A stretch of DNA of 64,000 bases from Polaribacter gangjinensis. GTDB lineage: Bacteria; Bacteroidota; Bacteroidia; Flavobacteriales; Flavobacteriaceae. The position numbers and the translations under genes are program-made. The stretch is from positions 1,815,501 through 1,879,500 of the forward strand of contig NZ_CP150662.1 in the NCBI RefSeq assembly GCF_038024125.1, given 5' to 3'. A model generated the notes under the pieces. The model was not told where the DNA came from. It searched no databases and saw nothing but the letters and a program-made list of their open reading frames with translations. Shown one piece after another: positions 1-64,000 of this stretch. Numbering within the stretch: position 1 is the first letter of the stretch; each line of letters starts with the position of its first letter.

Positions 1-481
1 AAGTATGCATTTTTTCAGCCATCCAAATAATCATCACTTTAAATCCACCTTCATAAGATTTTAACTGTAATTTTTTTACAATTTCTTCTGATTCCTCCAC
101 ATTTATCAATCCTTGTTTGTTTTCAACACCAATATGTTGCAGCCAATTGAATAAACTTCCATAAGGTTGTGTTTCCATAAATTGACGCCAATCTTCTAAA
201 AAAGCATTGCTTGTAGGATGACTTTTTACAACATCATTGGTAGTTACAGGAAATGAAAAATGCAAATCTGGATGTTGTAATTTTTCGCATTTTAAAGCAC
301 TAATTTCTGGATTTTCAGAAAAATGAGACAACAAAAACTGCGCATAAGCAAGTGCCATTGGCAATGTTCCTGAACCTTCTTTTCCAATAAAAAGTTGTGC
401 ATGAGGAATTCTGCCATTTTCTGCAGCCGTTTGCAAATGTTTTTTGATGTGGTCTTGACCTATAATCTGATTGAAAAGCAT
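1..481 (-). CDS. holB: DNA polymerase III subunit delta' (partial, N-terminal ~160 aa)
   Basis: This open frame reads from an ATG at 481 and runs off the left edge without a stop, so only the N-terminal ~160 residues are seen. It begins MLFNQIIGQDHIKKHLQ, the usual start of clamp-loader AAA+ subunits. A P-loop-like stretch GKEGSGTLPMA follows near residue 37; it lacks the canonical GK[ST], as expected for the non-hydrolysing delta' subunit. Further on it has the conserved H-P-D-L-H-F stretch near residue 70 and a VEESEEIVKKL segment followed by an I-I-W-M-AEKM region typical of delta'. Known role: part of the clamp loader that places the beta clamp at primed sites. It is divergent from pgk. 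Confidence 0.85.
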   Translation of the reverse strand, partial: MLFNQIIGQDHIKKHLQTAAENGRIPHAQLFIGKEGSGTLPMALAYAQFLLSHFSENPEISALKCEKLQHPDLHFSFPVTTNDVVKSHPTSNAFLEDWRQFMETQPYGSLFNWLQHIGVENKQGLINVEESEEIVKKLQLKSYEGGFKVMIIWMAEKMHT

Positions 482-560
482 GCACAAATATAAGAGATAA
501 TTTACGCAAACGTTATCTTAATTTTTAAGAAATCAATTTCATAAAACGTAAAGAAATAAG

Positions 561-568
561 TATTTTTG
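561..568 (+). promoter_or_regulatory. Putative pgk promoter -7 box
   Basis: TATTTTTG fits the Bacteroidota -7 consensus TAnnTTTG. Transcription would start near 573 and give a 5' leader of about 108 nt containing the structured element at 592-683. The box overlaps an inverted repeat, GTATTTT and AAAATAC (560-578). No clear -33 TTG is seen. Confidence 0.45.
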
Positions 569-591
569 TTGAAAATACATTCATAATGAAA

Positions 592-683
592 TTGCGATTA
601 ACAAAGAGTTTGCATTAGCAAACACCATTAATTGAAAACGCAATCGCATATTTGACCAATTAAAAATACAACTTACAAATATG
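592..683 (+). promoter_or_regulatory. Structured leader element, copy A, pairing with the pgk start codon
   Basis: Three stems can be drawn. P1 is TGCGATT (593-599) with AATCGCA (642-648). P2 is GTTTGC (608-613), loop ATTA, GCAAAC (618-623). P3 is CATATTTG (647-654) with CAAATATG (676-683), which includes the ATG of pgk. P1 and P3 share two bases, so they either stack or compete. A second copy at 29373-29465 keeps P2 and the spacer ACCATTAA unchanged and replaces pairs in P1 and P3 by other complementary pairs. I infer a cis-acting RNA that controls initiation of pgk; the ligand or trigger is unknown. Confidence 0.7.
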
Positions 684-1868
684 AAAACATTACAAGATTT
701 TAATTTTAAAGATAAAAAAGCAATTATTCGTGTTGATTTCAATGTGCCATTGAACAACAAATTCGAAGTAACTGATGCAACAAGAATTGAAGCAGCAAAA
801 TCAACCATCATCAAAATTTTAGAAGATGGAGGAAGTTGTGTTTTGATGTCGCATTTAGGAAGACCAAAAGGCGTTCAAGATGAATTTTCATTGCGTCATA
901 TTGTAAAAGACATCACCAAAATTATTGGTTGTACTGTAAATTTTGTGGACGATTGTATTGGTGAAAAAGCTGAAAAAGCTGCTGCTGAATTGAAAAATGG
1001 TCAAATTTTATTGTTAGAAAATCTTCGTTTTTATGCTGAAGAAGAAAAAGGTGATGTTGCATTTGCAGAAAAATTATCGAAATTGGGAGATATTTATGTA
1101 AATGATGCTTTTGGAACTGCACACAGAGCACATGCTTCAACAACCATTATTGCTCAGTTTTTTGAGGGTAAAAAATGTTTTGGAGAGTTGTTGGTGAGAG
1201 AAATTGAAAGCATTGATAAGGTTTTGAACAATTCCGAAAGACCAGTTTTAGCGATTTTAGGTGGTGCAAAAGTATCCTCTAAAATTACCGTAATTGAAAA
1301 TATTTTAGACAAAGTTGACCATTTAATTTTAGGTGGAGGGATGAGTTTTACCTTTATAAAAGCACATGGTGGAAAAATCGGAAATTCGATTTGTGAAGAT
1401 GATAAAATGGAGTTGGCATTGGAAATTTTGAAAAAAGCCAAAGAAAAAGGTGTTACTGTTCACATTCCTGTGGATGTTGTAGCTGCTGATAAATTTAGTA
1501 ATGATGCAAATACACAAATTTGCGACATCAATAATATTCCTGATGGTTGGGAAGGTGTGGATGCTGGACCAAAATCTCTTGAACTATTTGATGCTGTTGT
1601 AAACCAATGCAAAACGATTTTATGGAACGGACCTTTAGGCGTTTTTGAAATGGAAAAATTCGCCGCAGGTACCATTGCTTTGGGTCATTCAATTGACAAA
1701 GCAACTAAAAACGGAGCGTTTTCTTTAGTTGGTGGTGGAGATTCTGTGGCCGCTGTAAAACAATTCGGATTTGAAGACAAAGTAAGTTACGTTTCTACAG
1801 GTGGAGGTGCTATGTTAGAAATGTTAGAAGGAAAATCATTGCCAGGAATTGATGCAATTCTAAACTAA
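681..1868 (+). CDS. pgk: Phosphoglycerate kinase
   Basis: Catalyses 1,3-bisphosphoglycerate + ADP = 3-phosphoglycerate + ATP in glycolysis and gluconeogenesis. At 395 residues it has the normal bacterial length. The substrate-binding signature RVDFNVP is at residues 17-23, the conserved Arg in DATRI at 35, and SHLGRPKG at 57-64. The C-terminal nucleotide domain carries [18 protein letters not shown] (about 351-359) and [13 protein letters not shown]. The ATG at 681 is the only sensible start; the upstream frame is closed. The start codon is the 3' strand of a predicted RNA stem (592-683), and an intrinsic terminator follows at 1891. It is monocistronic. Confidence 0.98.
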
Positions 1869-1890
1869 GAATTCTTAAAATTTTTGTTAA

Positions 1891-1920
1891 AAAAGTTCTC
1901 GTTAAAGAGAACTTTTTTTT
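1891..1920 (+). terminator. Intrinsic terminator of pgk
   Basis: AAAAGTTCTC (1891-1900) pairs with GAGAACTTTT (1907-1916) around the loop GTTAAA and is followed by a T run to 1920. Confidence 0.9.
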
Positions 1921-1948
1921 GTGCCTTTAATTGCTGTGAAATAAGCCT

Positions 1949-1956
1949 TATTTTTG
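1949..1956 (+). promoter_or_regulatory. Putative promoter of the aldo/keto reductase
   Basis: TATTTTTG matches TAnnTTTG; a TTG at 1931-1933 lies 15 nt upstream, slightly closer than usual. The ATG is 27 nt downstream at 1983. Confidence 0.5.
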
Positions 1957-1982
1957 CACTCTTTAAAAAAATCATCAAAAAA

Positions 1983-3023
1983 ATGAAATACACAACCTTA
2001 CCAAATACGGATATCAAAGTTTCAAAAATATGTTTAGGAACCATGACTTGGGGAAATCAAAATACCGAAGCTGAAGGTCATGAACAAATGGATTCTGCAT
2101 TGGAAAAAGGTGTCAATTTTTTTGATGTTGCTGAGTTGTATCCAGTACCTGCAAATGCACAAACCTATGGACATACAGAAAAAATTATTGGAACATGGTT
2201 TCAAAAAACTGGAAATAGAGATAAAGTAGTTTTGGCAAGTAAAATTGCTGGTGGAGGAGATTATACTGCACACATCAGAAATGGTGGATTGACGAAAAAC
2301 AACATTATTGATGCCATTGAAAAAAGTTTACAACGTTTGCAAACAGATTATATTGATTTGTATCAATTGCACTGGCCAAATCGTGGTGTAAACTGTTTTG
2401 GCGTAAGAGATTATCCATATAAAACAGCTACCAAAGAAGCTGAAAATCACTTAGAAATCATTGAAACTTTGCACGATTTCATCAAACAAGGAAAAATAAG
2501 ACAGTTTGGTTTATCAAACGAAACCCCTTGGGGAACTATGAAATATGTGCAAACTGCTGAGCAACACAATTTGCCAAGACCTGTAACCATTCAAAATTCA
2601 TATTCTTTGATTCACAGAGGATTTGAAGTTGGTTTGAGCGAAGTTTGTCTACGAGAAAATGTAGGATTGTTAGCTTATTCTCCTTTAGCACAAGGCGTTT
2701 TATCAGGAAAATATTTGGATGGGAATTTGCCAGAAGGTGCAAGAGGAACTTTATTCCCAAGATTTATTGCTAGATATAGAAATGAAGGTTCAGAGAGAGC
2801 GGTTGCTATGTATTTAGAAATTGCCAAAAAACATGGATTGACACTTTCGGAATTGTCTTTGGCTTTTATCAATCAATTGCCTTTTGTTACGAGTAACATT
2901 ATTGGCGCTACAAAAATGGATCAATTGAAAGAAAATATCAACTCCATTTATGTTGATTTATCTGAAGAAATATTGAATGAAATAAATGCTGTTCACACGT
3001 TAATTCCAAATCCTGCACCTTAA
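1983..3023 (+). CDS. Tas-like NADP(H)-dependent aldo/keto reductase
   Basis: 346 residues, the same length as E. coli Tas and close to it along its sequence: LGTMTWGNQN near the N-terminus, then FFDVAELYPVP with the catalytic Asp and Tyr, KIAGGG (the active-site Lys region), DLYQLHWPNR, LSNETPWG and a C-terminal GATKMDQLKENI for NADPH binding. The fold is a TIM barrel and the protein should be cytosolic. The open frame extends upstream to 1884, but those codons overlap the pgk terminator and a -7 box, so the ATG at 1983 is chosen. The family reduces small aldehydes and ketones; the true substrate cannot be told. Confidence 0.9.
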   Translation: MKYTTLPNTDIKVSKICLGTMTWGNQNTEAEGHEQMDSALEKGVNFFDVAELYPVPANAQTYGHTEKIIGTWFQKTGNRDKVVLASKIAGGGDYTAHIRNGGLTKNNIIDAIEKSLQRLQTDYIDLYQLHWPNRGVNCFGVRDYPYKTATKEAENHLEIIETLHDFIKQGKIRQFGLSNETPWGTMKYVQTAEQHNLPRPVTIQNSYSLIHRGFEVGLSEVCLRENVGLLAYSPLAQGVLSGKYLDGNLPEGARGTLFPRFIARYRNEGSERAVAMYLEIAKKHGLTLSELSLAFINQLPFVTSNIIGATKMDQLKENINSIYVDLSEEILNEINAVHTLIPNPAP

Positions 3024-3031
3024 AAAGTGAT

Positions 3032-3604
3032 TTATAGAACTTTGGTAACAGTATTTTTAAGTAGTTGATATTTTTCGCCACTTTCTTTACAAGTTGCAAA
3101 ACCTTCGTCATTAAAAGTTAGTGTTTGACCAAATTCACTAACCCAACCAATTTGTTTTGAAGGATTTCCAACCACCAAAGCATAAGGCAAAACTTCTTTT
3201 GTAACAACTGCTCCTGCTCCAATAAAAGCAAATTCGCCAATGTTATTTCCACACACTATTGTGGCATTTGCGCCAATTGTAGCGCCTTTTTTCACTAATG
3301 TTTTTTGATATTCATTTTTTCTGTTGATGGCACTTCTTGGGTTGATAACATTGGTAAAAACCATAGAAGGTCCTAAAAAAACATCATCTTCACAAACAAC
3401 TCCTGTGTAAATAGAAACGTTGTTTTGCACTTTTACATTATTCCCCAAAATTACTTCTGGAGAAATTACCACATTCTGGCCAATATTACAATTTTCACCA
3501 ATAATTGAATGCGACATTATATGACTAAAATGCCAAATTTTAGTATTTTTTCCGATACTACAATTGGCATCAATGACAGCAGTTTCGTGTACAAAATAGT
3601 CCAT
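3032..3604 (-). CDS. Left-handed beta-helix N-acetyltransferase (WlbB/WbpD-like)
   Basis: 190 residues from the ATG at 3604. Imperfect hexapeptide repeats such as [34 protein letters not shown] and [13 protein letters not shown] run through most of the protein. The stretch KIWHFSHIM and the [12 protein letters not shown] loop are typical of UDP-2-acetamido-3-amino-2,3-dideoxyglucuronate N-acetyltransferases, which use acetyl-CoA to make di-N-acetylated uronic acids for O-antigen or exopolysaccharide. The ATG lies 1 bp past the deoC stop, so the two are co-transcribed. Odd: no other surface-sugar genes are near, so the substrate assignment is tentative. Confidence 0.75.
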
Positions 3605-3605
3605 A

Positions 3606-4355
3606 TTAATAACCTGAATTTTTTGAAGATATTGCGTTTGTACAAATTTCTTTGGATGATGAAGTACCAATTCTGTCAACTCCTAAAGTAATCATTTTTA
3701 CAGCAGTTTCATAATCACGAACTCCACCTGCAGCTTTTATTTGCAATGGTTTTGCGTTTTCAATCATCAATTTCATCGTTTCAAAAGTAGCACCATTTGG
3801 CAAATTATGTTCGGTTTTAAAAAATCCTGTAGATGATTTTACGAAGACTTTTTTTGTAGCTTCCATTCCAAAATTCTCTAAAACAATTTCTTTGATTAGT
3901 TTTGAAATTGCACAAATTTCATCCGAAGTTAAAGCAGCAACTTCAATAATCCATTTTACTACTTTTTGATTCTCTAAGCAGATTTTTGTGCCTTGTAAAA
4001 CTTCCTCTTTTATCAAATTGATATTCCCTTTTTTAAAAGCTTCATAGTTGATGACAAAATCTAATTCATCTGCACCTAAATTAATAGCGTGTTTTGCTTC
4101 CGCTAATTTGGTTTGTAAGGAATAGTTTCCTTCATGAAAACCAATCACAGTACCAATGAGTGAATTAGAATGATGTTGTTTTAAAAAATCTTTTGCCAAT
4201 GGAATATAATTGGCGCGAATCATTACCAATTTATACCCAAACTGAACAGCCTCATTTAAAAGAGTTGTTACATTTTGTAAATTTTCTTCTTCAGAAATTC
4301 CTGCTTGTTGAGGAGTTTTTAAATAAGTAGCGTCTAAATATTGATTGATATCCAT
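3606..4355 (-). CDS. deoC: Deoxyribose-phosphate aldolase
   Basis: Splits 2-deoxyribose 5-phosphate to glyceraldehyde 3-phosphate and acetaldehyde in deoxynucleoside catabolism. The protein has 249 residues from ATG 4355. Family motifs: LDATYLK near the N-terminus, [17 protein letters not shown], the Schiff-base lysine in VFVKSSTGF (about residue 170), and the second active-site lysine in [10 protein letters not shown]. An open frame extends 11 codons upstream, but the start [13 protein letters not shown] fits the family. A box reading TACTTTTG (4368-4361, minus strand) ends only 5 nt before this ATG, so the transcript may be leaderless. It is followed directly by the acetyltransferase gene. 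Confidence 0.93.
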
Positions 4356-4360
4356 AATAT

Positions 4361-4368
4361 CAAAAGTA
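4361..4368 (-). promoter_or_regulatory. Putative deoC promoter -7 box, very close to ATG
   Basis: On the minus strand TACTTTTG matches TAnnTTTG and is followed by five bases and then the deoC ATG. Initiation about 5 nt after the box would give a leaderless or nearly leaderless mRNA. Confidence 0.45.
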
Positions 4369-4380
4369 CGGAATTTTAAA

Positions 4381-4404
4381 AAACCCAACTTAAAAGTTGG
4401 GTTT
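4381..4404 (-). terminator. Intrinsic terminator of the first TonB-like gene
   Basis: AAACCCAACTT and AGTTGGGTTT form a strong hairpin just past the TonB-like stop at 4410; the minus strand then reads TTTTTAAAA. The hairpin sits only 26 bp upstream of the deoC start. Confidence 0.85.
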
Positions 4405-4409
4405 ATTTT

Positions 4410-5153
4410 TTAATCTACTTGAAAAGAAATTGGCAACGTATATTTCACTTTTACGGGTTTCTCTCTTTGTTTTCCGGGTGTAAATTTTGGAAGTTTTTCA
4501 ATTAAATCTTGAGTTTCTTTAGTAAGTTTTGCGTGTGGAGCTCTAATTTGAATATCAACAACATTTCCTTTATTGTCAATTACAAATTGCGTGTAAATTT
4601 TATATTTCCCTGAACGCAAACCAATATCTGTTGCTATTTGTGAATCAAAATTCTTTTGTACAAATTGATTCATTTTCTTATCAAAACATTTTTTGTTTTC
4701 TTCTTTTGATAAGCCTTCACAGCCTTTAAAAATGGGGGCAAACTCTATGTTAATAAAAGGTACTATTTCTGGTTCTTCATCTTTTGGCTCATCTAAAGTA
4801 ACTAAAGTATTTATGTCTAATTGATTTGATTCTTTTTCCTTAGGAAAGTCAAAAACCGTCTCAACAGTATTGTTATCAACTTTATTCAATTTTTCATCAG
4901 TTAAAAAAACATCATTTGCGGGTTTAACATTCTTTGGCGACTGTTTGGGTTCTCTTACGAATTCAAATATCTCATTTGGTGTAATTTTTACAATTTCTTG
5001 AAAATTCAAATCTTTGACTCCAAGAACTTTTTGCTCAGATTCATATTCTAATGTTACAAAGACGATAAACAGAACCAATACCAGTCCTAATTGTGTGAAA
5101 ATAGTTGAAAATTTTTCGAGTTGTTTTGTGGGTACTTTTTTTAGATTTTTCAT
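4410..5153 (-). CDS. Energy transducer TonB-like protein
   Basis: 247 residues. A short cytoplasmic N-terminus is followed by one membrane anchor at about residues 20-37 (IFTQLGLVLVLFIVFVTLEY). A charged linker follows; the C-terminal ~80 residues look like the TonB C-terminal domain, with KYKIYTQFVIDNKGNVVDI, IRAPHAKL and LPKFTPGKQREKPVKVKY ending in LPISFQVD. Known role: passing proton-motive force from ExbBD to TonB-dependent outer-membrane receptors. No exbBD or receptor gene is near. It is a paralogue of the protein at 7245-7979. A perfect 12-bp inverted repeat (5157-5184) lies just before the ATG. Confidence 0.9.
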   Translation of the reverse strand: MKNLKKVPTKQLEKFSTIFTQLGLVLVLFIVFVTLEYESEQKVLGVKDLNFQEIVKITPNEIFEFVREPKQSPKNVKPANDVFLTDEKLNKVDNNTVETVFDFPKEKESNQLDINTLVTLDEPKDEEPEIVPFINIEFAPIFKGCEGLSKEENKKCFDKKMNQFVQKNFDSQIATDIGLRSGKYKIYTQFVIDNKGNVVDIQIRAPHAKLTKETQDLIEKLPKFTPGKQREKPVKVKYTLPISFQVD

Positions 5154-5156
5154 GAT

Positions 5157-5184
5157 ACAAAGTTTTAAAATGTTAAAACTTTGT
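5157..5184. promoter_or_regulatory. 12-bp inverted repeat immediately upstream of the TonB-like start
   Basis: ACAAAGTTTTAA (5157-5168), loop AATG, TTAAAACTTTGT (5173-5184): a perfect palindrome ending 3 nt before the ATG at 5153. In the mRNA it would be a hairpin over the ribosome-binding zone; in DNA it could be an operator. Confidence 0.65.
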
Positions 5185-5251
5185 TAAACCAAAGAATGTA
5201 CCATAAAAAAACATCAAGTATTTGATGCTATATTTAAAATTTAATGGTTAA

Positions 5252-5821
5252 CTAACTTTTATATTTCTCAGCCACTTTTTCCAATTCATCATACCAGTTT
5301 TGCCCAAATTTTCGGACTAATGCTTGTTTAACAAATTTATAAACAGGCACTTGCAATTCTTTTCCTAAAGTGCATGCATCATCACAAATTTCCCATTTAT
5401 GGTAATTAACAGCTGCAAATTCGCTATAATCTTTGACTCTTATTGGATATAAATGACAAGATACAGGTTTTTTCCAAGTTACATCACCTTGATTATATGC
5501 CTCTTCAATGGCGCAAAGAGCAGTTTTGTTTTTATCAAAAATTACATATGCGCAATCTTTTCCATCAATCAAAGGAGTTTCAAATTCTCCCCATTCATTG
5601 GTTACAAATGCACCTTGTTTTTCAATGGCTTCAATACCTTTTTTTCTTAAATAAGGTTTTACTTTTGGATAAATTTCTGTAAGTATTTTGGTTTCTTCTT
5701 CATCTAAAGGTGCGCCTGCTTCGCCATCTATACAGCAAGCTCCTTTGCAAGCTGAAAGATTGCAAACAAAGTCTTTTTCAAGAATTTCTTCTGAAACGAT
5801 TGTTTTTCCTAATTGAAACAT
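5252..5821 (-). CDS. DUF3109 family cysteine-rich protein
   Basis: 189 residues. The N-terminal motif CNLSACKGACCIDGEAGAPL and later cysteines in DCAYV, ALCAIEEAY, SCHLYPIRV and EICDDACTLG form the conserved Cys pattern of DUF3109, related to the YkgJ type Cys clusters that are thought to bind a metal or Fe-S centre. Function is not known. The start is fixed by TATTTTTG (5833-5826) placed four bases before the ATG, which suggests a leaderless message. It is divergent from the MarC gene. Confidence 0.88.
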   Translation of the reverse strand: MFQLGKTIVSEEILEKDFVCNLSACKGACCIDGEAGAPLDEEETKILTEIYPKVKPYLRKKGIEAIEKQGAFVTNEWGEFETPLIDGKDCAYVIFDKNKTALCAIEEAYNQGDVTWKKPVSCHLYPIRVKDYSEFAAVNYHKWEICDDACTLGKELQVPVYKFVKQALVRKFGQNWYDELEKVAEKYKS

Positions 5822-5825
5822 GTTG

Positions 5826-5833
5826 CAAAAATA
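5826..5833 (-). promoter_or_regulatory. Putative DUF3109 promoter -7 box, leaderless arrangement
   Basis: Minus strand TATTTTTG, then CAAC, then ATG. The four-base gap is the same as at panD and recX. Confidence 0.5.
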
Positions 5834-5879
5834 GGAGTATTTTTTTCAATTTTTTTACACTTTCCTAAACTTAGTTGTC

Positions 5880-5887
5880 TAATTTTG
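5880..5887 (+). promoter_or_regulatory. Putative marC-like gene promoter -7 box
   Basis: TAATTTTG fits TAnnTTTG, 22 nt before the ATG at 5910. The first ATG after it (5889) opens only a four-codon frame. Confidence 0.4.
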
Positions 5888-5909
5888 CATGAAAATTAAA
5901 TAATTCATC

Positions 5910-6494
5910 ATGAACTTTAACTTCAAAGAAATCTTTACAGCATTTATGGTTTTATTTGCGGTGATTGATATTGTTGGAAATATTCCAATCATTATTGATT
6001 TACGCAAAAAAGCGGGGCATATTCAATCAGAAAAAGCCTCTGTAATTGCTGCATTTATTATGATTTTCTTTCTTTTTTTAGGTCAAAGTTTATTGAAATT
6101 AATAGGAATTGATGTCTATTCGTTTGCAGTTGCTGGATCATTTATTTTGTTTTTTATTGCACTTGAAATGATTTTAGGAATCACTTTATACAAAGACGAT
6201 GGAAGCTCTCAAAACCTAACTGCAACTGTTTTTCCTTTAGCTTTTCCTTTAATTGCAGGTCCTGGAAGTTTAACTACATTACTTTCATTAAGAGCCGAAT
6301 TTGAATTAGAAAATATCATTGTTGCGGTTTTTTTTAATGTAATAGTGATTTATATTGTGCTAAAAACATCGTCTAAAATTGAACGTTTAATAGGTCCTTC
6401 TGGCATCCAAATTATCAGAAAAATATTTGGTGTTGTTTTACTTGCTATTGCCGTAAAATTGTTTGCTCATAATATAAAAGGACTGTTTTTATAA
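5910..6494 (+). CDS. MarC family integral membrane protein
   Basis: 194 residues with six hydrophobic segments (roughly 8-28, 44-66, 70-90, 103-125, 135-155, 170-190). Family marks are the N-terminal DIVGNIPIIIDLRK (residues 20-33) and the inner FPLAFPLIAGPGSLTTLL (about 108-125), which matches the MarC/YhgN repeat. The family was once linked to antibiotic resistance, but that link was withdrawn; its function is unknown. The next ATG follows the stop with no gap, so it is co-translated with the FAD protein. Confidence 0.9.
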   Translation: MNFNFKEIFTAFMVLFAVIDIVGNIPIIIDLRKKAGHIQSEKASVIAAFIMIFFLFLGQSLLKLIGIDVYSFAVAGSFILFFIALEMILGITLYKDDGSSQNLTATVFPLAFPLIAGPGSLTTLLSLRAEFELENIIVAVFFNVIVIYIVLKTSSKIERLIGPSGIQIIRKIFGVVLLAIAVKLFAHNIKGLFL

Positions 6495-7100
6495 ATGATT
6501 TTTGATGCTTTGATTATTGGTGGTGGCGTTTCTGGAATGCAATGTGCCCTAGTTTTAGGTTCCGCAAATAACAAACCTTTTGCTCAACATAAGCGAATTG
6601 GAATTGTAATGCATCAAAGAGCATCTCATTTAGAAACTGCACTTTTTAATAATGTTTTAGGACTACAGCCTAATACACTTGGAAAAGATATCTTAATTCA
6701 AGGGAAAGAACAGTTGAAAAATTTGTATCCAAATGTGAATCAAATTGAGAATGAAAAAGTTATTTCGATTGAGCAAGTTGATGAAACTTATCACATCAAA
6801 ACCAACAAAAACCAATATCAATCATTCATTGTAGTGATTGCTTTAAACTATGCAAAACCGTTTACTATTGATGGTTTGGATGAGTTTATAATTCCACATG
6901 AAAAATCAGCTACTGAAAAGGAAAGAATTCAACTGAAAAACGAAAATCACCTCATCAAAAAAGGCTTATATTGTTGCGGAACCATTGCTGGTTTTCGAAG
7001 CCAATTTGCTATTGCCGCAGGAAGTGGAGCCCAAGTTGCTACCGATATTTTGACATCTTGGAATGGTGGAAATCACGTTAAAATTCATGATAAAATATGA
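6495..7100 (+). CDS. Small FAD-dependent, thioredoxin-reductase-like oxidoreductase
   Basis: 201 residues. The N-terminus MIFDALIIGGGVSGMQCAL is a Rossmann FAD-binding motif (GxGxxG-like GGGVSG) and the C-terminal GLYCCGTIAGFRSQFAIAAGSGAQVATDI is the second FAD motif of thioredoxin-reductase-like proteins. Between them, the NADPH domain with the CxxC seen in true thioredoxin reductases is missing. The length is therefore about two thirds of TrxB. It probably forms a minimal flavoprotein; partner and substrate are unknown. It begins directly on the stop of the MarC gene. Confidence 0.8.
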   Translation: MIFDALIIGGGVSGMQCALVLGSANNKPFAQHKRIGIVMHQRASHLETALFNNVLGLQPNTLGKDILIQGKEQLKNLYPNVNQIENEKVISIEQVDETYHIKTNKNQYQSFIVVIALNYAKPFTIDGLDEFIIPHEKSATEKERIQLKNENHLIKKGLYCCGTIAGFRSQFAIAAGSGAQVATDILTSWNGGNHVKIHDKI

Positions 7101-7115
7101 TGAAAATCATATTTT
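7092..7115 (+). terminator. Hairpin over the stop codon of the FAD protein
   Basis: AAAATATGAT, loop GAAA, ATCATATTTT: ten pairs with a GNRA tetraloop, spanning the TGA at 7098-7100. There is no strong T run after it, so it may be a weak terminator or a 3' protecting hairpin. Confidence 0.5.
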
Positions 7116-7145
7116 AAGACCGTAAATCAATCTAATTTTATAACA

Positions 7146-7213
7146 GTTACTTACAAGTGTTTTTTTAATTAAAAACTTGATTGTAACAGATAAATAGCAA
7201 TTGTAAAATTGCT
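7146..7213 (+). promoter_or_regulatory. Two hairpins in the leader of the second TonB-like gene
   Basis: The first has GTTAC (7146-7150) with GTAAC (7183-7187) enclosing AAGT-TTTT/AAAAACTT. The second is AGCAATT, loop GTAA, AATTGCT (7196-7213), a perfect 7-bp stem with a GNRA loop. They lie 32-100 nt before the ATG at 7245. Confidence 0.45.
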
Positions 7214-7244
7214 GACTAATTATAACAATTAAATAAAATTAGGT

Positions 7245-7979
7245 ATGATTGATATTAAAAAAAATCCAAGAGCTGTCATAGAAAACTACAGCAAAATTTT
7301 CTTTCAAATTGGATTGGTATTGACTTTGGTAATTATCAATTTTATGATGGAATATAAGACTTATGACTCAGATAGCAGCAGCAGATTAGGCATTGTAACC
7401 ATGAAAGAAGAAATGAAAGAAGACATTCCTATTGTTATGCAACAAGAATTGCCTCCACCACCACCAACTGCTCCTGTTGTTATGGAACAAATTAAAGTTG
7501 TTGAAGATGATTTAAAAATTGAAGAATCAATTATAGAATCTACAGAGACTGATGAGAAAACAGCTGTCTTCAAATCCAATACAGAAATAGTAGAAGTACG
7601 TGAAAGAGAAGAAATAATTGAAGATATTCCTTTTGTGTTGATTGAAGATGTTCCTGTTTTTCCTGGTTGTAAAGGAAATAACGCCGAACTTAAAAAATGT
7701 TTTTCTGATAAAGTAACTGCATTTTTTGGTAAAAATTTCGATCCTGCGTTGACACAAGAATTAGGTTTGGCTCCAGGGAAAAAGAAAATTTATGTAGTTT
7801 TTAAAATCAACAATAAAGGAAAAGTTGGAACCGTAAACGCTAGAGCTCCTCATCCTTTATTAGAAAAAGAAGTTACTAGAATTATAACTTCTTTACCAGA
7901 AATGAAACCCGGAAGACAAAGAGGAATGCCAGTAACAGTTACTTATAGTTTACCGATTTCAATTATGGTTGAAGAGTAA
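7245..7979 (+). CDS. Energy transducer TonB-like protein
   Basis: 244 residues with a single membrane anchor at about residues 19-36 (FFQIGLVLTLVIINFMME). A proline run (PPPPPTAP, about 70-77) and an acidic linker lead to a C-terminal TonB domain: KIYVVFKINNKGKVGTVNAR, LPEMKPGRQRG and LPISIMVEE. A VPVFPGCKG stretch (near residue 140) matches CxxPxFPGG-like segments found in Bacteroidota TonB proteins. It is clearly paralogous to the product of 4410-5153 in anchor, Cys-containing central segment and C-terminus. It is flanked by leader hairpins and a bidirectional terminator. Confidence 0.92.
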   Translation: MIDIKKNPRAVIENYSKIFFQIGLVLTLVIINFMMEYKTYDSDSSSRLGIVTMKEEMKEDIPIVMQQELPPPPPTAPVVMEQIKVVEDDLKIEESIIESTETDEKTAVFKSNTEIVEVREREEIIEDIPFVLIEDVPVFPGCKGNNAELKKCFSDKVTAFFGKNFDPALTQELGLAPGKKKIYVVFKINNKGKVGTVNARAPHPLLEKEVTRIITSLPEMKPGRQRGMPVTVTYSLPISIMVEE

Positions 7980-7982
7980 ACT

Positions 7983-8011
7983 AAAAAATCCAGCTTAAAG
8001 CTGGATTTTTT
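7983..8011. terminator. Bidirectional terminator between TonB-like gene and glmS
   Basis: AAAAAATCCAGC and GCTGGATTTTTT form a 12-bp stem with A and T tails on both sides, serving both convergent genes. Confidence 0.92.
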
Positions 8012-8027
8012 AATATGCTTATAACAA

Positions 8028-9884
8028 TTATTCTACTGTAACTGATTTCGCTAAATTTCTTGGCTGATCAACATTTTTACCTAACATTACTGCAATATGG
8101 TATGACAATAATTGGAAAGGAATTGTTGTTAATAATGGCGTTAATGCTTCTTCTGTTTCAGGAATTTCAATTACGTGATCTGCAATTTCTTTTACAGTAA
8201 CATCTCCTTCTGTAACAACAGCAATAATTTTACCAGCTCTCGATTTAATTTCTTGAATGTTACTTACAACTTTATCATAATGACCTTTATTAGTTGCAAT
8301 TACAAAAATCGGCATGTTTTCATCAATCAAAGCAATTGGCCCATGTTTCATTTCTGCAGCTGGATATCCTTCTGCATGAATGTAAGAAATCTCTTTTAGC
8401 TTTAAAGCACCTTCTAAAGCAACAGGAAAATTGAAACCTCTACCTAAATACAAACAATTTTTGGCATCTTTATAAATGGCCGCAATTTCTTTTACTTTAC
8501 TATCAATATTTAATAACTTTTGTATTTGAGAAGGAATCAACTGCATTTTTTGAATGTAGTTTTTAAATCTCTCATCAGACAATGACTTATTTGCTTGACC
8601 TAGTTTTAAAGCAATTAAGGTTAAAACTGTAATTTGAGTTGTAAATGCTTTAGTTGATGCAACACCAATTTCAGGGCCTGCATGCGTATAAGCGCCTGCG
8701 TGAGTTTCTCTTGCAATTGATGAACCAACAACGTTACAAACACCATATACAAAAGCGCCTTTTGATTTCGCTAATTTAATAGCTGCTAGTGTATCAGCAG
8801 TTTCACCTGATTGTGAAATGGCTATTACAACATCTTTATCTGTAATAATTGGATTTCTATATCTAAATTCTGATGCGTATTCTACTTCTACAGGAATTCT
8901 TGCTAAATCTTCAAAAAGGTATTCACCAACTAAACCTGCGTGCCATGAAGTACCACAACCAACAATGATGATTCTATTTGCATTTAAAAATTTATCTAAA
9001 TTATCTTGAACACTTGACATTTTGATGATGTTTTCATCTGCGAGCATTCTTCCTCTAAAAGTATCAGTAATTGCTTTTGGCTGCTCATGAATTTCTTTAA
9101 GCATAAAGTGGTCATAACCTCCTTTTTCAATTTGCTCTAAACTCAATTGCAACTCTTGTATCATTGGATCAACCAAAGAATCATCAAATATTTTATGAAC
9201 TTTTGCAGGTCTTCCAAGTCTAATAATTGCCATTTCTTCATCTTCTAAATAAATGGCATTTTTTGTATATTCTAAAAATGGAGACGCATCCGAAGCAACA
9301 AAAAACTCATTATTTTCTTCACCAACTCCAATGGCAATAGGGCTTCCTAACCTTGCAACAATCAACTCATTGGGTTTGTCTTTGTCAAAAACAGCAATTG
9401 CATAAGCACCAACAACATTTGTCAAAGCAAGTTGTACGGCTTTACCTAACTTACAATCTTCATTTTTTTTAACCTCTTCAATTAAATTTACTAAAACTTC
9501 AGTATCAGTGTCACTTTTAAAAGTATATCCTCTTCTGATAAGCTCTTTCTTGATAGTATCATAATTTTCAATAATTCCATTATGAACTAAGACCAAATTT
9601 CCAGATTGCGAAGGATGTGGATGTGAGTTAACATCATTCGGAATTCCATGAGTTGCCCATCGCGTATGACCCATTCCAATTTTACCAACTTTTTTTTCAG
9701 GATTCGAGTTGATAATTGCCTCTAAATCAGAAACCTTGCCTTTAGTTTTAGAAAGTTGCATTTTTTTACCATCATATATCATCACCCCTGCACTATCATA
9801 ACCTCTATATTCTAATCTCTTTAGACCATTAATAACAATTGGATACGCTTCTCTATAGCCTATATAAGCTGAAATTCCACACAT
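8028..9884 (-). CDS. glmS: Glutamine--fructose-6-phosphate aminotransferase (isomerizing)
   Basis: Makes glucosamine 6-phosphate from fructose 6-phosphate and glutamine, the first step to UDP-GlcNAc. 618 residues. The class II amidotransferase domain begins with MCGISAYIGY, Cys2 being the nucleophile, followed by RLEYRGYDSAGV, GMGHTRWATHG and the loop NGIIENY. Two SIS domains follow, with GCGTSWHAG and SQSGETADT in the first and GRGFNFPVALEGALKLKEIS in the second. It ends DQPRNLAKSVTVE as usual. It is last in the glgA-like/DUF4270/glmS operon. No GlmS ribozyme is visible in the 18-bp upstream gap. Confidence 0.98.
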   Translation of the reverse strand: MCGISAYIGYREAYPIVINGLKRLEYRGYDSAGVMIYDGKKMQLSKTKGKVSDLEAIINSNPEKKVGKIGMGHTRWATHGIPNDVNSHPHPSQSGNLVLVHNGIIENYDTIKKELIRRGYTFKSDTDTEVLVNLIEEVKKNEDCKLGKAVQLALTNVVGAYAIAVFDKDKPNELIVARLGSPIAIGVGEENNEFFVASDASPFLEYTKNAIYLEDEEMAIIRLGRPAKVHKIFDDSLVDPMIQELQLSLEQIEKGGYDHFMLKEIHEQPKAITDTFRGRMLADENIIKMSSVQDNLDKFLNANRIIIVGCGTSWHAGLVGEYLFEDLARIPVEVEYASEFRYRNPIITDKDVVIAISQSGETADTLAAIKLAKSKGAFVYGVCNVVGSSIARETHAGAYTHAGPEIGVASTKAFTTQITVLTLIALKLGQANKSLSDERFKNYIQKMQLIPSQIQKLLNIDSKVKEIAAIYKDAKNCLYLGRGFNFPVALEGALKLKEISYIHAEGYPAAEMKHGPIALIDENMPIFVIATNKGHYDKVVSNIQEIKSRAGKIIAVVTEGDVTVKEIADHVIEIPETEEALTPLLTTIPFQLLSYHIAVMLGKNVDQPRNLAKSVTVE

Positions 9885-9902
9885 AGTAATTTTCTTTTTA
9901 AG

Positions 9903-11492
9903 TTAATTTTTTCTTACTGAATATGATATTTTTAATGTTGCTTTTTTAGCACCATTTGCGGGGGAATGATTATAAAGCGTAACAGCTTTAGGATTCCAAC
10001 TAAAATTTCTAAAGATTGAATCTAATTCAGAATTTGGTGAATCAGTTGGATTGTGTGTTTTTATTTTTAACGTTGGTGAATATGTACTTCTACCATTTAA
10101 TAAATCAGAAATATAATCCGTTATCTTAAATTGATATTTTTCTTTTCTTCCATTTGAATCTCTTACTAAAAATCCACTAATTCCTCCAAAAGAGGCTTCT
10201 GATAATGCATCTTTGATTTGAGTTGTAACTTCAGTCCCTGAAGATTTATCGCTTTTGTAAAGATACAATCTATCAGGCGCAAATGAAGTATCAACAGCTT
10301 GGTTGATGTAAAAAGTTAAAGTTGCATCATTAATCAACCAATTATTTGCTCGAAGTTCTTCAATTTTATCTGCAATTCCGTTATTATTCAAATCAGCCCC
10401 GAAAAGATTGATGGTAGCTTCACTTCCTGCAGTTCCTTGAATTTTAATTTCGTTGTTTGATGGATATATTCTATCATCCATTTTAAATTTATTGATTTTA
10501 AAACCATTCATTGAAAAACTATCGTTTTTAGGAATGGTATCAACAATTGTTGATCCAGATTTTACGATTGTATTTGTATAATAAACTTCAATAGAAGGTC
10601 TTAAATTGGTGTTTGCGTTATCAAAACTAAAAGACGTTAAAGAGCCTTCATTTCCGGTTGCTTCTAAAATAATTCCTCTAAAATAATCATTAAATGCTTG
10701 CTGTGAAGCAAATTCTCCTGAACCATATTTGTCTAAAAAAAGAGCTTTAAAAACATCTTTTTTTAATGGAATTCTTGCAAAAGGAATTGGAATTGTACTT
10801 GCAGTTGATGTTGTATATCTTAAGGTATCTCTCCTGTAAACTTCATTATTTGAAAGCCTTCTTTTAATTACTAAAAGAGTATCTGCTTTTGATGGTTTGA
10901 AAGGAAAATTTAACTGAGCATTTAATTCAGAGCCCGTTTTTTGAAAAGTAGCATTAGAAAAATAACTATTAATTTTTGTTGGGTCTGCAGGATTAAATGT
11001 GTTGATATAGGTGTTTGACCTGAAAACATTTAAGCTAAATGATTTTGATGCATCACCAAAAACAGAATCTAATTGATAACTTTTATCCGTAGAATTTGCC
11101 AAACGAACTTGAAAGGGTAATTTTATAAAAACTGTGTCAATTGTTGTAACTACAGTTGTATCAGCTCCAAAAGTTTCATTGATAACTCTCAAATCATTGG
11201 CAATTGAAATTTGAGCGATAATAGAGGCTTCTAATTTTTCGTAATTTGGATTGGCATAAACTCCCAATAAATATTGACTTAATTGCCTAGAAATATTATC
11301 AGATTGAACTTTTTCTAAAGGGCTGTTTTCTGCTTCAATATCAACAAAAACACCATCTGTGTCAAACTTTGTGTTGGTAATAACATTCGATCCAATATCT
11401 GTAAAATCTTTTTCACAAGAAACAATCAAACTTAAAAAACCAACTACAATAGCAACGTAACTAACTCTTATTATATTTTTCTTCACTTTCAA
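9903..11492 (-). CDS. DUF4270 family lipoprotein
   Basis: 529 residues from a TTG start 5 nt after the upstream stop; no in-frame ATG lies nearby. The N-terminus KNIIRVSYVAIVVGFLSLIV ends in the lipobox IVSC followed by EKDFTDIGSNV, so it should be a lipoprotein. The rest is beta-rich with DUF4270 features, including VDTIFVKLPF-like strands and a C-terminal ATLKISYSVRKN. Function is unknown. The order glgA-like, DUF4270, glmS, with panC divergent, is what I recall as standard in Flavobacteriaceae. Confidence 0.85.
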   Translation of the reverse strand: MKVKKNIIRVSYVAIVVGFLSLIVSCEKDFTDIGSNVITNTKFDTDGVFVDIEAENSPLEKVQSDNISRQLSQYLLGVYANPNYEKLEASIIAQISIANDLRVINETFGADTTVVTTIDTVFIKLPFQVRLANSTDKSYQLDSVFGDASKSFSLNVFRSNTYINTFNPADPTKINSYFSNATFQKTGSELNAQLNFPFKPSKADTLLVIKRRLSNNEVYRRDTLRYTTSTASTIPIPFARIPLKKDVFKALFLDKYGSGEFASQQAFNDYFRGIILEATGNEGSLTSFSFDNANTNLRPSIEVYYTNTIVKSGSTIVDTIPKNDSFSMNGFKINKFKMDDRIYPSNNEIKIQGTAGSEATINLFGADLNNNGIADKIEELRANNWLINDATLTFYINQAVDTSFAPDRLYLYKSDKSSGTEVTTQIKDALSEASFGGISGFLVRDSNGRKEKYQFKITDYISDLLNGRSTYSPTLKIKTHNPTDSPNSELDSIFRNFSWNPKAVTLYNHSPANGAKKATLKISYSVRKN

Positions 11493-11497
11493 AATAA

Positions 11498-12307
11498 TTA
11501 ACTTCCTGATACTAAATCAGTATAAAACTCTAAATACGCGTCTCTTTGGTTTTCAAGTTCATACCCTAAAACAGGAACCTTTTGCGTTTTTAAAAACTCA
11601 GACAATTCTGTTGGAATTGTCTCACTTCCATGAACAACAGCATCTGAATTTTCAATAGCACATTTTAAAATGTTTACATAATTTGGCGTCTCCAAATGTG
11701 CAACCTTTTTTTTGTCTTTAATATCAAAAAAAACTTTTTTTGCAAAATCTTCACACAAATTACCTTCAAAACCTCCGTTATAAAGTGACGTTACAATTTT
11801 ACTTTCTGTAAAAAGAGGCTCTTCTTTGTAATATTCTTTCAAATAAATGGGTAACATTGATGCCATCCAGCCATGAACGTGTATAATATCTGGTGCCCAA
11901 TTCAATTTTTTTACAGTTTCTACAACTCCTTTTGCAAAAAAAATCGCTCTTTCGTCATTATCAGGAAAAAGTTGATCATCTTCATCTGTAAAAACAGCTT
12001 TTCTTTTAAAATATTCTTCATTGTCAATAAAATAAACCTGCATTCTTTCTTTTGGGATAGATGCAACTTTAATAATCAATGGCATATCAACATCATTCAC
12101 CACAAGATTCATACCTGATAAGCGAATTACTTCATGTAATTGATGTCTTCTTTCATTGATAACTCCGAATCTAGGCATAAAAATTCGGGTTTGTACCCCT
12201 TTAGAATGGGCGTTTTTTGCTGCGTTAAATGAGGTTGAAGAAAGCTCGGTCTCTGGTAAATACGGAACAACTTCTGATGATACAAACAATATTCTCTTGT
12301 CCTTCAT
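11498..12307 (-). CDS. Glycogen/starch synthase catalytic-domain protein (GT5 N-terminal half only)
   Basis: 269 residues, about half the size of GlgA. It has the GT5 N-terminal pattern: ILFVSSEVVPY at the start, LPxRxG-like FMPRFGVINER, WAPDIIHVHGWMASMLP near residue 140, and a conserved NVLKxAIxxSDAVV-type segment close to the C-terminus. The C-terminal nucleotide-binding Rossmann domain is absent, and no remnant is found downstream, where DUF4270 follows by 5 nt. The KTGGL loop that binds ADP-glucose is replaced by ETELSS. It is thus doubtful as a synthase and may be a binding or regulatory protein. Confidence 0.8.
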   Translation of the reverse strand: MKDKRILFVSSEVVPYLPETELSSTSFNAAKNAHSKGVQTRIFMPRFGVINERRHQLHEVIRLSGMNLVVNDVDMPLIIKVASIPKERMQVYFIDNEEYFKRKAVFTDEDDQLFPDNDERAIFFAKGVVETVKKLNWAPDIIHVHGWMASMLPIYLKEYYKEEPLFTESKIVTSLYNGGFEGNLCEDFAKKVFFDIKDKKKVAHLETPNYVNILKCAIENSDAVVHGSETIPTELSEFLKTQKVPVLGYELENQRDAYLEFYTDLVSGS

Positions 12308-12333
12308 TAAATCAAACTCTTTTATGAGATTGG

Positions 12334-12341
12334 CAAAATTA
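12334..12341 (-). promoter_or_regulatory. Putative promoter of the glgA-like/DUF4270/glmS operon
   Basis: TAATTTTG on the minus strand, 27 nt before the ATG at 12307, in the divergent region shared with panC. Confidence 0.45.
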
Positions 12342-12373
12342 CAAATTTATCTTCAAATATCGTGTTAAAATGC

Positions 12374-12381
12374 TAAGTTTG
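12374..12381 (+). promoter_or_regulatory. Putative panC promoter -7 box
   Basis: TAAGTTTG matches TAnnTTTG, 23 nt before the panC ATG. Confidence 0.45.
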
Positions 12382-12404
12382 CACACATTTAGCACAATTT
12401 TGGT

Positions 12405-13253
12405 ATGGAAATATTTAAAAAACGAGACCAATTAAAATCGTTTTTAGAAACATCTAAAAAAAACAATAAAAAAATTGGTTTTGTACCAACAATGGGCGCT
12501 TTGCACAAAGGTCATTTATATTTAATTGAGCAAGCAAAGAAAAAAAATGACATTGTTGTTGCCAGTATTTTTGTAAATCCAACGCAATTTAATAACCAAG
12601 AAGACTTAGATAATTATCCAAAAACTCTTGAAAAAGACATAGAGTTGCTTAAAAGTGTTTCTTGTGATGTGCTTTTTGCTCCAGCTGTGAAAGAAATTTA
12701 TCATGAAAATATAGTTTCAGATAAGTTTGACTTTGATGGTTTAGAACACGAAATGGAAGGAAAATTTAGAGCTGGACATTTTGATGGAGTTGGAACAATT
12801 GTCAAAGAACTTTTCGAAATTGTTAGCCCCAAAAATGCTTATTTTGGTGAAAAAGATTTTCAACAGTTGCAAATTATAAAAAAATTAGTAGCAAAAAATA
12901 AACTTCCCATTTCAATTAAAGGTTGTGCTATTTTTAGAGAAAAAGATGGTTTGGCTATGAGTTCAAGAAACGCACGCTTAACCTCTGAGCAAAGAAATGC
13001 TGCTCCATTAATTTACAAAGTTTTGAAAAATGTGAAAAAGAAATTTCAAGAAGAAACTATTGAAGAAATTTCTGAATGGGTTGAAAATCAGTTTAAAAAT
13101 CATCCTATTTTACAATTAGAATATTTTACAATTGCTGATGAAAAATCATTAAAATCGATAAATATCAAAGAATTTGATAAGAAATACCGTGCTTTTATTG
13201 CTGTTTTTGCAGGAAATATTCGATTGATTGATAACATTCAATTAAAAAATTAA
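12405..13253 (+). CDS. panC: Pantothenate synthetase (pantoate--beta-alanine ligase)
   Basis: Condenses pantoate and beta-alanine with ATP to pantothenate. 282 residues, normal length. The HIGH-like motif lies in VPTMGALHKGHLYLIEQA (about 27-44), followed by SIFVNPTQF, the GHFDGVGTIV segment, YFGEKDFQQLQII and the KMSKS-like MSSRNARL. The start is the first ATG of the frame. It is followed 27 bp later by panD, which makes its beta-alanine, so both steps lie together. Confidence 0.97.
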   Translation: MEIFKKRDQLKSFLETSKKNNKKIGFVPTMGALHKGHLYLIEQAKKKNDIVVASIFVNPTQFNNQEDLDNYPKTLEKDIELLKSVSCDVLFAPAVKEIYHENIVSDKFDFDGLEHEMEGKFRAGHFDGVGTIVKELFEIVSPKNAYFGEKDFQQLQIIKKLVAKNKLPISIKGCAIFREKDGLAMSSRNARLTSEQRNAAPLIYKVLKNVKKKFQEETIEEISEWVENQFKNHPILQLEYFTIADEKSLKSINIKEFDKKYRAFIAVFAGNIRLIDNIQLKN

Positions 13254-13268
13254 TAACTAAAAAAATAC

Positions 13269-13276
13269 TATTTTTG
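13269..13276 (+). promoter_or_regulatory. Possible internal panD promoter, leaderless arrangement
   Basis: TATTTTTG, then CTGC, then the panD ATG at 13281. It has the same four-base gap as the boxes at DUF3109 and recX. Confidence 0.4.
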
Positions 13277-13280
13277 CTGC

Positions 13281-13631
13281 ATGTTAGTACAAGTAGTAAA
13301 ATCTAAAATCCATCGTGTAAAAGTTACAGGTGCTGATTTAAATTATATCGGAAGCATTACCATTGATGAAGATTTGATGGATGCTGCAAATATTATTGAA
13401 GGCGAACGTGTTCAAATTGTAAATAATAACAACGGAAACCGTTTAGAAACCTATGCAATTCCTGGCCCAAGAGGAAGTGGAGAAATTACTTTAAATGGAG
13501 CTGCATCAAGATTGGTTGCAGTGGGTGATGTACTTATTTTAATAGTATATGCATTTATGGAGTTAGAAGAAGCTAAAAAATTTAAACCTGCTTTGGTTTT
13601 TCCAAACGAAAAAGACAATACGCTCACTTAA
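13281..13631 (+). CDS. panD: Aspartate 1-decarboxylase (proenzyme)
   Basis: Makes beta-alanine from aspartate for pantothenate synthesis. 116 residues. The self-cleavage site is the Gly-Ser in [13 protein letters not shown] (about residues 22-26), giving the pyruvoyl group on the serine. Substrate-binding features follow: conserved [38 protein letters not shown]. It lies between panC and a YbhN-type gene in what is probably one operon. Confidence 0.97.
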
Positions 13632-13633
13632 TT

Positions 13634-14578
13634 TTGAAGTTACAAAAAATTTTAAAAATCACATTACCTCTCGCTTTGGGAGGTTTTTTAGTTTGGTATT
13701 CATTAACTATTGTATCTCCAGAAAAATTAGCAGCTTATTTTAAAAATGCCAATTATCCTTGGGTTTTATTAGGATTGTTATTTGGAATTTTAAGTCATAT
13801 TTCTAGAGCCTACAGATGGAAATTTTTGCTAGAACCTATGGGATTCAAACCAAAGTTTGTGAATTCATTTTTAGCGGTTTTAGTGGCTTATTTAGTAAAT
13901 CTTATTTTGCCAAGAGCAGGTGAAGTTTCTAGAGCTGCTGTGATGGCAAACTATGAAAAAATCCCTTTTGAAAAAGGTTTTGGAACTATTGTTGCTGAAA
14001 GATTGGCTGATTTATTGATGCTTTTTCTTGTCATTTTAATAGCGCTATTTATTCAGTTTGATTTCATTTGGAATTTAATCATTAAAGATTTTAATCCTTT
14101 AAAATTAGTTAGCTCACTTTTTTTATTGATTTTGGTCGTTTTTGTTTTTTATAGAATTATCAAAAAGAGCACTTCAAATTTTGCTTTTAAAATAAAATCT
14201 TTTCTTTTCGGATTAAAAGAAGGTTTAACAAGTATCTTTAAAATGGAAAAAAAATGGGCTTTTATATTTCACACATTTTTTATTTGGTTGATGTACATTG
14301 CCATGTTTTGGGCTACAATTCCTGCAGTTGATGGTCTTGAAATTCCATTTGGTGGCGTTTTAATTGGATTTATTGCTGGCGGATTTTCAATCGCTGCAAC
14401 CAATGGCGGATTAGGATTATACCCTGTTGCAGTTGCAAGTGCTTTGGCTTTGTTTGGTGTTGATGAAGTTACAGGTAACGCTTTTGGATGGATCATGTGG
14501 TCTGCACAAACTGCCATGATTGTTATTTTTGGAGGATTGTCTTTTTTATTGTTGCCTATTTTCAATAAAGTAAAATAA
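13634..14578 (+). CDS. Lysylphosphatidylglycerol synthase-type (YbhN family) transmembrane protein
   Basis: 314 residues with about eight membrane segments. Family marks are SHISRAYRWKFLLEP (about 55-69), NLILPRAGEVSRAAV (about 90-104), the ERLADLLMLF segment and a C-terminal GGFSIAATNGGLGLYPVAVA. This matches the UPF0104/flippase-like domain without the C-terminal synthetase part of MprF. It begins with TTG at 13634, two bases after the panD stop; the next ATG would remove the first helix. Substrate unknown, perhaps a lipid. Confidence 0.87.
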   Translation: MKLQKILKITLPLALGGFLVWYSLTIVSPEKLAAYFKNANYPWVLLGLLFGILSHISRAYRWKFLLEPMGFKPKFVNSFLAVLVAYLVNLILPRAGEVSRAAVMANYEKIPFEKGFGTIVAERLADLLMLFLVILIALFIQFDFIWNLIIKDFNPLKLVSSLFLLILVVFVFYRIIKKSTSNFAFKIKSFLFGLKEGLTSIFKMEKKWAFIFHTFFIWLMYIAMFWATIPAVDGLEIPFGGVLIGFIAGGFSIAATNGGLGLYPVAVASALALFGVDEVTGNAFGWIMWSAQTAMIVIFGGLSFLLLPIFNKVK

Positions 14579-14624
14579 ATTCAGTAAAATCTGCTAGATT
14601 TGTTTCAAACTTTGAATTCCCAAA

Positions 14625-15986
14625 ATGTCTAAATTAAAAACATCCTTTTTTTGTCAAAATTGTGGCACACAACACGCAAAATGGGTGGGACAATGTGGCG
14701 CTTGTAAAGAATGGAATACGATTGTTGAAGAAGTGATTCAAAAAGAAGAAAAACGCGAGTGGAAACAATCAACAACTGCAAAACAAAGTATCAATAAACC
14801 ACTCAGAATTGCTGAAATTATCCTAAATCCTGAGGAAAGAATTGTAACCAACAACGCTGAACTAGACACGGTTTTGGGTGGTGGTTTGGTAAAAGGATCT
14901 GTGATTTTATTGGGTGGTGAACCTGGTATCGGAAAATCGACATTGTTATTGCAAATCGCCCTGAATATTTCACAAAAAGTATTGTATGTTTCTGGGGAAG
15001 AAAGTCAATCTCAAATAAAAATGAGAGCAGAAAGATTGGAAGCTATCAACTCCAATTGTTTGATTTTAACCGAAACAAATACCCAACAAATTTTTAAAAA
15101 TATCGAAGAAACTGAACCAGAAGTTTTGGTGATAGATTCTATTCAAACCCTTCATACAAATACGATTGAAGCTTCTCCTGGAAGCATTTCTCAAATTAGA
15201 GAAACTGCTGCAGAATTGATAAAATTTGCCAAAGAAACTGCCACTCCAGTGTTGTTAATTGGTCACATTAACAAAGAAGGAAATATTGCAGGACCTAAAA
15301 TTTTAGAACATATGGTTGATGTTGTGTTGCAATTTGAAGGCGACAGAAATCATACTTACAGAATTTTACGCTCTCAAAAAAACAGATTTGGTTCCACTTC
15401 CGAATTAGGAATTTATGAAATGCTTTCTGATGGTTTGCGCGAAATTTCAAATCCGTCAGAAATTTTAATTTCCAAAAAAGATGCGGATTTAAGTGGAACA
15501 GCAATTGCATCAACTTTAGAGGGAATTCGTCCTTTGATGATTGAAATTCAGGCGTTGGTTTCAACAGCAGTTTATGGAACTCCACAACGTTCTACAACTG
15601 GCTATAATTTAAAAAGATTGCACATGATTTTGGCTGTTTTAGAAAAAAGAGCTGGTTTTAAATTGGGTGCAAAAGACGTTTTTTTAAATATTACAGGAGG
15701 TATCAATGTTGATGATCCAGCAATTGATTTGGCAGTTGTTGCAGCTATTTTATCATCCAATCAAGACATTGCCATCAATCCAAATGTGTGTTTTGCTGCT
15801 GAAGTTGGTTTGGCTGGAGAAATACGCCCTGTATCAAAAATTGATCAACGAATTTCAGAAGCTGAGAAATTGGGTTACAAAACATTTGTTGCTTCAAAAT
15901 ACAATAAAATCACATCAAAAAATCACGGAATCAAATTGATTTTGGTAGGCAAAATTGAAGAGGCTTTTGCTACTTTGTTTGCTTGA
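14625..15986 (+). CDS. radA: DNA repair protein RadA (Sms)
   Basis: 453 residues. The N-terminal C4 zinc finger is CQNCGTQHAKWVGQCGACKEW (Cys at about 10, 13, 24, 27). The RecA-like ATPase has Walker A GGEPGIGKST (about 96-105), SGEESQSQIKMRAERL and Walker B LVIDSIQT. The RadA signature KNRFGSTSELGIYEM is present, and the C-terminal Lon-protease-like domain has no catalytic serine-lysine pair visible. It drives branch migration in recombination. It lies 46 bp after the YbhN-type gene. Confidence 0.97.
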   Translation: MSKLKTSFFCQNCGTQHAKWVGQCGACKEWNTIVEEVIQKEEKREWKQSTTAKQSINKPLRIAEIILNPEERIVTNNAELDTVLGGGLVKGSVILLGGEPGIGKSTLLLQIALNISQKVLYVSGEESQSQIKMRAERLEAINSNCLILTETNTQQIFKNIEETEPEVLVIDSIQTLHTNTIEASPGSISQIRETAAELIKFAKETATPVLLIGHINKEGNIAGPKILEHMVDVVLQFEGDRNHTYRILRSQKNRFGSTSELGIYEMLSDGLREISNPSEILISKKDADLSGTAIASTLEGIRPLMIEIQALVSTAVYGTPQRSTTGYNLKRLHMILAVLEKRAGFKLGAKDVFLNITGGINVDDPAIDLAVVAAILSSNQDIAINPNVCFAAEVGLAGEIRPVSKIDQRISEAEKLGYKTFVASKYNKITSKNHGIKLILVGKIEEAFATLFA

Positions 15987-15997
15987 GAAAATAAAAA

Positions 15998-16019
15998 AAC
16001 CGAACATTTCTGTTCGGTT
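15998..16019 (-). terminator. Intrinsic terminator of the DUF4271-hemD operon
   Basis: AACCGAACA/TGTTCGGTT with a four-base loop; the T run lies on the minus strand, so it ends the leftward transcript and only stalls that of radA. Confidence 0.85.
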
Positions 16020-16038
16020 CCGCTAACTATTGTACTTT

Positions 16039-16785
16039 TTATTTTTTATTTACTTCTTTTATATATTTTTCCAAAGCCATTGTCATAGAAGGCGTTTCTT
16101 TGGTTGGTGCTTCAATATTACAAACCAAACCTGCTTCTTTAACAGCATCAATAGTTGTTTTTCCGAATGCTGCAATTCGGGTATCATTTTGTTTGAAATT
16201 TGGAAAATTGTGGAACAATGATTCTATTCCTGATGGGCTAAAAAACACCAAAATGTCATAGAATACATTTTCTAAATCCGACAAATCACTAGTTACAGTT
16301 TTATACAAATCTGCTCTAGTCCAATTTACTCCAGAATTGTTCAACTCTACTGGAATACTTGGTTTTAATTTGTCTGATGATGGCAATAAAAACTTTTCAT
16401 TTTTATGTTTCTTTATCAACTTAATTAACTCTGGAAAATCTTTAGTGCCGACATAAATTTTACGTTTTCTGTAAACTACATACTTTTGTAAATAGTAAGC
16501 TACAGCTTCAGATTGACAAAAATATTTCATGTCATCTGGCATTTTAAAACGCATTTCTTCAGCAATTCTAAACAAATGATCAACAGCATTTCTGCTTGTT
16601 AAAATAATTGCGGTAAAGTTTTTTAAATCGATTTTTTGAGCACGAACATCTTTCACAGAGATTCCTTCTACATGGATAAATGGTCTGAAATCTACTTTTA
16701 CTTTATGCTTTTCGGTAAGCTCAAAATACGGTGATGCGTCGCCTTTTGGATCAGGTTGTGATACTAAAATCGTTTTCACTTTCAT
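16039..16785 (-). CDS. hemD: Uroporphyrinogen-III synthase
   Basis: 248 residues. Converts hydroxymethylbilane to uroporphyrinogen III in heme synthesis. The family is poorly conserved; seen here are VSQPDP near the start, TAIILTSRNAVDHLF (about 57-71), KFLLPSSDKL and the best motif, DILVFFSPSGIESLF (about 181-195), followed by RIAAFGKTTIDAVKEAG. No other heme gene is nearby. Its partner upstream is DUF4271, 17 bp away, an arrangement usual in Flavobacteria. Confidence 0.9.
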   Translation of the reverse strand: MKVKTILVSQPDPKGDASPYFELTEKHKVKVDFRPFIHVEGISVKDVRAQKIDLKNFTAIILTSRNAVDHLFRIAEEMRFKMPDDMKYFCQSEAVAYYLQKYVVYRKRKIYVGTKDFPELIKLIKKHKNEKFLLPSSDKLKPSIPVELNNSGVNWTRADLYKTVTSDLSDLENVFYDILVFFSPSGIESLFHNFPNFKQNDTRIAAFGKTTIDAVKEAGLVCNIEAPTKETPSMTMALEKYIKEVNKK

Positions 16786-16802
16786 ATGCGTCTATTTTAT
16801 CT

Positions 16803-17444
16803 TTAAAACATCAATTTAAACAGTATCAATAGCGGTGCTATTTCGAACGTGCAAATGTACAAAATAAAATAAAACAAGTGATTTAATATCAGGTTTTTGT
16901 TGTTTAAAAAATGTAAAATAAAGCTTATAAAAAACAGAAACCCTGCAACGTTATAAATAACTGGCGATTGTAAATTTGCATACTCTTTTAATAACAGCAG
17001 AACAAAAATGTAGCAAGAGATTGCAAAAAAGTAATTAGCCTTTGAAACCACAAAATACAATAGTGTATTTCTTAACATGAATAAATAAATCAAACTATTT
17101 TCAATACTATTTTTTAATAAAAAATAGATAAAAACTACCTGAAAAACCTCCCAAAATTCTTGAAAACTCATCGCATTTACTCCATCATAAAATACTTTGA
17201 AATCAAAAAAAAGCAATGAAAATACTGTAACCGAAAAAAGTGAAAATAAAACATGAAAACCACTTAAAACGCTATAGTTTTCATCGATAGTTCTCTCTAA
17301 AAAACTAACTTTAAAAAGCTTGGAGGCCACTTCTTTAAACCTAGCAACATCAATAATTGTTAATAGAAATAACGAGAAAAACAATAACAACAAAACAAAG
17401 GTCAACCAATTGTTTGATAAAGGCATTCGTTCTATTGCTTGCAA
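16803..17444 (-). CDS. DUF4271 family membrane protein
   Basis: 213 residues with about seven hydrophobic segments over the whole length. The N-terminal part (LQAIERMPLSNNWLTFVLLL) fits DUF4271. Function unknown. The start is uncertain: a TTG at 17444 is used because family members have a few residues before the conserved NNW segment, but the ATG at 17426 is also possible. It is co-transcribed with hemD, which suggests but does not show a link to heme or the membrane. Confidence 0.75.
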   Translation of the reverse strand: MQAIERMPLSNNWLTFVLLLLFFSLFLLTIIDVARFKEVASKLFKVSFLERTIDENYSVLSGFHVLFSLFSVTVFSLLFFDFKVFYDGVNAMSFQEFWEVFQVVFIYFLLKNSIENSLIYLFMLRNTLLYFVVSKANYFFAISCYIFVLLLLKEYANLQSPVIYNVAGFLFFISFILHFLNNKNLILNHLFYFILYICTFEIAPLLILFKLMF

Positions 17445-17492
17445 TTGAATTTGTTTTAATGATTTTAAGACAAAATTAGTAATTAAATAATG

Positions 17493-17500
17493 TATATTTG
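17493..17500 (+). promoter_or_regulatory. Putative promoter of the GT2-pyrC-DUF4296 operon
   Basis: TATATTTG matches TAnnTTTG, 26 nt before the ATG at 17527. Confidence 0.5.
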
Positions 17501-17526
17501 TTCACTTTTCACATGAAAATTTATTT

Positions 17527-18246
17527 ATGTCAGATGCCCTTGTAATCATTCCAACTTACAACGAAAAAGAAAATATTGAAGCGATAGTTAAAGCTGTTTT
17601 CAGTCAAAAAAAAGCGTTTGATATTTTGATTGTGGATGATAATTCACCTGATGGAACTGCTGAAATTGTAAAAAATTTAATGAATGATTTTTCAAACCGA
17701 CTTTTTTTAGAAGTCCGTATGAAAAAAAATGGTTTAGGAACTGCATACATTCATGGATTTAAATGGGCAATTGCACGCAAATATGACTACATTATTGAAA
17801 TGGATGCTGATTTTTCTCACGATCCAAAAGATTTAAATAGGCTATACAAAGCGTGTTATAACGATGGTGCTGATGTTGCTATCGGCTCTAGATATTCGCA
17901 AGGTGTAAATGTGGTAAATTGGCCAATGAAACGAGTTTTGTTGTCGTATTTAGCCTCAAAATATGTGCGTTTTATTACAGGAATTCCCATACATGATACC
18001 ACTGCAGGTTTTGTTTGTTGGAAAAGAAAAGTACTAGAAACCATACAATTAGATAAAATTAAGTTTATAGGATATGCCTTTCAAATAGAAATGAAATTTA
18101 TTGCTTGGAAGCACCGATTTTCTATTAAAGAAGTATCTGTTATTTTTACAGACCGCACTTTAGGAACTTCAAAAATGAGTGGAAATATTGTGTATGAAGC
18201 GCTATTTGGAGTTTTAAAAATGCGATTAAGAGGATTGCCAAAATAA
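17527..18246 (+). CDS. Polyprenol-phosphate mannosyltransferase-like GT2 enzyme
   Basis: 239 residues, soluble. GT2 motifs: IPTYNEKENIEAIV (8-21), LIVDDNSPDGTAEIV (34-48), KNGLGTAYIHGFKWA, the metal-binding EMDADFSHDP (about 92-101), IGSRYSQG and DTTAGFVCW. This is the DPM1 pattern, the dolichyl/polyprenyl-phosphate mannosyltransferase type, without a C-terminal membrane domain. It would load a sugar onto a polyprenyl carrier on the cytoplasmic face. The sugar is not known. It is first in an operon with pyrC. Confidence 0.88.
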   Translation: MSDALVIIPTYNEKENIEAIVKAVFSQKKAFDILIVDDNSPDGTAEIVKNLMNDFSNRLFLEVRMKKNGLGTAYIHGFKWAIARKYDYIIEMDADFSHDPKDLNRLYKACYNDGADVAIGSRYSQGVNVVNWPMKRVLLSYLASKYVRFITGIPIHDTTAGFVCWKRKVLETIQLDKIKFIGYAFQIEMKFIAWKHRFSIKEVSVIFTDRTLGTSKMSGNIVYEALFGVLKMRLRGLPK

Positions 18247-18255
18247 GATTTTAAA

Positions 18256-19593
18256 ATGACTACAATTTTAATTAAAAACGCTACCATTGTTAACGAAAAC
18301 AACACTTTTTTAGGTGATGTTTTAATTGAAAACGAGCTTATAAAGCAAATTGCATCCAATATTGAAAGTGATAAAAACACTCAAATTATTGACGCTAAAG
18401 GAAGTTATTTAATTCCTGGATTTATTGATGACCAAGTGCATTTTAGAGAGCCAGGACTAACTCATAAAGCAACCATTGCAACCGAAAGTAGAGCTGCTGC
18501 TGCAGGAGGAATTACCACTTTTATTGAGCAACCAAATACAGTTCCGAATGCAACCACTCAAAAATTATTAGAGGATAAATTTGAAATCGCATCGAAAACA
18601 TCATACGTAAATTATTCATTTATGTTTGGTGGAACCAATGATAATTTGGAAGAATTACTAAAAACTGATCCAAAAAAAGTTGCAGGAATCAAATTATTTT
18701 TAGGTTCATCTACAGGAAATATGTTGGTAGATAATGTTGAAGTTTTAGAAAAAATCTTTTCATCTACCAAAATGATTATCTCTGTTCATTGTGAAGATGA
18801 AGCAACCATCAGAAAAAATACGGCAATCTATACAGAAAAATTTGGAGAAAATATTCCTATAAAATATCATCCAATTATTAGAAGCGAAGAATCTTGTTAT
18901 ATTTCTTCGTCAAAAGCCATTGAATTGGCAAAAAAAACAGGGGCACGTTTGCATATTTTTCATGTTTCAACTGAAAAAGAAACGCACCTTTTTAGAAATG
19001 ATATTCCGTTAGAAGAAAAGCAAATTACAGCCGAAGTTTGCATTCATCATTTGTGGTTTAATGATGCTGATTATGATGAAAAAGGTACTTTTATCAAATG
19101 GAATCCTGCTGTAAAAACAGAAAAAGACAGGCAAGGTTTGTGGAAAGCTTTGTTGGATGACAGAATTGATGTGTTAGCAACAGACCACGCTCCACACACT
19201 TTAGAAGAAAAAAATAATGTGTATTCTAAAGCGCCAAGTGGTGGTCCTTTAGTGCAACATGCTGTAATGGCAATTTTAGAAAAAGTGAAAGATGGTGTCA
19301 TTTCAATTGAAAAAGCGGTTGAAAAAATGAGTCATAATCCAGCAAAATTATTTCAAATAGAAAAACGCGGTTTTATCAAAGAAGGCTATTTTGCGGATAT
19401 CGTTTTGATTGATCCAAACAAACCACAAACCGTTTCAAAAGATAACATCTTATACAAATGTGGCTGGTCTCCTTTTGAAGGAACTACATTTTCACATACC
19501 ATAACTCATACATTTGTAAATGGAAATTTGGTTTACGAAAACGGAAAATTCAACGAAAATATTCGTGGAAAACGTCTTACTTTTAATCGATAA
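18256..19593 (+). CDS. pyrC: Dihydroorotase
   Basis: 445 residues. Third step of pyrimidine synthesis, carbamoyl-aspartate to dihydroorotate. Type I amidohydrolase features: LIPGFIDDQVHFREPGLTH (about 51-69), the lysine in GIKLFLGSSTGNM, metal-binding His in SVHCED and FHVSTEK, and the catalytic Asp in LATDHAPHT. The usual H-x-H metal motif reads Q-V-H here, so the first His is replaced by Gln. I recall the same DDQVHFREPG in other Bacteroidota dihydroorotases, so this is probably a clade trait and not a defect. It lies between the GT2 gene and DUF4296. Confidence 0.93.
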   Translation: MTTILIKNATIVNENNTFLGDVLIENELIKQIASNIESDKNTQIIDAKGSYLIPGFIDDQVHFREPGLTHKATIATESRAAAAGGITTFIEQPNTVPNATTQKLLEDKFEIASKTSYVNYSFMFGGTNDNLEELLKTDPKKVAGIKLFLGSSTGNMLVDNVEVLEKIFSSTKMIISVHCEDEATIRKNTAIYTEKFGENIPIKYHPIIRSEESCYISSSKAIELAKKTGARLHIFHVSTEKETHLFRNDIPLEEKQITAEVCIHHLWFNDADYDEKGTFIKWNPAVKTEKDRQGLWKALLDDRIDVLATDHAPHTLEEKNNVYSKAPSGGPLVQHAVMAILEKVKDGVISIEKAVEKMSHNPAKLFQIEKRGFIKEGYFADIVLIDPNKPQTVSKDNILYKCGWSPFEGTTFSHTITHTFVNGNLVYENGKFNENIRGKRLTFNR

Positions 19594-19594
19594 A

Positions 19595-20032
19595 ATGAAG
19601 AATTTCTATTATTTATTAACACTGTTTTTTTTAGTTTCTTGCACAAGTAACACCATTTTAGAAAAGCCAAAAGACTTAATTCCTAAGGATACAATGAGTT
19701 TGTTGATTGAAGAAATGATGATTGCTTCTTCATCAAAATTTATCAAAAACAAGTTTCAAGAAAATGAAGTAAACTATATGGCGTTGGTTTATGAGCGTTT
19801 TAAAATTGACAGTCTTCGTTTTCAAAGAAGCAACTTGTATTACATTTCTAAAATAGATGATTATCAAAAAATTATAGAAAAAGCCACCCAAAGTTTAGAG
19901 GCTAAAAAAGCCTTGTATGCTGCTCAAAAAACACGTTTAGATTCCATCAGAAAAGATTCTATCAAAAAGATAAAAACCAATGCAAAGTTGATGGATAGTG
20001 TTAAAAAATTGGAGTTAGCGCCAATTCAATAA
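19595..20032 (+). CDS. DUF4296 family lipoprotein
   Basis: 145 residues. The open frame starts at 19520 inside pyrC, but the ATG at 19595 gives the signal MKNFYYLLTLFFLVSC with lipobox LVSC, so this start is chosen. It is mainly helical and rich in charge, with MSLLIEEMMIA and a C-terminal KTRLDSIRKDSIKKI coiled stretch. DUF4296 is a Bacteroidota family of unknown function. It begins two bases after pyrC and ends three bases before the convergent SDR gene. Confidence 0.83.
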   Translation: MKNFYYLLTLFFLVSCTSNTILEKPKDLIPKDTMSLLIEEMMIASSSKFIKNKFQENEVNYMALVYERFKIDSLRFQRSNLYYISKIDDYQKIIEKATQSLEAKKALYAAQKTRLDSIRKDSIKKIKTNAKLMDSVKKLELAPIQ

Positions 20033-20035
20033 CGT

Positions 20036-21037
20036 TTACTTTTTTGGATATTTTGTTGTAATTTCTTGAATCGTTTTTTCAATACTTTCAAACTCATAAT
20101 TCAGAATATTCTGAATTTTTTCTGAAGAATATCTTGAAATTGAATGTGCTGATCTAGCTGAATATTTGCTCAACAAAGGTTCTTTTCCCGTAATTTTTGA
20201 AATCAGCCAAGCCAATCTCCAAAAAATTTCAGTTTGCCAAGAAGTTACTTTTTTTGAGAGTCTTTTTTTGCCAAAAGCTGCTGCAATTGCAAACAAAATT
20301 TCTTTGAACGATTTGTTTTCAGAAACCAAAATAAATCGTTCATTGCTAACATCCGATTTCATCAATAAAATCATGACTTTTACAACATCTTTTACGGCAA
20401 CAAAACCTGTGATTCCTTCTGTATAAAAATCAAATCCGTTGTAAACTTGATGAAATAATTTTCCTGATCCTGAATCCCAAAAACCATTTCCTAAAATAAC
20501 TCCAGGATTTACAATAACTACTTTTACACCTTCTTGACTTGCGCGCCAAACTTCCATTTCTGCACCAAATTTGGTAATAGAATATCCACTGTTATCCAAC
20601 TCTTTATTCCATTCATTTTCTTCAGTTATCAAATCGTTTGTGATCGATTCTCCAACTGCTGCAATAGAACTCACAAAACAAAATTTTTCAACTTTTGCAT
20701 CAATCGCCAAGTTTACCATGATTGCAGTACCATGAATATTTATTTTGCGCATTTCTATATAATCTTTCGGATTGAAAGAAATAAAAGCAGCACAATGATA
20801 CACGTGTTTTACACCAAAAAATGCAGGAATCATGGAAGGGACATCTGTAATATCAGCCTGAAACCATTCAATTTTTTCAAAAAAAGTAGCATCATTTGTA
20901 TAAGATAAAAACACATTTTTTACCTTTTCAATTGACGATGCGGATCTATAAATCGCTCTTATTGATTCATTTTGTAAACTCAAATGATACAACAAATGCG
21001 ATCCTACCAAACCTGTGCCTCCTGTAACTAAAATCAT
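20036..21037 (-). CDS. NAD-dependent epimerase/dehydratase family protein (extended SDR)
   Basis: 333 residues. N-terminal NAD-binding motif ILVTGGTGLVGSHLLYHL (residues 2-19), ADITD, then the active-site set FVSSIAAVGES and YSITKFGAEMEVWRA (YxxxK), followed by VIVNPGVILGNG. It resembles the dihydroflavonol-reductase-like/NAD-epimerase group. The natural substrate is not predictable. The minus strand reads TAAATTCG-TATC-ATG, so the start lies close to a -7-like box. Confidence 0.87.
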   Translation of the reverse strand: MILVTGGTGLVGSHLLYHLSLQNESIRAIYRSASSIEKVKNVFLSYTNDATFFEKIEWFQADITDVPSMIPAFFGVKHVYHCAAFISFNPKDYIEMRKINIHGTAIMVNLAIDAKVEKFCFVSSIAAVGESITNDLITEENEWNKELDNSGYSITKFGAEMEVWRASQEGVKVVIVNPGVILGNGFWDSGSGKLFHQVYNGFDFYTEGITGFVAVKDVVKVMILLMKSDVSNERFILVSENKSFKEILFAIAAAFGKKRLSKKVTSWQTEIFWRLAWLISKITGKEPLLSKYSARSAHSISRYSSEKIQNILNYEFESIEKTIQEITTKYPKK

Positions 21038-21070
21038 GATACGAATTTAGTATATTTTAGCTGATAAAGG

Positions 21071-21078
21071 TATATTTG
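21071..21078 (+). promoter_or_regulatory. Putative tyrS promoter -7 box
   Basis: TATATTTG, 21 nt before the ATG at 21100. The box lies over the TTG at 21076, which would be the alternative start, and so supports the ATG. Confidence 0.5.
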
Positions 21079-21099
21079 CAACTTGATAAATTGAACATC

Positions 21100-22392
21100 A
21101 TGAAGAATTTTATTGAGGAATTGCAATGGCGTGGAATGTTGCATGATAGCATGCCTGGAACTGAAGAACATTTATTAGAAGAAATGAGAAGTGCATATGT
21201 TGGTTTTGATCCAACTGCGGATTCTTTACACATTGGAAACTTGGTTCCAATTATGTTACTTGCTCATTATCAACGTTGTGGACACAGACCGATTGCTTTG
21301 GTTGGTGGTGCAACAGGTATGATTGGTGATCCTTCAGGAAAATCTTCTGAGCGAAATTTACTAGATGAAAAAACACTAAGACACAATCAAGAATGTGTGA
21401 AAAATCAATTATCACACTTTTTAGATTTTACAAGCGACGCAAAAAATGCCGCAATTTTGGTGAATAATTACGATTGGATGAAAGAATTTTCATTCCTAGA
21501 TTTTATTCGCGATGTTGGCAAACACATCACTGTAAATTACATGATGTCTAAAGATTCTGTAAAAAATAGAATTAGTTCAGAATCTAAAGAAGGTATGTCT
21601 TTTACCGAATTTACCTATCAATTGGTACAGGGCTATGATTTTTTACATTTATTTCAAAAAAATCAAACTACACTTCAAATGGGTGGTTCTGATCAATGGG
21701 GAAATATTACTACAGGAACTGAATTGATTCGTAGAATTGGAGGTGGAAAAGGTTATGCAATTACTTGTCCTTTAATCACAAAATCTGATGGTTCAAAATT
21801 TGGAAAATCAGAGGGAGGCAATGTTTGGTTGGATGCAAAAAGAACGTCTCCTTACAAATTTTACCAATATTGGTTGAATACTTCTGATGAAGATGCTGAA
21901 AAATACATCAAAATATTTACGTTTTTAGATCAAAAAACGATTGAAGATTTAATTATTGAACATGCAAAAGCGCCTCATACAAGAATTTTACAAAAACGTT
22001 TGGGAGAAGAAGTTACTCTCTTAGTTCATGGAAAAGAAGCTTATGAAAATGCCATTGCTGCTTCCGAAATTTTATTTGGAAACTCAACTGCAACAGCATT
22101 AAAATCTTTGGATGAACAAACATTTTTGGATGTTTTTGACGGAATTCCACAAGCTGTAATTTCATCAGAAATCTTAAAAGACGGACTTACAATGGTGGAT
22201 GCTTTATCAGGGAAAACAAATTTTTTAGCATCAAATGGCGAAGCAAAAAGAGCCTTAAAAGAAAATGGCATTGCTGTGAATAAAGAAAAAGTTGCTGAAG
22301 ATTTTATGATTACAACTTCTGATTTAATTGCAGAAAAATACGTGTTGTTGCAAAGAGGTAAAAAAAGCTATTTTTTGATACGTTTTGAATAG
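21100..22392 (+). CDS. tyrS: Tyrosine--tRNA ligase
   Basis: 430 residues, class I synthetase. HIGH-like motif in [18 protein letters not shown] (about 32-49), [29 protein letters not shown] for tyrosine binding, and the KMSKS-like KFGKSEGGN (about 228-236). The C-terminal S4-like RNA-binding part ends with [16 protein letters not shown]. Start at ATG 21100, because the longer frame opens inside the promoter. The stop overlaps the GTG of the following hydroxylase by one base (TAGTG). Confidence 0.97.
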
Positions 22393-23150
22393 TGGAAAAA
22401 CAACTGCCAAATATTGATTTTACAAATTTTCAGACGGTAAGTTCACTTTTTGTAACACTTACAGTGATAATTTTTGTGCGTTATTTGGTTGTTTCTGGAT
22501 TATATCACTTAATGTTTTTTAAGTTTTTAAAAAAGGCATTCCAAGATCGATTTTTGCATAAAAAATCGCTAAAAAAATCACAATTACAAAAAGAAATATT
22601 TTGGTCTTTTATTAGCGGACTTATTTTTGCTGCTACAGGTTTGTTGATGTATTTTCTTTATATCAATGGTTTTACAGCGATTTATACTGATTTTTCAACA
22701 GCTTCTTTTTTTTACATTCCATTCAGCATTTTTTTGTTTTTGTTTTTACAAGACGCTTATTATTATTGGTTTCACAGATGGATGCATTTACCAAAAGTGT
22801 ATAAATACATGCATTTAATTCATCATAAAAGCATTCATACTTCTGTGCTTACTTCATTTTCATTTCATCCTTTAGAAACAATTTTTCAAGCGGCATTTTT
22901 ACCCATTATAATTGTCATTTTGCCAATACATATTTATGCGTTTCTATTTGTGCTTTTAATCATGACAATTTCAGCCACCATCAATCATGCAGGAGTTGAA
23001 ATTTATCCTTCAGGAAAATTCGGAAAATGGTTTCAGAAATGGTTTATAGGAGCCACTCATCATGACAATCATCACAGAAAATTCAACTATAATTATGGAT
23101 TGTATTTTACGTTTTGGGACAGATTGATGAAAACGGAATTTGAGAAATAG
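22392..23150 (+). CDS. Sterol desaturase/fatty acid hydroxylase superfamily protein
   Basis: 252 residues with four to five membrane segments. The three His boxes of the di-iron family are present: FHRWMH (about 129-134), HLIHHKSIH, and HHDNHH near residue 222, plus the extra NHAG. It begins with GTG overlapping the tyrS stop; the first in-frame ATG would lose the N-terminal helix. The family adds hydroxyl groups to lipids or carotenoids; the substrate is unknown. The link to tyrS is probably only transcriptional. Confidence 0.87.
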   Translation: MEKQLPNIDFTNFQTVSSLFVTLTVIIFVRYLVVSGLYHLMFFKFLKKAFQDRFLHKKSLKKSQLQKEIFWSFISGLIFAATGLLMYFLYINGFTAIYTDFSTASFFYIPFSIFLFLFLQDAYYYWFHRWMHLPKVYKYMHLIHHKSIHTSVLTSFSFHPLETIFQAAFLPIIIVILPIHIYAFLFVLLIMTISATINHAGVEIYPSGKFGKWFQKWFIGATHHDNHHRKFNYNYGLYFTFWDRLMKTEFEK

Positions 23151-23162
23151 TAGTTTTTACAA

Positions 23163-23603
23163 CTAATTTTTAACAATCTTTTTCCAATTTTCATCTGCTT
23201 TTTGCTGTAGTTTATTTGGGTCTTCTTTTTGCCACATTTCTAGTGTATTTGTTCCCCAAGAGTTGTAAAACAAGTATAATTTTCCTTCTCTAATTTCAAA
23301 AGTTTTTGGATTGATACTTACTTTTTCTCCGTTTTTACCAATTGCATAAGCGCAAAATCCACCATATTGAGGAATGTATTTTGTTGGATTTTTCTTAAAA
23401 ATAGCTAGGTTTTCTTTGGTGGAAAATTGAAGCTTTACGCCATCAAAATCGGTTGTAAATAGTTTATTTCCTCTTATAGCTTTATTTTCAAAATAAGCAA
23501 CTACATCATAACCTTCTGCGATTAATCCATTTTTTAAGTTATAATTTTGAGAAAAAAGACTGATTGAAATTGAAAAGAAAAAAAGGAAATAAAAATATTT
23601 CAT
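23163..23603 (-). CDS. YHS domain-containing secreted protein
   Basis: 146 residues. A signal peptide (about 1-18, FLFFFSISISLFSQ) precedes a YHS-type domain: EGYDVVAYFENKAIRGNKLF, LQFSTKENLAIFKKNPTKYI and PQYGGFCAYAIGKNGE. This is the small periplasmic YHS type often found in Bacteroidota; the YHS fold is linked to metal binding, but no function is proven. The single Cys lies in GGFCAYA. It is convergent with the hydroxylase gene, 12 bp apart. Confidence 0.87.
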   Translation of the reverse strand: MKYFYFLFFFSISISLFSQNYNLKNGLIAEGYDVVAYFENKAIRGNKLFTTDFDGVKLQFSTKENLAIFKKNPTKYIPQYGGFCAYAIGKNGEKVSINPKTFEIREGKLYLFYNSWGTNTLEMWQKEDPNKLQQKADENWKKIVKN

Positions 23604-23645
23604 ACGATAGAATTTGAATCTTTTGTCGAAATAATTTTAAACAAA

Positions 23646-24620
23646 TTACAAAACCATCAAATTACATCCTCTTATATCAGCATTGTCAAAACGTCCAATA
23701 ATTTCAAATGTGCCATTTTCATAGATTTTTCCTAAATCTTGAGTAGCAATAAAAGAACACGAATTGTAATTCGCCAAGTCAATAACGTTGATTCCTCCTG
23801 TTTTTTGATTTGGTAAAATCGTTAAAGCATCTTCGGTATCACGTATCAGAATTTTCATCCAAGGTGGTGCTTTAAATATTCCATTTCCTTTAGAATATGC
23901 TTGACTTAACAATTCTGTCATACCATATTCAGAGTGAATTTCAGAAACACCAAACCCTTTTTTTAACACCTCGTGAAGTTCAGCTCTCACCAATTCTTTT
24001 CTTCTTCCTTTCATTCCTCCTGTTTCCATGACAATAGTATTTTTCAGTGAAAATTGATGTTTTTCTATCAAATCTAACAAAGCAAATGAAACGCCAATCA
24101 ACAAAATTTTTTGTCCTTTTGCATCTAATGAATTGATTTTTTGGGCTAAATCATCTAAATTATGTAAGTAAAATCCACTTTCAGATTGATTCGATTTTTC
24201 AATTAAATCATTCACCATAAATACCAAAGAAGAACCATTTCTTTCTAAATAATTGGGTAACAATGCCAACACAACATAGTCTTTGATGTCTCCATAAAAG
24301 TGAGCAAAACCTTTCAAATAACTTTCATGATACAATTTGATATCCGTAACAAAATGCTGGCTTGTTATACTTCCTGTAGTTCCAGAACTTGTAAAAATTT
24401 CTTGAATTTCATCTTTAGAGGAAAGTATTTTACGACTTTTAAAAAACTGAATTGGCAAAAACGGAATTTGTTCAATTGACTGAATATCTGCAGGATGAAT
24501 ATTTAACAAATCACAAAATGAACGATAGGTTTTATTGTTTTCAAACTGATGTTTAAAAACTTCAAATGCGGCAGTTTTAAACTGCGCTTCAGATTTTATA
24601 TCAAACAAACCTTTGGTCAT
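23646..24620 (-). CDS. LuxE/PaaK-like acyl-adenylating protein
   Basis: 324 residues. The phosphate-binding loop IFTSSGTTGSITS (about 89-101) and later MTELLSQAY and GxxG stretches are those of ANL adenylating enzymes, in the shortened form found in LuxE acyl-protein synthetase. The C-terminal IIGRFDNADIRGCNLMVL replaces the usual YRTGD-type hinge. Bacteroidota genes of this type are often near O-antigen or lipid synthesis genes, but not here. TATTTTTG (24634-24627, minus) ends six bases before the ATG. Confidence 0.83.
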   Translation of the reverse strand: MTKGLFDIKSEAQFKTAAFEVFKHQFENNKTYRSFCDLLNIHPADIQSIEQIPFLPIQFFKSRKILSSKDEIQEIFTSSGTTGSITSQHFVTDIKLYHESYLKGFAHFYGDIKDYVVLALLPNYLERNGSSLVFMVNDLIEKSNQSESGFYLHNLDDLAQKINSLDAKGQKILLIGVSFALLDLIEKHQFSLKNTIVMETGGMKGRRKELVRAELHEVLKKGFGVSEIHSEYGMTELLSQAYSKGNGIFKAPPWMKILIRDTEDALTILPNQKTGGINVIDLANYNSCSFIATQDLGKIYENGTFEIIGRFDNADIRGCNLMVL

Positions 24621-24875
24621 AATTTACAAAAATAAGTATTAAAAATATAGGGTTTTCATAAACTTTACATTCTGATAAATTTTAATTTTTTATTATATTC
24701 TTAGTTAACCATAATTTTATTATATTTTTAATAAATTTTACAAATATTTTTGTGATTTCTTCAATTTTAAAATTTTTAAAAATAGATTGAAATTGAAACG
24801 TTTAAAAATGCAACGTCAAATTAAAACCTTCTTATTAAAAATTACGTACATAATTGAAACCAAAATATTTATAAC
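24621..24875. other. AT-rich intergenic region
   Basis: 255 bp between divergent genes, very AT-rich. A TATTTTTG box at 24745-24752 could start a transcript for the rightward gene about 120 nt away. A 23-codon frame from an ATG near 24808 runs to TGA at 24879; I see no support for its being a gene. Confidence 0.4.
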
Positions 24876-25238
24876 TTGAAAATTTATAACGACTTGAAAC
24901 TGCATTTAAACACATATAGAACTTTACTAGGTGAGAAAAAAGTGTATGAAATTATTGATAAAAAAGAATCGCAATTTGTTATTTATCAGAATAATGAACC
25001 TACATTTTTTGTGGATTTATATGATTTATCTGTAGAATCAAACTCTATGATGAATAGTTTGGTTTTATGCGCAAAAAGAACCATTCCTGAAGTTCTAGAA
25101 TTGATAAATCGTAAAAATAATATTCAGTTGTCCGTTCCAAAAATATCACGATTCGGAATTCACAAAAAAATAAAATCAGAAATTGTTGAAGTGAATTTAT
25201 CGTATTTACCTGAAAATTGGTTGGATTATTCCTTGTAA
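24876..25238 (+). CDS. Hypothetical protein, unrecognised
   Basis: 120 residues from a TTG (24876); no ATG lies at the 5' end, the first in-frame ones being near residue 58. The sequence has no signal peptide or membrane segment, is moderately basic, and mixes beta and alpha segments (FVIYQNNEPTFFVDLYDLS; RTIPEVLELINRK). I do not recognise the family. Codon use is like that of the neighbours. The 3' end overlaps the convergent asparaginase gene by 13 bp. The start remains the weakest point. Confidence 0.6.
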   Translation: MKIYNDLKLHLNTYRTLLGEKKVYEIIDKKESQFVIYQNNEPTFFVDLYDLSVESNSMMNSLVLCAKRTIPEVLELINRKNNIQLSVPKISRFGIHKKIKSEIVEVNLSYLPENWLDYSL

Positions 25239-26260
25239 ATTTTGATAATCAATTTGCCTTTTTCATCCATAGAAGCCCTATACATTCCTTCAGTATTGAA
25301 TTCAAAAGACATATTTCCGTTTTTATCTAAAGCTACAATTCCTCCTGTTCCACCCAATTTTGTGAGTTTATTTTGTATCACATCTTTGGTGGCTTCTTTC
25401 AACGATTTTTTCTGATATTCCATTTGTGCAGAAATATCATATGCAACTTGACTTCGAATAAAATATTCGCCCCAACCTGTAGAAGAAACTCCACAAGTAT
25501 TATTATTTGCATAAGTTCCTGAACCAATAATTGGTGCGTCTCCAATTCGTCCCCAACGTTTATTGGTCATTCCACCAGTAGATGTTCCTGCAGCAATATT
25601 TCCATTTTTATCTAGGGCAACACAACCAACTGTTCCAAATTTGCTGTCTTTGATATTTGGATCGTAAAAAGAGGCTTTTTTAGCGTCATGATCTAGTTGT
25701 GTTTTTTCTTGATTGATAATTTTTTGCAACGATTGATAACGATTTTCTGTGTAAAAATAACTTGGATCAACAATTTCCAATCCCTTCTCTTTGGCAAATG
25801 CTGATGCTCCTTCTCCTGAAAGCATTACGTGTTCGGAATCTGTCATGATTTTAATTGCCAATTCAATCGGACTTTTTACGTCTTTTACACCAGCAACAGC
25901 TCCTGCATTTAAGGTTTTTCCATCCATAAAAGAAGCGTCCAATTCATTGGTTCCTGCATTTGTAAAAACAGCTCCTTTTCCTGCATTGAATAATGGTGAT
26001 TCTTCCATCACTTGAATGGTTTTTAATACAGCTTCTGTAGAAGTTCCTCCGTTTTTTAGGATGTTGTAACCCACTTTGATAGCTTCTTCCAATTTTGCTT
26101 TGTAAGCAGCTTCTTTTTCATCAGTCATGTTTTTTTTCAAAATAGTGCCTGCACCACCATGAATGATAATTGCAAAATCATTGATTTTTTCTTCTTTAGA
26201 AGTAGAGCTACAGCTCATTAAAAAAAGACTAAAAAGAATTAAAAAAATTGAATTTTTCAT
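25226..26260 (-). CDS. iaaA: Isoaspartyl peptidase/L-asparaginase (Ntn hydrolase) lipoprotein
   Basis: 344 residues. The N-terminus ILFSLFLMSC is a lipoprotein signal, so the enzyme is exported. The catalytic domain begins AIIIHGGAGTI; the nucleophile Thr is in SKFGTVGCVALD (about residue 214), where autocleavage gives alpha and beta chains, followed by AAGTSTGGMTNKRWGRIGDAPIIGSGTYA for substrate binding. It hydrolyses beta-aspartyl dipeptides and asparagine, i.e. it takes part in repair or scavenging of isoaspartyl peptides. It is divergent from the ALDH gene, with an 18-bp palindrome between. Confidence 0.92.
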   Translation of the reverse strand: MKNSIFLILFSLFLMSCSSTSKEEKINDFAIIIHGGAGTILKKNMTDEKEAAYKAKLEEAIKVGYNILKNGGTSTEAVLKTIQVMEESPLFNAGKGAVFTNAGTNELDASFMDGKTLNAGAVAGVKDVKSPIELAIKIMTDSEHVMLSGEGASAFAKEKGLEIVDPSYFYTENRYQSLQKIINQEKTQLDHDAKKASFYDPNIKDSKFGTVGCVALDKNGNIAAGTSTGGMTNKRWGRIGDAPIIGSGTYANNNTCGVSSTGWGEYFIRSQVAYDISAQMEYQKKSLKEATKDVIQNKLTKLGGTGGIVALDKNGNMSFEFNTEGMYRASMDEKGKLIIKIYKE

Positions 26261-26276
26261 TTTTATGTTTGTTTTT

Positions 26277-26294
26277 AAACAATAATTATTGTTT
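26277..26294. promoter_or_regulatory. 18-bp perfect palindrome between iaaA and ALDH
   Basis: AAACAATAATTATTGTTT is its own reverse complement. It lies 17 bp before the iaaA ATG and 76 bp before the ALDH ATG. This is the position of an operator for a dimeric regulator acting on one or both genes. Confidence 0.5.
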
Positions 26295-26369
26295 TTGTTA
26301 AATTTATTTATCTGTAAAAGTTTTTGTAATTTCGGACTTAAAAGTAATCAACATAAATTGAAACACAAA

Positions 26370-27911
26370 ATGACAGATTTTGACTTAACAGAAATGCTAC
26401 AAGAACTTGGCTTAAAAGCAATCAATAATGGAACATCAACAGGTAAAAATTCTTTTGCTAGTAATGAAACTATTGAAAGTTATTCTCCAGTTGATGGTTT
26501 ATTGATTGGAAAAGTAAGCATTACTACCAAAGAAGGTTATGAAAAAGTAATGATGACAGCTTCTGAAGCTTTTGCATTTTGGAGAAACAAACCTGCACCA
26601 TTTAGAGGAGAAATTGTGCGTCAATTCGGACAAAAATTACGAGTAAAAAAAGAAGCTTTAGGAAAATTAGTTTCTTATGAAATGGGAAAATCGTATCAAG
26701 AAGGTTTGGGAGAAGTGCAAGAAATGATTGATATCTGTGACTTTGCAGTTGGTTTATCGCGACAATTGCATGGACTTACCATGCATTCTGAACGTCCAGG
26801 ACATAGAATGTATGAACAATATCATCCTTTAGGAGTTGTTGGAATCATTTCTGCTTTCAATTTTCCTGTGGCTGTTTGGGCTTGGAACACAGCATTGGCA
26901 TGGATTTGTGGAGATGTTTGTGTTTGGAAACCATCAGAAAAAACACCTTTGTGTGGTATTGCTTGTCAACAAATCATTGCAGAAGTTTTAGCCGAAAACA
27001 ATTTGCCTGAGGGAATTTCATGTTTGATTAATGGAGATTATAAAGTTGGTGAATTCTTGACAAAAGATGCTAGAATTCCGTTGATTTCTGCTACAGGAAG
27101 TACCAGAATGGGAAAAATTGTTGCAAAAGAAGTTGCAGGACGTTTAGGAAAATCATTGTTAGAATTAGGGGGAAATAATGCCATCATTGTTACACCTGAT
27201 GCTGACATCAAAATGACAGTTATTGGAGCTGTTTTTGGGGCTGTAGGAACAGCTGGTCAACGTTGTACATCAACTAGAAGGTTAATTATTCATGAATCCA
27301 TTTTTGACAAAGTCACAGAAGCCTTGACAAAAGCATATCAACAATTGCGTATTGGAAATCCGTTGGATGAAAAAAATCATGTAGGCCCTTTAATTGATAT
27401 TCATGCTGTAAAAATGTATGAAAATGCACTTCAAAAAGTAGTGGAAGAAGGAGGAAAATTGGTTGTTGAAGGTGGTGTTTTATCAGGAAATGGTTATAAA
27501 AGTGGTTGCTATGTAAAACCTGCAATTGCAATAGCTAACAATTCATTTGCCATTGTGCAACATGAAACGTTTGCACCAATTTTATATTTGATAAAATATT
27601 CAGGAGATGTAATGAACGCAATTCATATTCAAAATGGAGTTGCACAAGGTTTATCATCTGCAATTATGACCAATAATTTACGTGAAGCTGAGGCATTTTT
27701 ATCAGTAAATGGTTCAGATTGTGGTATTGCAAATGTAAATATTGGAACTTCTGGGGCTGAAATTGGTGGTGCTTTTGGAGGTGAAAAGGAAACTGGTGGA
27801 GGTCGTGAATCTGGCTCTGATGCATGGAAAGTGTACATGAGAAGACAAACAAATACCATCAATTATACAACTGAATTACCTTTAGCACAAGGAATAAAAT
27901 TTGATTTATAA
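26370..27911 (+). CDS. Aldehyde dehydrogenase, ALDH7/AmaB type (L-aminoadipate-semialdehyde dehydrogenase-like)
   Basis: 513 residues. ALDH motifs: VGIISAFNFPVAVWAWN, KPSEKTPL, the GSTRMGK NAD loop, the general-base Glu in SLLELGGNNA, and the catalytic Cys in GTAGQRCTSTRRL. The PAPFRGE start and GGGRESGSDAWK(V)YMRRQTNTINY end are those of ALDH7A1/AmaB, which oxidises aminoadipate semialdehyde or piperideine-6-carboxylate in lysine and pipecolate breakdown. The longer frame begins at 26289, but these codons overlap the promoter region; MTDFDLTEML at 26370 is chosen. No other lysine-degradation gene is in the window. Confidence 0.92.
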   Translation: MTDFDLTEMLQELGLKAINNGTSTGKNSFASNETIESYSPVDGLLIGKVSITTKEGYEKVMMTASEAFAFWRNKPAPFRGEIVRQFGQKLRVKKEALGKLVSYEMGKSYQEGLGEVQEMIDICDFAVGLSRQLHGLTMHSERPGHRMYEQYHPLGVVGIISAFNFPVAVWAWNTALAWICGDVCVWKPSEKTPLCGIACQQIIAEVLAENNLPEGISCLINGDYKVGEFLTKDARIPLISATGSTRMGKIVAKEVAGRLGKSLLELGGNNAIIVTPDADIKMTVIGAVFGAVGTAGQRCTSTRRLIIHESIFDKVTEALTKAYQQLRIGNPLDEKNHVGPLIDIHAVKMYENALQKVVEEGGKLVVEGGVLSGNGYKSGCYVKPAIAIANNSFAIVQHETFAPILYLIKYSGDVMNAIHIQNGVAQGLSSAIMTNNLREAEAFLSVNGSDCGIANVNIGTSGAEIGGAFGGEKETGGGRESGSDAWKVYMRRQTNTINYTTELPLAQGIKFDL

Positions 27912-27915
27912 CTGC

Positions 27916-27995
27916 GTTGCTTTGTATAAAAAATTAAATCATCCATACTTTTATGGATGATTTAAACGTTTTACCGTTTTTATAGTCTAAGCAAC
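27916..27995 (+). promoter_or_regulatory. Folded leader in front of the DUF1800 gene
   Basis: GTTGCTT (27916-27922) pairs with AAGCAAC (27989-27995) directly before the ATG. Inside are a 12-bp hairpin AAATCATCCATA/TATGGATGATTT (27936-27963) and a small one AAACG/CGTTT (27964-27979). The 12-bp hairpin could also end the ALDH transcript, but no T run follows it closely. Confidence 0.5.
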
Positions 27996-29366
27996 ATGAA
28001 AACAAAACAACTTCAGCATTTATTTTTACGAGCAGGATTTGGAATTACTCCTCAACTTGCCAATGATTTATCAAAAAAAAATAGAAAAAAAGTTGTTGAA
28101 TTTTTATTTACTACGAACAGTTTTCTTCCTTTAGAAATAGACCTTTCTGATCTTTCAATTTACACTCAAGAATACATGAAAGACAGAGCTAATTCAATGG
28201 AATTTCAACGAAAAAGCAACCAAAAAATCAGAGATTATAACAAGCTTTGGATGGAACGCTTGGCAAATTCTGAGTTACTTTTAAGAGAAAAAATGACCCT
28301 TTTTTGGGCAAATCATTTTGTGTGTAAAAATCAAAATATCTTTTTTGTACAGCAATATAACAACACACTTAGAAAAAATGCACTTGGCAATTTTGGCGAT
28401 TTTGTAAAAGAAATTTCTAAAGAACCTGCCATGTTGAATTACCTAAACTCTAGACAAAATAGAAAAAAACAACCGAATGAAAATTTTGCAAGAGAACTCA
28501 TGGAACTTTTTACATTGGGTGTTGGAAATTATTCAGAAAAAGATGTGAAAGAAAGTGCCAGAGCTTTTACAGGTTATAATTACAAATTTAACGGTGAATT
28601 TGTAATAACAAAATATCATCATGATGATGATTTAAAAACATTTTTTGGCGAAACTGGGAATTTTTCAGGAGATGATATTATTGATATTATTTTAAAACAA
28701 AAAAAGTGTGCTCGTTTTGTTTGCGAAAAAATATATCGTTATTTTGTAAATGACCAAGTAAATGAAAAGCATTTGGACGAATTAACTAATGTTTTTTACA
28801 AAGATTACAACATCCAAAAACTGATGAAATTCTTATTTTTAAAAGATTGGTTTTATGATGAAGAACATATTGGAACTAAAATTAAATCGCCCATTGAACT
28901 TTTGGTAGGAATGCAAAAATTGGTTCCTTTTTCGTTTCAGATTACAAAAGATGTTCAAAAAATTCAACGTTTACTAGGGCAAGTGCTTTTAGATCCTCCA
29001 AATGTTGCAGGTTGGAAAGGTGGAAAAAATTGGATTGACAGCAATACCATCATTTTACGGTTGAAATTGCCTTCAATCTTACTTTCAAATGCCGAAATTT
29101 CAATCAAAGAAAAAGGTGAATTTGAGGATTCATTTGAAAAATATCACGAATCAAACAAAAATCAAAAAGACTTTGCGAAAGTAACTGTTGACTGGGATTT
29201 TTTTGAAGAAAGTTTTAAAAATACCTCTTTTGATGAGATGAAATCACTTTTTTTAATCACTGCTCCCAATGAAGGCACAGAAACCTATTTGAGTCATCTT
29301 ATAAAAAGTTCTAAAAAAGAATTTTGCATTCAATTAATGTCAATCCCAGAATATCAAATTTGTTAA
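27996..29366 (+). CDS. DUF1800 family protein
   Basis: 456 residues. DUF1800 marks: FLRAGFGITPQLANDL at the start, REKMTLFWANHFVCKNQN, NFARELMELFTLGVGNYSEKDVKESARAFTGY (about residues 163-194), and LLGQVLLDPPNVAGWKGGKNWI. No signal peptide is visible, which is common in this family. It is always or nearly always paired with DUF1501, as here; the pair is widespread in Bacteroidota and Planctomycetes, but the function is unknown. The mRNA leader folds (27916-27995). Confidence 0.9.
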   Translation: MKTKQLQHLFLRAGFGITPQLANDLSKKNRKKVVEFLFTTNSFLPLEIDLSDLSIYTQEYMKDRANSMEFQRKSNQKIRDYNKLWMERLANSELLLREKMTLFWANHFVCKNQNIFFVQQYNNTLRKNALGNFGDFVKEISKEPAMLNYLNSRQNRKKQPNENFARELMELFTLGVGNYSEKDVKESARAFTGYNYKFNGEFVITKYHHDDDLKTFFGETGNFSGDDIIDIILKQKKCARFVCEKIYRYFVNDQVNEKHLDELTNVFYKDYNIQKLMKFLFLKDWFYDEEHIGTKIKSPIELLVGMQKLVPFSFQITKDVQKIQRLLGQVLLDPPNVAGWKGGKNWIDSNTIILRLKLPSILLSNAEISIKEKGEFEDSFEKYHESNKNQKDFAKVTVDWDFFEESFKNTSFDEMKSLFLITAPNEGTETYLSHLIKSSKKEFCIQLMSIPEYQIC

Positions 29367-29372
29367 TATGAA

Positions 29373-29465
29373 ATCGACAATAAAAAAAAGTTTGCGCAAG
29401 CAAACACCATTAAATAAAAAGTCGATTGCATATGTGACCGATAAAAAATATAATTTGCACATATG
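29373..29465 (+). promoter_or_regulatory. Structured leader element, copy B, pairing with the DUF1501 start codon
   Basis: Homologous to the element before pgk. P1 is AATCGAC (29373-29379) with GTCGATT (29421-29427). P2 is GTTTGC, loop GCAA, GCAAAC (29390-29405). P3 is CATATGTG (29429-29436) with CACATATG (29458-29465), which contains the ATG. The last 38 bases align with those of copy A without gaps (31 identical). Differences in P1 and P3 keep the pairing. It lies between two genes of one operon, so it more likely acts on translation than on transcription start. Confidence 0.7.
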
Positions 29466-30653
29466 AAAAGAAGAGATTTTTTAAAGCAATCTGCGCTCGC
29501 AAGTAGCTTATTTTTTATTCCTGGATTTTTAAAAGCTTTTGAAAATTCTAATCCAAATAATTTTGGCTATAAGCGATTGGTAATGATACAATTAGCAGGA
29601 GGAAATGATGGATTAAATACTATTGTTCCTTTTACAAATGACGATTATTACAGAAGCAGACCTAAAATAGCCTTACAAAAAAACGATTTGATTGAAGTTT
29701 CTGATTCTTTAGGATTTCATTCCAGTTTATTACCGTTAAAAAAGTTATACGATCAAGGAAACTTAACTGTTATCAACAATGTTGGGTATCCAAATCCTGA
29801 TCGTTCACATTTTAGAGCTACAGATATTTGGCAAACAGCCAGTAATTCCAATCAATATTGGCAAACTGGTTGGGTTGGAAGGTATTTGGATACTTATGGA
29901 TCAAATGCTTACAATGCCATTGAAATTGATGATAGCTTGTCTTTGTTGATGAAAGGTGAAAATATTAACGGAATTGCAACTCAAAATCCAACGAATTTAT
30001 TCAAATTATCAGAAGACCCATATTTTAAAAATGTTTTGAATCATTACAATGACGAACATTTGAGTGAGCATAATTTGGGCTATTTATACAAAACCATGAT
30101 TGATGCAAAATCATCCTCAAAATACATTTTTGAGAAAAATAAAATTGCTTCAAACAACGCAGATTATCCAAGTAATCAATTTGCAAATCAACTAAAAACA
30201 ACGGCAAAATTGATCAATTCTGGCTTGGAAACTCGCGTATTTTTCTCTTCTCTTGGCGGATTTGATACACACGCAAATCAATTAAATTCACAAAAAAGAT
30301 TGTTGGATATTTATGCAACAAGTATAGAAGCTTTTGTAAATGACTTAAAAAAACAGGGAACTTTCAATGATACGTTGATTGTTACTTTTTCCGAATTTGG
30401 AAGACGTGTAAAAGAAAATGCTGGAAATGGAACAGATCATGGAGCTGCAAGCAATATTTTTATCATTGGAAATCAATTAAAAAAACAAGGTTTTTACAAT
30501 GAATTGGCAAGTTTGTCTGATTTAGATTCGAATGGAGATTTGAAATATACTGTCGATTTTAGAACGATTTATGCCAGTATTTTACAAAATTGGTTAGCTG
30601 TAAATGATGAACAAATTTTACAACAAAAATTCAATTCTTTAGATTTTATCTAA
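29463..30653 (+). CDS. DUF1501 family protein with Tat-type signal
   Basis: 396 residues. The N-terminus MKRRDFLKQSALASSLFFIP carries a twin-arginine motif (RRDFLK) and a hydrophobic core, so it should be exported folded. DUF1501 marks: LVMIQLAGGNDGLNTIVPF (about 39-57), NPDRSHFRATDIWQT, GGFDTHANQ and VTFSEFGRRVKENAGNGTDHGAA (about 306-328), which resemble alkaline-phosphatase-superfamily metal sites. Partner of DUF1800. It ends in a 4-bp overlap with the convergent AlbA_2 gene. The start codon is in stem P3 of the leader element. Confidence 0.92.
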   Translation: MKRRDFLKQSALASSLFFIPGFLKAFENSNPNNFGYKRLVMIQLAGGNDGLNTIVPFTNDDYYRSRPKIALQKNDLIEVSDSLGFHSSLLPLKKLYDQGNLTVINNVGYPNPDRSHFRATDIWQTASNSNQYWQTGWVGRYLDTYGSNAYNAIEIDDSLSLLMKGENINGIATQNPTNLFKLSEDPYFKNVLNHYNDEHLSEHNLGYLYKTMIDAKSSSKYIFEKNKIASNNADYPSNQFANQLKTTAKLINSGLETRVFFSSLGGFDTHANQLNSQKRLLDIYATSIEAFVNDLKKQGTFNDTLIVTFSEFGRRVKENAGNGTDHGAASNIFIIGNQLKKQGFYNELASLSDLDSNGDLKYTVDFRTIYASILQNWLAVNDEQILQQKFNSLDFI

Positions 30654-31792
30654 TTGTATTTCACTTTACGAATTACTCTCATAGCCTCTTTAAACTTGAT
30701 ATAAGTCGTTTTATCATCAATATTTTTAATGTACTCTTTTGCTTTTTTTAGTTGTGATGCTGCATCTAAAAAACCATTCAAATAGCACAATAAATAATTG
30801 GTTGGCAATCGCAAAACATCTTCATGATCTAACACAGACAAGGGTTTTTGATGTTCAATTTTTTGAATAATTGCATTGCAATTATCATAAATGTGTTTGA
30901 TAATGACTTCATCATATTTTGGAACTTCAAATAAAAATTCGGTGACAATATCGTGTTTTCCATTGTCTTTAAAATTGATGATGGTTTTTTCTAAAGGAAA
31001 ATGCGCTTCTTTTTTATTGATGCCTAATAAAATATATTCAGTGATGATAAATGAACGATTGTTATAACTAATTTGAACTTCATCCAAGGCAGAAAAAAAC
31101 AAACGAACTTGTTCATTAATCAGCTCAATATCTACTCTTGAAAAATATTCTTTTCCGTTGATTTTTTTTCGTTCACCTGCCCAACACAACACAAACTGTT
31201 CATTAAAAACTTTGTATTGTGGATGATATTCTGGCTTATGATTATTGATGAAATCAAACACGCCATTTAAAGTCAATTCAATATTATTTGTCGCACTTTT
31301 TTCAATAGCTGCAACTATATCTTTGTTAGTATTTTTCAGTTCAAAAGTAGTTCCTGAAAAAGGCATGGAATTGCTTCCTCTTCTGTAAAAAATGGTTCCT
31401 TTTTGATATTTCCAAGCATTTTTTAGTAATGAAGTAACTTGATTATTGGGATGAATTGTAACTAAACCAACCACTTTATGTCTTTGCAATCTTGGAAAAG
31501 GTACGTTTTCATATTGAATTTTTGGGGGATTTACCAAATAAGCATTCACCAGATTTTGGATTTTGCTATCATCAAAAAAATCTACGCCAACAATCGTATT
31601 TTCAGCATCAGAAACACCCACAACAATAAACGAATTATTCTCTGGATTAGAGTTTGATAACGCGCAAATGTGCTTTAAAAACTTTGCTTTTCCCTCTTTA
31701 TTTTCTAACGATAATTTTTCCTTTTTATCATAAAAACTATTCTCATCATTGTGAGCAATTAGATTTTTGATTAAAAGGCGTTTATTAATCAC
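30650..31792 (-). CDS. AlbA_2 (Schlafen-type) domain protein
   Basis: 380 residues. The N-terminal ~150 residues have the AlbA_2 putative nucleic-acid-binding pattern: ENSFYDKKEKLSL near residue 17, EGKAKFLKHICALSNSNPENNSFIVVGV, VGVDFF, and IFYRRGSNSMP at about 133-143. The rest is unrecognised, with a basic C-terminus. Many AlbA_2 proteins are transcription regulators or RNA-binding; others are defence proteins, but here no toxin or nuclease domain is seen. It is upstream of no obvious target and 42 bp from the four-helix gene on the same strand. Confidence 0.78.
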   Translation of the reverse strand: MINKRLLIKNLIAHNDENSFYDKKEKLSLENKEGKAKFLKHICALSNSNPENNSFIVVGVSDAENTIVGVDFFDDSKIQNLVNAYLVNPPKIQYENVPFPRLQRHKVVGLVTIHPNNQVTSLLKNAWKYQKGTIFYRRGSNSMPFSGTTFELKNTNKDIVAAIEKSATNNIELTLNGVFDFINNHKPEYHPQYKVFNEQFVLCWAGERKKINGKEYFSRVDIELINEQVRLFFSALDEVQISYNNRSFIITEYILLGINKKEAHFPLEKTIINFKDNGKHDIVTEFLFEVPKYDEVIIKHIYDNCNAIIQKIEHQKPLSVLDHEDVLRLPTNYLLCYLNGFLDAASQLKKAKEYIKNIDDKTTYIKFKEAMRVIRKVKYN

Positions 31793-31834
31793 TTGAGGAT
31801 TGATTATTTTTTATTAGTATTATTTAAGGATTGG

Positions 31835-32224
31835 TTAATCATATTTTGATCCTTTTTTTTCAGAGGTTTTTAGATAATTTATAAACTTAGACAATTGGTC
31901 AATCAAATTATTTGCATCTAAATCTAGCTTCATAAAAAGATCTTTTGAGATATGATTTCTATTAAACGCTCTCAAAAGTTGTGCTTTACTTTCACAGCAA
32001 GAGCCTCTTACATAGCTTAAAAACATAATAAACTCCTTATTTCCTCCTCTTCCAAATCCTTCAGCTATATTATCCATGATTGAACCTGAAGAACCATTTA
32101 TTTGCTCTCTAAGTTTATAATCTTTAGATAACGAAGTATTTATTATAACTTTCCAAATTTCATCACAAAATACAACAGCCTCTTTATATACCTGTAAATT
32201 TTCAAATGATTTAAAATGCGCCAT
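31835..32224 (-). CDS. Four-helix bundle protein (S23/IVP family)
   Basis: 129 residues. Pattern of the 23S-rRNA intervening-sequence-protein family: FENLQVYKEAVVFCDEIW, REQINGSSGSIMDNIAEGFGRGGNKEF and LSYVRGSCCESKAQLLRA. It forms a four-helix bundle that pentamerises in known structures; function is not known. It is not inside an rRNA gene here. A second, diverged member is at 55252-55626. It is in a row with the SDR gene upstream (25 bp). Confidence 0.88.
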   Translation of the reverse strand: MAHFKSFENLQVYKEAVVFCDEIWKVIINTSLSKDYKLREQINGSSGSIMDNIAEGFGRGGNKEFIMFLSYVRGSCCESKAQLLRAFNRNHISKDLFMKLDLDANNLIDQLSKFINYLKTSEKKGSKYD

Positions 32225-32249
32225 AATAAATAATAGAAATAAAAAAAAA

Positions 32250-33005
32250 TTAAAAATTCTCTTTATGTATCATTGTTGCACTCGCTTGTGCAGTTGGAAA
32301 AACAACCAAATCTTCAATATTTACATGATAAGGTCTTGAAATAACAAAATGAATAATATCTGCAATATCTGTGGCTTGTAACGGTTTAAAACCCGCATAA
32401 ACATTTTTTGCTCTTTCTGTATCGCCTTTAAAACGAACTTCAGAAAATTCGGTTTCAACCAACCCAGGATGAATGGCAGAAACACGAATGTTATAATCAT
32501 TCAAATCCAAACGCATTGATTTGTTGATGGCATTTACCGCAAATTTTGAAGCACAATATACGTTTCCGTTTTTATAAACTTCTTTTCCTGCAGTTGATCC
32601 AATATTTACAATAAAACCGTCATTTTGAGCAATCATTTGTGGAATAATTGCTTTGGTTACATACAGCAATCCTTTTACATTGATATCTAACATGGCATCC
32701 CAATCATCTATCTCACCATCTTGAATTGTTGCCAAACCATGAGCATTGCCTGCATTATTGATGAGAATATCGATTTTCTTAAAATTTTCTGGCAATGATT
32801 GTATGGCTTCAGCAACTTCTTTTCTTTTAGAAACATCAAATTTTAAGGTGATTACTTCTGTAAAATCGCTTAAAAATTCTTTTAGTTGTGCCAATCTTTT
32901 TCCTCTTCTTCCGCAAAGTATCAGTCTGATTTTATTTTTTGCAAATAACTCTGCTGTTGCTTTTCCAATGCCTGATGTTGCTCCTGTAATAAGTGCTGTT
33001 TTCAT
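32250..33005 (-). CDS. SDR family NAD(P)-dependent oxidoreductase (YdfG-like)
   Basis: 251 residues. Classical SDR: TGATSGIGKATAELFAKN (about 7-24) for NADP, NNAGNAHGL (about 84-92), the catalytic Ser in VNIGSTAGKE and Tyr/Lys in YCASKFAVNAINKSMRLD (about 152-169). The sequence AIHPGLVETEFSEVRFKGD and the C-terminal VFPTAQ are like E. coli YdfG, a 3-hydroxy acid/serine dehydrogenase. Cytosolic. The actual substrate may differ. Confidence 0.9.
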   Translation of the reverse strand: MKTALITGATSGIGKATAELFAKNKIRLILCGRRGKRLAQLKEFLSDFTEVITLKFDVSKRKEVAEAIQSLPENFKKIDILINNAGNAHGLATIQDGEIDDWDAMLDINVKGLLYVTKAIIPQMIAQNDGFIVNIGSTAGKEVYKNGNVYCASKFAVNAINKSMRLDLNDYNIRVSAIHPGLVETEFSEVRFKGDTERAKNVYAGFKPLQATDIADIIHFVISRPYHVNIEDLVVFPTAQASATMIHKENF

Positions 33006-33105
33006 TAAATTGCTTGCTTTATATTAGTATTCTAAAAGTATAAAAACTAGCAATTAAGAATTGATTTTTTACGATTGATTTTTTCATCAATTATTAACAA
33101 AGAAA

Positions 33106-33129
33106 AAACCGTTCATTACTGAACGGTTT
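33106..33129 (-). terminator. Intrinsic terminator of the unknown lipoprotein gene
   Basis: AAACCGTTCA and TGAACGGTTT with a four-base loop; on the minus strand TTTTTTC follows. Confidence 0.85.
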
Positions 33130-33138
33130 CTCTTTCAA

Positions 33139-33161
33139 TTGGCTATTTGAGCAATAGCCAA
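33139..33161. repeat. Second hairpin in the 3' region
   Basis: TTGGCTATT, loop TGAGC, AATAGCCAA: nine perfect pairs with no T run, between the stop at 33184 and the terminator. It may protect the mRNA end or bind a protein. Confidence 0.5.
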
Positions 33162-33183
33162 CCAAAAATCAACTAACCAAACT

Positions 33184-34116
33184 TTATTTTAAAAATCTTC
33201 TTTCTTTTATTTCTCTGTTTACTTTTGTTCGTTTTCTGTCATCATTTCTTACAGTTTCTGGAGCATCTTTAACAGATTTTTCACTTTTTAGATATTGTGT
33301 AAATCCTCTGCCTTTGAAATCGTATCTTGTATTTGAATCGATATGAAAAAGACGAATGTTACTATCATTTGTAACGGTTAATTCGAACTCTTCAATATCT
33401 CCACCTCCATAATTTAATGTTAAAATTTTCAGGTTTTGAAAACCTGCAACATCAAATACTTGATAACTTCCTTCAAAATCCCATAATACATTGTCAATAT
33501 TTGTGCCAAATGAATCTTGAGAACTATAAAATGTTGTTATATTTTCTGGAGTAAATTGCAGATAATTTTCATTATCAAAAGCATTTGGAGTTCCTCCAGT
33601 TGTATTTATTTTTTCCCAAGCTTTATATTCTTGTAAAAAATATTCGATGTTTTCATAGAATAATTTATCATAATCAAAATTATTAATCAAATATCCAACT
33701 AAAAAATAAGTAACATTTTCTCTGCGATTATACAATTGAATTTCGTTATTGGAACGAACAAAAACTTCAAAATCATTGTAACCATCTATGGTGTGAAAAG
33801 TCTCTAAAAGTCCATTAAAAGTGTTGTAATTTCCGACTCTAATTCCTAGTCCATTTCCAGTTCTGCCAATGTTTACAATATTGTTATTAGCATACATCAC
33901 TCCGTTTAAAAACGACAAAGTAAATGCTCTTGAAACAAATGGAATGTCTCCATTTCCAGAAGTCCTATGAATATCTACGTACCAAACATCGAAGTTAGAA
34001 ACAACTTCCTCTAAACTTGGCTGATAATTATCAAAAGAATCTTGATAATACGTTGTACAGGCATTAAAAAACAAACTTGCGCTAACAAATACAAAAAGTA
34101 GTTTTAAAGTTCTCAT
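33184..34116 (-). CDS. Hypothetical lipoprotein, unrecognised
   Basis: 310 residues. The N-terminus TLKLLFVFVSASLFFNAC is a lipoprotein signal with Cys at about 20. The mature part is rich in aromatic and Asn residues and in beta strands, and the C-terminal ~40 residues are very basic (RNDDRKRTKVNREIKERR). I do not know the family, though an outer or periplasmic location seems certain. It stands alone, with its own double-hairpin 3' end, next to the ATP synthase operon. Confidence 0.8.
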   Translation of the reverse strand: MRTLKLLFVFVSASLFFNACTTYYQDSFDNYQPSLEEVVSNFDVWYVDIHRTSGNGDIPFVSRAFTLSFLNGVMYANNNIVNIGRTGNGLGIRVGNYNTFNGLLETFHTIDGYNDFEVFVRSNNEIQLYNRRENVTYFLVGYLINNFDYDKLFYENIEYFLQEYKAWEKINTTGGTPNAFDNENYLQFTPENITTFYSSQDSFGTNIDNVLWDFEGSYQVFDVAGFQNLKILTLNYGGGDIEEFELTVTNDSNIRLFHIDSNTRYDFKGRGFTQYLKSEKSVKDAPETVRNDDRKRTKVNREIKERRFLK

Positions 34117-34168
34117 AAGCCAATTATTTAAGGTTATAAAACATAAGTTTCAAATTGTATGCCAAAAA

Positions 34169-34195
34169 AAAAGCGAACCAAATTGGTTCGCTTTT
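34169..34195 (-). terminator. Terminator of the ATP synthase operon
   Basis: AAAAGCGAACC and GGTTCGCTTTT with loop AAATT, followed by a long T run on the minus strand. Confidence 0.92.
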
Positions 34196-34213
34196 CGTAT
34201 TGTTTTTGTATGA

Positions 34214-35080
34214 TTAGCTGTTCAATGCTTCTGCACCACCAACAATTTCTAAAATTTCGTTTGTAATGGCAGCTTGTCTTGCTTTGTTATACGTTAACAA
34301 CAATTCATCACGCAAGTCTTTAGCGTTGTCTGTTGCTTTGTGCATTGCTGTCATTCTTGCTCCGTGTTCAGAAGCAAAACTATCTCTCAATGCTTTGTAT
34401 AATTGTGTTTTTAACGCTTTCGGAATCAACGCTTCAACGATTTCTTCTTTTGATGGTTCAAAAATATAATCAGAATTTGAAGTTGTAGTTGCTGAAACTT
34501 CTACTGGTTTTATCGGCAAATATTGTTCAACTTGAGGAATTTGTGTAGCTGCATTTTTAAATTGATTGTACACCAATTCAATTTTGTCATAACTACCATC
34601 AACATACAGTTCCATCAACTTTTCAGCAATGATTGCAACATTGCTGAACGTTAAATCATCAAAAATATCATTTCTTCTTTCAATGATATTGTATGATTTT
34701 CCTAAAACATCTCCCCCTTTTTTTCCGATAGTTAACAAATCAACAGAAACATTGTTATATTTTTCTTTGATTGTTTTAACGGTTTCTTTAGTGATAGATG
34801 AATTAAAACCTCCACACAAACCTCTGTTTGATGTAACTACTACTAATAGCACTTTAGAAACTTCTCTTTGAGAAGCAAAAGCACCTCCTGAATCGCCATC
34901 TAAAGTTGCGCTTAAATTTTGCAATAGTTCTGTTAATTTCGATGAATATGGTCTCATCGCAACAATTGCATCTTGCGCCTTTTTTAACTTTGCAGCAGAA
35001 ACCATCTTCATGGCAGATGTAATCTGCATAGTAGATTTGATAGAGGTAATTCTGTTACGTATTTCTTTTAAATTTGCCAT
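34214..35080 (-). CDS. atpG: ATP synthase F1 subunit gamma
   Basis: 288 residues. The long N-terminal helix MANLKEIRNRITSIKSTMQITSAMKMVSAAKLKKA and the C-terminal ASEHGARMTAMHKATDNA, with the closing LLLTYNKARQAAITNEILEIVGG, are the two coiled-coil strands of the rotor shaft. It turns inside the alpha3-beta3 ring and contacts the c-ring. Last gene of the operon; atpD and atpC, which would follow in most bacteria, are not here. Confidence 0.98.
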   Translation of the reverse strand: MANLKEIRNRITSIKSTMQITSAMKMVSAAKLKKAQDAIVAMRPYSSKLTELLQNLSATLDGDSGGAFASQREVSKVLLVVVTSNRGLCGGFNSSITKETVKTIKEKYNNVSVDLLTIGKKGGDVLGKSYNIIERRNDIFDDLTFSNVAIIAEKLMELYVDGSYDKIELVYNQFKNAATQIPQVEQYLPIKPVEVSATTTSNSDYIFEPSKEEIVEALIPKALKTQLYKALRDSFASEHGARMTAMHKATDNAKDLRDELLLTYNKARQAAITNEILEIVGGAEALNS

Positions 35081-35150
35081 TTCTAAGTTGTTAGTTATTA
35101 GTTTTTAGTTTTTAGCACTACTGTCCAAAAGCTGAAAGCTAACGTCTATT
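35081..35150. repeat. Low-complexity TAGTTTTTAG-type spacer
   Basis: The atpA-atpG spacer has short AT-rich repeats; on the mRNA strand CTAAAAACTAAAAACTAAT. A similar CTAAAAACTAAT stands before the RND permease at 55667-55678. The origin is unknown. Confidence 0.45.
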
Positions 35151-36728
35151 TTATGCAAAATGTTTTGAAATTTCTTTTGCAGCAGCTTCTAAAGTTGCAA
35201 TTGCTTCGTTTGATAAATTTCCTGATTTTAAAACATCTAACACATCTCTATGTTTTGCATTTAAATAATCAATATAATCTCTTTCAAACTTTTTCACTTT
35301 ATTTACTGGTACATCTTTCAACAAGTTTTTTGATCCTGCATAAATAATTGCAATTTGATCTTCAACTGCATACGGATCGTTTTGAGCTTGTTTTAAAATT
35401 TCCACATTACGTTGTCCTTTTGAAATCACACTCATTGTAGCAGCATCTAAATCAGAACCAAATTTTGCAAACGCTTCTAATTCACGATATTGAGCTTGGT
35501 CTAATTTTAATGTTCCTGATACTTTTTTCATAGATTTAATCTGTGCATTTCCTCCAACACGCGATACAGAAATACCTACGTTAATTGCAGGACGAACTCC
35601 TGAGTTGAATAAATCACCATCTAAGAAAATCTGTCCGTCAGTAATCGAAATTACGTTTGTTGGGATGTATGCTGATACGTCACCTGCTTGAGTTTCGATG
35701 ATTGGTAAAGCTGTTAATGAACCTCCACCTTTTACGATTCCTTTGATAGATTCTGGTAAATCATTCATATCAGCAGCAATTTTATCATCATTGATAATTT
35801 TTGCAGCACGTTCTAATAATCTTGAGTGTAAGTAGAATACGTCACCAGGATATGCCTCACGCCCTGGTGGTCTTCTTAACAATAATGAAATTTCACGGTA
35901 AGCAACAGCTTGTTTTGATAAATCATCATAAATGATTAAAGCTGGTCTTCCTGAATCTCTGAAATATTCTCCAATAGCAGCTCCAGCAAATGGCGCATAT
36001 ACTTGCATTGCTGCAGGATCTGATGCATTTGCAGCTACAATTGTAGTATAAGCTAAAGCACCTTTTTCTTCTAACATATTTGCAATAGCAGCAACTGTTG
36101 ATGCTTTTTGACCAATGGCAACATAGATACAATATACTGGTTTTCCAGCATCAAAAAATTCTTTTTGATTTAAAATTGTATCAATAGCTACAGTAGATTT
36201 TCCTGTTTGACGGTCACCAATAATCAACTCACGTTGACCTCTTCCTACTGGAATCATAGCATCAATAGACTTGATTCCTGTTTGTAAAGGTTCAGTTACT
36301 GGTTCTCTAAAGATAACTCCAGGAGCTCTTCTTTCTAAAGGCATTTCGTAGGTTTTTCCTGAAATAGGTCCTTTACCATCAATTGGATTTCCTAAAGTAT
36401 CTACAACTCTTCCAACAATTCCTTCACCAACTTTTAAAGATGCGATTCTTTCAGTACGTTTTACAATAGAACCTTCTTTAATAGATGTTGAAGCTCCTAA
36501 TAAAACGACACCTGCATTGTCTTCTTCAAGGTTTAAAACGATTCCTTCCAATCCGTTTTCGAACTCAACAAGTTCTCCATATTGAACATTTGAAAGCCCG
36601 TAAACACGAGCAATACCATCTCCTACTTGTAAAACAGATCCAACTTCATTTAAAGAAGCTTGCACTTTAAAGTTTGTTAGTTGTTCTTTTAAAATTGCTG
36701 ATACTTCAGCTGGTTTAATACTTGCCAT
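35151..36728 (-). CDS. atpA: ATP synthase F1 subunit alpha
   Basis: 525 residues. P-loop GDRQTGKST (about 171-179), [15 protein letters not shown] before it, [15 protein letters not shown] (Walker B), [25 protein letters not shown] and the arginine-finger segment [15 protein letters not shown] (Arg about 375). It forms the non-catalytic nucleotide sites and holds the arginine that completes the beta-subunit sites. It lies in the middle of the operon between atpH and atpG. Confidence 0.99.
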
Positions 36729-36809
36729 CTATTTTAATATTAGATATTAGAAATTAAAAGTTTAAAGTAAAATTACCTTTTGCTTTTAACATTTACCTTT
36801 TAACTTTAC

Positions 36810-37367
36810 TTATATTTTTGGAATATAATGACTATTGTCAAATTCCTTTTTTAATTTATTTAAATGATTTGAAATACTTGCATCGTATTGTAAATCTCCA
36901 ACACGTAATATAAATCCTCCTAAAATAGCTGGATTTACATGATTTTCTATAGAAGCTTCATGTCCTGTAAGTTTTAAAATCTTAGCCAATACTTGGTCTT
37001 CCAATTCTTTTGAAATAGGCACTGCAGTTGTAACTTTTGCAATTTCTATACTTTTTAGATAATCATAAATAATCGTGTATTGTTTTGCAACAGGATACAA
37101 AATATCTAAACGTTTGTTATCTACCAACAAATGAAAAACACCTAAAGTAAGTTCATTTACTTTATTTTCAAATAGTGTGTTTAACACATTTTGTTTTGCT
37201 TTTGCCTTGATAATAGGGCTTTTTAGCATTACTTCTAAATCGTGATTTTCAACAATTGTTGAAGCAACTAAAAGCATATCTTCATTTACTTTTGATTCAA
37301 TTTTTGAATCTTTCGCTAAATCTAATATTGCTTTTGCATAACGTAATGCTGCTCTAGAATCTTTCAT
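36810..37367 (-). CDS. atpH: ATP synthase F1 subunit delta
   Basis: 185 residues, the usual size. RAALRYAKAILDLA at the N-terminus and the C-terminal GHEASIENHVNPAILGGFILRVGDLQYDASI (about 134-164) followed by LNKLKKEF are the OSCP/delta signature. It joins the peripheral stalk to the top of F1. It starts 7 bp after atpF. The 81-bp gap to atpA is AT-rich with imperfect repeats. Confidence 0.96.
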   Translation of the reverse strand: MKDSRAALRYAKAILDLAKDSKIESKVNEDMLLVASTIVENHDLEVMLKSPIIKAKAKQNVLNTLFENKVNELTLGVFHLLVDNKRLDILYPVAKQYTIIYDYLKSIEIAKVTTAVPISKELEDQVLAKILKLTGHEASIENHVNPAILGGFILRVGDLQYDASISNHLNKLKKEFDNSHYIPKI

Positions 37368-37374
37368 GCTCTAA

Positions 37375-37875
37375 TTAGTTTAGCGTAACGTCTTTTAACA
37401 ATCCTTCAACTAATTCAAGTTGATCTTTTTTAGAAGACAATTCTTTTTTAAGAATAGATTCTGCAATTCCGATAGATAATTCAGCAACATTTTTTTTGAT
37501 TTCAGCCAACGCTGATTGCTTTTCATGTTCTATAGAAGCTTGAGCTTTTTCAATTAAACCAGCAGTTACTAGTTTTGCATCTTCTTTAGCATCAGCAATC
37601 ATTTTATCTCTGATGTCTCTTGCTTCTTTCATCATTGCATCTCTTTCTGCTCTTGCTTCTTTGATTAATTTCTCATTATCTGCTTGCAGGTTTTGCATTT
37701 CCTTACGCGCATTTTCTGCAGCTGCTAAGGCATTTTCAATTCCTGATTCTCTTTCTTCCAAAGAATTTAAAATTGGTTTCCATGCAAATTTTACCATCAA
37801 AGCAATTAAAGCCAATAACAAAATAGTTACTACTGCAAATAATCCTGGTGAAAAATCGTTTAATAAAGTTTCCAT
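37375..37875 (-). CDS. atpF: ATP synthase F0 subunit b
   Basis: 166 residues. One membrane helix (about 11-30, LFAVVTILLLALIALMVKFA) is followed by a long charged helix (WKPILNSLEERESGIENALAAAENARKEMQ and on), the peripheral-stalk dimer. It follows atpE after a 98-bp gap that holds a 10-bp hairpin (37926-37950). Confidence 0.97.
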   Translation of the reverse strand: METLLNDFSPGLFAVVTILLLALIALMVKFAWKPILNSLEERESGIENALAAAENARKEMQNLQADNEKLIKEARAERDAMMKEARDIRDKMIADAKEDAKLVTAGLIEKAQASIEHEKQSALAEIKKNVAELSIGIAESILKKELSSKKDQLELVEGLLKDVTLN

Positions 37876-37925
37876 TTTATAAACTTTTTATTTTTTTAAT
37901 TTTTTGTGTTTAATTTTAAAAACAG

Positions 37926-37950
37926 GTTCTGTAACCAACCGTTACAGAAC
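37926..37950 (-). terminator. Hairpin/weak terminator between atpE and atpF
   Basis: GTTCTGTAAC, five-base loop, GTTACAGAAC: ten perfect pairs. On the minus strand CTGTTTTTAAAA follows, a short T run. It could lower transcription of the downstream F1 genes or protect the atpB-atpE mRNA, fitting the higher copy number of subunit c. Confidence 0.55.
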
Positions 37951-37973
37951 GCTATTTTTTGTTTTGAGTTGGA

Positions 37974-38183
<210 letters not shown>

Positions 38184-38198
38184 TTAAACAAACTTGTA

Positions 38199-39335
38199 TT
38201 AATGATGCTCAGCATGATCTTCTACAGCCATACCAATAAATAATGCTGAAAGCATTGTAAAGATATACGCTTGTAAAAACGCTACTAAAACCTCAATTAA
38301 TGTTATAAAAAATGATAATACTAACGACAATCCTGTTGCACCAACAACCCCTAAAGATTCTTTTAAAGTGAACATAATTGCAATTAAGCTCATTACCACA
38401 ATGTGACCTGCTGAAATATTTGCGAATAAACGCACTAATAATGAAAATGGTTTGATTAACAATGCACCTGCCAATTCAATAATTGCCAATACTGGACGAA
38501 TTAAAACAGGAACTCCTGGCATCCAAATCATGTGCATCCAGTACCCTTTTGTTCCGCTTACAGAGTAAATAATCAATGTAAAAATTGCCAAACAAGCTGT
38601 AACTGCCAATTGACCAGTTACGTTAAATCCTAAAGGAGTTAAACCTGCCAAATTTAAAAACCAAATGAAAAAGAAAACTGTTAACAAATAACCTGTGAAT
38701 CTTCTGTAATGTTTTTCACCAATATTTGGTCTAGCAATCTCATCACGAACATAAATTACTAAAGGCTCTAAAACTCTTGCAAAACCTGTTGGAATTTTTT
38801 GAGTTTTGTATTGTCTTGCCAAACTTGAAAACCAAAACAATAATAAAAATCCAATTAATAAAACACCTACAACACTTTTAGTGATTGAAAAATCCAACAC
38901 TTTGTGTGCATTTGTTGCGTGATGCGTTTCATCAAAAGTTACTGAAGAAGCTCCTTTTTCTAATTCGTAAATTTTTGAGTGAATTTTCGCAAATTTCAAT
39001 CCACCTTTTTCAACAATTACATGTCCATCATCATTGTGATGAAACTCTGATGACATAAAAGTAACCAAACCTTCACTTGTCCATAAAATTATTGGTAAAG
39101 GAAAACCAATATGTTTTCTTTCTCCTGCATCATTCGTATATGAGAACAATGAAAAATCGTGAGAATCTTTAATGTGGTGCAAAATATATGCCTCTACTTC
39201 TTCTTTCGTATTTACACGACCTCCATCGTTTTGATCATCGTGCTTTTTATCAGAAACAGTTGCAAAACCTGTTGATGTAAAAAGAGCTATAATAGCTATA
39301 AAAAGAAATTTGATTGATTTTTGTGCAATCTTCAT
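38199..39335 (-). CDS. atpB: ATP synthase F0 subunit a, with N-terminal extracytoplasmic extension
   Basis: 378 residues, about 120 more than E. coli. The first 26 residues look like a signal peptide (FLFIAIIALFTSTGFA). The next ~120 form a charged, His-rich extracytoplasmic segment, as in other Bacteroidota. The membrane part has PLVIYVRDEIARPNIG, LNLAGLTPLGFN, and the essential Arg in FSLLVRLFANISAGH (about 308-322). It starts the core F0F1 operon. TACCTTTG (39371-39364) is a good -7 box. Confidence 0.96.
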   Translation of the reverse strand: MKIAQKSIKFLFIAIIALFTSTGFATVSDKKHDDQNDGGRVNTKEEVEAYILHHIKDSHDFSLFSYTNDAGERKHIGFPLPIILWTSEGLVTFMSSEFHHNDDGHVIVEKGGLKFAKIHSKIYELEKGASSVTFDETHHATNAHKVLDFSITKSVVGVLLIGFLLLFWFSSLARQYKTQKIPTGFARVLEPLVIYVRDEIARPNIGEKHYRRFTGYLLTVFFFIWFLNLAGLTPLGFNVTGQLAVTACLAIFTLIIYSVSGTKGYWMHMIWMPGVPVLIRPVLAIIELAGALLIKPFSLLVRLFANISAGHIVVMSLIAIMFTLKESLGVVGATGLSLVLSFFITLIEVLVAFLQAYIFTMLSALFIGMAVEDHAEHH

Positions 39336-39363
39336 TGTAAAAATACGCTTTCTAAATTCGGCG

Positions 39364-39371
39364 CAAAGGTA
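39364..39371 (-). promoter_or_regulatory. Putative atpB promoter -7 box
   Basis: TACCTTTG on the minus strand, 28 nt before the atpB ATG, in the 79-bp gap after the small membrane gene. Confidence 0.5.
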
Positions 39372-39414
39372 AGTAATAATTCAAAAAAACAAACCTTTTT
39401 TTTACATTTATTGA

Positions 39415-39804
39415 CTATCCTTTTTTATTCAAAATTTTAGCTACAAAAAAAGCCTCTGTTAATAAAAAAATAATCATTGGTATAAACAACGAAATTCTAG
39501 ATGCAAAATCTAAATTTTCCTTATTAAATATAGGGTTGTAGAAGATAATACAAAATACAACTATTTTTAAAAAAATTGCCACTAAGTAGATAAAACCAAG
39601 TTGTTGAAAAATTTTATCAACAGTTGAAAAAATAATAAAATTGATACAAATTAGTAATGAAAACCCTAGGTGAAATAGGTAGACTTTTTTAAGTGAAAAA
39701 GCCGTTTGTAGATGAAGCTTTTCAAGGATGAATTCATGCAAATGAAATCCTAGTAAAAACAGTGCTAAAAAAATCAAAAATTGAAAAAAAAGTTGCTTAA
39801 TCAT
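39415..39804 (-). CDS. Small membrane protein (DUF6168-like) of the ATP synthase locus
   Basis: 129 residues with four hydrophobic segments (about 5-23, 43-62, 70-92, 103-124). It occupies the place of atpI, between AtpZ and atpB, and in layout resembles AtpI, but no clear sequence motif is seen. Flavobacteria have a conserved protein in this place, named DUF6168 as far as I recall. Its ATG overlaps the AtpZ stop by 8 bp. An assembly or ion-supply role for F0 is an inference from place only. Confidence 0.72.
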   Translation of the reverse strand: MIKQLFFQFLIFLALFLLGFHLHEFILEKLHLQTAFSLKKVYLFHLGFSLLICINFIIFSTVDKIFQQLGFIYLVAIFLKIVVFCIIFYNPIFNKENLDFASRISLFIPMIIFLLTEAFFVAKILNKKG

Positions 39805-40015
39805 TGATTTTATTGGCTTGTTTGATAAGTGAAAACATCGCTAAAAAAATGGCTAAAAGAGTAATTGTTTCTGTTAAAAAAGTAAGTTGAAATTTATCAT
39901 CTAGCCATTTTCCTAGTAAAAACCCCAAGTAAATGGTCAATCCCATTTGAAGTCCTGCTCCAGAAAGTTGTAGTGCTTTATTTAAAGGTTTTTTTGAGTA
40001 ATTTTGTTTTTTCAT
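39797..40015 (-). CDS. AtpZ/AtpI family protein
   Basis: 72 residues with two membrane segments: GAGLQMGLTIYLGFLLGKWLDDKF (about 20-43) and a second at about 50-66. The glycine-rich first helix ending GKWLDD is the AtpZ/AtpI signature. The family helps c-ring assembly and Mg2+ uptake for ATP synthase in other bacteria. Its first 38 bases overlap the end of the bactofilin gene, so translation is likely coupled. Confidence 0.87.
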   Translation of the reverse strand: MKKQNYSKKPLNKALQLSGAGLQMGLTIYLGFLLGKWLDDKFQLTFLTETITLLAIFLAMFSLIKQANKIND

Positions 40016-40352
40016 TCTCCTTTTTTTGAACTTTTGCAGTACCTGTCATGATACAAGATGCATTAAATGTTGCACCAGGTTCAATAGATAATTTTCCAAC
40101 AACAACATCACCAGAAATCTTTGCGATTGTTTTGACGGTTAAAATTTTTTCTACTTTTAAATTTCCTGAAAATTCGCCTTCAATATCAGCATTAGATGCT
40201 TCAACATCTCCTTTTACAATGGCTTCAGCAGCAATAATTACTCTTCCGTTTGTTTTTAAAGAACCCTCTAAAATTCCGTCAATTCTAAAATCTCCAATTG
40301 CTTTTATGTCACCAATAATTGTTGTGCTTTTTGCAATAACGTTTCTTTCCAT
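39978..40352 (-). CDS. Bactofilin (polymer-forming cytoskeletal protein)
   Basis: 124 residues. STTIIGDIKAIGDFRIDGILEGSLKTNGRVIIA and GDVEASNADIEGEFSGNLKVEKIL show the repeated right-handed beta-helix of DUF583/bactofilin, ending in a basic tail (KKENEKTKLLKKTFK). Bactofilins form nucleotide-free filaments at the membrane. It lies between SprE and AtpZ, in one leftward row. Confidence 0.92.
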   Translation of the reverse strand: MERNVIAKSTTIIGDIKAIGDFRIDGILEGSLKTNGRVIIAAEAIVKGDVEASNADIEGEFSGNLKVEKILTVKTIAKISGDVVVGKLSIEPGATFNASCIMTGTAKVQKKENEKTKLLKKTFK

Positions 40353-40383
40353 ACTTTTTGAAGTCTGTTTTTTCGTTGAATTT

Positions 40384-42606
40384 TTAATCTTTCAATTTCT
40401 TTTCTAATTGATTTAGAACAGCTTGTGCTTTTTTTCCTTCATCTGTTGTTCCATAATTTACGGAAACAAATTCCAACGCTTTTTTGTAGGTTTCTTTATC
40501 TTTAGATTTTCCAATTGCATAGGCTTTCAACAATTCGAATTTTGGTAACAAATCAGCATTTGAAATTGTAGGTAATATCACGTCAATAGCTGAAATTACT
40601 TCATCATATTTTGATTCTTTGTAAGCGTAATACACTTCTTTATATTTTGTTTCCACTTCATTTTCAGCAACTTCATCCTGAATTTTTGCATCAGGATTTA
40701 ACAACAATTGTGCAAATTTTGTGTCAGGAAATTTAGAAATGATAACGTTTTTATATACTGCAGCTTTTTCTGGATTTTGCAACGTTGTTTCTAGTTGATA
40801 CAAATGCCAATTGATGGGTAAAACCAACTCTTCATTTGGATTCAAAGAAGCCACTCTTTCTAATCTTGATTTTGCTAAAGTTGGGTTGTTGAACTGTTCT
40901 TTATAAATCAATCCCAATTCATACAACGCTTGGTTTCTATCAAAAAACAAACTATCAATAACCACTTTTTCGGTTGGAATTTTATTGATATAGGAATCCA
41001 AATCATAGCGTTCGTTTTTCTGATTTACTTGGGTAATTTCTTTTTCTTGAATGGCATTTTTTGATTTTTCAGCCCATCTCCAATCATCTTCTAACTTTCT
41101 ATTTCCCCAAATTTTTCTGAATTCTGTTGCGCCAAAACTAGTTGATTGCGTGTTGTAAAAATACCATTTTCCTTGATTAGCAGATGCTAAAGAAGTGTTA
41201 TTATTACCAAAAGCCAATTGATTTAAACGCAATTGTGCAGCTGCTTCATCATCTTTTTTAATTTTTTCTATATACTTTTCAAAAAATGCCTTTTGATCAT
41301 CTTTTGATAACGCTGCTAATCGCAAAATACTGTCGCTATTTGTTACCAAATTTTCGTATTGAATCAACGAAACCAAACTTTTTTGTTTTCTTTTGATACG
41401 TCTAATGCGCAAATCTAACGTGTCTTTTGAAATTTGTAAAACACTATCAAAATAAGCGCTTGCATATTGATATTCTGAGTTTTTGAAGTGTAAATTTCCT
41501 AATTTTTCATAGGTGAAAGTGCGTTGTTTTTCATCGCCATTTGGCGCTCTCAAAGAGCTATTATAATCTGAAATTGCTAACTGAGTACTGTCTTTTTGTT
41601 CATTTAAAACTCCTTTTTGATAATACAACGCATCCAAATATGGCCTATTATCTCGGTTTTTGATGAGTTTTTGTATTCTTTCAAAAGAAATTGCAGCCAT
41701 AGAATCGTTGATCGCATTTTTTGCCAATTCTATTTCTGCATGAATTTTATATCTTTCAGGAGCATTGTTAAAATTGATGAGCTTTTTAAATTGCATTGCA
41801 GCTGAATCTTTTTTGTTTTCTTCAGCAAATAATTGTCCTAAAATAAAAAGATTTCTTGCTGCTTGATCTTTGTTTTTTAAGGTTCTTGTTGCTAATAACA
41901 AAGATTCTTTGGCTTTTTGAATGCTATCGCTTTTAATATAAGCCATTGCCAAGGTTGTGTACCCATTTTCTTTGGTTTCATCAGGCAAATTTGCTTCTAA
42001 AGTGTCTCTTACAACTAATAAAAGTTTCAGTGTTTCAATTGCTCTCTCTTCATTATCAACTCTAATTTCTGATTTTGCGCGCCAAATTTTAGTATCGGCA
42101 ATTAAATTTGCATCAGGATAATTCGCAATTACATAGTTGAAAGCTTCAATAGCAGGAATAAATCGTTGTTGATAATAGCGTGATTTTCCAAGCAACAAAT
42201 ACGCATCATCAATTTGTCTATTTCGTTCCAGACCATCAATATTCATTTTATGAACTTGAATAGCTTTTACGGCTTTTTCTTCGGCCTTATCAAAAGTTGT
42301 GAGTGTTTTTTTGGTATCATCTTCTTTAGAATCAAAACCTGCTCCTAAACCAAACTCAGTAATATCTGCTCGTTTTTCTTCGAATTCGATTGGTTCAATT
42401 GGCAATCTTTGAAACCAATCGTCTTTGTAATTTGTATTAATTTCTTGAATACCTGCGTTTAACGCTTCATGACCATTAAACAACACATTGTATTTGGTTG
42501 TTAATGCTTGATAGTTTCTACTAACAAAAGTGTTTTTCTTGGTTCCGCAAGCGATTGCAAGTACCAAAAAGAAAGTAAAAACAAGTATTTTTTTTTCGTT
42601 TTTCAA
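40384..42606 (-). CDS. sprE: SprE-like TPR lipoprotein (gliding motility/type IX secretion)
   Basis: 740 residues from a TTG start; there is no ATG at the 5' end. The signal FTFFLVLAIAC gives a lipobox (LAIAC) and the mature part begins GTKKNTFVSRNYQALTTKYNVLFNGHEALNAG, the hallmark of SprE/PorW. Tetratricopeptide-like repeats follow at about 130-400 (for example DAYLLLGKSRYYQQRFIPAIEAFNYVIANYP) and again near the C-terminus. SprE is needed for type IX secretion and gliding in Flavobacterium johnsoniae; it is thought to link the outer-membrane complex to the motor. No other T9SS gene is in the window. Confidence 0.8.
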   Translation of the reverse strand: MKNEKKILVFTFFLVLAIACGTKKNTFVSRNYQALTTKYNVLFNGHEALNAGIQEINTNYKDDWFQRLPIEPIEFEEKRADITEFGLGAGFDSKEDDTKKTLTTFDKAEEKAVKAIQVHKMNIDGLERNRQIDDAYLLLGKSRYYQQRFIPAIEAFNYVIANYPDANLIADTKIWRAKSEIRVDNEERAIETLKLLLVVRDTLEANLPDETKENGYTTLAMAYIKSDSIQKAKESLLLATRTLKNKDQAARNLFILGQLFAEENKKDSAAMQFKKLINFNNAPERYKIHAEIELAKNAINDSMAAISFERIQKLIKNRDNRPYLDALYYQKGVLNEQKDSTQLAISDYNSSLRAPNGDEKQRTFTYEKLGNLHFKNSEYQYASAYFDSVLQISKDTLDLRIRRIKRKQKSLVSLIQYENLVTNSDSILRLAALSKDDQKAFFEKYIEKIKKDDEAAAQLRLNQLAFGNNNTSLASANQGKWYFYNTQSTSFGATEFRKIWGNRKLEDDWRWAEKSKNAIQEKEITQVNQKNERYDLDSYINKIPTEKVVIDSLFFDRNQALYELGLIYKEQFNNPTLAKSRLERVASLNPNEELVLPINWHLYQLETTLQNPEKAAVYKNVIISKFPDTKFAQLLLNPDAKIQDEVAENEVETKYKEVYYAYKESKYDEVISAIDVILPTISNADLLPKFELLKAYAIGKSKDKETYKKALEFVSVNYGTTDEGKKAQAVLNQLEKKLKD

Positions 42607-42714
42607 AGAGATAAAGTTCTATTTTTAAATCAAAAACTCTTACTGATAACTATTTTTATTGCAAAATAGTATCAATAAGAGCGTAAAAATAGTAATAAAA
42701 TGAGAATTCTCTAC

Positions 42715-43410
42715 TTAAACCGCAAAATAGCTTTCTAACTCTTGCAAAGTTTCTGCAGAAGTTTGGATATCTTTTACCAAATTTCCTTTTTCTAGAACTA
42801 CAATTCTTTCGCAAACTTCTGTGATATGCGTTAAATCGTGACTGGAAATTAATACTGTTATTTGGTTGTTTTCGGACAATTCTTTTATGATTTTTTTCAA
42901 TCGGATTTGCGTTGTTGGATCTAAATTTGCAAAAGGTTCATCTAAAATAATTACTTTAGGATTTCCCATCATTGCTGCAATAATGCCCACTTTTTTCTGA
43001 TTTCCTTTGCTTAAATCGCGCAAATATTTTTTTCTTCCAATAATTTCACCGTTGAAAAATTCGTCGAATTTTACAATGAAACTATCTACATCAGCTTTGT
43101 TCATTCCACGTAAATCGCCAACAAATTCGAAATATTCTTCAGGAGTTAAATATCCAATTAAAAAAGATTCATCAATAAATGATCCTGTAAAATTTTTCCA
43201 ATCTTCACTTGTGTTCACTTGTAAATCGTGATTTATGATGGCGCCTGTTGTAGGCCTCACTAAATCTAATAAAATATTGAAAAAAGTCGTTTTTCCTGCG
43301 CCATTATTGCCTACTAAACCAAAACTTTGTCCTGTTGGAATTTCTAAAGAATGGATATTTAAAACTTCTGTTGGTCCGTATTTTTTTGATAATTGTGTAG
43401 TTTGTATCAT
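42715..43410 (-). CDS. ABC transporter ATP-binding protein
   Basis: 231 residues. Walker A GNNGAGKTTFFN (about 34-45), Q-loop region FTGSFIDES, signature LSKGNQKKVGII in place of LSGGQ, Walker B VIILDEPFANLD and H-loop ISSHDLTH. The type is that of export ATPases such as CcmA/EcsA. It follows its membrane partner (43417) by 6 bp and belongs to the PadR-headed operon. Confidence 0.93.
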   Translation of the reverse strand: MIQTTQLSKKYGPTEVLNIHSLEIPTGQSFGLVGNNGAGKTTFFNILLDLVRPTTGAIINHDLQVNTSEDWKNFTGSFIDESFLIGYLTPEEYFEFVGDLRGMNKADVDSFIVKFDEFFNGEIIGRKKYLRDLSKGNQKKVGIIAAMMGNPKVIILDEPFANLDPTTQIRLKKIIKELSENNQITVLISSHDLTHITEVCERIVVLEKGNLVKDIQTSAETLQELESYFAV

Positions 43411-43416
43411 TGTTTT

Positions 43417-44883
43417 TTAGTTTTCTTGATTAAAAGCATGAATCATTTTGTATTTTGATTCTTGGTATTTTTTAGTAATAAAATTCATTATTTGCTGATG
43501 AAAAGCAATGCCTGCAAAACCTAAAATAAGCAAGGTAATTACAGCAGACTCAAAATTGATTAACCAATTCATCAAACCAAAAAGTGCCATTGGAAAAATC
43601 ATTAATGGAATGCCAATCAACCACTGTACAGCTCCTGTGCCTTGATAATTGAAAGCCGCTTTTTCATCTAAATTTATTTTTTTTCGGTTGAAAGATCCTC
43701 CAAACATAATGACGTGTGTATTTACACCAATATTATAAATCATGGCTGCAAAATGAACTGCTAAAATTTTCCACCCAAAATATACATACGGAATTCCAAG
43801 TACGAAAAGAATCACTACACTAATGGTCATAATCATAAATTTGGATTTTAAATAACGTTCGTATTTGATATTTTGGCTCATCAACATTTTGTAATAACTG
43901 CTGTCCCAAGCAGGAATAAATTGCCCAAAATTCATTAAGAAAATTCCTGTTGAAAAAATTCCTACAAATACAAACATGAATTCCATTTTAAGATATATAG
44001 GTTGAGTGTAAAAAATCAATCCATAAAATAAGCCCATTAACAGCATCCATAGTGATGATTTTGTTCGTTTGTTTCGCATCATCAAGCGCAAATCGTTTTT
44101 AATAAAAGGCGCAATATCTCCAAATCTATTTGTAAAAGATAAATCAACAGAACTTGCTTCTTTTACTTTTGCAGAAATAAGCGCATCTAAATACACTTCA
44201 TTGCGCAATTGTTTGTAGTTTAACTGATATAAAAACAGCAATAAAACCAAGAAAATAAGTACATAAATTGGATTTTGATAGACTGCATCAAAACCTTCAC
44301 CCACAAAACCAGCCAAATTGAAAACATCAAAATAATGAATTAAATATCCTGCAAAAAGCAATACAATCAATCCTACTAAAACTTGGTTGTTTTTATTGAT
44401 TAGAAAGTTGAAATAATTGGCCATTTGTGTAAGTAAAATCATGCTGAATAACCATCCTAAAACACCAGAAGTACCATATCCTTCTTTGATTAAAACCACT
44501 GAAAAAGGAATAAAGAAAAAAAGTGAAAAAATATTAAAAAACGAAAATGACGATTTTACCAAAATAAAATGTACAATTGTGTTTTTTGGAATTGGCAATA
44601 ATAGCAAGGGTTTAATGTTCATTACAGGCAATTTTTGCATGATATATCTGAAAATTAAATCGCCAATAATAAAATACAATAAAAAGCCATTTACTAAAAA
44701 TAAAGGATCTTGATCAGGAAATTGTTCTTTTAAAATAAAATACCCTCCAATTCCAATAATTAGGAAACTTGCCATGAAATACAAAGCAAAAAATGCCAAC
44801 AAAATATTTAGGAAAATACTTTTTTGCCAATAAGAAGAACGAAAATATTGTTTCCATTCTAACTTTAAAAAGTGTGCAATCAT
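43417..44883 (-). CDS. DUF5687 family ABC transporter permease
   Basis: 488 residues with about ten to eleven hydrophobic segments. The N-terminal FLKLEWKQYFRSSYWQKSIF and central IKNDLRLMMRNKRTKSSL fit DUF5687, the permease type that always goes with the ATPase that follows. It would form the membrane half of an exporter; the cargo is not known. Confidence 0.85.
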   Translation of the reverse strand: MIAHFLKLEWKQYFRSSYWQKSIFLNILLAFFALYFMASFLIIGIGGYFILKEQFPDQDPLFLVNGFLLYFIIGDLIFRYIMQKLPVMNIKPLLLLPIPKNTIVHFILVKSSFSFFNIFSLFFFIPFSVVLIKEGYGTSGVLGWLFSMILLTQMANYFNFLINKNNQVLVGLIVLLFAGYLIHYFDVFNLAGFVGEGFDAVYQNPIYVLIFLVLLLFLYQLNYKQLRNEVYLDALISAKVKEASSVDLSFTNRFGDIAPFIKNDLRLMMRNKRTKSSLWMLLMGLFYGLIFYTQPIYLKMEFMFVFVGIFSTGIFLMNFGQFIPAWDSSYYKMLMSQNIKYERYLKSKFMIMTISVVILFVLGIPYVYFGWKILAVHFAAMIYNIGVNTHVIMFGGSFNRKKINLDEKAAFNYQGTGAVQWLIGIPLMIFPMALFGLMNWLINFESAVITLLILGFAGIAFHQQIMNFITKKYQESKYKMIHAFNQEN

Positions 44884-44933
44884 TGTAAAAAATTTAGTTA
44901 GTTGATTGATAAGTAGTTTTATTGTGGAATTTG

Positions 44934-45641
44934 TTACAAACTTTTTACCATTTTATATTCAGGATAGGTTTCTTGGAGAAGTTCTTCTGCTTTTTTGGGA
45001 ATTACCTTATTGTTGATGTAAATTGAAATTACTGCAATTGTAAAAAAAAGCGCCAATAACAAAATCCAATGAAAAGCTAAATCATTGAAATGACGTCTAA
45101 AAATAAACGTCATATTTAAAAGATTTAAGAGATTTATTCCCGTAAAATTAGATCTTGAATCTCTAATCATTGCTTCTAATAAAAAAACTTTTTCTTGATT
45201 TTCTATTTTCTTTTGATTTCTTTTTCTAGCTCTTGCTAAAAAGAAAATATCATAAATAATATAAATGAAACAAATTCCTAGAGCAATATAAATTCCAATG
45301 GTGTTTTTTAAAATGAATATAAAAGCTGCAAATAAAGATACTGTTAAAACAATTTTAGGAATTGTAAACCATTCTTTAAAAAAACGCCAGTAAATTTTTG
45401 AATAACGTTTATTCATCTGTTTTTGTTTGGCTTCAATGACATCCATAAAACCAAAAATTCCAAATTTTTTAAAGGATTGATCTCTAGCTTGTTCAAAAGA
45501 CAACTGCGGATTTTCAATCCAAATTGCCTCAATATCATTGGCTAAATGATCTACTAATTCTGTTTGCACATCATAATGATACACAAAATGTTTGCGTGTA
45601 AATTGGTATAATTCGTCTATTTGATTTTGGGTGATTTTCAT
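44934..45641 (-). CDS. HAAS-like (DUF1700-type) membrane protein
   Basis: 235 residues. A soluble N-terminus with TELVDHLANDIEAIWIENPQLSFEQARDQSFKKFG (about 23-57) matches the helical prefix of PadR-associated HAAS/DUF1700-like proteins, followed by three to four membrane helices. It overlaps the stop of its paralogue (45638) by 4 bp. Role is unknown; in other bacteria these proteins sit with PadR repressors, so they may be sensing or target membrane parts. Confidence 0.72.
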   Translation of the reverse strand: MKITQNQIDELYQFTRKHFVYHYDVQTELVDHLANDIEAIWIENPQLSFEQARDQSFKKFGIFGFMDVIEAKQKQMNKRYSKIYWRFFKEWFTIPKIVLTVSLFAAFIFILKNTIGIYIALGICFIYIIYDIFFLARARKRNQKKIENQEKVFLLEAMIRDSRSNFTGINLLNLLNMTFIFRRHFNDLAFHWILLLALFFTIAVISIYINNKVIPKKAEELLQETYPEYKMVKSL

Positions 45642-46321
45642 TCTAGCAATAATTTTCTTTTTATAATTTTTAACTTTTTTACGGTTTTCAGGTGAATTAA
45701 AATTCCTGCAAAAGTAAAAATACTATTTACACAAGTAATTAAAAACCAAATAAATAGCTGAGTTTCTTTGGAAACAGGAATGATTCCATCAGGTCTTACA
45801 AACTGTAAAAATGAGTTTAGCATTAAAAAAGAGAAAAAGATGTAAAAGCTACTGTAAACTAAATATCCTGATTTTTTCTTTTGCAAAAACTCTTTGAAAT
45901 ACAAAACCAAACCAATAATTAAAGGAATAAGTAAAATTAGCATTGTAGTGGTTTTAAAAACTAGAAGGCTAGAAAATTTATACAGCAAAAAATAACCAAA
46001 AAAAGACAAACAAATCACCAATAAATCACTTGGATTAGTTAACATTTGTTGTACTCTTTTAAAATATTGTTTTCTAACTATTTTATTAATTGCTAAAAGT
46101 TTACTTCGGTTCAAAGCCTCTAAATTTCCATATAAATGCAACGGAAAAAAACCATTATTCAAAGCACTTTTATAAGATTCCCCATTTTCCAGTCGACTTT
46201 CAATGTCCGAAACCAAATGATCAAGAATTTCAATTCTGATATCCCAGTATTTCAATCCGTTTTTTTCTAAACGATTTTCGATGGATTGTATTTGTTCTTT
46301 TGAAAGTTCTATAGTTTTCAA
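45638..46321 (-). CDS. HAAS-like (DUF1700-type) membrane protein, paralogue
   Basis: 227 residues from a TTG just two bases after the PadR stop; no ATG is near. It has the same plan as the following gene: IRIEILDHLVSDIESRLENGESYKSALNNGFFPLHLYGN (about 28-66) and then five to six membrane segments. The two are weakly similar, mostly in the prefix (ILDHLVSDIE against LVDHLANDIE). It lies directly downstream of padR in the same operon. Confidence 0.7.
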   Translation of the reverse strand: MKTIELSKEQIQSIENRLEKNGLKYWDIRIEILDHLVSDIESRLENGESYKSALNNGFFPLHLYGNLEALNRSKLLAINKIVRKQYFKRVQQMLTNPSDLLVICLSFFGYFLLYKFSSLLVFKTTTMLILLIPLIIGLVLYFKEFLQKKKSGYLVYSSFYIFFSFLMLNSFLQFVRPDGIIPVSKETQLFIWFLITCVNSIFTFAGILIHLKTVKKLKIIKRKLLLE

Positions 46322-46323
46322 TT

Positions 46324-46662
46324 TTATTCCAAACTAAATTTTGGGTTAACCAATTGTTGCATCGTTTTTAAAAAATCTTGCATTTCTTCTAATTTACTGA
46401 CAGTTTCTTTGGTTCCACGTTCTGTCAATTTGTAGTATTTTCTGAGTCTATTTCCCACATTTGCAACCTCTACATCTAGTAAACCATCAGCTTCTAATTT
46501 ATGCAATGCAGGATACAAAGCGCCTTCAGTAATATTCAATTCACCTTTGGTCAATTCTTTTACTTTTTGCGTAATTTCATAGCCATACATTTTTTCATTA
46601 CTTGCCAATAATTGCAAAATAATGGTTTGTAAAGAGCCTTTATATAATTTCTGATTTCCCAT
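46324..46662 (-). CDS. PadR family transcriptional regulator
   Basis: 112 residues. A winged-helix PadR domain: GSLQTIILQLLASNEKMYGYEITQKV (about 8-33), ELNITEGALYPALHKLEADGLL (about 42-63) and NRLRKYYKLTERGTKE. The longer frame starts at 46686, but those codons lie between the promoter and the MGNQKLYKG start and are not family-like. It heads a five-gene operon with two HAAS-like proteins, DUF5687 and an ABC ATPase. A palindrome overlapping its promoter (46690-46712) suggests autorepression. Confidence 0.93.
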   Translation of the reverse strand: MGNQKLYKGSLQTIILQLLASNEKMYGYEITQKVKELTKGELNITEGALYPALHKLEADGLLDVEVANVGNRLRKYYKLTERGTKETVSKLEEMQDFLKTMQQLVNPKFSLE

Positions 46663-46683
46663 TTTTGAATGAATTTTCAAAAA

Positions 46684-46691
46684 CAAATATA
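46684..46691 (-). promoter_or_regulatory. Putative padR operon promoter -7 box
   Basis: TATATTTG on the minus strand, 21 nt before the padR ATG and overlapping the operator by two bases. Confidence 0.55.
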
Positions 46692-46712
46692 TACATAAAT
46701 TTCTTATGTATA
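46690..46712. promoter_or_regulatory. PadR operator
   Basis: TATACATAA (46690-46698), spacer ATTTC, TTATGTATA (46704-46712): a perfect 9-bp inverted repeat. A further half site, TTATGTAT, follows at 46719-46726, 15 bp on. It lies where RNA polymerase must bind upstream of the -7 box. The ATGTAT/ATACAT halves fit known PadR sites. Confidence 0.75.
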
Positions 46713-46799
46713 AAAATCTTATGTATTGTTTTACTCCAAGGTCTCAAAAACCTTGTAAGTTTCAATTCTTCAAAAAAGTAATTGAAGTTAAAAAATAAA

Positions 46800-46833
46800 A
46801 AACCTGCAGAATCTTTTGATATTTTGCAGGTTT
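46800..46833 (-). terminator. Intrinsic terminator of the thioredoxin gene
   Basis: AAACCTGCA and TGCAGGTTT with T run on the minus strand (TTTTTTATTTTTT). Confidence 0.85.
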
Positions 46834-46841
46834 AATAAGAG

Positions 46842-47207
46842 TTAAAGAGGCTTTTCGGTTTTTAAAACATCTGCAATAACGCGCTCTAATTCTGCTTTTG
46901 GTAAAGCACCACTTGCCATTTGAGGCGCCTCATTCATTGGGCAAAATAACATGGTTGGTATACTTCTAATTCCGAATGCAGCAGCCAATTCTTGCTCAAC
47001 TTCAGTATCAATTTTATAAATATCTATGGTTCCTTTATATTCTTCTAAAAGCTGCTCTAAAATGGGTGACAACATTTTGCAAGGTCCACACCAATCTGCA
47101 TAAAAATCGATGATTGCAGGTTTATTTCCCTCGAATTTCCATTCTTGATGTTCCTCAAAATTGAATACTTTTTCTAAAAAAGTCGCTTTGGTTAAATTGG
47201 TTGTCAT
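46842..47207 (-). CDS. trxA: Thioredoxin
   Basis: 121 residues. Active site in IIDFYADWCGPCKMLSPI (about 32-49), the cis-proline in RSIPTMLF (about 81-88), and the usual ending KAELERVIADVL. It starts with an N-terminal extension of about 20 residues. Cytosolic dithiol reductant. It is transcribed alone, away from padR by a terminator. Confidence 0.95.
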   Translation of the reverse strand: MTTNLTKATFLEKVFNFEEHQEWKFEGNKPAIIDFYADWCGPCKMLSPILEQLLEEYKGTIDIYKIDTEVEQELAAAFGIRSIPTMLFCPMNEAPQMASGALPKAELERVIADVLKTEKPL

Positions 47208-47327
47208 GAGTTATTTTTTTATAAATGTAAAGTTTTTAGACTCTTTTGTCAAAATAACAATCAAAATATTATTGTTAAAAACTGTTAAATTATTGGTTGT
47301 ACGTAACTTATCACTTTTTATTTATAC

Positions 47328-47335
47328 TAATTTTG
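47328..47335 (+). promoter_or_regulatory. Putative prolyl oligopeptidase promoter -7 box
   Basis: TAATTTTG matches TAnnTTTG, 23 nt before the ATG at 47359. Confidence 0.4.
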
Positions 47336-47358
47336 ATGAATCTCCAAACTAACATCCT

Positions 47359-49518
47359 ATGAATAAAAAAATTATTTTCAACAGTATGATGGTAAGCCTT
47401 ATTTTAGTCGCTTGTAATCCATCAAAAACAGTAAAAACAACTCCTGTGAATTATCCAGAAACAGCAAAAAAACCAGTCATTGATTCGCTTTTCAATATTG
47501 AAATTATAGATAATTATCGTTGGCTTGAAGATGATATGAGTAAAGAAACTGAAAATTGGGTGAAATCGCAAAATGCAGTTACTTTCGATTATTTGAGTAA
47601 AATTCCGTATCGAGAACAATTAAAAAATCGTTTGTCAGAATTATGGAATTACGAAAAGGTAGGAACACCTTTCAAAGAAGGTGATTACACTTATTTTTAC
47701 AAAAATGACGGATTACAAAATCAATCTGTAGTTTACCGACAAAAAGAAGGTGGTGAACCTGAAGTTTTTTTAGATCCAAATACTTTTTCAGAAGATGGTT
47801 CAACTTCTCTAAGCAGTTTAGACTTTTCAGAAGATGGAAAAACAGCTGCTTACTCTATTTCTGAAGGCGGTTCTGATTGGAGAAAAGTAATTATTATCGA
47901 TGTTGAAACCAAAAAAGCAATCGAAGATACCTTGGTTGATGTTAAATTCTCAGGAATTTCTTGGTACAAAAACGACGGATTTTACTACTCAAGTTACGAC
48001 AAACCAAAAGGAAGTGAATTATCTGCAAAAACAGATCAGCATAAATTATACTATCACAAACTAGGAACTTCTCAAAAAAATGACGTCGTTATTTTTGGAG
48101 AAAAACCCTCAGAAAAACACAGATATGTTGGTGGCTATGTCACAGAAGACAATCGTTTTTTGGTGATTACTGCTGCCGTTTCAACATCAGGTAATAAATT
48201 GTTTATCAAAGATTTATCGTCCAAAGAAAATAAATTAATTACTATTTTGAATAATGTAAATAGTGATACATATATAATTACGAACCTTGGAAATACATTG
48301 TATTTACAAACCAATTTAAATGCTCCAAATCAAAAAGTAGTTACGGTTGATGTGGCAAATCCAACACCAGAAAATTGGAAAGATTTTATTCCAGAAACCG
48401 AAAATGTATTGAGTTGTTCTTCAGGTGCAGGATATTTATTTGCAGATTATATGGTTGATGCTGTTACTAAAATTTATCAATATGATTTTACTGGAAAATT
48501 AATTCGCGAAGTAAAATTACCAGGAGTTGGTTCTGCTGGTGGATTTGGAGGAAAAAAAGATGCTAAAGAAGTGTATTTTTCATTCACTAATTACAATACA
48601 CCAAGTTCATCCTATAAATTTATTCCAGCAACCGGAAAATATGAATTGTATTTTAAACCAGCCATTGATTTTTATGCCAATGATTATGAGAGCAAACAAG
48701 TTTTTTATACTTCAAAAGATGGCACAAAAATTCCGATGATGATTACGCACAAAAAAGGGATAAAATTGGATGGGAAAAATCCAACAATTTTATATGGTTA
48801 TGGCGGATTTAATGTGAGTTTAACACCTTATTTTAGTGTGGTAAATGCAGTTTGGATGGAACAAGGAGGCATTTATGCTGTTCCAAATTTACGTGGTGGT
48901 GGAGAATATGGAAAGAAATGGCATGATGCAGGTACCAAAATGAAAAAGCAAAATGTATTTGATGATTTTATTGCTGCAGCTGAATATTTGATTGCCCAAA
49001 AGTATACATCTTCCGATTTTTTAGCGATTAGTGGTGGCTCAAATGGTGGATTATTAGTTGGCGCAACAATGACACAAAGACCTGACTTAATGAAAGTTGC
49101 ATTGCCTGCAGTGGGTGTTTTAGACATGTTGCGTTATCATACATTTACAGCAGGCGCAGGTTGGGCTTATGATTATGGAACTGCAGAAGACAGCAAAGAG
49201 ATGTTGGATTATTTAAAAGGATATTCTCCTGTTCACAATGTTAAAAAAGGTGTTCAATATCCTGCAACTTTGGTAACAACTGGCGATCATGATGACAGAG
49301 TAGTGCCTGCTCATAGTTTTAAATTTGCTGCTGAATTACAAGAAAAACAAACAGGAAACAATCCAACGTTGATTAGAATTGAAACCAATGCTGGTCATGG
49401 TGCAGGAAAACCAGTATCAAAAATTATTGAAGAAGAAGCAGATGTTTTCGGGTTTACCTTTTTTAATATGGGCTTTGAGAAATTACCAAATCCGCCAAAA
49501 AGTAAAATAAAAAGCTAA
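47359..49518 (+). CDS. Prolyl oligopeptidase family (S9A) serine peptidase, lipoprotein
   Basis: 719 residues. The signal [10 protein letters not shown] gives a lipobox (Cys about 19), so it is periplasmic or outer-membrane bound. A seven-bladed propeller (about 80-440) follows the N-terminal helix [19 protein letters not shown]. The alpha/beta-hydrolase part has [10 protein letters not shown] with catalytic Ser561, [12 protein letters not shown] with Asp645 and NAGHGAGK with His680, the same order and spacing as in known prolyl oligopeptidases. It cleaves short peptides after proline. Monocistronic, with a strong terminator. Confidence 0.96.
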
Positions 49519-49539
49519 ATATCGCTTTAAATAAAATTA

Positions 49540-49580
49540 AAAACGGACACATTTTCTTATGAAAGTGTGTCCGTTTTTTT
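49540..49580 (+). terminator. Strong intrinsic terminator
   Basis: A continuous 17-pair stem, 49540-49556 with 49561-49577 (outer part AAAACGGACACA/TGTGTCCGTTTT), loop TTAT, then a T run to 49580. Confidence 0.95.
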
Positions 49581-49628
49581 CGGTTTTTATGTATTCCAAA
49601 GAATTTTTTAAACCGATTTCTAACCCCA

Positions 49629-49847
49629 CTAATGGTGTGCAAATCTATAAACTGTTTTAAAGATTTTATTAATCAAGCCCAAAGAAATAATTACAAAAGG
49701 GAAAAAACAGATGAAAAAAATCATTACATGAAAGCCGTCTATAAGAGTTTCTATGTAAGACATTTTTGCTAAATAATTACCTGAAGAATGTAGACCGATT
49801 GAACAGATTAAAACGATTAAGAGCTGTTTGATATAAATTGCTTTCAT
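49629..49847 (-). CDS. Small two-helix membrane protein, copy 1, unrecognised
   Basis: 72 residues from ATG 49847 (a GTG just before is also possible). Two hydrophobic helices, about 6-25 (IKQLLIVLICSIGLHSSGNY) and 38-60 (VMIFFICFFPFVIISLGLI), are joined by KMSYIETLIDGF; the tail is basic. The product is 45 of 72 identical, by hand alignment, to that of 50336-50554, with no gaps. I do not know the family. About 100 bp upstream are direct repeats (49949-49977) that also lie before copy 2. Confidence 0.68.
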   Translation of the reverse strand: MKAIYIKQLLIVLICSIGLHSSGNYLAKMSYIETLIDGFHVMIFFICFFPFVIISLGLINKIFKTVYRFAHH

Positions 49848-49948
49848 CACCTTGGGGATTTAGTGTTTTGATTACGATGTAAATTTACAAGTTTTAAAAA
49901 CAAAAAATTCAAAACTAATGTCTTACTTAGCAGAAGATATTTTTATCA

Positions 49949-49977
49949 AATAAGTGTATCTTTTTGGGGAATAAGTG
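49949..49977 (-). promoter_or_regulatory. Direct repeats, LytTR-like, upstream of copy 1
   Basis: AATAAGTG occurs at 49949-49956 and 49970-49977, exactly 21 bp apart (CACTTATT on the coding strand). The spacing of two 8-9-bp direct repeats 21 bp apart is that of LytTR response-regulator sites. Confidence 0.5.
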
Positions 49978-50225
49978 GTTAGGTAGTTTTAAACAAATGG
50001 TAATGAAGAAGATACGAATGATGAAAAAAAACAATCTATTTGTATTAAATTAATAAGAAAATAAGTTTTTCTTTATTATTTGTGATTTTTTAAATAGGCA
50101 TTTTTGTCTTTGAATTCAGAAAAATTGTATTTAGGAAACCATTAATTGAAATACTTGATTTTACATTAAAATCATCCTTCTTAAGATTAATGTCAATAAA
50201 ATTTCTTTAAAGAAAAAGAATATTC

Positions 50226-50311
50226 ATCTTTTAAATAATTGAACATCACACCTAAATACATCGAAATAAATTCATTGTGCTTTAAGTATGATGTTCAATT
50301 AAAGATGCAAT
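50226..50311. repeat. Long imperfect inverted repeat
   Basis: The core AATTGAACATCA (50237-50248) and TGATGTTCAATT (50289-50300) are perfect complements. The pairing goes on outward: CATCTTT stands on both arms, with five extra bases on the left. The inner loop is 40 nt. Confidence 0.55.
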
Positions 50312-50335
50312 CGCTTTAATCTTGCTTCTAAATAT

Positions 50336-50554
50336 CTATTGATAAGAAAATTTATTAACCGATCTTAGTGCTTTGCATAATAATGCAAAACTCACAAATA
50401 AGAATGGAAAAAAGCATGTAAAGAAAATCATAACATTCAATGCATCCAGCAAAGTTTCGATGTAAGACATCTTTACTAAATAATTACCTGAAGATAGTAA
50501 ACCGATTGAACAGATTACAACTATTAAAAGTTGTTTTATAAGATTTGTTTTCAT
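50336..50554 (-). CDS. Small two-helix membrane protein, copy 2, unrecognised
   Basis: 72 residues from ATG 50554; the frame is open 18 codons further upstream, but identity with copy 1 starts at MK. Helices at about 4-24 (LIKQLLIVVICSIGLLSSGN) and 38-60 (VMIFFTCFFPFLFVSFALL), with the identical inner stretch KMSYIETL and CFFPF. Most changes between the copies are conservative, which suggests selection after a tandem duplication. Three AGTG direct repeats lie upstream (50631-50679). Confidence 0.68.
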   Translation of the reverse strand: MKTNLIKQLLIVVICSIGLLSSGNYLVKMSYIETLLDALNVMIFFTCFFPFLFVSFALLCKALRSVNKFSYQ

Positions 50555-50630
50555 AAACGGGGGAATTTTAAAAACTTGTGTTAAAACTAATTGTTTTATC
50601 AATATCAATAAGATAATTGAATACTTAGTT

Positions 50631-50679
50631 CGTAAGTGGTTGTTTTTTTGAATAAGTGTACATTTTTAATGTATAAGTG
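50631..50679 (-). promoter_or_regulatory. Direct repeats, LytTR-like, upstream of copy 2
   Basis: CGTAAGTG (50631-50638), AATAAGTG (50651-50658) and TATAAGTG (50672-50679), 20 and 21 bp apart. The pair of the last two corresponds to the pair upstream of copy 1. Confidence 0.5.
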
Positions 50680-50739
50680 GTGAGAATTGTAATCAAAAAA
50701 TGAATAACTGTAAAAAAATCGTAGGAACTATTGAAATAA

Positions 50740-50769
50740 AAAAGAGAAACTCTTTCGAATTTCTCTTTT
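50740..50769 (-). terminator. Terminator of the tRNA gene
   Basis: AAAAGAGAAA and TTTCTCTTTT with a ten-base loop; T-rich on the minus strand, just after the tRNA 3' end. Confidence 0.75.
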
Positions 50770-50781
50770 ATTTTTGTTTTG

Positions 50782-50855
50782 TGGTCCCACCTGGGCTCGA
50801 ACCAGGGACCACCTGATTATGAGTCAGGTGCTCTAACCAACTGAGCTATAGGACC
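50782..50855 (-). tRNA. tRNA with CAU anticodon (tRNA-Met or tRNA-Ile2)
   Basis: 74 nt that fold into a complete cloverleaf: acceptor GGTCCTA/TGGGACC with A73, D-arm GCTC/GAGC, anticodon stem CCTGA/TCAGG with loop CTCATAA, T-arm CCTGG/CCAGG with loop TTCGAGC. CCA is not encoded. It is not an initiator, since the anticodon stem lacks the three G-C pairs. The acceptor has C4-G69 and C5-G68, known features recognised by TilS in tRNA-Ile2, so Ile2 (lysidine) is quite possible, although automatic tools usually say Met. Confidence 0.95.
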
Positions 50856-50918
50856 AAGAATTTGGTGTGCAAATGTACTATTTATTTTAAATTATTTACA
50901 AATAATTCCTGAGAATAA

Positions 50919-51890
50919 TTAGACTGTTCTATTCATTAACCACAATCCAAAGTTTCTTAAATTTTCTTTGTCTGATTGAGGAATGTTCATTTCTTGTAAA
51001 GTTTCAAATGCTTTATCTGTAAAGGATTCAATTTCAGCTTTTATCAAAATCGGAATGTCATACAATTCAAAAATTCTGGTAACTTCTGTAATTTTAATTG
51101 AGTTATCTTCTAATTTTTGATTGTAAAAAAACTGCAATTTTTGTTGATCTCTTTTATCTGCTAGTTTCAACGCTTGTATATACAAATAGGTTTTTTTGTT
51201 TTCAATTATATCGCCTGCAATTTGTTTTCCAAAGGTTTCAGGATCGCCAAAAGTGTCCAAATAATCGTCTTGTAATTGAAAAGCTAGCCCTAAATTCAAT
51301 CCAAAATCATAAATTAAATCGGCATTTTTAGCATCCGTTTTAGAAACGATGGCACCCATTTTTAAAGCTGCTGCAACTAAAACCGATGTTTTTAGGCGAA
51401 TCATTTCAATATATTCATCAATTGTAACATTATTTCTAGTTTCAAAATCAACATCCAACTGTTGACCATCACAAACTTCTAAGGCAGTTTTACTGAACAA
51501 TTTTGCCAATTCTTGAAAAATCTCGGGCTCATAACTTTCAAAAAATTGATACGCTAAAATCAGCATGGCATCTCCTGAAAGAATCCCTGTATTTAAATTC
51601 CACTTTTCATGAACCGTCTTTTTTCCTCTTCGCAAAGGAGCTTCATCCATGATATCATCATGAATCAATGTAAAATTGTGAAAAACTTCTACCGCCAAAG
51701 CTGCTGGTAAGGCCTTTTTGTAATCCGAAGAAAAAATATCTGCAGCCATCAATGTTAAAATTGGACGCATTCTTTTGCCTCCTAATTGCAGAATATAATC
51801 TATTGGTTCGTACAAATTTTTGGGCTCTCTTACCCATTTTTTTGATCCTAAATAGTCTAAAAATACTTGTTGATATTGTAAAATGTCCAA
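50919..51890 (-). CDS. Polyprenyl diphosphate synthase (trans-isoprenyl)
   Basis: 323 residues from a TTG; no ATG is near. First Asp-rich motif HDDIMDEAPLRRGKKTVH (about 76-93) with DDxxD, second FQLQDDYLDTFGDP (about 208-221), plus GGKRMRPILTLMA. The residue before the first motif (FTLI) decides chain length in the family; the size cannot be told exactly, but a C15-C20 or longer all-trans product such as geranylgeranyl diphosphate is likely. It is divergent from the TetR gene. Confidence 0.92.
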   Translation of the reverse strand: MDILQYQQVFLDYLGSKKWVREPKNLYEPIDYILQLGGKRMRPILTLMAADIFSSDYKKALPAALAVEVFHNFTLIHDDIMDEAPLRRGKKTVHEKWNLNTGILSGDAMLILAYQFFESYEPEIFQELAKLFSKTALEVCDGQQLDVDFETRNNVTIDEYIEMIRLKTSVLVAAALKMGAIVSKTDAKNADLIYDFGLNLGLAFQLQDDYLDTFGDPETFGKQIAGDIIENKKTYLYIQALKLADKRDQQKLQFFYNQKLEDNSIKITEVTRIFELYDIPILIKAEIESFTDKAFETLQEMNIPQSDKENLRNFGLWLMNRTV

Positions 51891-51966
51891 AACTGAAATT
51901 TTTTGTAAAAATACTGTAAAGAATTTGTTCTTTAAATACGCAATGTTAAAAAATCATTAAAACTTT

Positions 51967-51994
51967 GGAAACTTTTTTTGTATTTAAAGTTTCC
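51967..51994. promoter_or_regulatory. TetR operator over the -33 region
   Basis: GGAAACTTT (51967-51975), ten-base spacer, AAAGTTTCC (51986-51994): a perfect 9-bp inverted repeat. The spacer contains a TTG (51978-51980) that lies 19 bp before TACATTTG (52000-52007), so the operator covers the -33 box. Confidence 0.75.
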
Positions 51995-51999
51995 AGTTG

Positions 52000-52007
52000 T
52001 ACATTTG
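52000..52007 (+). promoter_or_regulatory. TetR-efflux operon promoter -7 box
   Basis: TACATTTG with TTG at 51978-51980, spacing 19 nt: a full match to the Bacteroidota promoter consensus. Ten bases separate it from the ATG. Confidence 0.65.
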
Positions 52008-52017
52008 CACCCGAATT

Positions 52018-52617
52018 ATGAAAGAATCCATTATCGACAAATCGTGTGAATTATTCTTAAACTTAGGTTTTAAGAGTGTTACTATGGATGAAATTGCAGC
52101 TGCAATGGGTGTTTCCAAAAAAACGATTTACAAATACTTTAGTAACAAAACTGCTCTAGTTACGTCTGTAACAAACACCATGTTCGAAAAAATTTCTTGT
52201 GGAATTGACCATGTTTGTGGCATTGATTTAAATCCAATTGATGAAATTTTTGCCATTAAAAAATTAGTAATGGAACATTTAAAGGATGAAAAATCTTCTC
52301 CTCAGTATCAATTACAAAAATACTATCCAAAATTATTTTCTTCTCTAAAACAAAAACAGTTTCAAATCATGCAAAAATGTGTGATTGAAAACTTACACAA
52401 AGGGGTTAAAATGGGACTATATAGAGCAGATATTGATGTAGATTTTATCTCTAGAATTTATTTTTTAGGTGTAACTGGTATTAAAGATAATGACATGTTT
52501 CCTATCAAAAACCATGTAATGAAAAACTTAATGAACCAATATTTAGACTATCATTTACGAGGAATTTGTACTCCAAAAGGAATTCTTCAACTTGAAAAAC
52601 AATTAAACGAAAATTGA
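52018..52617 (+). CDS. TetR family transcriptional regulator
   Basis: 199 residues from ATG 52018, which directly follows the promoter; the longer frame starts inside the -33/-7 region and is rejected. The N-terminal HTH is IIDKSCELFLNLGFKSVTMDEIAAAMGVSKKTIYKYFSNK (about 5-44). The ligand domain is unlike known ones. It begins an operon with TolC, MFP and RND, and the palindrome at 51967-51994 makes it its likely local repressor. Confidence 0.94.
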   Translation: MKESIIDKSCELFLNLGFKSVTMDEIAAAMGVSKKTIYKYFSNKTALVTSVTNTMFEKISCGIDHVCGIDLNPIDEIFAIKKLVMEHLKDEKSSPQYQLQKYYPKLFSSLKQKQFQIMQKCVIENLHKGVKMGLYRADIDVDFISRIYFLGVTGIKDNDMFPIKNHVMKNLMNQYLDYHLRGICTPKGILQLEKQLNEN

Positions 52618-52618
52618 A

Positions 52619-54022
52619 ATGAAAAAAATATTTTTTGTGATTTGCATCACTTTTTTAACAACTATTAAAGCCCAAGAAAAAACGATGAGCTTCTCTTTAG
52701 AAGAAGCTATAAAATTTGCACTTGAAAATAGTTACAATACAAAAGCAGCCAAAAACGACATCAAAAATGCGAATAAGGAAGTTTGGAAAACTACTACAAT
52801 CGGTTTGCCACAAATCAATGCAAAAATTGATTATCAAAACTTTATAAAACAACCTGTCTCGTTATTGCCAGCTGCAGCTTTTGACAATACAACTTCTACC
52901 ATAGAGACTGTTGAGCAATATTTTAATCTGCAACCTAATAGCAGACCAACAGCTCCTGAAGGATTTATTCCAGTGGTTTTTGGTACCAAACAAAACATGA
53001 ATGCGTCTGTTACATTAACACAACTGTTATTTGATGGATCGTATTTAGTTGGTTTACAAGCCGCTAAAACTTTTTTAAAGATTTCTGAACAAGCAGAAGA
53101 AAAAACAGAATTGATTACTAGAGAAGCCGTAATCAATGCCTATGGAACTGTTTTAGTAACAGAAAACAGTGTTTCAATTCTCAAAAAAAACATCGAAATT
53201 CTAGAGAAAAATTATAAAGATGCCAAACAAATTTTTGAAAATGGTTTTAACGAAGAAGAAGATGTAGAGCAATTGGAAATTACCCTGGGAAATTTAAAAA
53301 ACCAGCTAAGAAATGTAGAAAATATGCAAGTAATTGCCTATCAAATGCTAAATCTTTCCATGGGAAATCCTATTGAAACCAAATTAATTTTAACAGATTC
53401 ATTGGATGGTTTGGCAAATTCAAACATCAATTTAGGGTTGATTTCGGAAACGTTTAGTGTTGATAAACATATCGATTTTAAAATTGCAGAAAATGATCGT
53501 CAAGTAAAAAGTTTGATGTTGAAACGTGAAAAAAGCATGTATTTACCAAGCTTAAGTGCTTTTGTAAATTATGGAGCACAAGCATTTTCTAATTCATTTA
53601 CATTTTTTGATAATGACCAACGTTGGTTTCAACAATCATTATTTGGTGTAAGTTTAAACGTTCCTATTTTTAGCAGTTTTGGAAGAAATGCCTCTACAAC
53701 ACAAGCAAAAATTGCTTTAGAAACAGCTGATTTACGTTTACAAGAAACCAAACAAAGACTTAGTTTATTAGCAGAAAAAGCCAAAAATGAGTATCAATTT
53801 AGCATCGAAAATTATCAAACCGCCAAAAGAAATGTTGGTTTGGCTGAGAGAATAGAAGGCAAACAACGCGTCAAATTTTTTGAAGGAATATCCTCAAGTT
53901 TTGATTTGTTGCAAGCACAAAATCAATTGTATTCACAACAACAAAATTACATTCAATCAATGCTTGATGTAATTGCAAAAAAAGCAGCATTAGAAAACGC
54001 ACTAAATATTCCAATAAAATAA
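52619..54022 (+). CDS. TolC family outer membrane efflux protein
   Basis: 467 residues. Signal peptide about 1-18 (MKKIFFVICITFLTTIKA), then the TolC repeat: FSLEEAIKFALENSYNTKAAKNDIKNANKEV at the start of the first half, VNVPIFSSFGRN-like near residue 345, and FFEGISSSFDLLQAQNQLYSQQQNYIQS (about 420-447). It forms the trimeric outer-membrane tunnel of the efflux pump. One base after the TetR stop. Confidence 0.94.
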   Translation: MKKIFFVICITFLTTIKAQEKTMSFSLEEAIKFALENSYNTKAAKNDIKNANKEVWKTTTIGLPQINAKIDYQNFIKQPVSLLPAAAFDNTTSTIETVEQYFNLQPNSRPTAPEGFIPVVFGTKQNMNASVTLTQLLFDGSYLVGLQAAKTFLKISEQAEEKTELITREAVINAYGTVLVTENSVSILKKNIEILEKNYKDAKQIFENGFNEEEDVEQLEITLGNLKNQLRNVENMQVIAYQMLNLSMGNPIETKLILTDSLDGLANSNINLGLISETFSVDKHIDFKIAENDRQVKSLMLKREKSMYLPSLSAFVNYGAQAFSNSFTFFDNDQRWFQQSLFGVSLNVPIFSSFGRNASTTQAKIALETADLRLQETKQRLSLLAEKAKNEYQFSIENYQTAKRNVGLAERIEGKQRVKFFEGISSSFDLLQAQNQLYSQQQNYIQSMLDVIAKKAALENALNIPIK

Positions 54023-54032
54023 CTAACTGAAA

Positions 54033-55199
54033 ATGAAAACTATTTACCTATTATTATTGACAACTTTTATCTTGGTTTCTTGTGGAGAAAAAAAACAACC
54101 CACTTTAGACGAAGTGATTGCAACACAAGATTTGACTAAAATTCGTGCAAAAAAAACAGAATTAGATAAACAAAGTCAAGAAATTGCTGAAAAAATAAAA
54201 TTGTTAATTGCTGAAATTGACAAATTAGATACACTTAAAAGAGTACCATTAGTTACTGCTTTAGAGGCTAAACACGAAGTTTTCAATCATTATTTAGAAT
54301 TGCAAGGTGATGTAAAAACCAAACAAAACGTGTTGATTTATCCTGAAATACCTGGAACTTTGGAAAAAGTGTATGTAACAAGAGGTCAAAATGTTTCAAA
54401 GGGACAAGTATTAGCTACAATTGATGATGGTGGAATGGCACAACAAGTGGCACAATTAGAAGCTACTACATCTTTGGCAAAAACAACTTTTGAACGTCAA
54501 AAAAGACTGTGGGAACAAAAAATTGGTTCTGAAATCCAATTTTTACAGGCAAAAACAAGTTACGAATCTCAAAAAAACAGCTTAGATCAATTTAAAAAAC
54601 AGCTTTCAAAAGCTACAATTAGAGCGCCATTTTCGGGAGTTATTGATGATGTTATTAAAGAGCAAGGAACTGTTGTTGCGCCAGGAATGGGATCAGAAAT
54701 TTTTAGAATTGTAAACCTAGACAATATGTATATTGAAACTGCTGTACCAGAAACATACATCAGTAACATTACAAAAGGAAAAGAAGTGCAAGTTTCATTT
54801 CCTGTTTTAAGGAAAGATATTGCAACGAAAGTTAGAGAAACTGGGAATTTTATCAATCCTGCAAACAGAACTTTTATGATTGAAATTCAAGTTCCAAATT
54901 CGGATAAAAACATCAAACCAAACTTAACAGCAAAGTTAAAAATCAACGATTATACCAACCTAAAAGCAATTTTAATTCCACAAAGTATCATTTCAGAAAA
55001 TGCTGAAGGTCAGCAATATGTATATATTATTACTGATTTGAATGGTAACAAAGGGATTGCAAAACAAACCGTTGTAAAAACAGGAAAAACACAAGGTGAC
55101 ATCATCGAAATTTTAGAAGGAATATCTGAAGGAGATATGCTAATTCAAGCTGGTGCAAGAAGTGTAAAAAATGGACAAGAGGTTAAGATTAGTCAATAG
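54033..55199 (+). CDS. Efflux RND transporter periplasmic adaptor (MFP/HlyD type)
   Basis: 388 residues. Lipoprotein signal LLTTFILVSC (Cys about 17). A short coiled coil (about 35-65) precedes the lipoyl half-motif LVYPEIPGTLEKVYVTRGQNVSKGQVLATID, then a hairpin, and KATIRAPFSGVIDDVIKEQGTVVAPG, the second half. It links the inner-membrane pump to TolC. It is 10 bp after TolC. Confidence 0.95.
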   Translation: MKTIYLLLLTTFILVSCGEKKQPTLDEVIATQDLTKIRAKKTELDKQSQEIAEKIKLLIAEIDKLDTLKRVPLVTALEAKHEVFNHYLELQGDVKTKQNVLIYPEIPGTLEKVYVTRGQNVSKGQVLATIDDGGMAQQVAQLEATTSLAKTTFERQKRLWEQKIGSEIQFLQAKTSYESQKNSLDQFKKQLSKATIRAPFSGVIDDVIKEQGTVVAPGMGSEIFRIVNLDNMYIETAVPETYISNITKGKEVQVSFPVLRKDIATKVRETGNFINPANRTFMIEIQVPNSDKNIKPNLTAKLKINDYTNLKAILIPQSIISENAEGQQYVYIITDLNGNKGIAKQTVVKTGKTQGDIIEILEGISEGDMLIQAGARSVKNGQEVKISQ

Positions 55200-55251
55200 A
55201 CATTAGACTGTAATTTGTAGAATAAAGAAAATAAAAAAATTATATGAAATT

Positions 55252-55626
55252 ATGGAAGATGTAACATTTAAATTTGAAGAACTCACGGTTTATAAAAAGG
55301 CTATTGAATTTATAAATGATGCTTACAACGTTTCAAAAACATTCCCAAAAAGCGAAATCTATGGTTTAACATCACAATTTTTAAGAGCTTCTAATTCAAT
55401 TGCTTTAAATATTACAGAAGGTTCAGGAGATACAAACTTACAGTTTTCAAGATTTTTGAAAATTGCTTTAGGTTCCGTTAAAGAATGTGTAGTTTGCTTA
55501 ACAATTGCTAAAAATCAACAATATATTACTTTAGAAAAAAATAGTGAATTAAGAATAAAACTAGTTGAATTATCTAAAATGATTACTGGTTTGAAAAAAT
55601 ATTTAAATCAAAAAACGAATTCATAA
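55252..55626 (+). CDS. Four-helix bundle protein (S23/IVP family), within the efflux operon
   Basis: 124 residues. FEELTVYKKAIEFINDAYNVS, IYGLTSQFLRASNSIALNITEGSGDTN and FLKIALGSVKECVVCLTIA are the family pattern; the fold is a four-helix bundle. It lies between adaptor and pump genes, with 52-bp and 56-bp spacers that contain short AT-rich repeats. It is diverged from the member at 31835. A role in efflux is not known, and it may be a mobile passenger. Confidence 0.88.
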   Translation: MEDVTFKFEELTVYKKAIEFINDAYNVSKTFPKSEIYGLTSQFLRASNSIALNITEGSGDTNLQFSRFLKIALGSVKECVVCLTIAKNQQYITLEKNSELRIKLVELSKMITGLKKYLNQKTNS

Positions 55627-55682
55627 AGTCATCAGATTGTTACTACCGTCAACCGTCTAAAGACTAAAAACTAATCAAAAAA

Positions 55683-58600
55683 ATGAATAAAACTGACAAA
55701 GAATTCAAACTCTCTTCTTGGGCAATTTCCAATAGCACCACAATGTATGTGGCAATATTCTTGATTTTAGTCTTAGGAATTACAGCATATTATGATATGC
55801 CAAGAGAAGATTTTCCAGAAATAAAAGAAACGAAAATATACATCAGCACTTTATATCCTGGAAATACAGCTGAAGATATTGAAAAACTAATTACTGATCC
55901 ATTAGAAGACCAATTGAAAGGTTTGAGTGGTGTTGTTGAAATCACTTCTACATCGCAAGAAGATTATTCTATGATCATTGTTGAGTTTGATGATGATATG
56001 AATGTTGAAGTTGCCAAACAACGTGTAAAAGATAAAATTGATTCTGAAAAAGCTTCTGAAGATTGGCCCACTTTTAACGGCGCAAAAGTAGATCCAAATG
56101 CGTTTGATTTGAGCATGTCTGAAGAAATTCCGTTTCTAAACATCAATATTTCAGGAGATTATCCTCTAGAAAAACTAAAAGAATTTGCAGAATATTTGCA
56201 AGATGATATCGAAGATTTAACCGAAGTGAAACAAGCTGATATTCGTGGTGTGCAAGAAAAAGAAGTAGAAATTGCTGTTGATATCTATAAAATGATGGCA
56301 ACTCAGGTAAGCTTTAACGACATCATAACTGCCATCAATAATGGAAATGTAACTTCCTCTGCAGGAAATTTAATCGCATCTGGACAAAGAAGGACCATCA
56401 GAATTTTAGGTGAAATTGACAAACCATCAGACCTTGAAAATTTTGTTGTAAAATCAGAAAATGGAAACTCCATTTACTTAAGAGATATTGCAACTGTCAG
56501 TTTTAAAGAAAAAGACAAAACAACATTTGCTAGAAAAGATGGAAAACCTGTGGTAATGCTTGACGTTAAAAAACGTGCAGGAAAAAATATGATTGGTGCT
56601 GCAGAGCAAATAAAAGTGATTGTTGCCAATGCAAAAGAAAATTATTTCCCGAAAAATTTAGAGGTTAGTATTACCAATGATTTATCAGACAAAACGATTG
56701 GTCAAGTTGATGATTTGGTAAACAACATCATCTTCGGAATTATTTTGGTTGTAGGCGTTTTAATGTTCTTTTTAGGATTTAAAAACGCACTTTTTGTTGG
56801 TTTTGCCATTCCTATGTCTATGTTCATGTCCTTAATGATTTTAGGAGCAATGGGTTATACCTTAAATACCATGATTCTTTTTGGATTGATTATGGGTCTA
56901 GGAATGCTTGTAGATAATGGAATTGTTGTCGTTGAAAACGTGTATCGTTTAATGGACGAAGAAGGTTTATCAAGAGTAGAAGCTGCCAAAAAAGGAATTG
57001 GCGAAATTGCATATCCTATCATCATTTCTACAGTTACAACTGTTGCTGCGTTTGTGCCTTTGGGCTTATGGCCTGGATTATTTGGTCAGTTTATGATTTA
57101 CTTTCCAATAACACTTTCAGTGGTTTTAGGATCATCTTTAGTGGTAGCCATTTTCTTTAATTCGGTTTTGGTTTCAAAATTTATGACTACTGAAGATAAA
57201 GACATGCCCCTAAAAAGAATCATCACAATTACATCTATTGTTGGTGGATTTGGTTTGATCATTTTAATTTTTGGAGGCGCATATAGAGGTTTAGGTTCAG
57301 TAATGGTTTTCACGGCAATCATGTTGTGGGTATATCGTATTTGGTTGCGTAAGTGGGCGAATTATTTCCAAGAAAACACCTTGGTTTGGCTAGAAAATAT
57401 GTACGAAAAAAGCCTGAAAACTTCTTTAAAAAGATGGTTTCCTGTTGCAATAACTATCGGAACATTTTTACTTTTATTTTTAGCTTTTGGTGGATTTGGA
57501 GCTTCAGTGGCTTCTCAAAGAACAAAAATTGAATTTTTCCCTGACAACAAACCTAATCAAGTTGTTGTGTATATTGAATATCCACAGGGAACAGATATTG
57601 ACGAAACCAATAAAATAACCAAAGAAATTGAACAAAAAGTGTACAGTGTTTTAAACCAAGATATGTACATGGATAATGGTGTCAATTTTATGGTAGAAAG
57701 CTCGGTTTCGCAAGTGGGTGAAGGTGCAGGAAATCCTCAAACTGATGGAGGTTCTGCTGCTGAAATGCCACACAAAGGGAAAATCACTGCTTCCATGCGC
57801 GAATATAAATACAGAAGAGGTTTGGATAGTGAAGAATTACGTCAAAAAGTACAAAAAGCCCTAACAGGAATTTATCCTGGTGTATTGATTTCGGTAGAAA
57901 AAGATGCAAATGGACCACCAACTGGAGCTCCAATCAATATTGAATTGGAAGGAAATAATTATGATGAATTGATTGCAACTGCCGAAAAAATGCGAGCTTA
58001 TATTAATACCAGAAATGTTCCTGGAGTTGATGAAATTAAGATTGATGTAAATAAAGACAAACCTTCTATGAAGGTCATTGTAGACAGAGAAAAAGCAGGT
58101 GAATTAGGCGTTTCTACAAGTCAAGTTGGACAACAATTAAGAAGTGCAATCTTTGGTGCAAAAGCAGGAATTTATAAAGAAGATGGTGATGATTATGATA
58201 TCAATGTGCGTTTTAACGAAGACATCAGATATAACAAAAGTGCCATTTTTGATCAAAAAATTACCTTTAGAGACATGGCTTCTGGTCAAATAAAAACCAT
58301 TCCTGTTTCTTCAATTGCAACACAAAGTAATAGCTCTGGATTTAGCGCAATCAAACACAGAGATACCAAACGTGTAGTAACTGTCTATTCGCAATTGGCT
58401 CCAGGTTATGTAGATGCTGCAGCTGTGGTAAATCAAATTAAAGAAGAAATGAAAAGTTTTTCTGATTTGCCTCCATCAATAAAAATAGATTATACAGGAC
58501 AATTGGAAGAACAAAACAAACAACAAGCGTTTTTAATTGGCGCTTTTTTCAAAGGATTAGCATTGATTTTCTTTATCTTGATTTTCCAATTCAATTCAGT

Positions 58601-59162
58601 TTCAAAACCAGCCATTATTATGATTGCTATTTTCTTGAGTTTTATTGGGGTTTTTGGCGGAATTGTAATCTCAGGAAGTTCGTTTGTAATTATGATGACA
58701 ATGATGGGAATCATTGCTCTTGCAGGAATTGTGGTGAATAATGGAGTTGTGCTGCTAGATTATATGCAATTGTTGATTGATCGTAAAAAAGAAGAATTTG
58801 GTTTAGAAGATCAAAAATATTTGCCAAAAGAATTGTTATTAGAAGCCATTATCAAAGCAGGAAAAGCACGTTTACGTCCTGTTTTACTAACAGCAATTAC
58901 TACCATTTTAGGATTAATTCCGTTAGCTATTGGATTGAATATCAACTTTTTCTCATTATTTAGTGAGTTTGATGCCAATATTTATATGGGTGGAGATAAT
59001 GTGATTTTTTGGGGACCTTTGGCTTGGGCTGTAATTTACGGTTTGTTTGTGGCAACATTCTTAACATTGATTGTAGTTCCTATATTATTTTACTTAATCA
59101 CACGCTTCAAAATGTGGTTACACCAAAAATTCAATGGTGAAATTGTAGAAGTTTTAGATTGA
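55683..59162 (+). CDS. Efflux RND transporter permease (AcrB-like)
   Basis: 1159 residues, longer than AcrB (about 1050). One N-terminal helix (about 16-33), a porter domain, then NNIIFGIILVVGVLMFFLGFKNALFVGFAIPMSMFMSLMI and GLIMGLGMLVDNGIVVVENVYRLMDEEG (helix 4, with the proton-relay Asp), GEIAYPIIISTVTTVAAFVPL. A second half repeats the plan, with GIIALAGIVVNNGVVLLDYMQL and GKARLRPVLLTAITTILGLIPLA. In this second half the relay residues are NN. Proton-driven export; cargo unknown. Confidence 0.96.
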   Translation: MNKTDKEFKLSSWAISNSTTMYVAIFLILVLGITAYYDMPREDFPEIKETKIYISTLYPGNTAEDIEKLITDPLEDQLKGLSGVVEITSTSQEDYSMIIVEFDDDMNVEVAKQRVKDKIDSEKASEDWPTFNGAKVDPNAFDLSMSEEIPFLNINISGDYPLEKLKEFAEYLQDDIEDLTEVKQADIRGVQEKEVEIAVDIYKMMATQVSFNDIITAINNGNVTSSAGNLIASGQRRTIRILGEIDKPSDLENFVVKSENGNSIYLRDIATVSFKEKDKTTFARKDGKPVVMLDVKKRAGKNMIGAAEQIKVIVANAKENYFPKNLEVSITNDLSDKTIGQVDDLVNNIIFGIILVVGVLMFFLGFKNALFVGFAIPMSMFMSLMILGAMGYTLNTMILFGLIMGLGMLVDNGIVVVENVYRLMDEEGLSRVEAAKKGIGEIAYPIIISTVTTVAAFVPLGLWPGLFGQFMIYFPITLSVVLGSSLVVAIFFNSVLVSKFMTTEDKDMPLKRIITITSIVGGFGLIILIFGGAYRGLGSVMVFTAIMLWVYRIWLRKWANYFQENTLVWLENMYEKSLKTSLKRWFPVAITIGTFLLLFLAFGGFGASVASQRTKIEFFPDNKPNQVVVYIEYPQGTDIDETNKITKEIEQKVYSVLNQDMYMDNGVNFMVESSVSQVGEGAGNPQTDGGSAAEMPHKGKITASMREYKYRRGLDSEELRQKVQKALTGIYPGVLISVEKDANGPPTGAPINIELEGNNYDELIATAEKMRAYINTRNVPGVDEIKIDVNKDKPSMKVIVDREKAGELGVSTSQVGQQLRSAIFGAKAGIYKEDGDDYDINVRFNEDIRYNKSAIFDQKITFRDMASGQIKTIPVSSIATQSNSSGFSAIKHRDTKRVVTVYSQLAPGYVDAAAVVNQIKEEMKSFSDLPPSIKIDYTGQLEEQNKQQAFLIGAFFKGLALIFFILIFQFNSVSKPAIIMIAIFLSFIGVFGGIVISGSSFVIMMTMMGIIALAGIVVNNGVVLLDYMQLLIDRKKEEFGLEDQKYLPKELLLEAIIKAGKARLRPVLLTAITTILGLIPLAIGLNINFFSLFSEFDANIYMGGDNVIFWGPLAWAVIYGLFVATFLTLIVVPILFYLITRFKMWLHQKFNGEIVEVLD

Positions 59163-59183
59163 TAAACGTTATTTCTAAATTTT

Positions 59184-59219
59184 AAAAAAGGTTGTGAAAA
59201 TTCATTCACAACCTTTTTT
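59184..59219 (+). terminator. Intrinsic terminator of the efflux operon
   Basis: A 15-pair stem, 59184-59198 with 59205-59219 (GGTTGTGAA/TTCACAACC with A and T tails), loop AATTCA. Confidence 0.95.
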
Positions 59220-59227
59220 CATTTTTG

Positions 59228-59235
59228 TACTTTTG
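59228..59235 (+). promoter_or_regulatory. Putative recX promoter -7 box, leaderless arrangement
   Basis: TACTTTTG, four bases AAAA, then the ATG of recX at 59240. The distance is the same as at DUF3109 and panD. Confidence 0.5.
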
Positions 59236-59239
59236 AAAA

Positions 59240-59713
59240 ATGAATCCGAAAAAAAGTTACACAGTTCAAGAAATCCAACAAAAAATCGCACAATATTGTG
59301 TGTATCAAGATCGCTGTCACAAAGAAGTAGAAGAAAAAATCAAGTCTTATGATTTGATTCCTGAAGCTCGTGAAATGATTTTGTTGAATTTGATGAAAGA
59401 CAATTTTTTAAACGAAGAGCGTTTTGCTAAAAGTTTTGCAAGAGGAAAATTCCGCATTAAACATTGGGGAAAAAACCGCATTGTAAACGAATTGAAAATG
59501 AGAGATATTTCATCTTACAACATCAAAACTGCCTTGAAAGAAATTGATGAAAAAGAGTATATAAACACGATTTACAAAATAACTGAAAACAGAAACAATG
59601 TCATTTCAGAATCAAATCCTTACAAACGCAAAAAAAAATTGATTGATTTTCTCCTCAGAAAAGGGTTTGAAACAGCGTTGATTTTTAAAACTGTTGATGA
59701 TGTTTTATCTTGA
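59240..59713 (+). CDS. recX: Regulatory protein RecX
   Basis: 157 residues, typical size. Three-helix repeats: YTVQEIQQKIAQYCVYQDRCHKEVEEKI, LMKDNFLNEERFAKSFARGKFRIKHWGKNRIVNELKMRDI (about 53-92) with the RFAxxFxRxK signature, and a last RKKKLIDFLLRKGFETALIFKTVD. It binds RecA filaments and restrains recombination. No recA is near. It is convergent with a small lipoprotein gene one base away. Confidence 0.92.
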   Translation: MNPKKSYTVQEIQQKIAQYCVYQDRCHKEVEEKIKSYDLIPEAREMILLNLMKDNFLNEERFAKSFARGKFRIKHWGKNRIVNELKMRDISSYNIKTALKEIDEKEYINTIYKITENRNNVISESNPYKRKKKLIDFLLRKGFETALIFKTVDDVLS

Positions 59714-59714
59714 C

Positions 59715-60233
59715 TTATTTAAATTTTAACTGAAAAATCGAGTCGTTTTTGTGAGTGATTTTAACAACTGCTTTCATATCATCATTCGGAATTGGCACAG
59801 ACAACACATAATGATGCAATGTCCAATTTTCATCAATTTTTTCCAAAACTCCAGAGCCTCTAAATGTACCTCTGTTCGTTTGTAAATTTTCATCAAACCA
59901 AGCAAAATTTCCAGCATCGTTCAAATAAATATTTCTTTCTAAAGCTTTAAAATCCCAAGCTTTGCCTTTATCAAAATGAGGTTTGCTGTAATTTTCAAAT
60001 TGACTTTTTGACCAAATTTCTGATGCATCTGTTCCTATAAAAACCGAATTTTCAGCCATTTTATCAAAATAATTCGCATAATTTGTTTGTGAAGCTGCCA
60101 AATGCCAATCATTTAAAAAAGTTTGAATAAGTTCTTTTTGATGCGACTTTTCTGAATCAGCTATTTTTACAGCTGATTTTTCACAAGAAATAATTAGAAA
60201 AAACAACAATGTAATAAAAATTACTTTTTTCAT
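59715..60233 (-). CDS. Nuclear transport factor 2/SnoaL-like lipoprotein
   Basis: 172 residues. Lipoprotein signal TLLFFLIISC (Cys about 17). The mature part fits the SnoaL_3/NTF2 cone: LIQTFLNDWHLAASQTNYANYFDKMAENSVFIGTDASEIWSKSQF and FAWFDENLQTNRGTFRGSGVLEKIDENWTLHHYVLSVPIP. Enzyme or binder is unknown. It overlaps the stop of the upstream lipoprotein gene by 4 bp. Confidence 0.83.
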   Translation of the reverse strand: MKKVIFITLLFFLIISCEKSAVKIADSEKSHQKELIQTFLNDWHLAASQTNYANYFDKMAENSVFIGTDASEIWSKSQFENYSKPHFDKGKAWDFKALERNIYLNDAGNFAWFDENLQTNRGTFRGSGVLEKIDENWTLHHYVLSVPIPNDDMKAVVKITHKNDSIFQLKFK

Positions 60234-60853
60234 TTATTGCCCTTTTTTTTGGAATTTTCCTCGAGTTTTTTGGCTTTTTCATCCATTTTTTTCAAAATAC
60301 TATTTTTTGAAATAGTATCAATTTTTGTAGTATCTAAACCAATCAAACTAACATCAATAGTAATCTCGTCCTCAAATTTCTTCTTTGAAAAAGTCGTATT
60401 AATTTTGGCATTAATGGCTCCAAAAGCTTCCAAAATTTTATCAATTTGAGCGTTTACCTCTTTCGCTGTAATGGCTGGAATTGTATTCATGTCAGCCAAT
60501 CTCAGTGATTCATTGTACATAATATTCACTCTTGTTTCAAACGAAGGATTATTAAAAATTTCAGGTTTAACGCTTTCTTTCATCGCTTTTACAAGATCTC
60601 TAAGTTCTACAGAATTGCTCAAAACTTCTTTAGGAGAAGCCTTTTTAAAGCGACCTAAAAAGCTTTTTAACGTTCCATATTCAGCCCAAACATCAATTTC
60701 TGGCTGAAAAAGTGGTAATACATTTTCAAAATCAGAGTGTTTCACAACAGCACGCATTTCAGCAATTGCTGATGTATCAATCTCCTTTTTTTCAGGTGTT
60801 TTTTTACAGGAAATAAAGAAGAAAATTGAAAAAAGAAGGAAATATTTCACCAA
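60230..60853 (-). CDS. Hypothetical lipoprotein, unrecognised
   Basis: 207 residues. Signal LLFSIFFFISC (lipobox FISC, Cys about 16) and then a charged, mainly helical mature part; the C-terminus (KKMDEKAKKLEENSKKKGNK) is highly basic. I do not know the family. Overlap by 4 bp with the NTF2-like gene suggests that both act together in the periplasm. Confidence 0.75.
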   Translation of the reverse strand: MVKYFLLFSIFFFISCKKTPEKKEIDTSAIAEMRAVVKHSDFENVLPLFQPEIDVWAEYGTLKSFLGRFKKASPKEVLSNSVELRDLVKAMKESVKPEIFNNPSFETRVNIMYNESLRLADMNTIPAITAKEVNAQIDKILEAFGAINAKINTTFSKKKFEDEITIDVSLIGLDTTKIDTISKNSILKKMDEKAKKLEENSKKKGNK

Positions 60854-60977
60854 ATAAAAAATTAACGTCGTAAAAATACATATTTTAATTGTGCGATGGT
60901 GTTTGAAAATTCATAAAATGAATTTCATTAACAATTAATTATTTTAATTGGAATTATTTACGAATAATAAAATTAAG

Positions 60978-60985
60978 TACCTTTG
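60978..60985 (+). promoter_or_regulatory. Putative threonine dehydrogenase promoter -7 box
   Basis: TACCTTTG matches TAnnTTTG, 27 nt before the ATG at 61013. It also excludes the upstream start at 60983. Confidence 0.5.
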
Positions 60986-61012
60986 TTTCGTAAAATAATT
61001 GATTTTATTTCA

Positions 61013-61957
61013 ATGGAAAACCGCATTTTAGTTTTAGGCGCAAGTGGTCAAATTGGTACTGAACTGACTCAAAAATTACGTGAATTGTATGGAAATCAGC
61101 AAGTAATTGCTTCTGATATCAAGGAAGGAACTTCAGAAATGATGGCTTCAGGACCTTTTGAAATTTTGGATGCGACTGATAAAGCCTCTATTTTACAGGT
61201 TATTCTAAAATACAAAATCAATCAAGTGTATTTGTTGGCTGCTATGTTGTCTGCGACTGCTGAAAAATTTCCTCAAAAAGCATGGGATTTAAACATGAAT
61301 TCTTTGCTAGCTGTGTTAGATTTAGCGAAAGAAAAATACATTCAACAAGTGTATTGGCCTAGTTCAATTGCTGTTTTTGGGCCTACAACTCCTAAGCAAA
61401 ATACGCCTCAAAAAACCATTATGGAACCTAGTACAGTTTACGGAATTAGTAAACTTTCGGGTGAATTTTGGTGCAATTATTACCATCAAAAATTTGGAGT
61501 TGACGTGCGTAGTTTGCGTTATCCTGGCATCATTTCTTGGAAAACAAAACCTGGAGGTGGCACTACAGATTATGCTGTGGATATTTATTTTAAAGCACTT
61601 GAAGAGAAAAAATTCACATGTTTTTTAAGTGAAAACACGCGTTTGCCTATGATGTATATGCAAGATGCTGTCAACGCAACCATTCAATTAATGCAAGCAA
61701 AATCAAGTGAAATTAAAATTAGAACGAGTTATAATTTAGCTGCTATTGATTTTACACCAAAAGAAATTGCAGATGTAATCAAAAAACACATTCCTGATTT
61801 TACCATTGAGTATGCACCAGATTCAAGACAACAAATTGCAGATAGTTGGCCTTCATCAATTGATGATTCTGAAGCAAGAAATGATTGGAATTGGAAACAT
61901 CAATTTGATTTGTCTTCCATGACTGTCGAAATGTTGAAAAACTTAGAAAAAAAGTGA
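61013..61957 (+). CDS. SDR-type L-threonine 3-dehydrogenase
   Basis: 314 residues from MENRILVLGASGQIGTEL, the NAD-binding motif. Catalytic set: PSSIAVFGP and YGISKLSGEFW (YxxxK, about 142-152), followed by SLRYPGIISWKTKPGGGTTDYAV (about 168-190), a stretch known from the GalE-like threonine dehydrogenases of psychrophilic flavobacteria. It oxidises threonine to 2-amino-3-ketobutyrate. The longer frame from 60983 overlaps the promoter and is rejected. The next enzyme, KBL, is not in the window. Confidence 0.9.
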   Translation: MENRILVLGASGQIGTELTQKLRELYGNQQVIASDIKEGTSEMMASGPFEILDATDKASILQVILKYKINQVYLLAAMLSATAEKFPQKAWDLNMNSLLAVLDLAKEKYIQQVYWPSSIAVFGPTTPKQNTPQKTIMEPSTVYGISKLSGEFWCNYYHQKFGVDVRSLRYPGIISWKTKPGGGTTDYAVDIYFKALEEKKFTCFLSENTRLPMMYMQDAVNATIQLMQAKSSEIKIRTSYNLAAIDFTPKEIADVIKKHIPDFTIEYAPDSRQQIADSWPSSIDDSEARNDWNWKHQFDLSSMTVEMLKNLEKK

Positions 61958-62057
61958 TTTTACAATTCGTGTAAGAATTCCTATTTATTTCGTCTAAAAC
62001 AAAGTTTGATTTTGTCATTATGTAACTTGAGTTACTCATGACAATATTGATAAAAAG

Positions 62058-62065
62058 TATCTTTG
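62058..62065 (+). promoter_or_regulatory. Putative promoter of the thioredoxin-fold gene
   Basis: TATCTTTG matches TAnnTTTG, 16 nt before the ATG at 62082. A small palindrome, GTAAC-TTGA-GTTAC (62022-62035), lies upstream. Confidence 0.45.
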
Positions 62066-62081
62066 TATAAAATTACACATC

Positions 62082-62690
62082 ATGAAAAATATTCTCGAAA
62101 ACGCCCTTAAAAATTCAATTTCATATCAAGATTATAGAGATTTAATGCATCAATTAACGGCTGAAGGAAAATCTACAGGACCTATTCAGTCTGAAGAATT
62201 GATAAATTATAGTCTTTTGAATGAAGCAAGAATGAAACGTTTGGATAAAACTATCGAAATTGATGATGAAGTTGCCACTGAATTTCAAAAAATAGAAGAA
62301 CCGCAAATTTGGTTAGTAATCACCGAAAGTTGGTGTGGAGATGCTGCACAGAATTTGCCAGTCATCCATAAATTGGCTGAATTGAATGACAAAATTCAAT
62401 TGAAATTGGTTTTGCGAGATGAAAATTTAGAATTGATGGATTTATTTTTAACCAACAACGGAAGATCAATTCCAAAGTTAATTGTCCTTGACAACCAATT
62501 AAACGTACTCAATACTTGGGGACCAAGACCAAGTTTTGCAACCAAAATGGTTCATGATTACAAAGAAAAAAATGGCAGTTTAGATGCGCAATTTAAGCAA
62601 GATTTGCAGGTTTGGTATAATAAAGACAAAGGTAAAAATGTACAAGAAGATTTTGTAAACCTCATCAATTCAACACTCATTCATTCATAA
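62082..62690 (+). CDS. Thioredoxin-fold protein with WCGD in place of CxxC
   Basis: 202 residues. A helical N-terminus of ~80 residues leads to LVITESWCGDAAQNLPVIHKL (about 84-104), the thioredoxin-fold active-site region with one Cys only, then IPKLIVLD with the cis-Pro and the ending of the fold. No signal peptide is present, so it is cytosolic. Such WCGD proteins are frequent in Bacteroidota; with a single Cys they cannot act as classical reductants. It is monocistronic, with a terminator. Confidence 0.85.
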   Translation: MKNILENALKNSISYQDYRDLMHQLTAEGKSTGPIQSEELINYSLLNEARMKRLDKTIEIDDEVATEFQKIEEPQIWLVITESWCGDAAQNLPVIHKLAELNDKIQLKLVLRDENLELMDLFLTNNGRSIPKLIVLDNQLNVLNTWGPRPSFATKMVHDYKEKNGSLDAQFKQDLQVWYNKDKGKNVQEDFVNLINSTLIHS

Positions 62691-62697
62691 AATTGAT

Positions 62698-62733
62698 AAA
62701 AACCGCAAAAAGCAACTGTTTTTTGCGGTTTTT
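62698..62733 (+). terminator. Intrinsic terminator
   Basis: AAAAACCGCAAAAA pairs with TTTTTTGCGGTTTTT around a seven-base loop, ending in a T run. Confidence 0.92.
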
Positions 62734-62740
62734 CTTTGCG

Positions 62741-62748
62741 TATCTTTG
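62741..62748 (+). promoter_or_regulatory. Putative promoter of the last two genes
   Basis: TATCTTTG matches TAnnTTTG, directly after the terminator and 18 nt before the ATG at 62767. Confidence 0.5.
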
Positions 62749-62766
62749 CAATCTATTTTATCAATT

Positions 62767-63249
62767 ATGTTTGTAGATTTTTCGTCAATTTCTGAAGATG
62801 CTAAAATTTGGATTTATCCTTCTAGCAGAAAATTTTATGATACTGAAACTCCAGAAATCGAAAATTTGATTCAAAATTTTATCGAAAACTGGAAAACTGA
62901 AGACGAAAATTTCAAAGCTTCTTATCAATTTTTGTACAATCGTTTCATCATTTTATGCGCTGATGATTCAGAATCTAAATTGTCTAATTCGGATATTGAT
63001 GCTTCTGTTTCGTTTATTTTAGAATTACAAGAAAAATACGACGTAATGCTTTTGGATAAAATGAACGTGTGCTTTAAACAAGGTGAATTTGTGCAGTATA
63101 AAGAGCTAAAAGACTTTAAACAACTCGTTAAAAGCAAGGCTGTTACTGGAAAAAGCATCGTTTTTGATAATTTAATTAATACAAAATTCGACTTCGAAAA
63201 TTATTGGGAAATTCCTATGGAAGAAAGTTGGTACAATCGCTTTTTATAA
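62767..63249 (+). CDS. Conserved hypothetical protein (often mislabelled 'ABC transporter ATPase')
   Basis: 160 residues from ATG 62767; the longer frame starts within the promoter. It begins FVDFSSISEDAKIWIYPSSRKF and has a central segment FLYNRFIILCADDSESKLSNSDIDASVSFILEL; it has no Walker A, signature or other ATPase motif. In Flavobacteriaceae the family often bears the ABC label, very likely from its position just before the ABC gene, as here (6 bp). Function unknown. Confidence 0.8.
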   Translation: MFVDFSSISEDAKIWIYPSSRKFYDTETPEIENLIQNFIENWKTEDENFKASYQFLYNRFIILCADDSESKLSNSDIDASVSFILELQEKYDVMLLDKMNVCFKQGEFVQYKELKDFKQLVKSKAVTGKSIVFDNLINTKFDFENYWEIPMEESWYNRFL

Positions 63250-63255
63250 TAGTTT

Positions 63256-64000
63256 ATGCTTCAAGTTAACCATCTTTCTTTTCAATATGTTGCCAAAAAA
63301 AATGTTTTAAAAAACATCCATTTTAGCCTAAAAAAAGGCGAACATTTGTGCATAATGGGAGAAAGTGGCTGTGGAAAATCGACCTTATTAAAGTTGATTT
63401 ATGGCTTGTTAGATGCTACTGAGGGAACTATTTTTTGGAATTCAACACCTGTTTTAGGACCCAAATTTCATTTAGTTCCTGGCATGGAATTCTTTAAATA
63501 TGTAGCGCAAGATTTTGATTTGATGCCTTATACCTCTGTTTCAGAGAACATTAAAAAATTCCTGTCTCGTTTTCATCCTGAAGAAAGTGAACAACGAACG
63601 CAAGAATTATTAGAAGTTATTGAAATGAAAGCGTTCGAAAATACCAAAGTAAAAAACTTGAGTGGTGGTCAAAAGCAACGTGTTGCAATTGCGCGTGCTT
63701 TGGCAAACGAACCTGAATTAATTCTTCTTGATGAACCTTTTGGGCAAATTGACAACTTCAAAAAAAACAGTTTACGACGAAAGTTATTTCAATATTTGAA
63801 AGAGAAAAATATCGCTTGTATTGTGGCAACTCACGACAAAGAAGACGCACTTTCGTTTGCTGATTTTTTGATGGTAATTCAACATCAAGAAATCATTGTT
63901 TTTGATTCGCCAACAACAATTTACAACAATCCTTCTCAAAAATATATTGCTGCTTTGTTTGATGATGTAAACGAAATAAAAATTGCTCAAAAAGAGCGCC
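63256..64000 (+). CDS. ABC transporter ATP-binding protein (partial, C-terminus beyond edge)
   Basis: The first 248 residues are seen; the frame is open to the right edge. Walker A IMGESGCGKSTLL (about 33-45), signature LSGGQKQRVAIARALA, Walker B LILLDEPFGQID and H-loop ATHDKEDALS. It is of the amino-acid/metal importer or PotA-like type. The permease would lie outside. It follows the hypothetical gene closely and is probably co-transcribed. Confidence 0.93.
   Translation, partial: MLQVNHLSFQYVAKKNVLKNIHFSLKKGEHLCIMGESGCGKSTLLKLIYGLLDATEGTIFWNSTPVLGPKFHLVPGMEFFKYVAQDFDLMPYTSVSENIKKFLSRFHPEESEQRTQELLEVIEMKAFENTKVKNLSGGQKQRVAIARALANEPELILLDEPFGQIDNFKKNSLRRKLFQYLKEKNIACIVATHDKEDALSFADFLMVIQHQEIIVFDSPTTIYNNPSQKYIAALFDDVNEIKIAQKER

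Follow-up and report, generated by a model that had tools for sequence, protein, structure and literature searches.

The 95-base structured element in front of pgk in the 64,000-nucleotide stretch of Polaribacter gangjinensis DNA analyzed here (the window) is, judging from the pgk loci of close relatives, a recent insertion and not a leader RNA of pgk's own. It is very probably a mobile element, and the data overall are likely to be explained by a short mobile element that targets start codons. This element would be approximately 90 to 100 bp long, non-autonomous, and without a gene of its own, and would insert at ATGAAA (or possibly only ATGA), in most cases at a start codon. Its base-paired structure is real and selected.

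The evidence for insertion comes from the pgk locus of three relatives (G142, G111, and G006), whose PGK is 97%, 93%, and 93% identical to that of the window. Their pgk leaders contain no element. They align with the window through TATTTTTG to ..ACATTCA and then continue directly with ATGAAAACATTACAAG, where the window has exactly 95 extra bases at the native start, with ends that are ambiguous by 6 bases because ATGAAA is repeated on both sides. Nine plus three further pgk leaders of the same genus were found by reading to lack the element. Empty sites in relatives and a defined target, as expected of a mobile element, are thus both present at pgk. The layout is that of a native ATGAAA on the left, the element, and a second ATGAAA on the right that is the start of the gene, and it recurs in other copies. 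A sequence-only reading had proposed a leader RNA belonging to pgk; this is argued against by the absence of the element at pgk in close relatives and by its occurrence before unrelated genes, and further by the genome-specific subfamilies, the tandem arrays, the insertions away from starts, and a P1/P3 register that is not common to the other copies. In one further genome (G016), a second pgk-like copy (L042-L044, G016:C1:1205-2382) has decayed and contains several stop codons, the intact pgk being located elsewhere.

The three-stem structure drawn near the pgk ATG was largely borne out. P2 and P3 are exact in the sequence (Table 1), and the pgk start codon sits in the 3' arm of P3, where it pairs with a CAT in the 5' arm; the same is seen in 77 to 78 of 80 aligned copies. 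P1 can be drawn at 593-599/642-648, as had been done, but the minimum-energy fold and the consensus of six copies agree on a different register, 591-596/639-644, which matches the other copies (29372-29378/29421-29427 in the second copy). Since P1 in this register overlaps no base of P3, the switch that had been proposed from two shared bases loses its basis. The second copy does preserve P2 and ACCATTAA, and the compensatory exchange in P3, from U652-A678 at pgk to G29434-C29460, is confirmed. Both elements are real, and each is slightly longer than had been given. Folding of the pgk copy and of the second copy beats 200 of 200 dinucleotide shuffles in both cases (z of −3.95 and −4.48, respectively), and the core pattern, allowing up to three mismatches, occurs twice in the window against 0.11 expected. 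The sequence TATTTTTG upstream of pgk is called promoter-like on the basis of TAnnTTTG, the promoter consensus of the phylum Bacteroidota; the element, lying downstream of it, would be transcribed whole.

Table 1. Features of the two element copies in the window and loci of the second element family.
Feature	Position	Strand	Basis or remark
Promoter-like TATTTTTG	561..568	+	Upstream of pgk; unchanged in empty-site pgk leaders of G142, G111, and G006
Element copy 1, 95-bp insertion	586..680 (equally 592-686; 6-bp repeat ambiguity)	+	Empty-site alignment with G142, G111, and G006; covariance model match, 111.2 bits
Left ATGAAA repeat, native pgk start position, now start of upstream ORF	586..591	+	Sequence, empty sites
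Upstream ORF, 10 codons, stop TAG 616-618	586..618	+	Sequence
P1 5' arm	591..596	+	Folds, covariation
P1 3' arm	639..644	+	Folds, covariation
P2 5' arm	608..613	+	Folds, covariation
P2 3' arm	618..623	+	Folds, covariation
P3 5' arm	647..654	+	Folds, covariation
P3 3' arm, includes pgk start codon 681-683	676..683	+	Folds, covariation
Right ATGAAA repeat, pgk start	681..686	+	Sequence, empty sites
pgk (phosphoglycerate kinase)	681..1868	+	PF00162, E 2.5e-156
Element copy 2	29368..29462	+	Covariance model match, 116.8 bits; folds
Copy 2 stem P2	29390-29395/29400-29405	+	Folds
Copy 2 stem P3	29429-29436/29458-29465	+	Folds
Copy 2 upstream ORF, 32 codons plus stop	29368..29466	+	Sequence; ends in ATGA overlap with next gene
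Gene after copy 2 (DUF1501)	29463..30653	+	PF07394, E 7.6e-31
Second-family loci in G341	L254 1534 (− strand); L255; L234; L240; L182; L112; L113

Copies of the element are numerous, both in this genome and across the class. A pattern search of the genome, a single contig of 2.94 Mb, gave six good copies, and the covariance model built from these (R1) found 11 copies at an E value of 6e-4 or better; three further matches with E values of 0.6 to 8 (L056-L058) were taken as noise and kept outside the tallies. All 11 copies are bounded by an ATGAAA at each end, the right-hand one starting an ORF of at least 160 codons. A Pfam scan of 10 of the 11 downstream genes returned nine different families (PGK, DUF1501, acyltransferase, cytidine deaminase, MobA-like NTP transferase, FAD oxidoreductase, family 25 glycosyltransferase, ABC-2 permease, and LpxK) and one gene without a match at an E value of 1e-5. 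No common pathway was found among these ten genes, whereas a cis-regulatory RNA would be expected to precede related or orthologous ones.

The covariance-model search of Flavobacteriaceae that the sequence-only reading had suggested gave matches at an E value of 0.01 or better in 30 of 397 genomes of the family (24 of 237 genera) and in 10 of 166 genomes of the same genus, own genome included in both; the E values are per genome, so that about four of the family positives and about two of the same-genus positives could be chance. Two loci were left out of the tallies, namely, a match from the family search that does not resemble a copy (L096, E value of 0.001) and one that was cut and not located (L107). 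With a second model, built from 80 copies, 69 of 395 genomes in the class (37 of 196 genera) had a match at an E value of 0.001, with less than one match expected by chance. When more candidates were scored (102 per genome) in 40 chosen genomes, 36 had a match at an E value of 0.05. At E values of up to 0.05, G378 had at least 101 copies, G341 and G491 had 50 each, G305 had 36, G290 and G399 had 32 each, and G487 had 31. A scan of a contig collection with the right-end pattern gave at least 119 stretches, and the 80 titles listed among them are of genera that belong to the Bacteroidota. The same pattern had no match among viral contigs, and blastn gave no plasmid hit for copy 1 and no phage hit for copy 2; a phage, plasmid, or viral source was rejected on these searches.

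Membership in an existing Rfam family, with Flavo-1 as the candidate for comparison, did not hold up, as none of 4,227 Rfam models, Flavo-1 presumably among them, matched the element. The scan at gathering scores returned two tRNAs and nothing else, and the four matches at E values of up to 10 all fall far below their own gathering scores, none of them being credible for a riboswitch filed in Rfam. The Rfam scan places a tRNA gene at window positions 50782-50855 on the − strand.

The copies behave as those of a mobile element do in several further respects. Subfamilies are genome specific, and in G341 several near-identical copies precede unrelated genes. With each copy the target is formed anew, and units are also arranged in tandem; of the 21 copies read in G378, 13 are flanked on the left by the right end of a different unit. 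The window genome shares a 3.1-kb stretch, holding one copy and an ABC-2 permease gene, with a genome from a different genus at 95.7% identity (L053 and L274); by eye, a paired change has preserved P2 in this copy. This stretch likely reflects a recent horizontal transfer that included the element, and the near-identity across genera indicates that copies may also travel with genes. In several copies (L301, L309, L348, and others), another hairpin repeat, CTGTGCTGAGCGCAGTCGAAG, was seen by eye to be nested within the P3 arm; it is perhaps a REP of the RAYT type.

A second element family with the same right-hand design, measuring 138 to 149 bases from start codon to start codon, is present in G341. 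When only its left part was searched for, eight hits were obtained, comprising seven with the hairpin and one gene start without it. The 3' arm of the hairpin ends in the start codon, and the 5' arm is complementary at 8 of 8 positions in six copies and at 7 of 8 in the remaining copy. Four copies start with ATG, matched by CAT, and three with GTG, matched by CAC.

Selection on base pairing was supported well beyond the two copies from which it had been proposed. The alignment comprised 80 copies, 17 that were apparently truncated, decayed, or interrupted (many of the G491 type) and exact duplicates having been left out, a choice that favors pairing. Standard pairs occupy 86.1% of the P1, P2, and P3 cells, compared to 72.5% after shuffling and 27 to 40% when the arms are slid. 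Changes on both sides of a pair occur in 150 cells, compared to 49 in the shuffles, none of which (0 of 500) reaches 150, and the covariation score is 0.334 versus 0.113. Pairs showing at least one double change (11 versus 9.2) and pair types (32 versus 30) are not clearly more numerous than in the shuffles. RNAalifold recovered the P1 core and P3 from the same alignment, and did not recover P2. When one copy was taken from each of 29 genomes, the P1 core and P3 had 271 of 290 Watson-Crick cells, compared to a mean of 199 and a maximum of 218 in 2,000 shuffles, and 58 double changes, compared to a mean of 15.7 and a maximum of 27. Perfectly paired P1 arms take 12 different forms in 22 of the 29 genomes. 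P2 is weaker, with 75.5% of its cells paired, and in some subfamilies a GA/GA step was seen by eye within P1. Mismatches of the G-T type, which would be G-U in the sense RNA, are about as frequent as those of the A-C type, which would be G-U on the opposite strand (17 versus 15 in P1 and P3, and 29 versus 21 with P2 included), which does not point to continued selection on the sense RNA in place.

The position of the copies relative to genes was explored for 161 copies, the best scoring among several hundred matched, with orthologous copies counted apart. An ORF start was accepted when the ORF was at least 60 aa long or ran off the fetched stretch. It was observed that 132 copies end directly at an ORF start, 10 do so after further tandem units, and 19 lie elsewhere; 142 of 161 thus lead to an ORF start. 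In comparison, the window itself has 161 ATGAAA sites by the analysis's own ORF list, of which 14 are gene starts, 1 is near a start, 123 are within coding sequence, and 23 are between genes. Considering only the sites where an insertion would not be disruptive, 15 of 38 are at or near a start, the rest being intergenic. The enrichment at starts exceeds what the loss of disruptive insertions would give, so that targeting or function must add something. One insertion away from a start, at ATGAAATAA, lies at the end of a 245-codon open frame, of which the element restores the same last codons, and some of the others are intergenic. The occurrence of insertions away from starts argues that the target is a DNA motif. 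Pyrimidines occupy position −1 in 85% of 84 insertions, compared to 39% of 118 element-free ATGAAA starts, a preference that stems in part from tandem neighbors in G341.

Insertion at a start codon leaves the left ATGAAA as the start of an upstream ORF, which was followed in 149 copies with a left start codon, 11 of 160 having been set aside for want of a usable left start or for being too short. In 129 copies this ORF stops upstream of the new start, and in 3 it runs beyond it in another frame. In the other 17 it stops on the new start with an ATGA overlap, which makes 11.4% of the 149 copies, compared to 3.8% of shuffled ones; in-frame fusion is seen in 0 of 149, compared to 3.2%; the copies in both comparisons are not independent. 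A conserved leader peptide, first considered in view of open frames in some of the best six copies, was dropped because the lengths and stops of the upstream ORFs vary. Many of them stop after a few codons, which is not what a leader-peptide attenuator would show.

These data bear on whether the element, once inserted, has become useful. A selfish element turned useful would be a mobile translation-start cassette, made of upstream ORF and start hairpin and kept to tune or couple translation. The enrichment at starts beyond purifying selection, the threefold excess of ATGA overlaps together with the lack of in-frame fusions, the slow change of retained copies, and the cross-genus transfer with a gene all agree with such a role. 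When orthologous copies from four close genomes were compared, identity of the element was 88 to 100% in 16 comparisons and 81%, with 22 gap positions, in one (the decayed L073); in 17 of 17 this exceeds the identity at fourfold-degenerate sites of the next gene, which is 56 to 77% and, in one very close pair, 96%. However, the 200 bases upstream of the element are 88 to 100% identical in 14 of the 15 comparisons measured, and the element is therefore not special in this respect. The slow change may reflect only the A-rich initiation region, and in many copies the upstream ORF stops a long way from the new start. Constraint on the element in place is possible on these identities, and we consider a cassette of this kind rather unlikely.

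A cis-regulatory leader RNA (riboswitch, thermosensor, or protein site) that sequesters the ATG in P3, with the spread of copies being secondary, is quite improbable. It would account for the covarying stems, for the start codon in P3 of nearly all aligned copies, for the predominance of gene starts among the classified copies, and for the slow change of copies persisting in related genomes. It fits poorly with the empty pgk sites of three close relatives, the unrelated downstream genes, the lack of an Rfam match, and the 19 copies not at an ORF start. The lack of a clear excess of G-T over A-C mismatches also speaks against it, as does the decay of some orthologous copies (L073 and L070). Substitutions in place do not avoid the stems either: 18 of 360 paired and 14 of 342 other positions are changed, counted on minimum-energy pairs of which some are doubtful, and stem-specific selection in place was not seen. 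A chance repeat or two unrelated hairpins, for which the tendency of A+T-rich intergenic DNA to make weak hairpins could be invoked, is refuted beyond reasonable doubt by the 11 genome copies, the class-wide matches, and the exact insertion.

Given the preferred reading of a mobile element at start codons, an enzyme that moves it was sought. The Y1 transposase family PF01797 was found at E values of up to 0.001 in 14 of 20 element-positive genomes and in 9 of 20 other genomes, one of which (G020) later gave one weak element match; two of the six positive genomes without PF01797 carry 31 and 32 copies. None of the 43 loci fetched for PF01797 was a classical TnpA locus with an element match at an E value below 3. 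With PF01797 missing in these positives and no matching ends at TnpA loci, the Y1 transposases examined, RAYTs apart, were rejected as the mobilizer. Of seven RAYT-like loci read by eye, six are flanked by other palindromes. Three RAYT-like loci (L167, L182, and L184) have a copy within approximately 1 kb, with E values of 0.0001, 0.065, and 2.2, and each of these copies precedes a neighboring gene; the RAYTs examined were rejected on both counts. At L182 (G341:C2:400-3900) the RAYT-like gene has, by eye, a cas9-like ORF on one side and cas1 on the other, and elements are found in the interval from cas1 to cas2. The only PF01797 match of G000 (L109, G000:C1:669663-672812, − strand) is a Y1-transposase-like stretch inside an open frame of approximately 1,050 aa that by eye looks like a restriction-modification methyltransferase.

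The search for a gene-bearing unit gave no candidate. The right-end pattern, a narrow one with six hits, revealed no autonomous ORF-bearing unit in G341, G249, and G201, and no copy with an internal ORF was seen on reading 80 of the at least 119 pattern-matched stretches; an ORF of at least 80 aa is present in 66 of 83 such stretches. Clustering of 1,462 ORFs from 356 loci, in which clusters present in at least four loci were judged by eye, showed no recurrent mobile gene except the TnpA and RAYT genes for which loci had been fetched. The one unclear recurrent cluster beside copies turned out to be a sulfatase.

Among known systems, the closest parallels are short structured repeats. PATEs, derived from IS200/IS605, are short, lack inverted terminal repeats, and have a hairpin near each end and a fixed short target that is also present at the right end. 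The present element is alike in each of these features: it has subterminal hairpins at both ends and a fixed site without variable target duplication, and inspection of the 80-copy alignment revealed no terminal inverted repeats, as a MITE of a DDE transposon would have. It differs in that its target, ATGAAA, is usually a start codon, that its hairpin arms vary freely with compensation, and that the search for a Y1 transposase with such ends gave none, PF01797 being absent from 6 of 20 positive genomes. HEARO RNAs, or IscB OMEGA elements, have an ATGA target, are larger, and carry a gene. They resemble this element in being structured and located at an ATGA-like site, whereas the copies here are shorter, have no internal ORF, and have no Rfam match; no paper on HEARO with ATGA was found in the open-access literature. 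A MITE with a minisatellite from P. gingivalis (PMC4596501) is likewise a short mobile repeat from the same phylum, reportedly an inverted-repeat element, and it is by this title and not by sequence that it is set apart.

Many Rickettsia palindromic elements (RPE) lie in frame inside ORFs, in contrast with the present element, for which no in-frame fusion was seen. REP/BIME sequences with RAYT share with this element the presence of many short structured repeats per genome, but REPs are extragenic by name, whereas this element replaces start codons, and six of the seven RAYT-like genes read here are flanked by palindromes other than this element. REP has a size of 20 to 40 bp (PMC3733652), compared to approximately 95 bp here. 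The same paper describes RPE as short palindromic elements that are tolerated at coding sequence (PMC3733652), two features in which they are like this element. No description of an element such as the present one was found in the open-access literature, and one may exist elsewhere.

We propose that the start-codon-targeting element moves as a folded single strand by means of a separate enzyme; single-stranded DNA would be likelier than RNA, although our judgment on movement as folded single-stranded DNA is nearly balanced. After insertion, the native promoter and initiation site would serve a short upstream ORF whose stop lies ahead of the new start or on it, and the A-rich loop of P3 would provide the new initiation region, which may be why genes tolerate insertion at their start. 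If P3 pairing or coupling to the upstream ORF has a regulatory effect, this would be a by-product, and it appears unlikely that the element usefully regulates the gene downstream. More tentatively, the data may point to an undescribed transposition system of Bacteroidia that targets the translation start. It would comprise at least two families, with a right hairpin holding the start codon and CAT or CAC matched to ATG or GTG, possibly a strand-specific enzyme, tandem stacking, and portable start cassettes that rewire dozens of genes.

If the proposal of a mobile element at start codons is right, many genes of the Flavobacteriaceae and of the class would have a translation start delivered by a mobile element and a hidden upstream ORF, which would bear on gene annotation, on the prediction of translation, and on the evolution of expression. 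It also raises the question of which enzyme moves a folded element of 95 bases that has no gene, and of how start codons are found.
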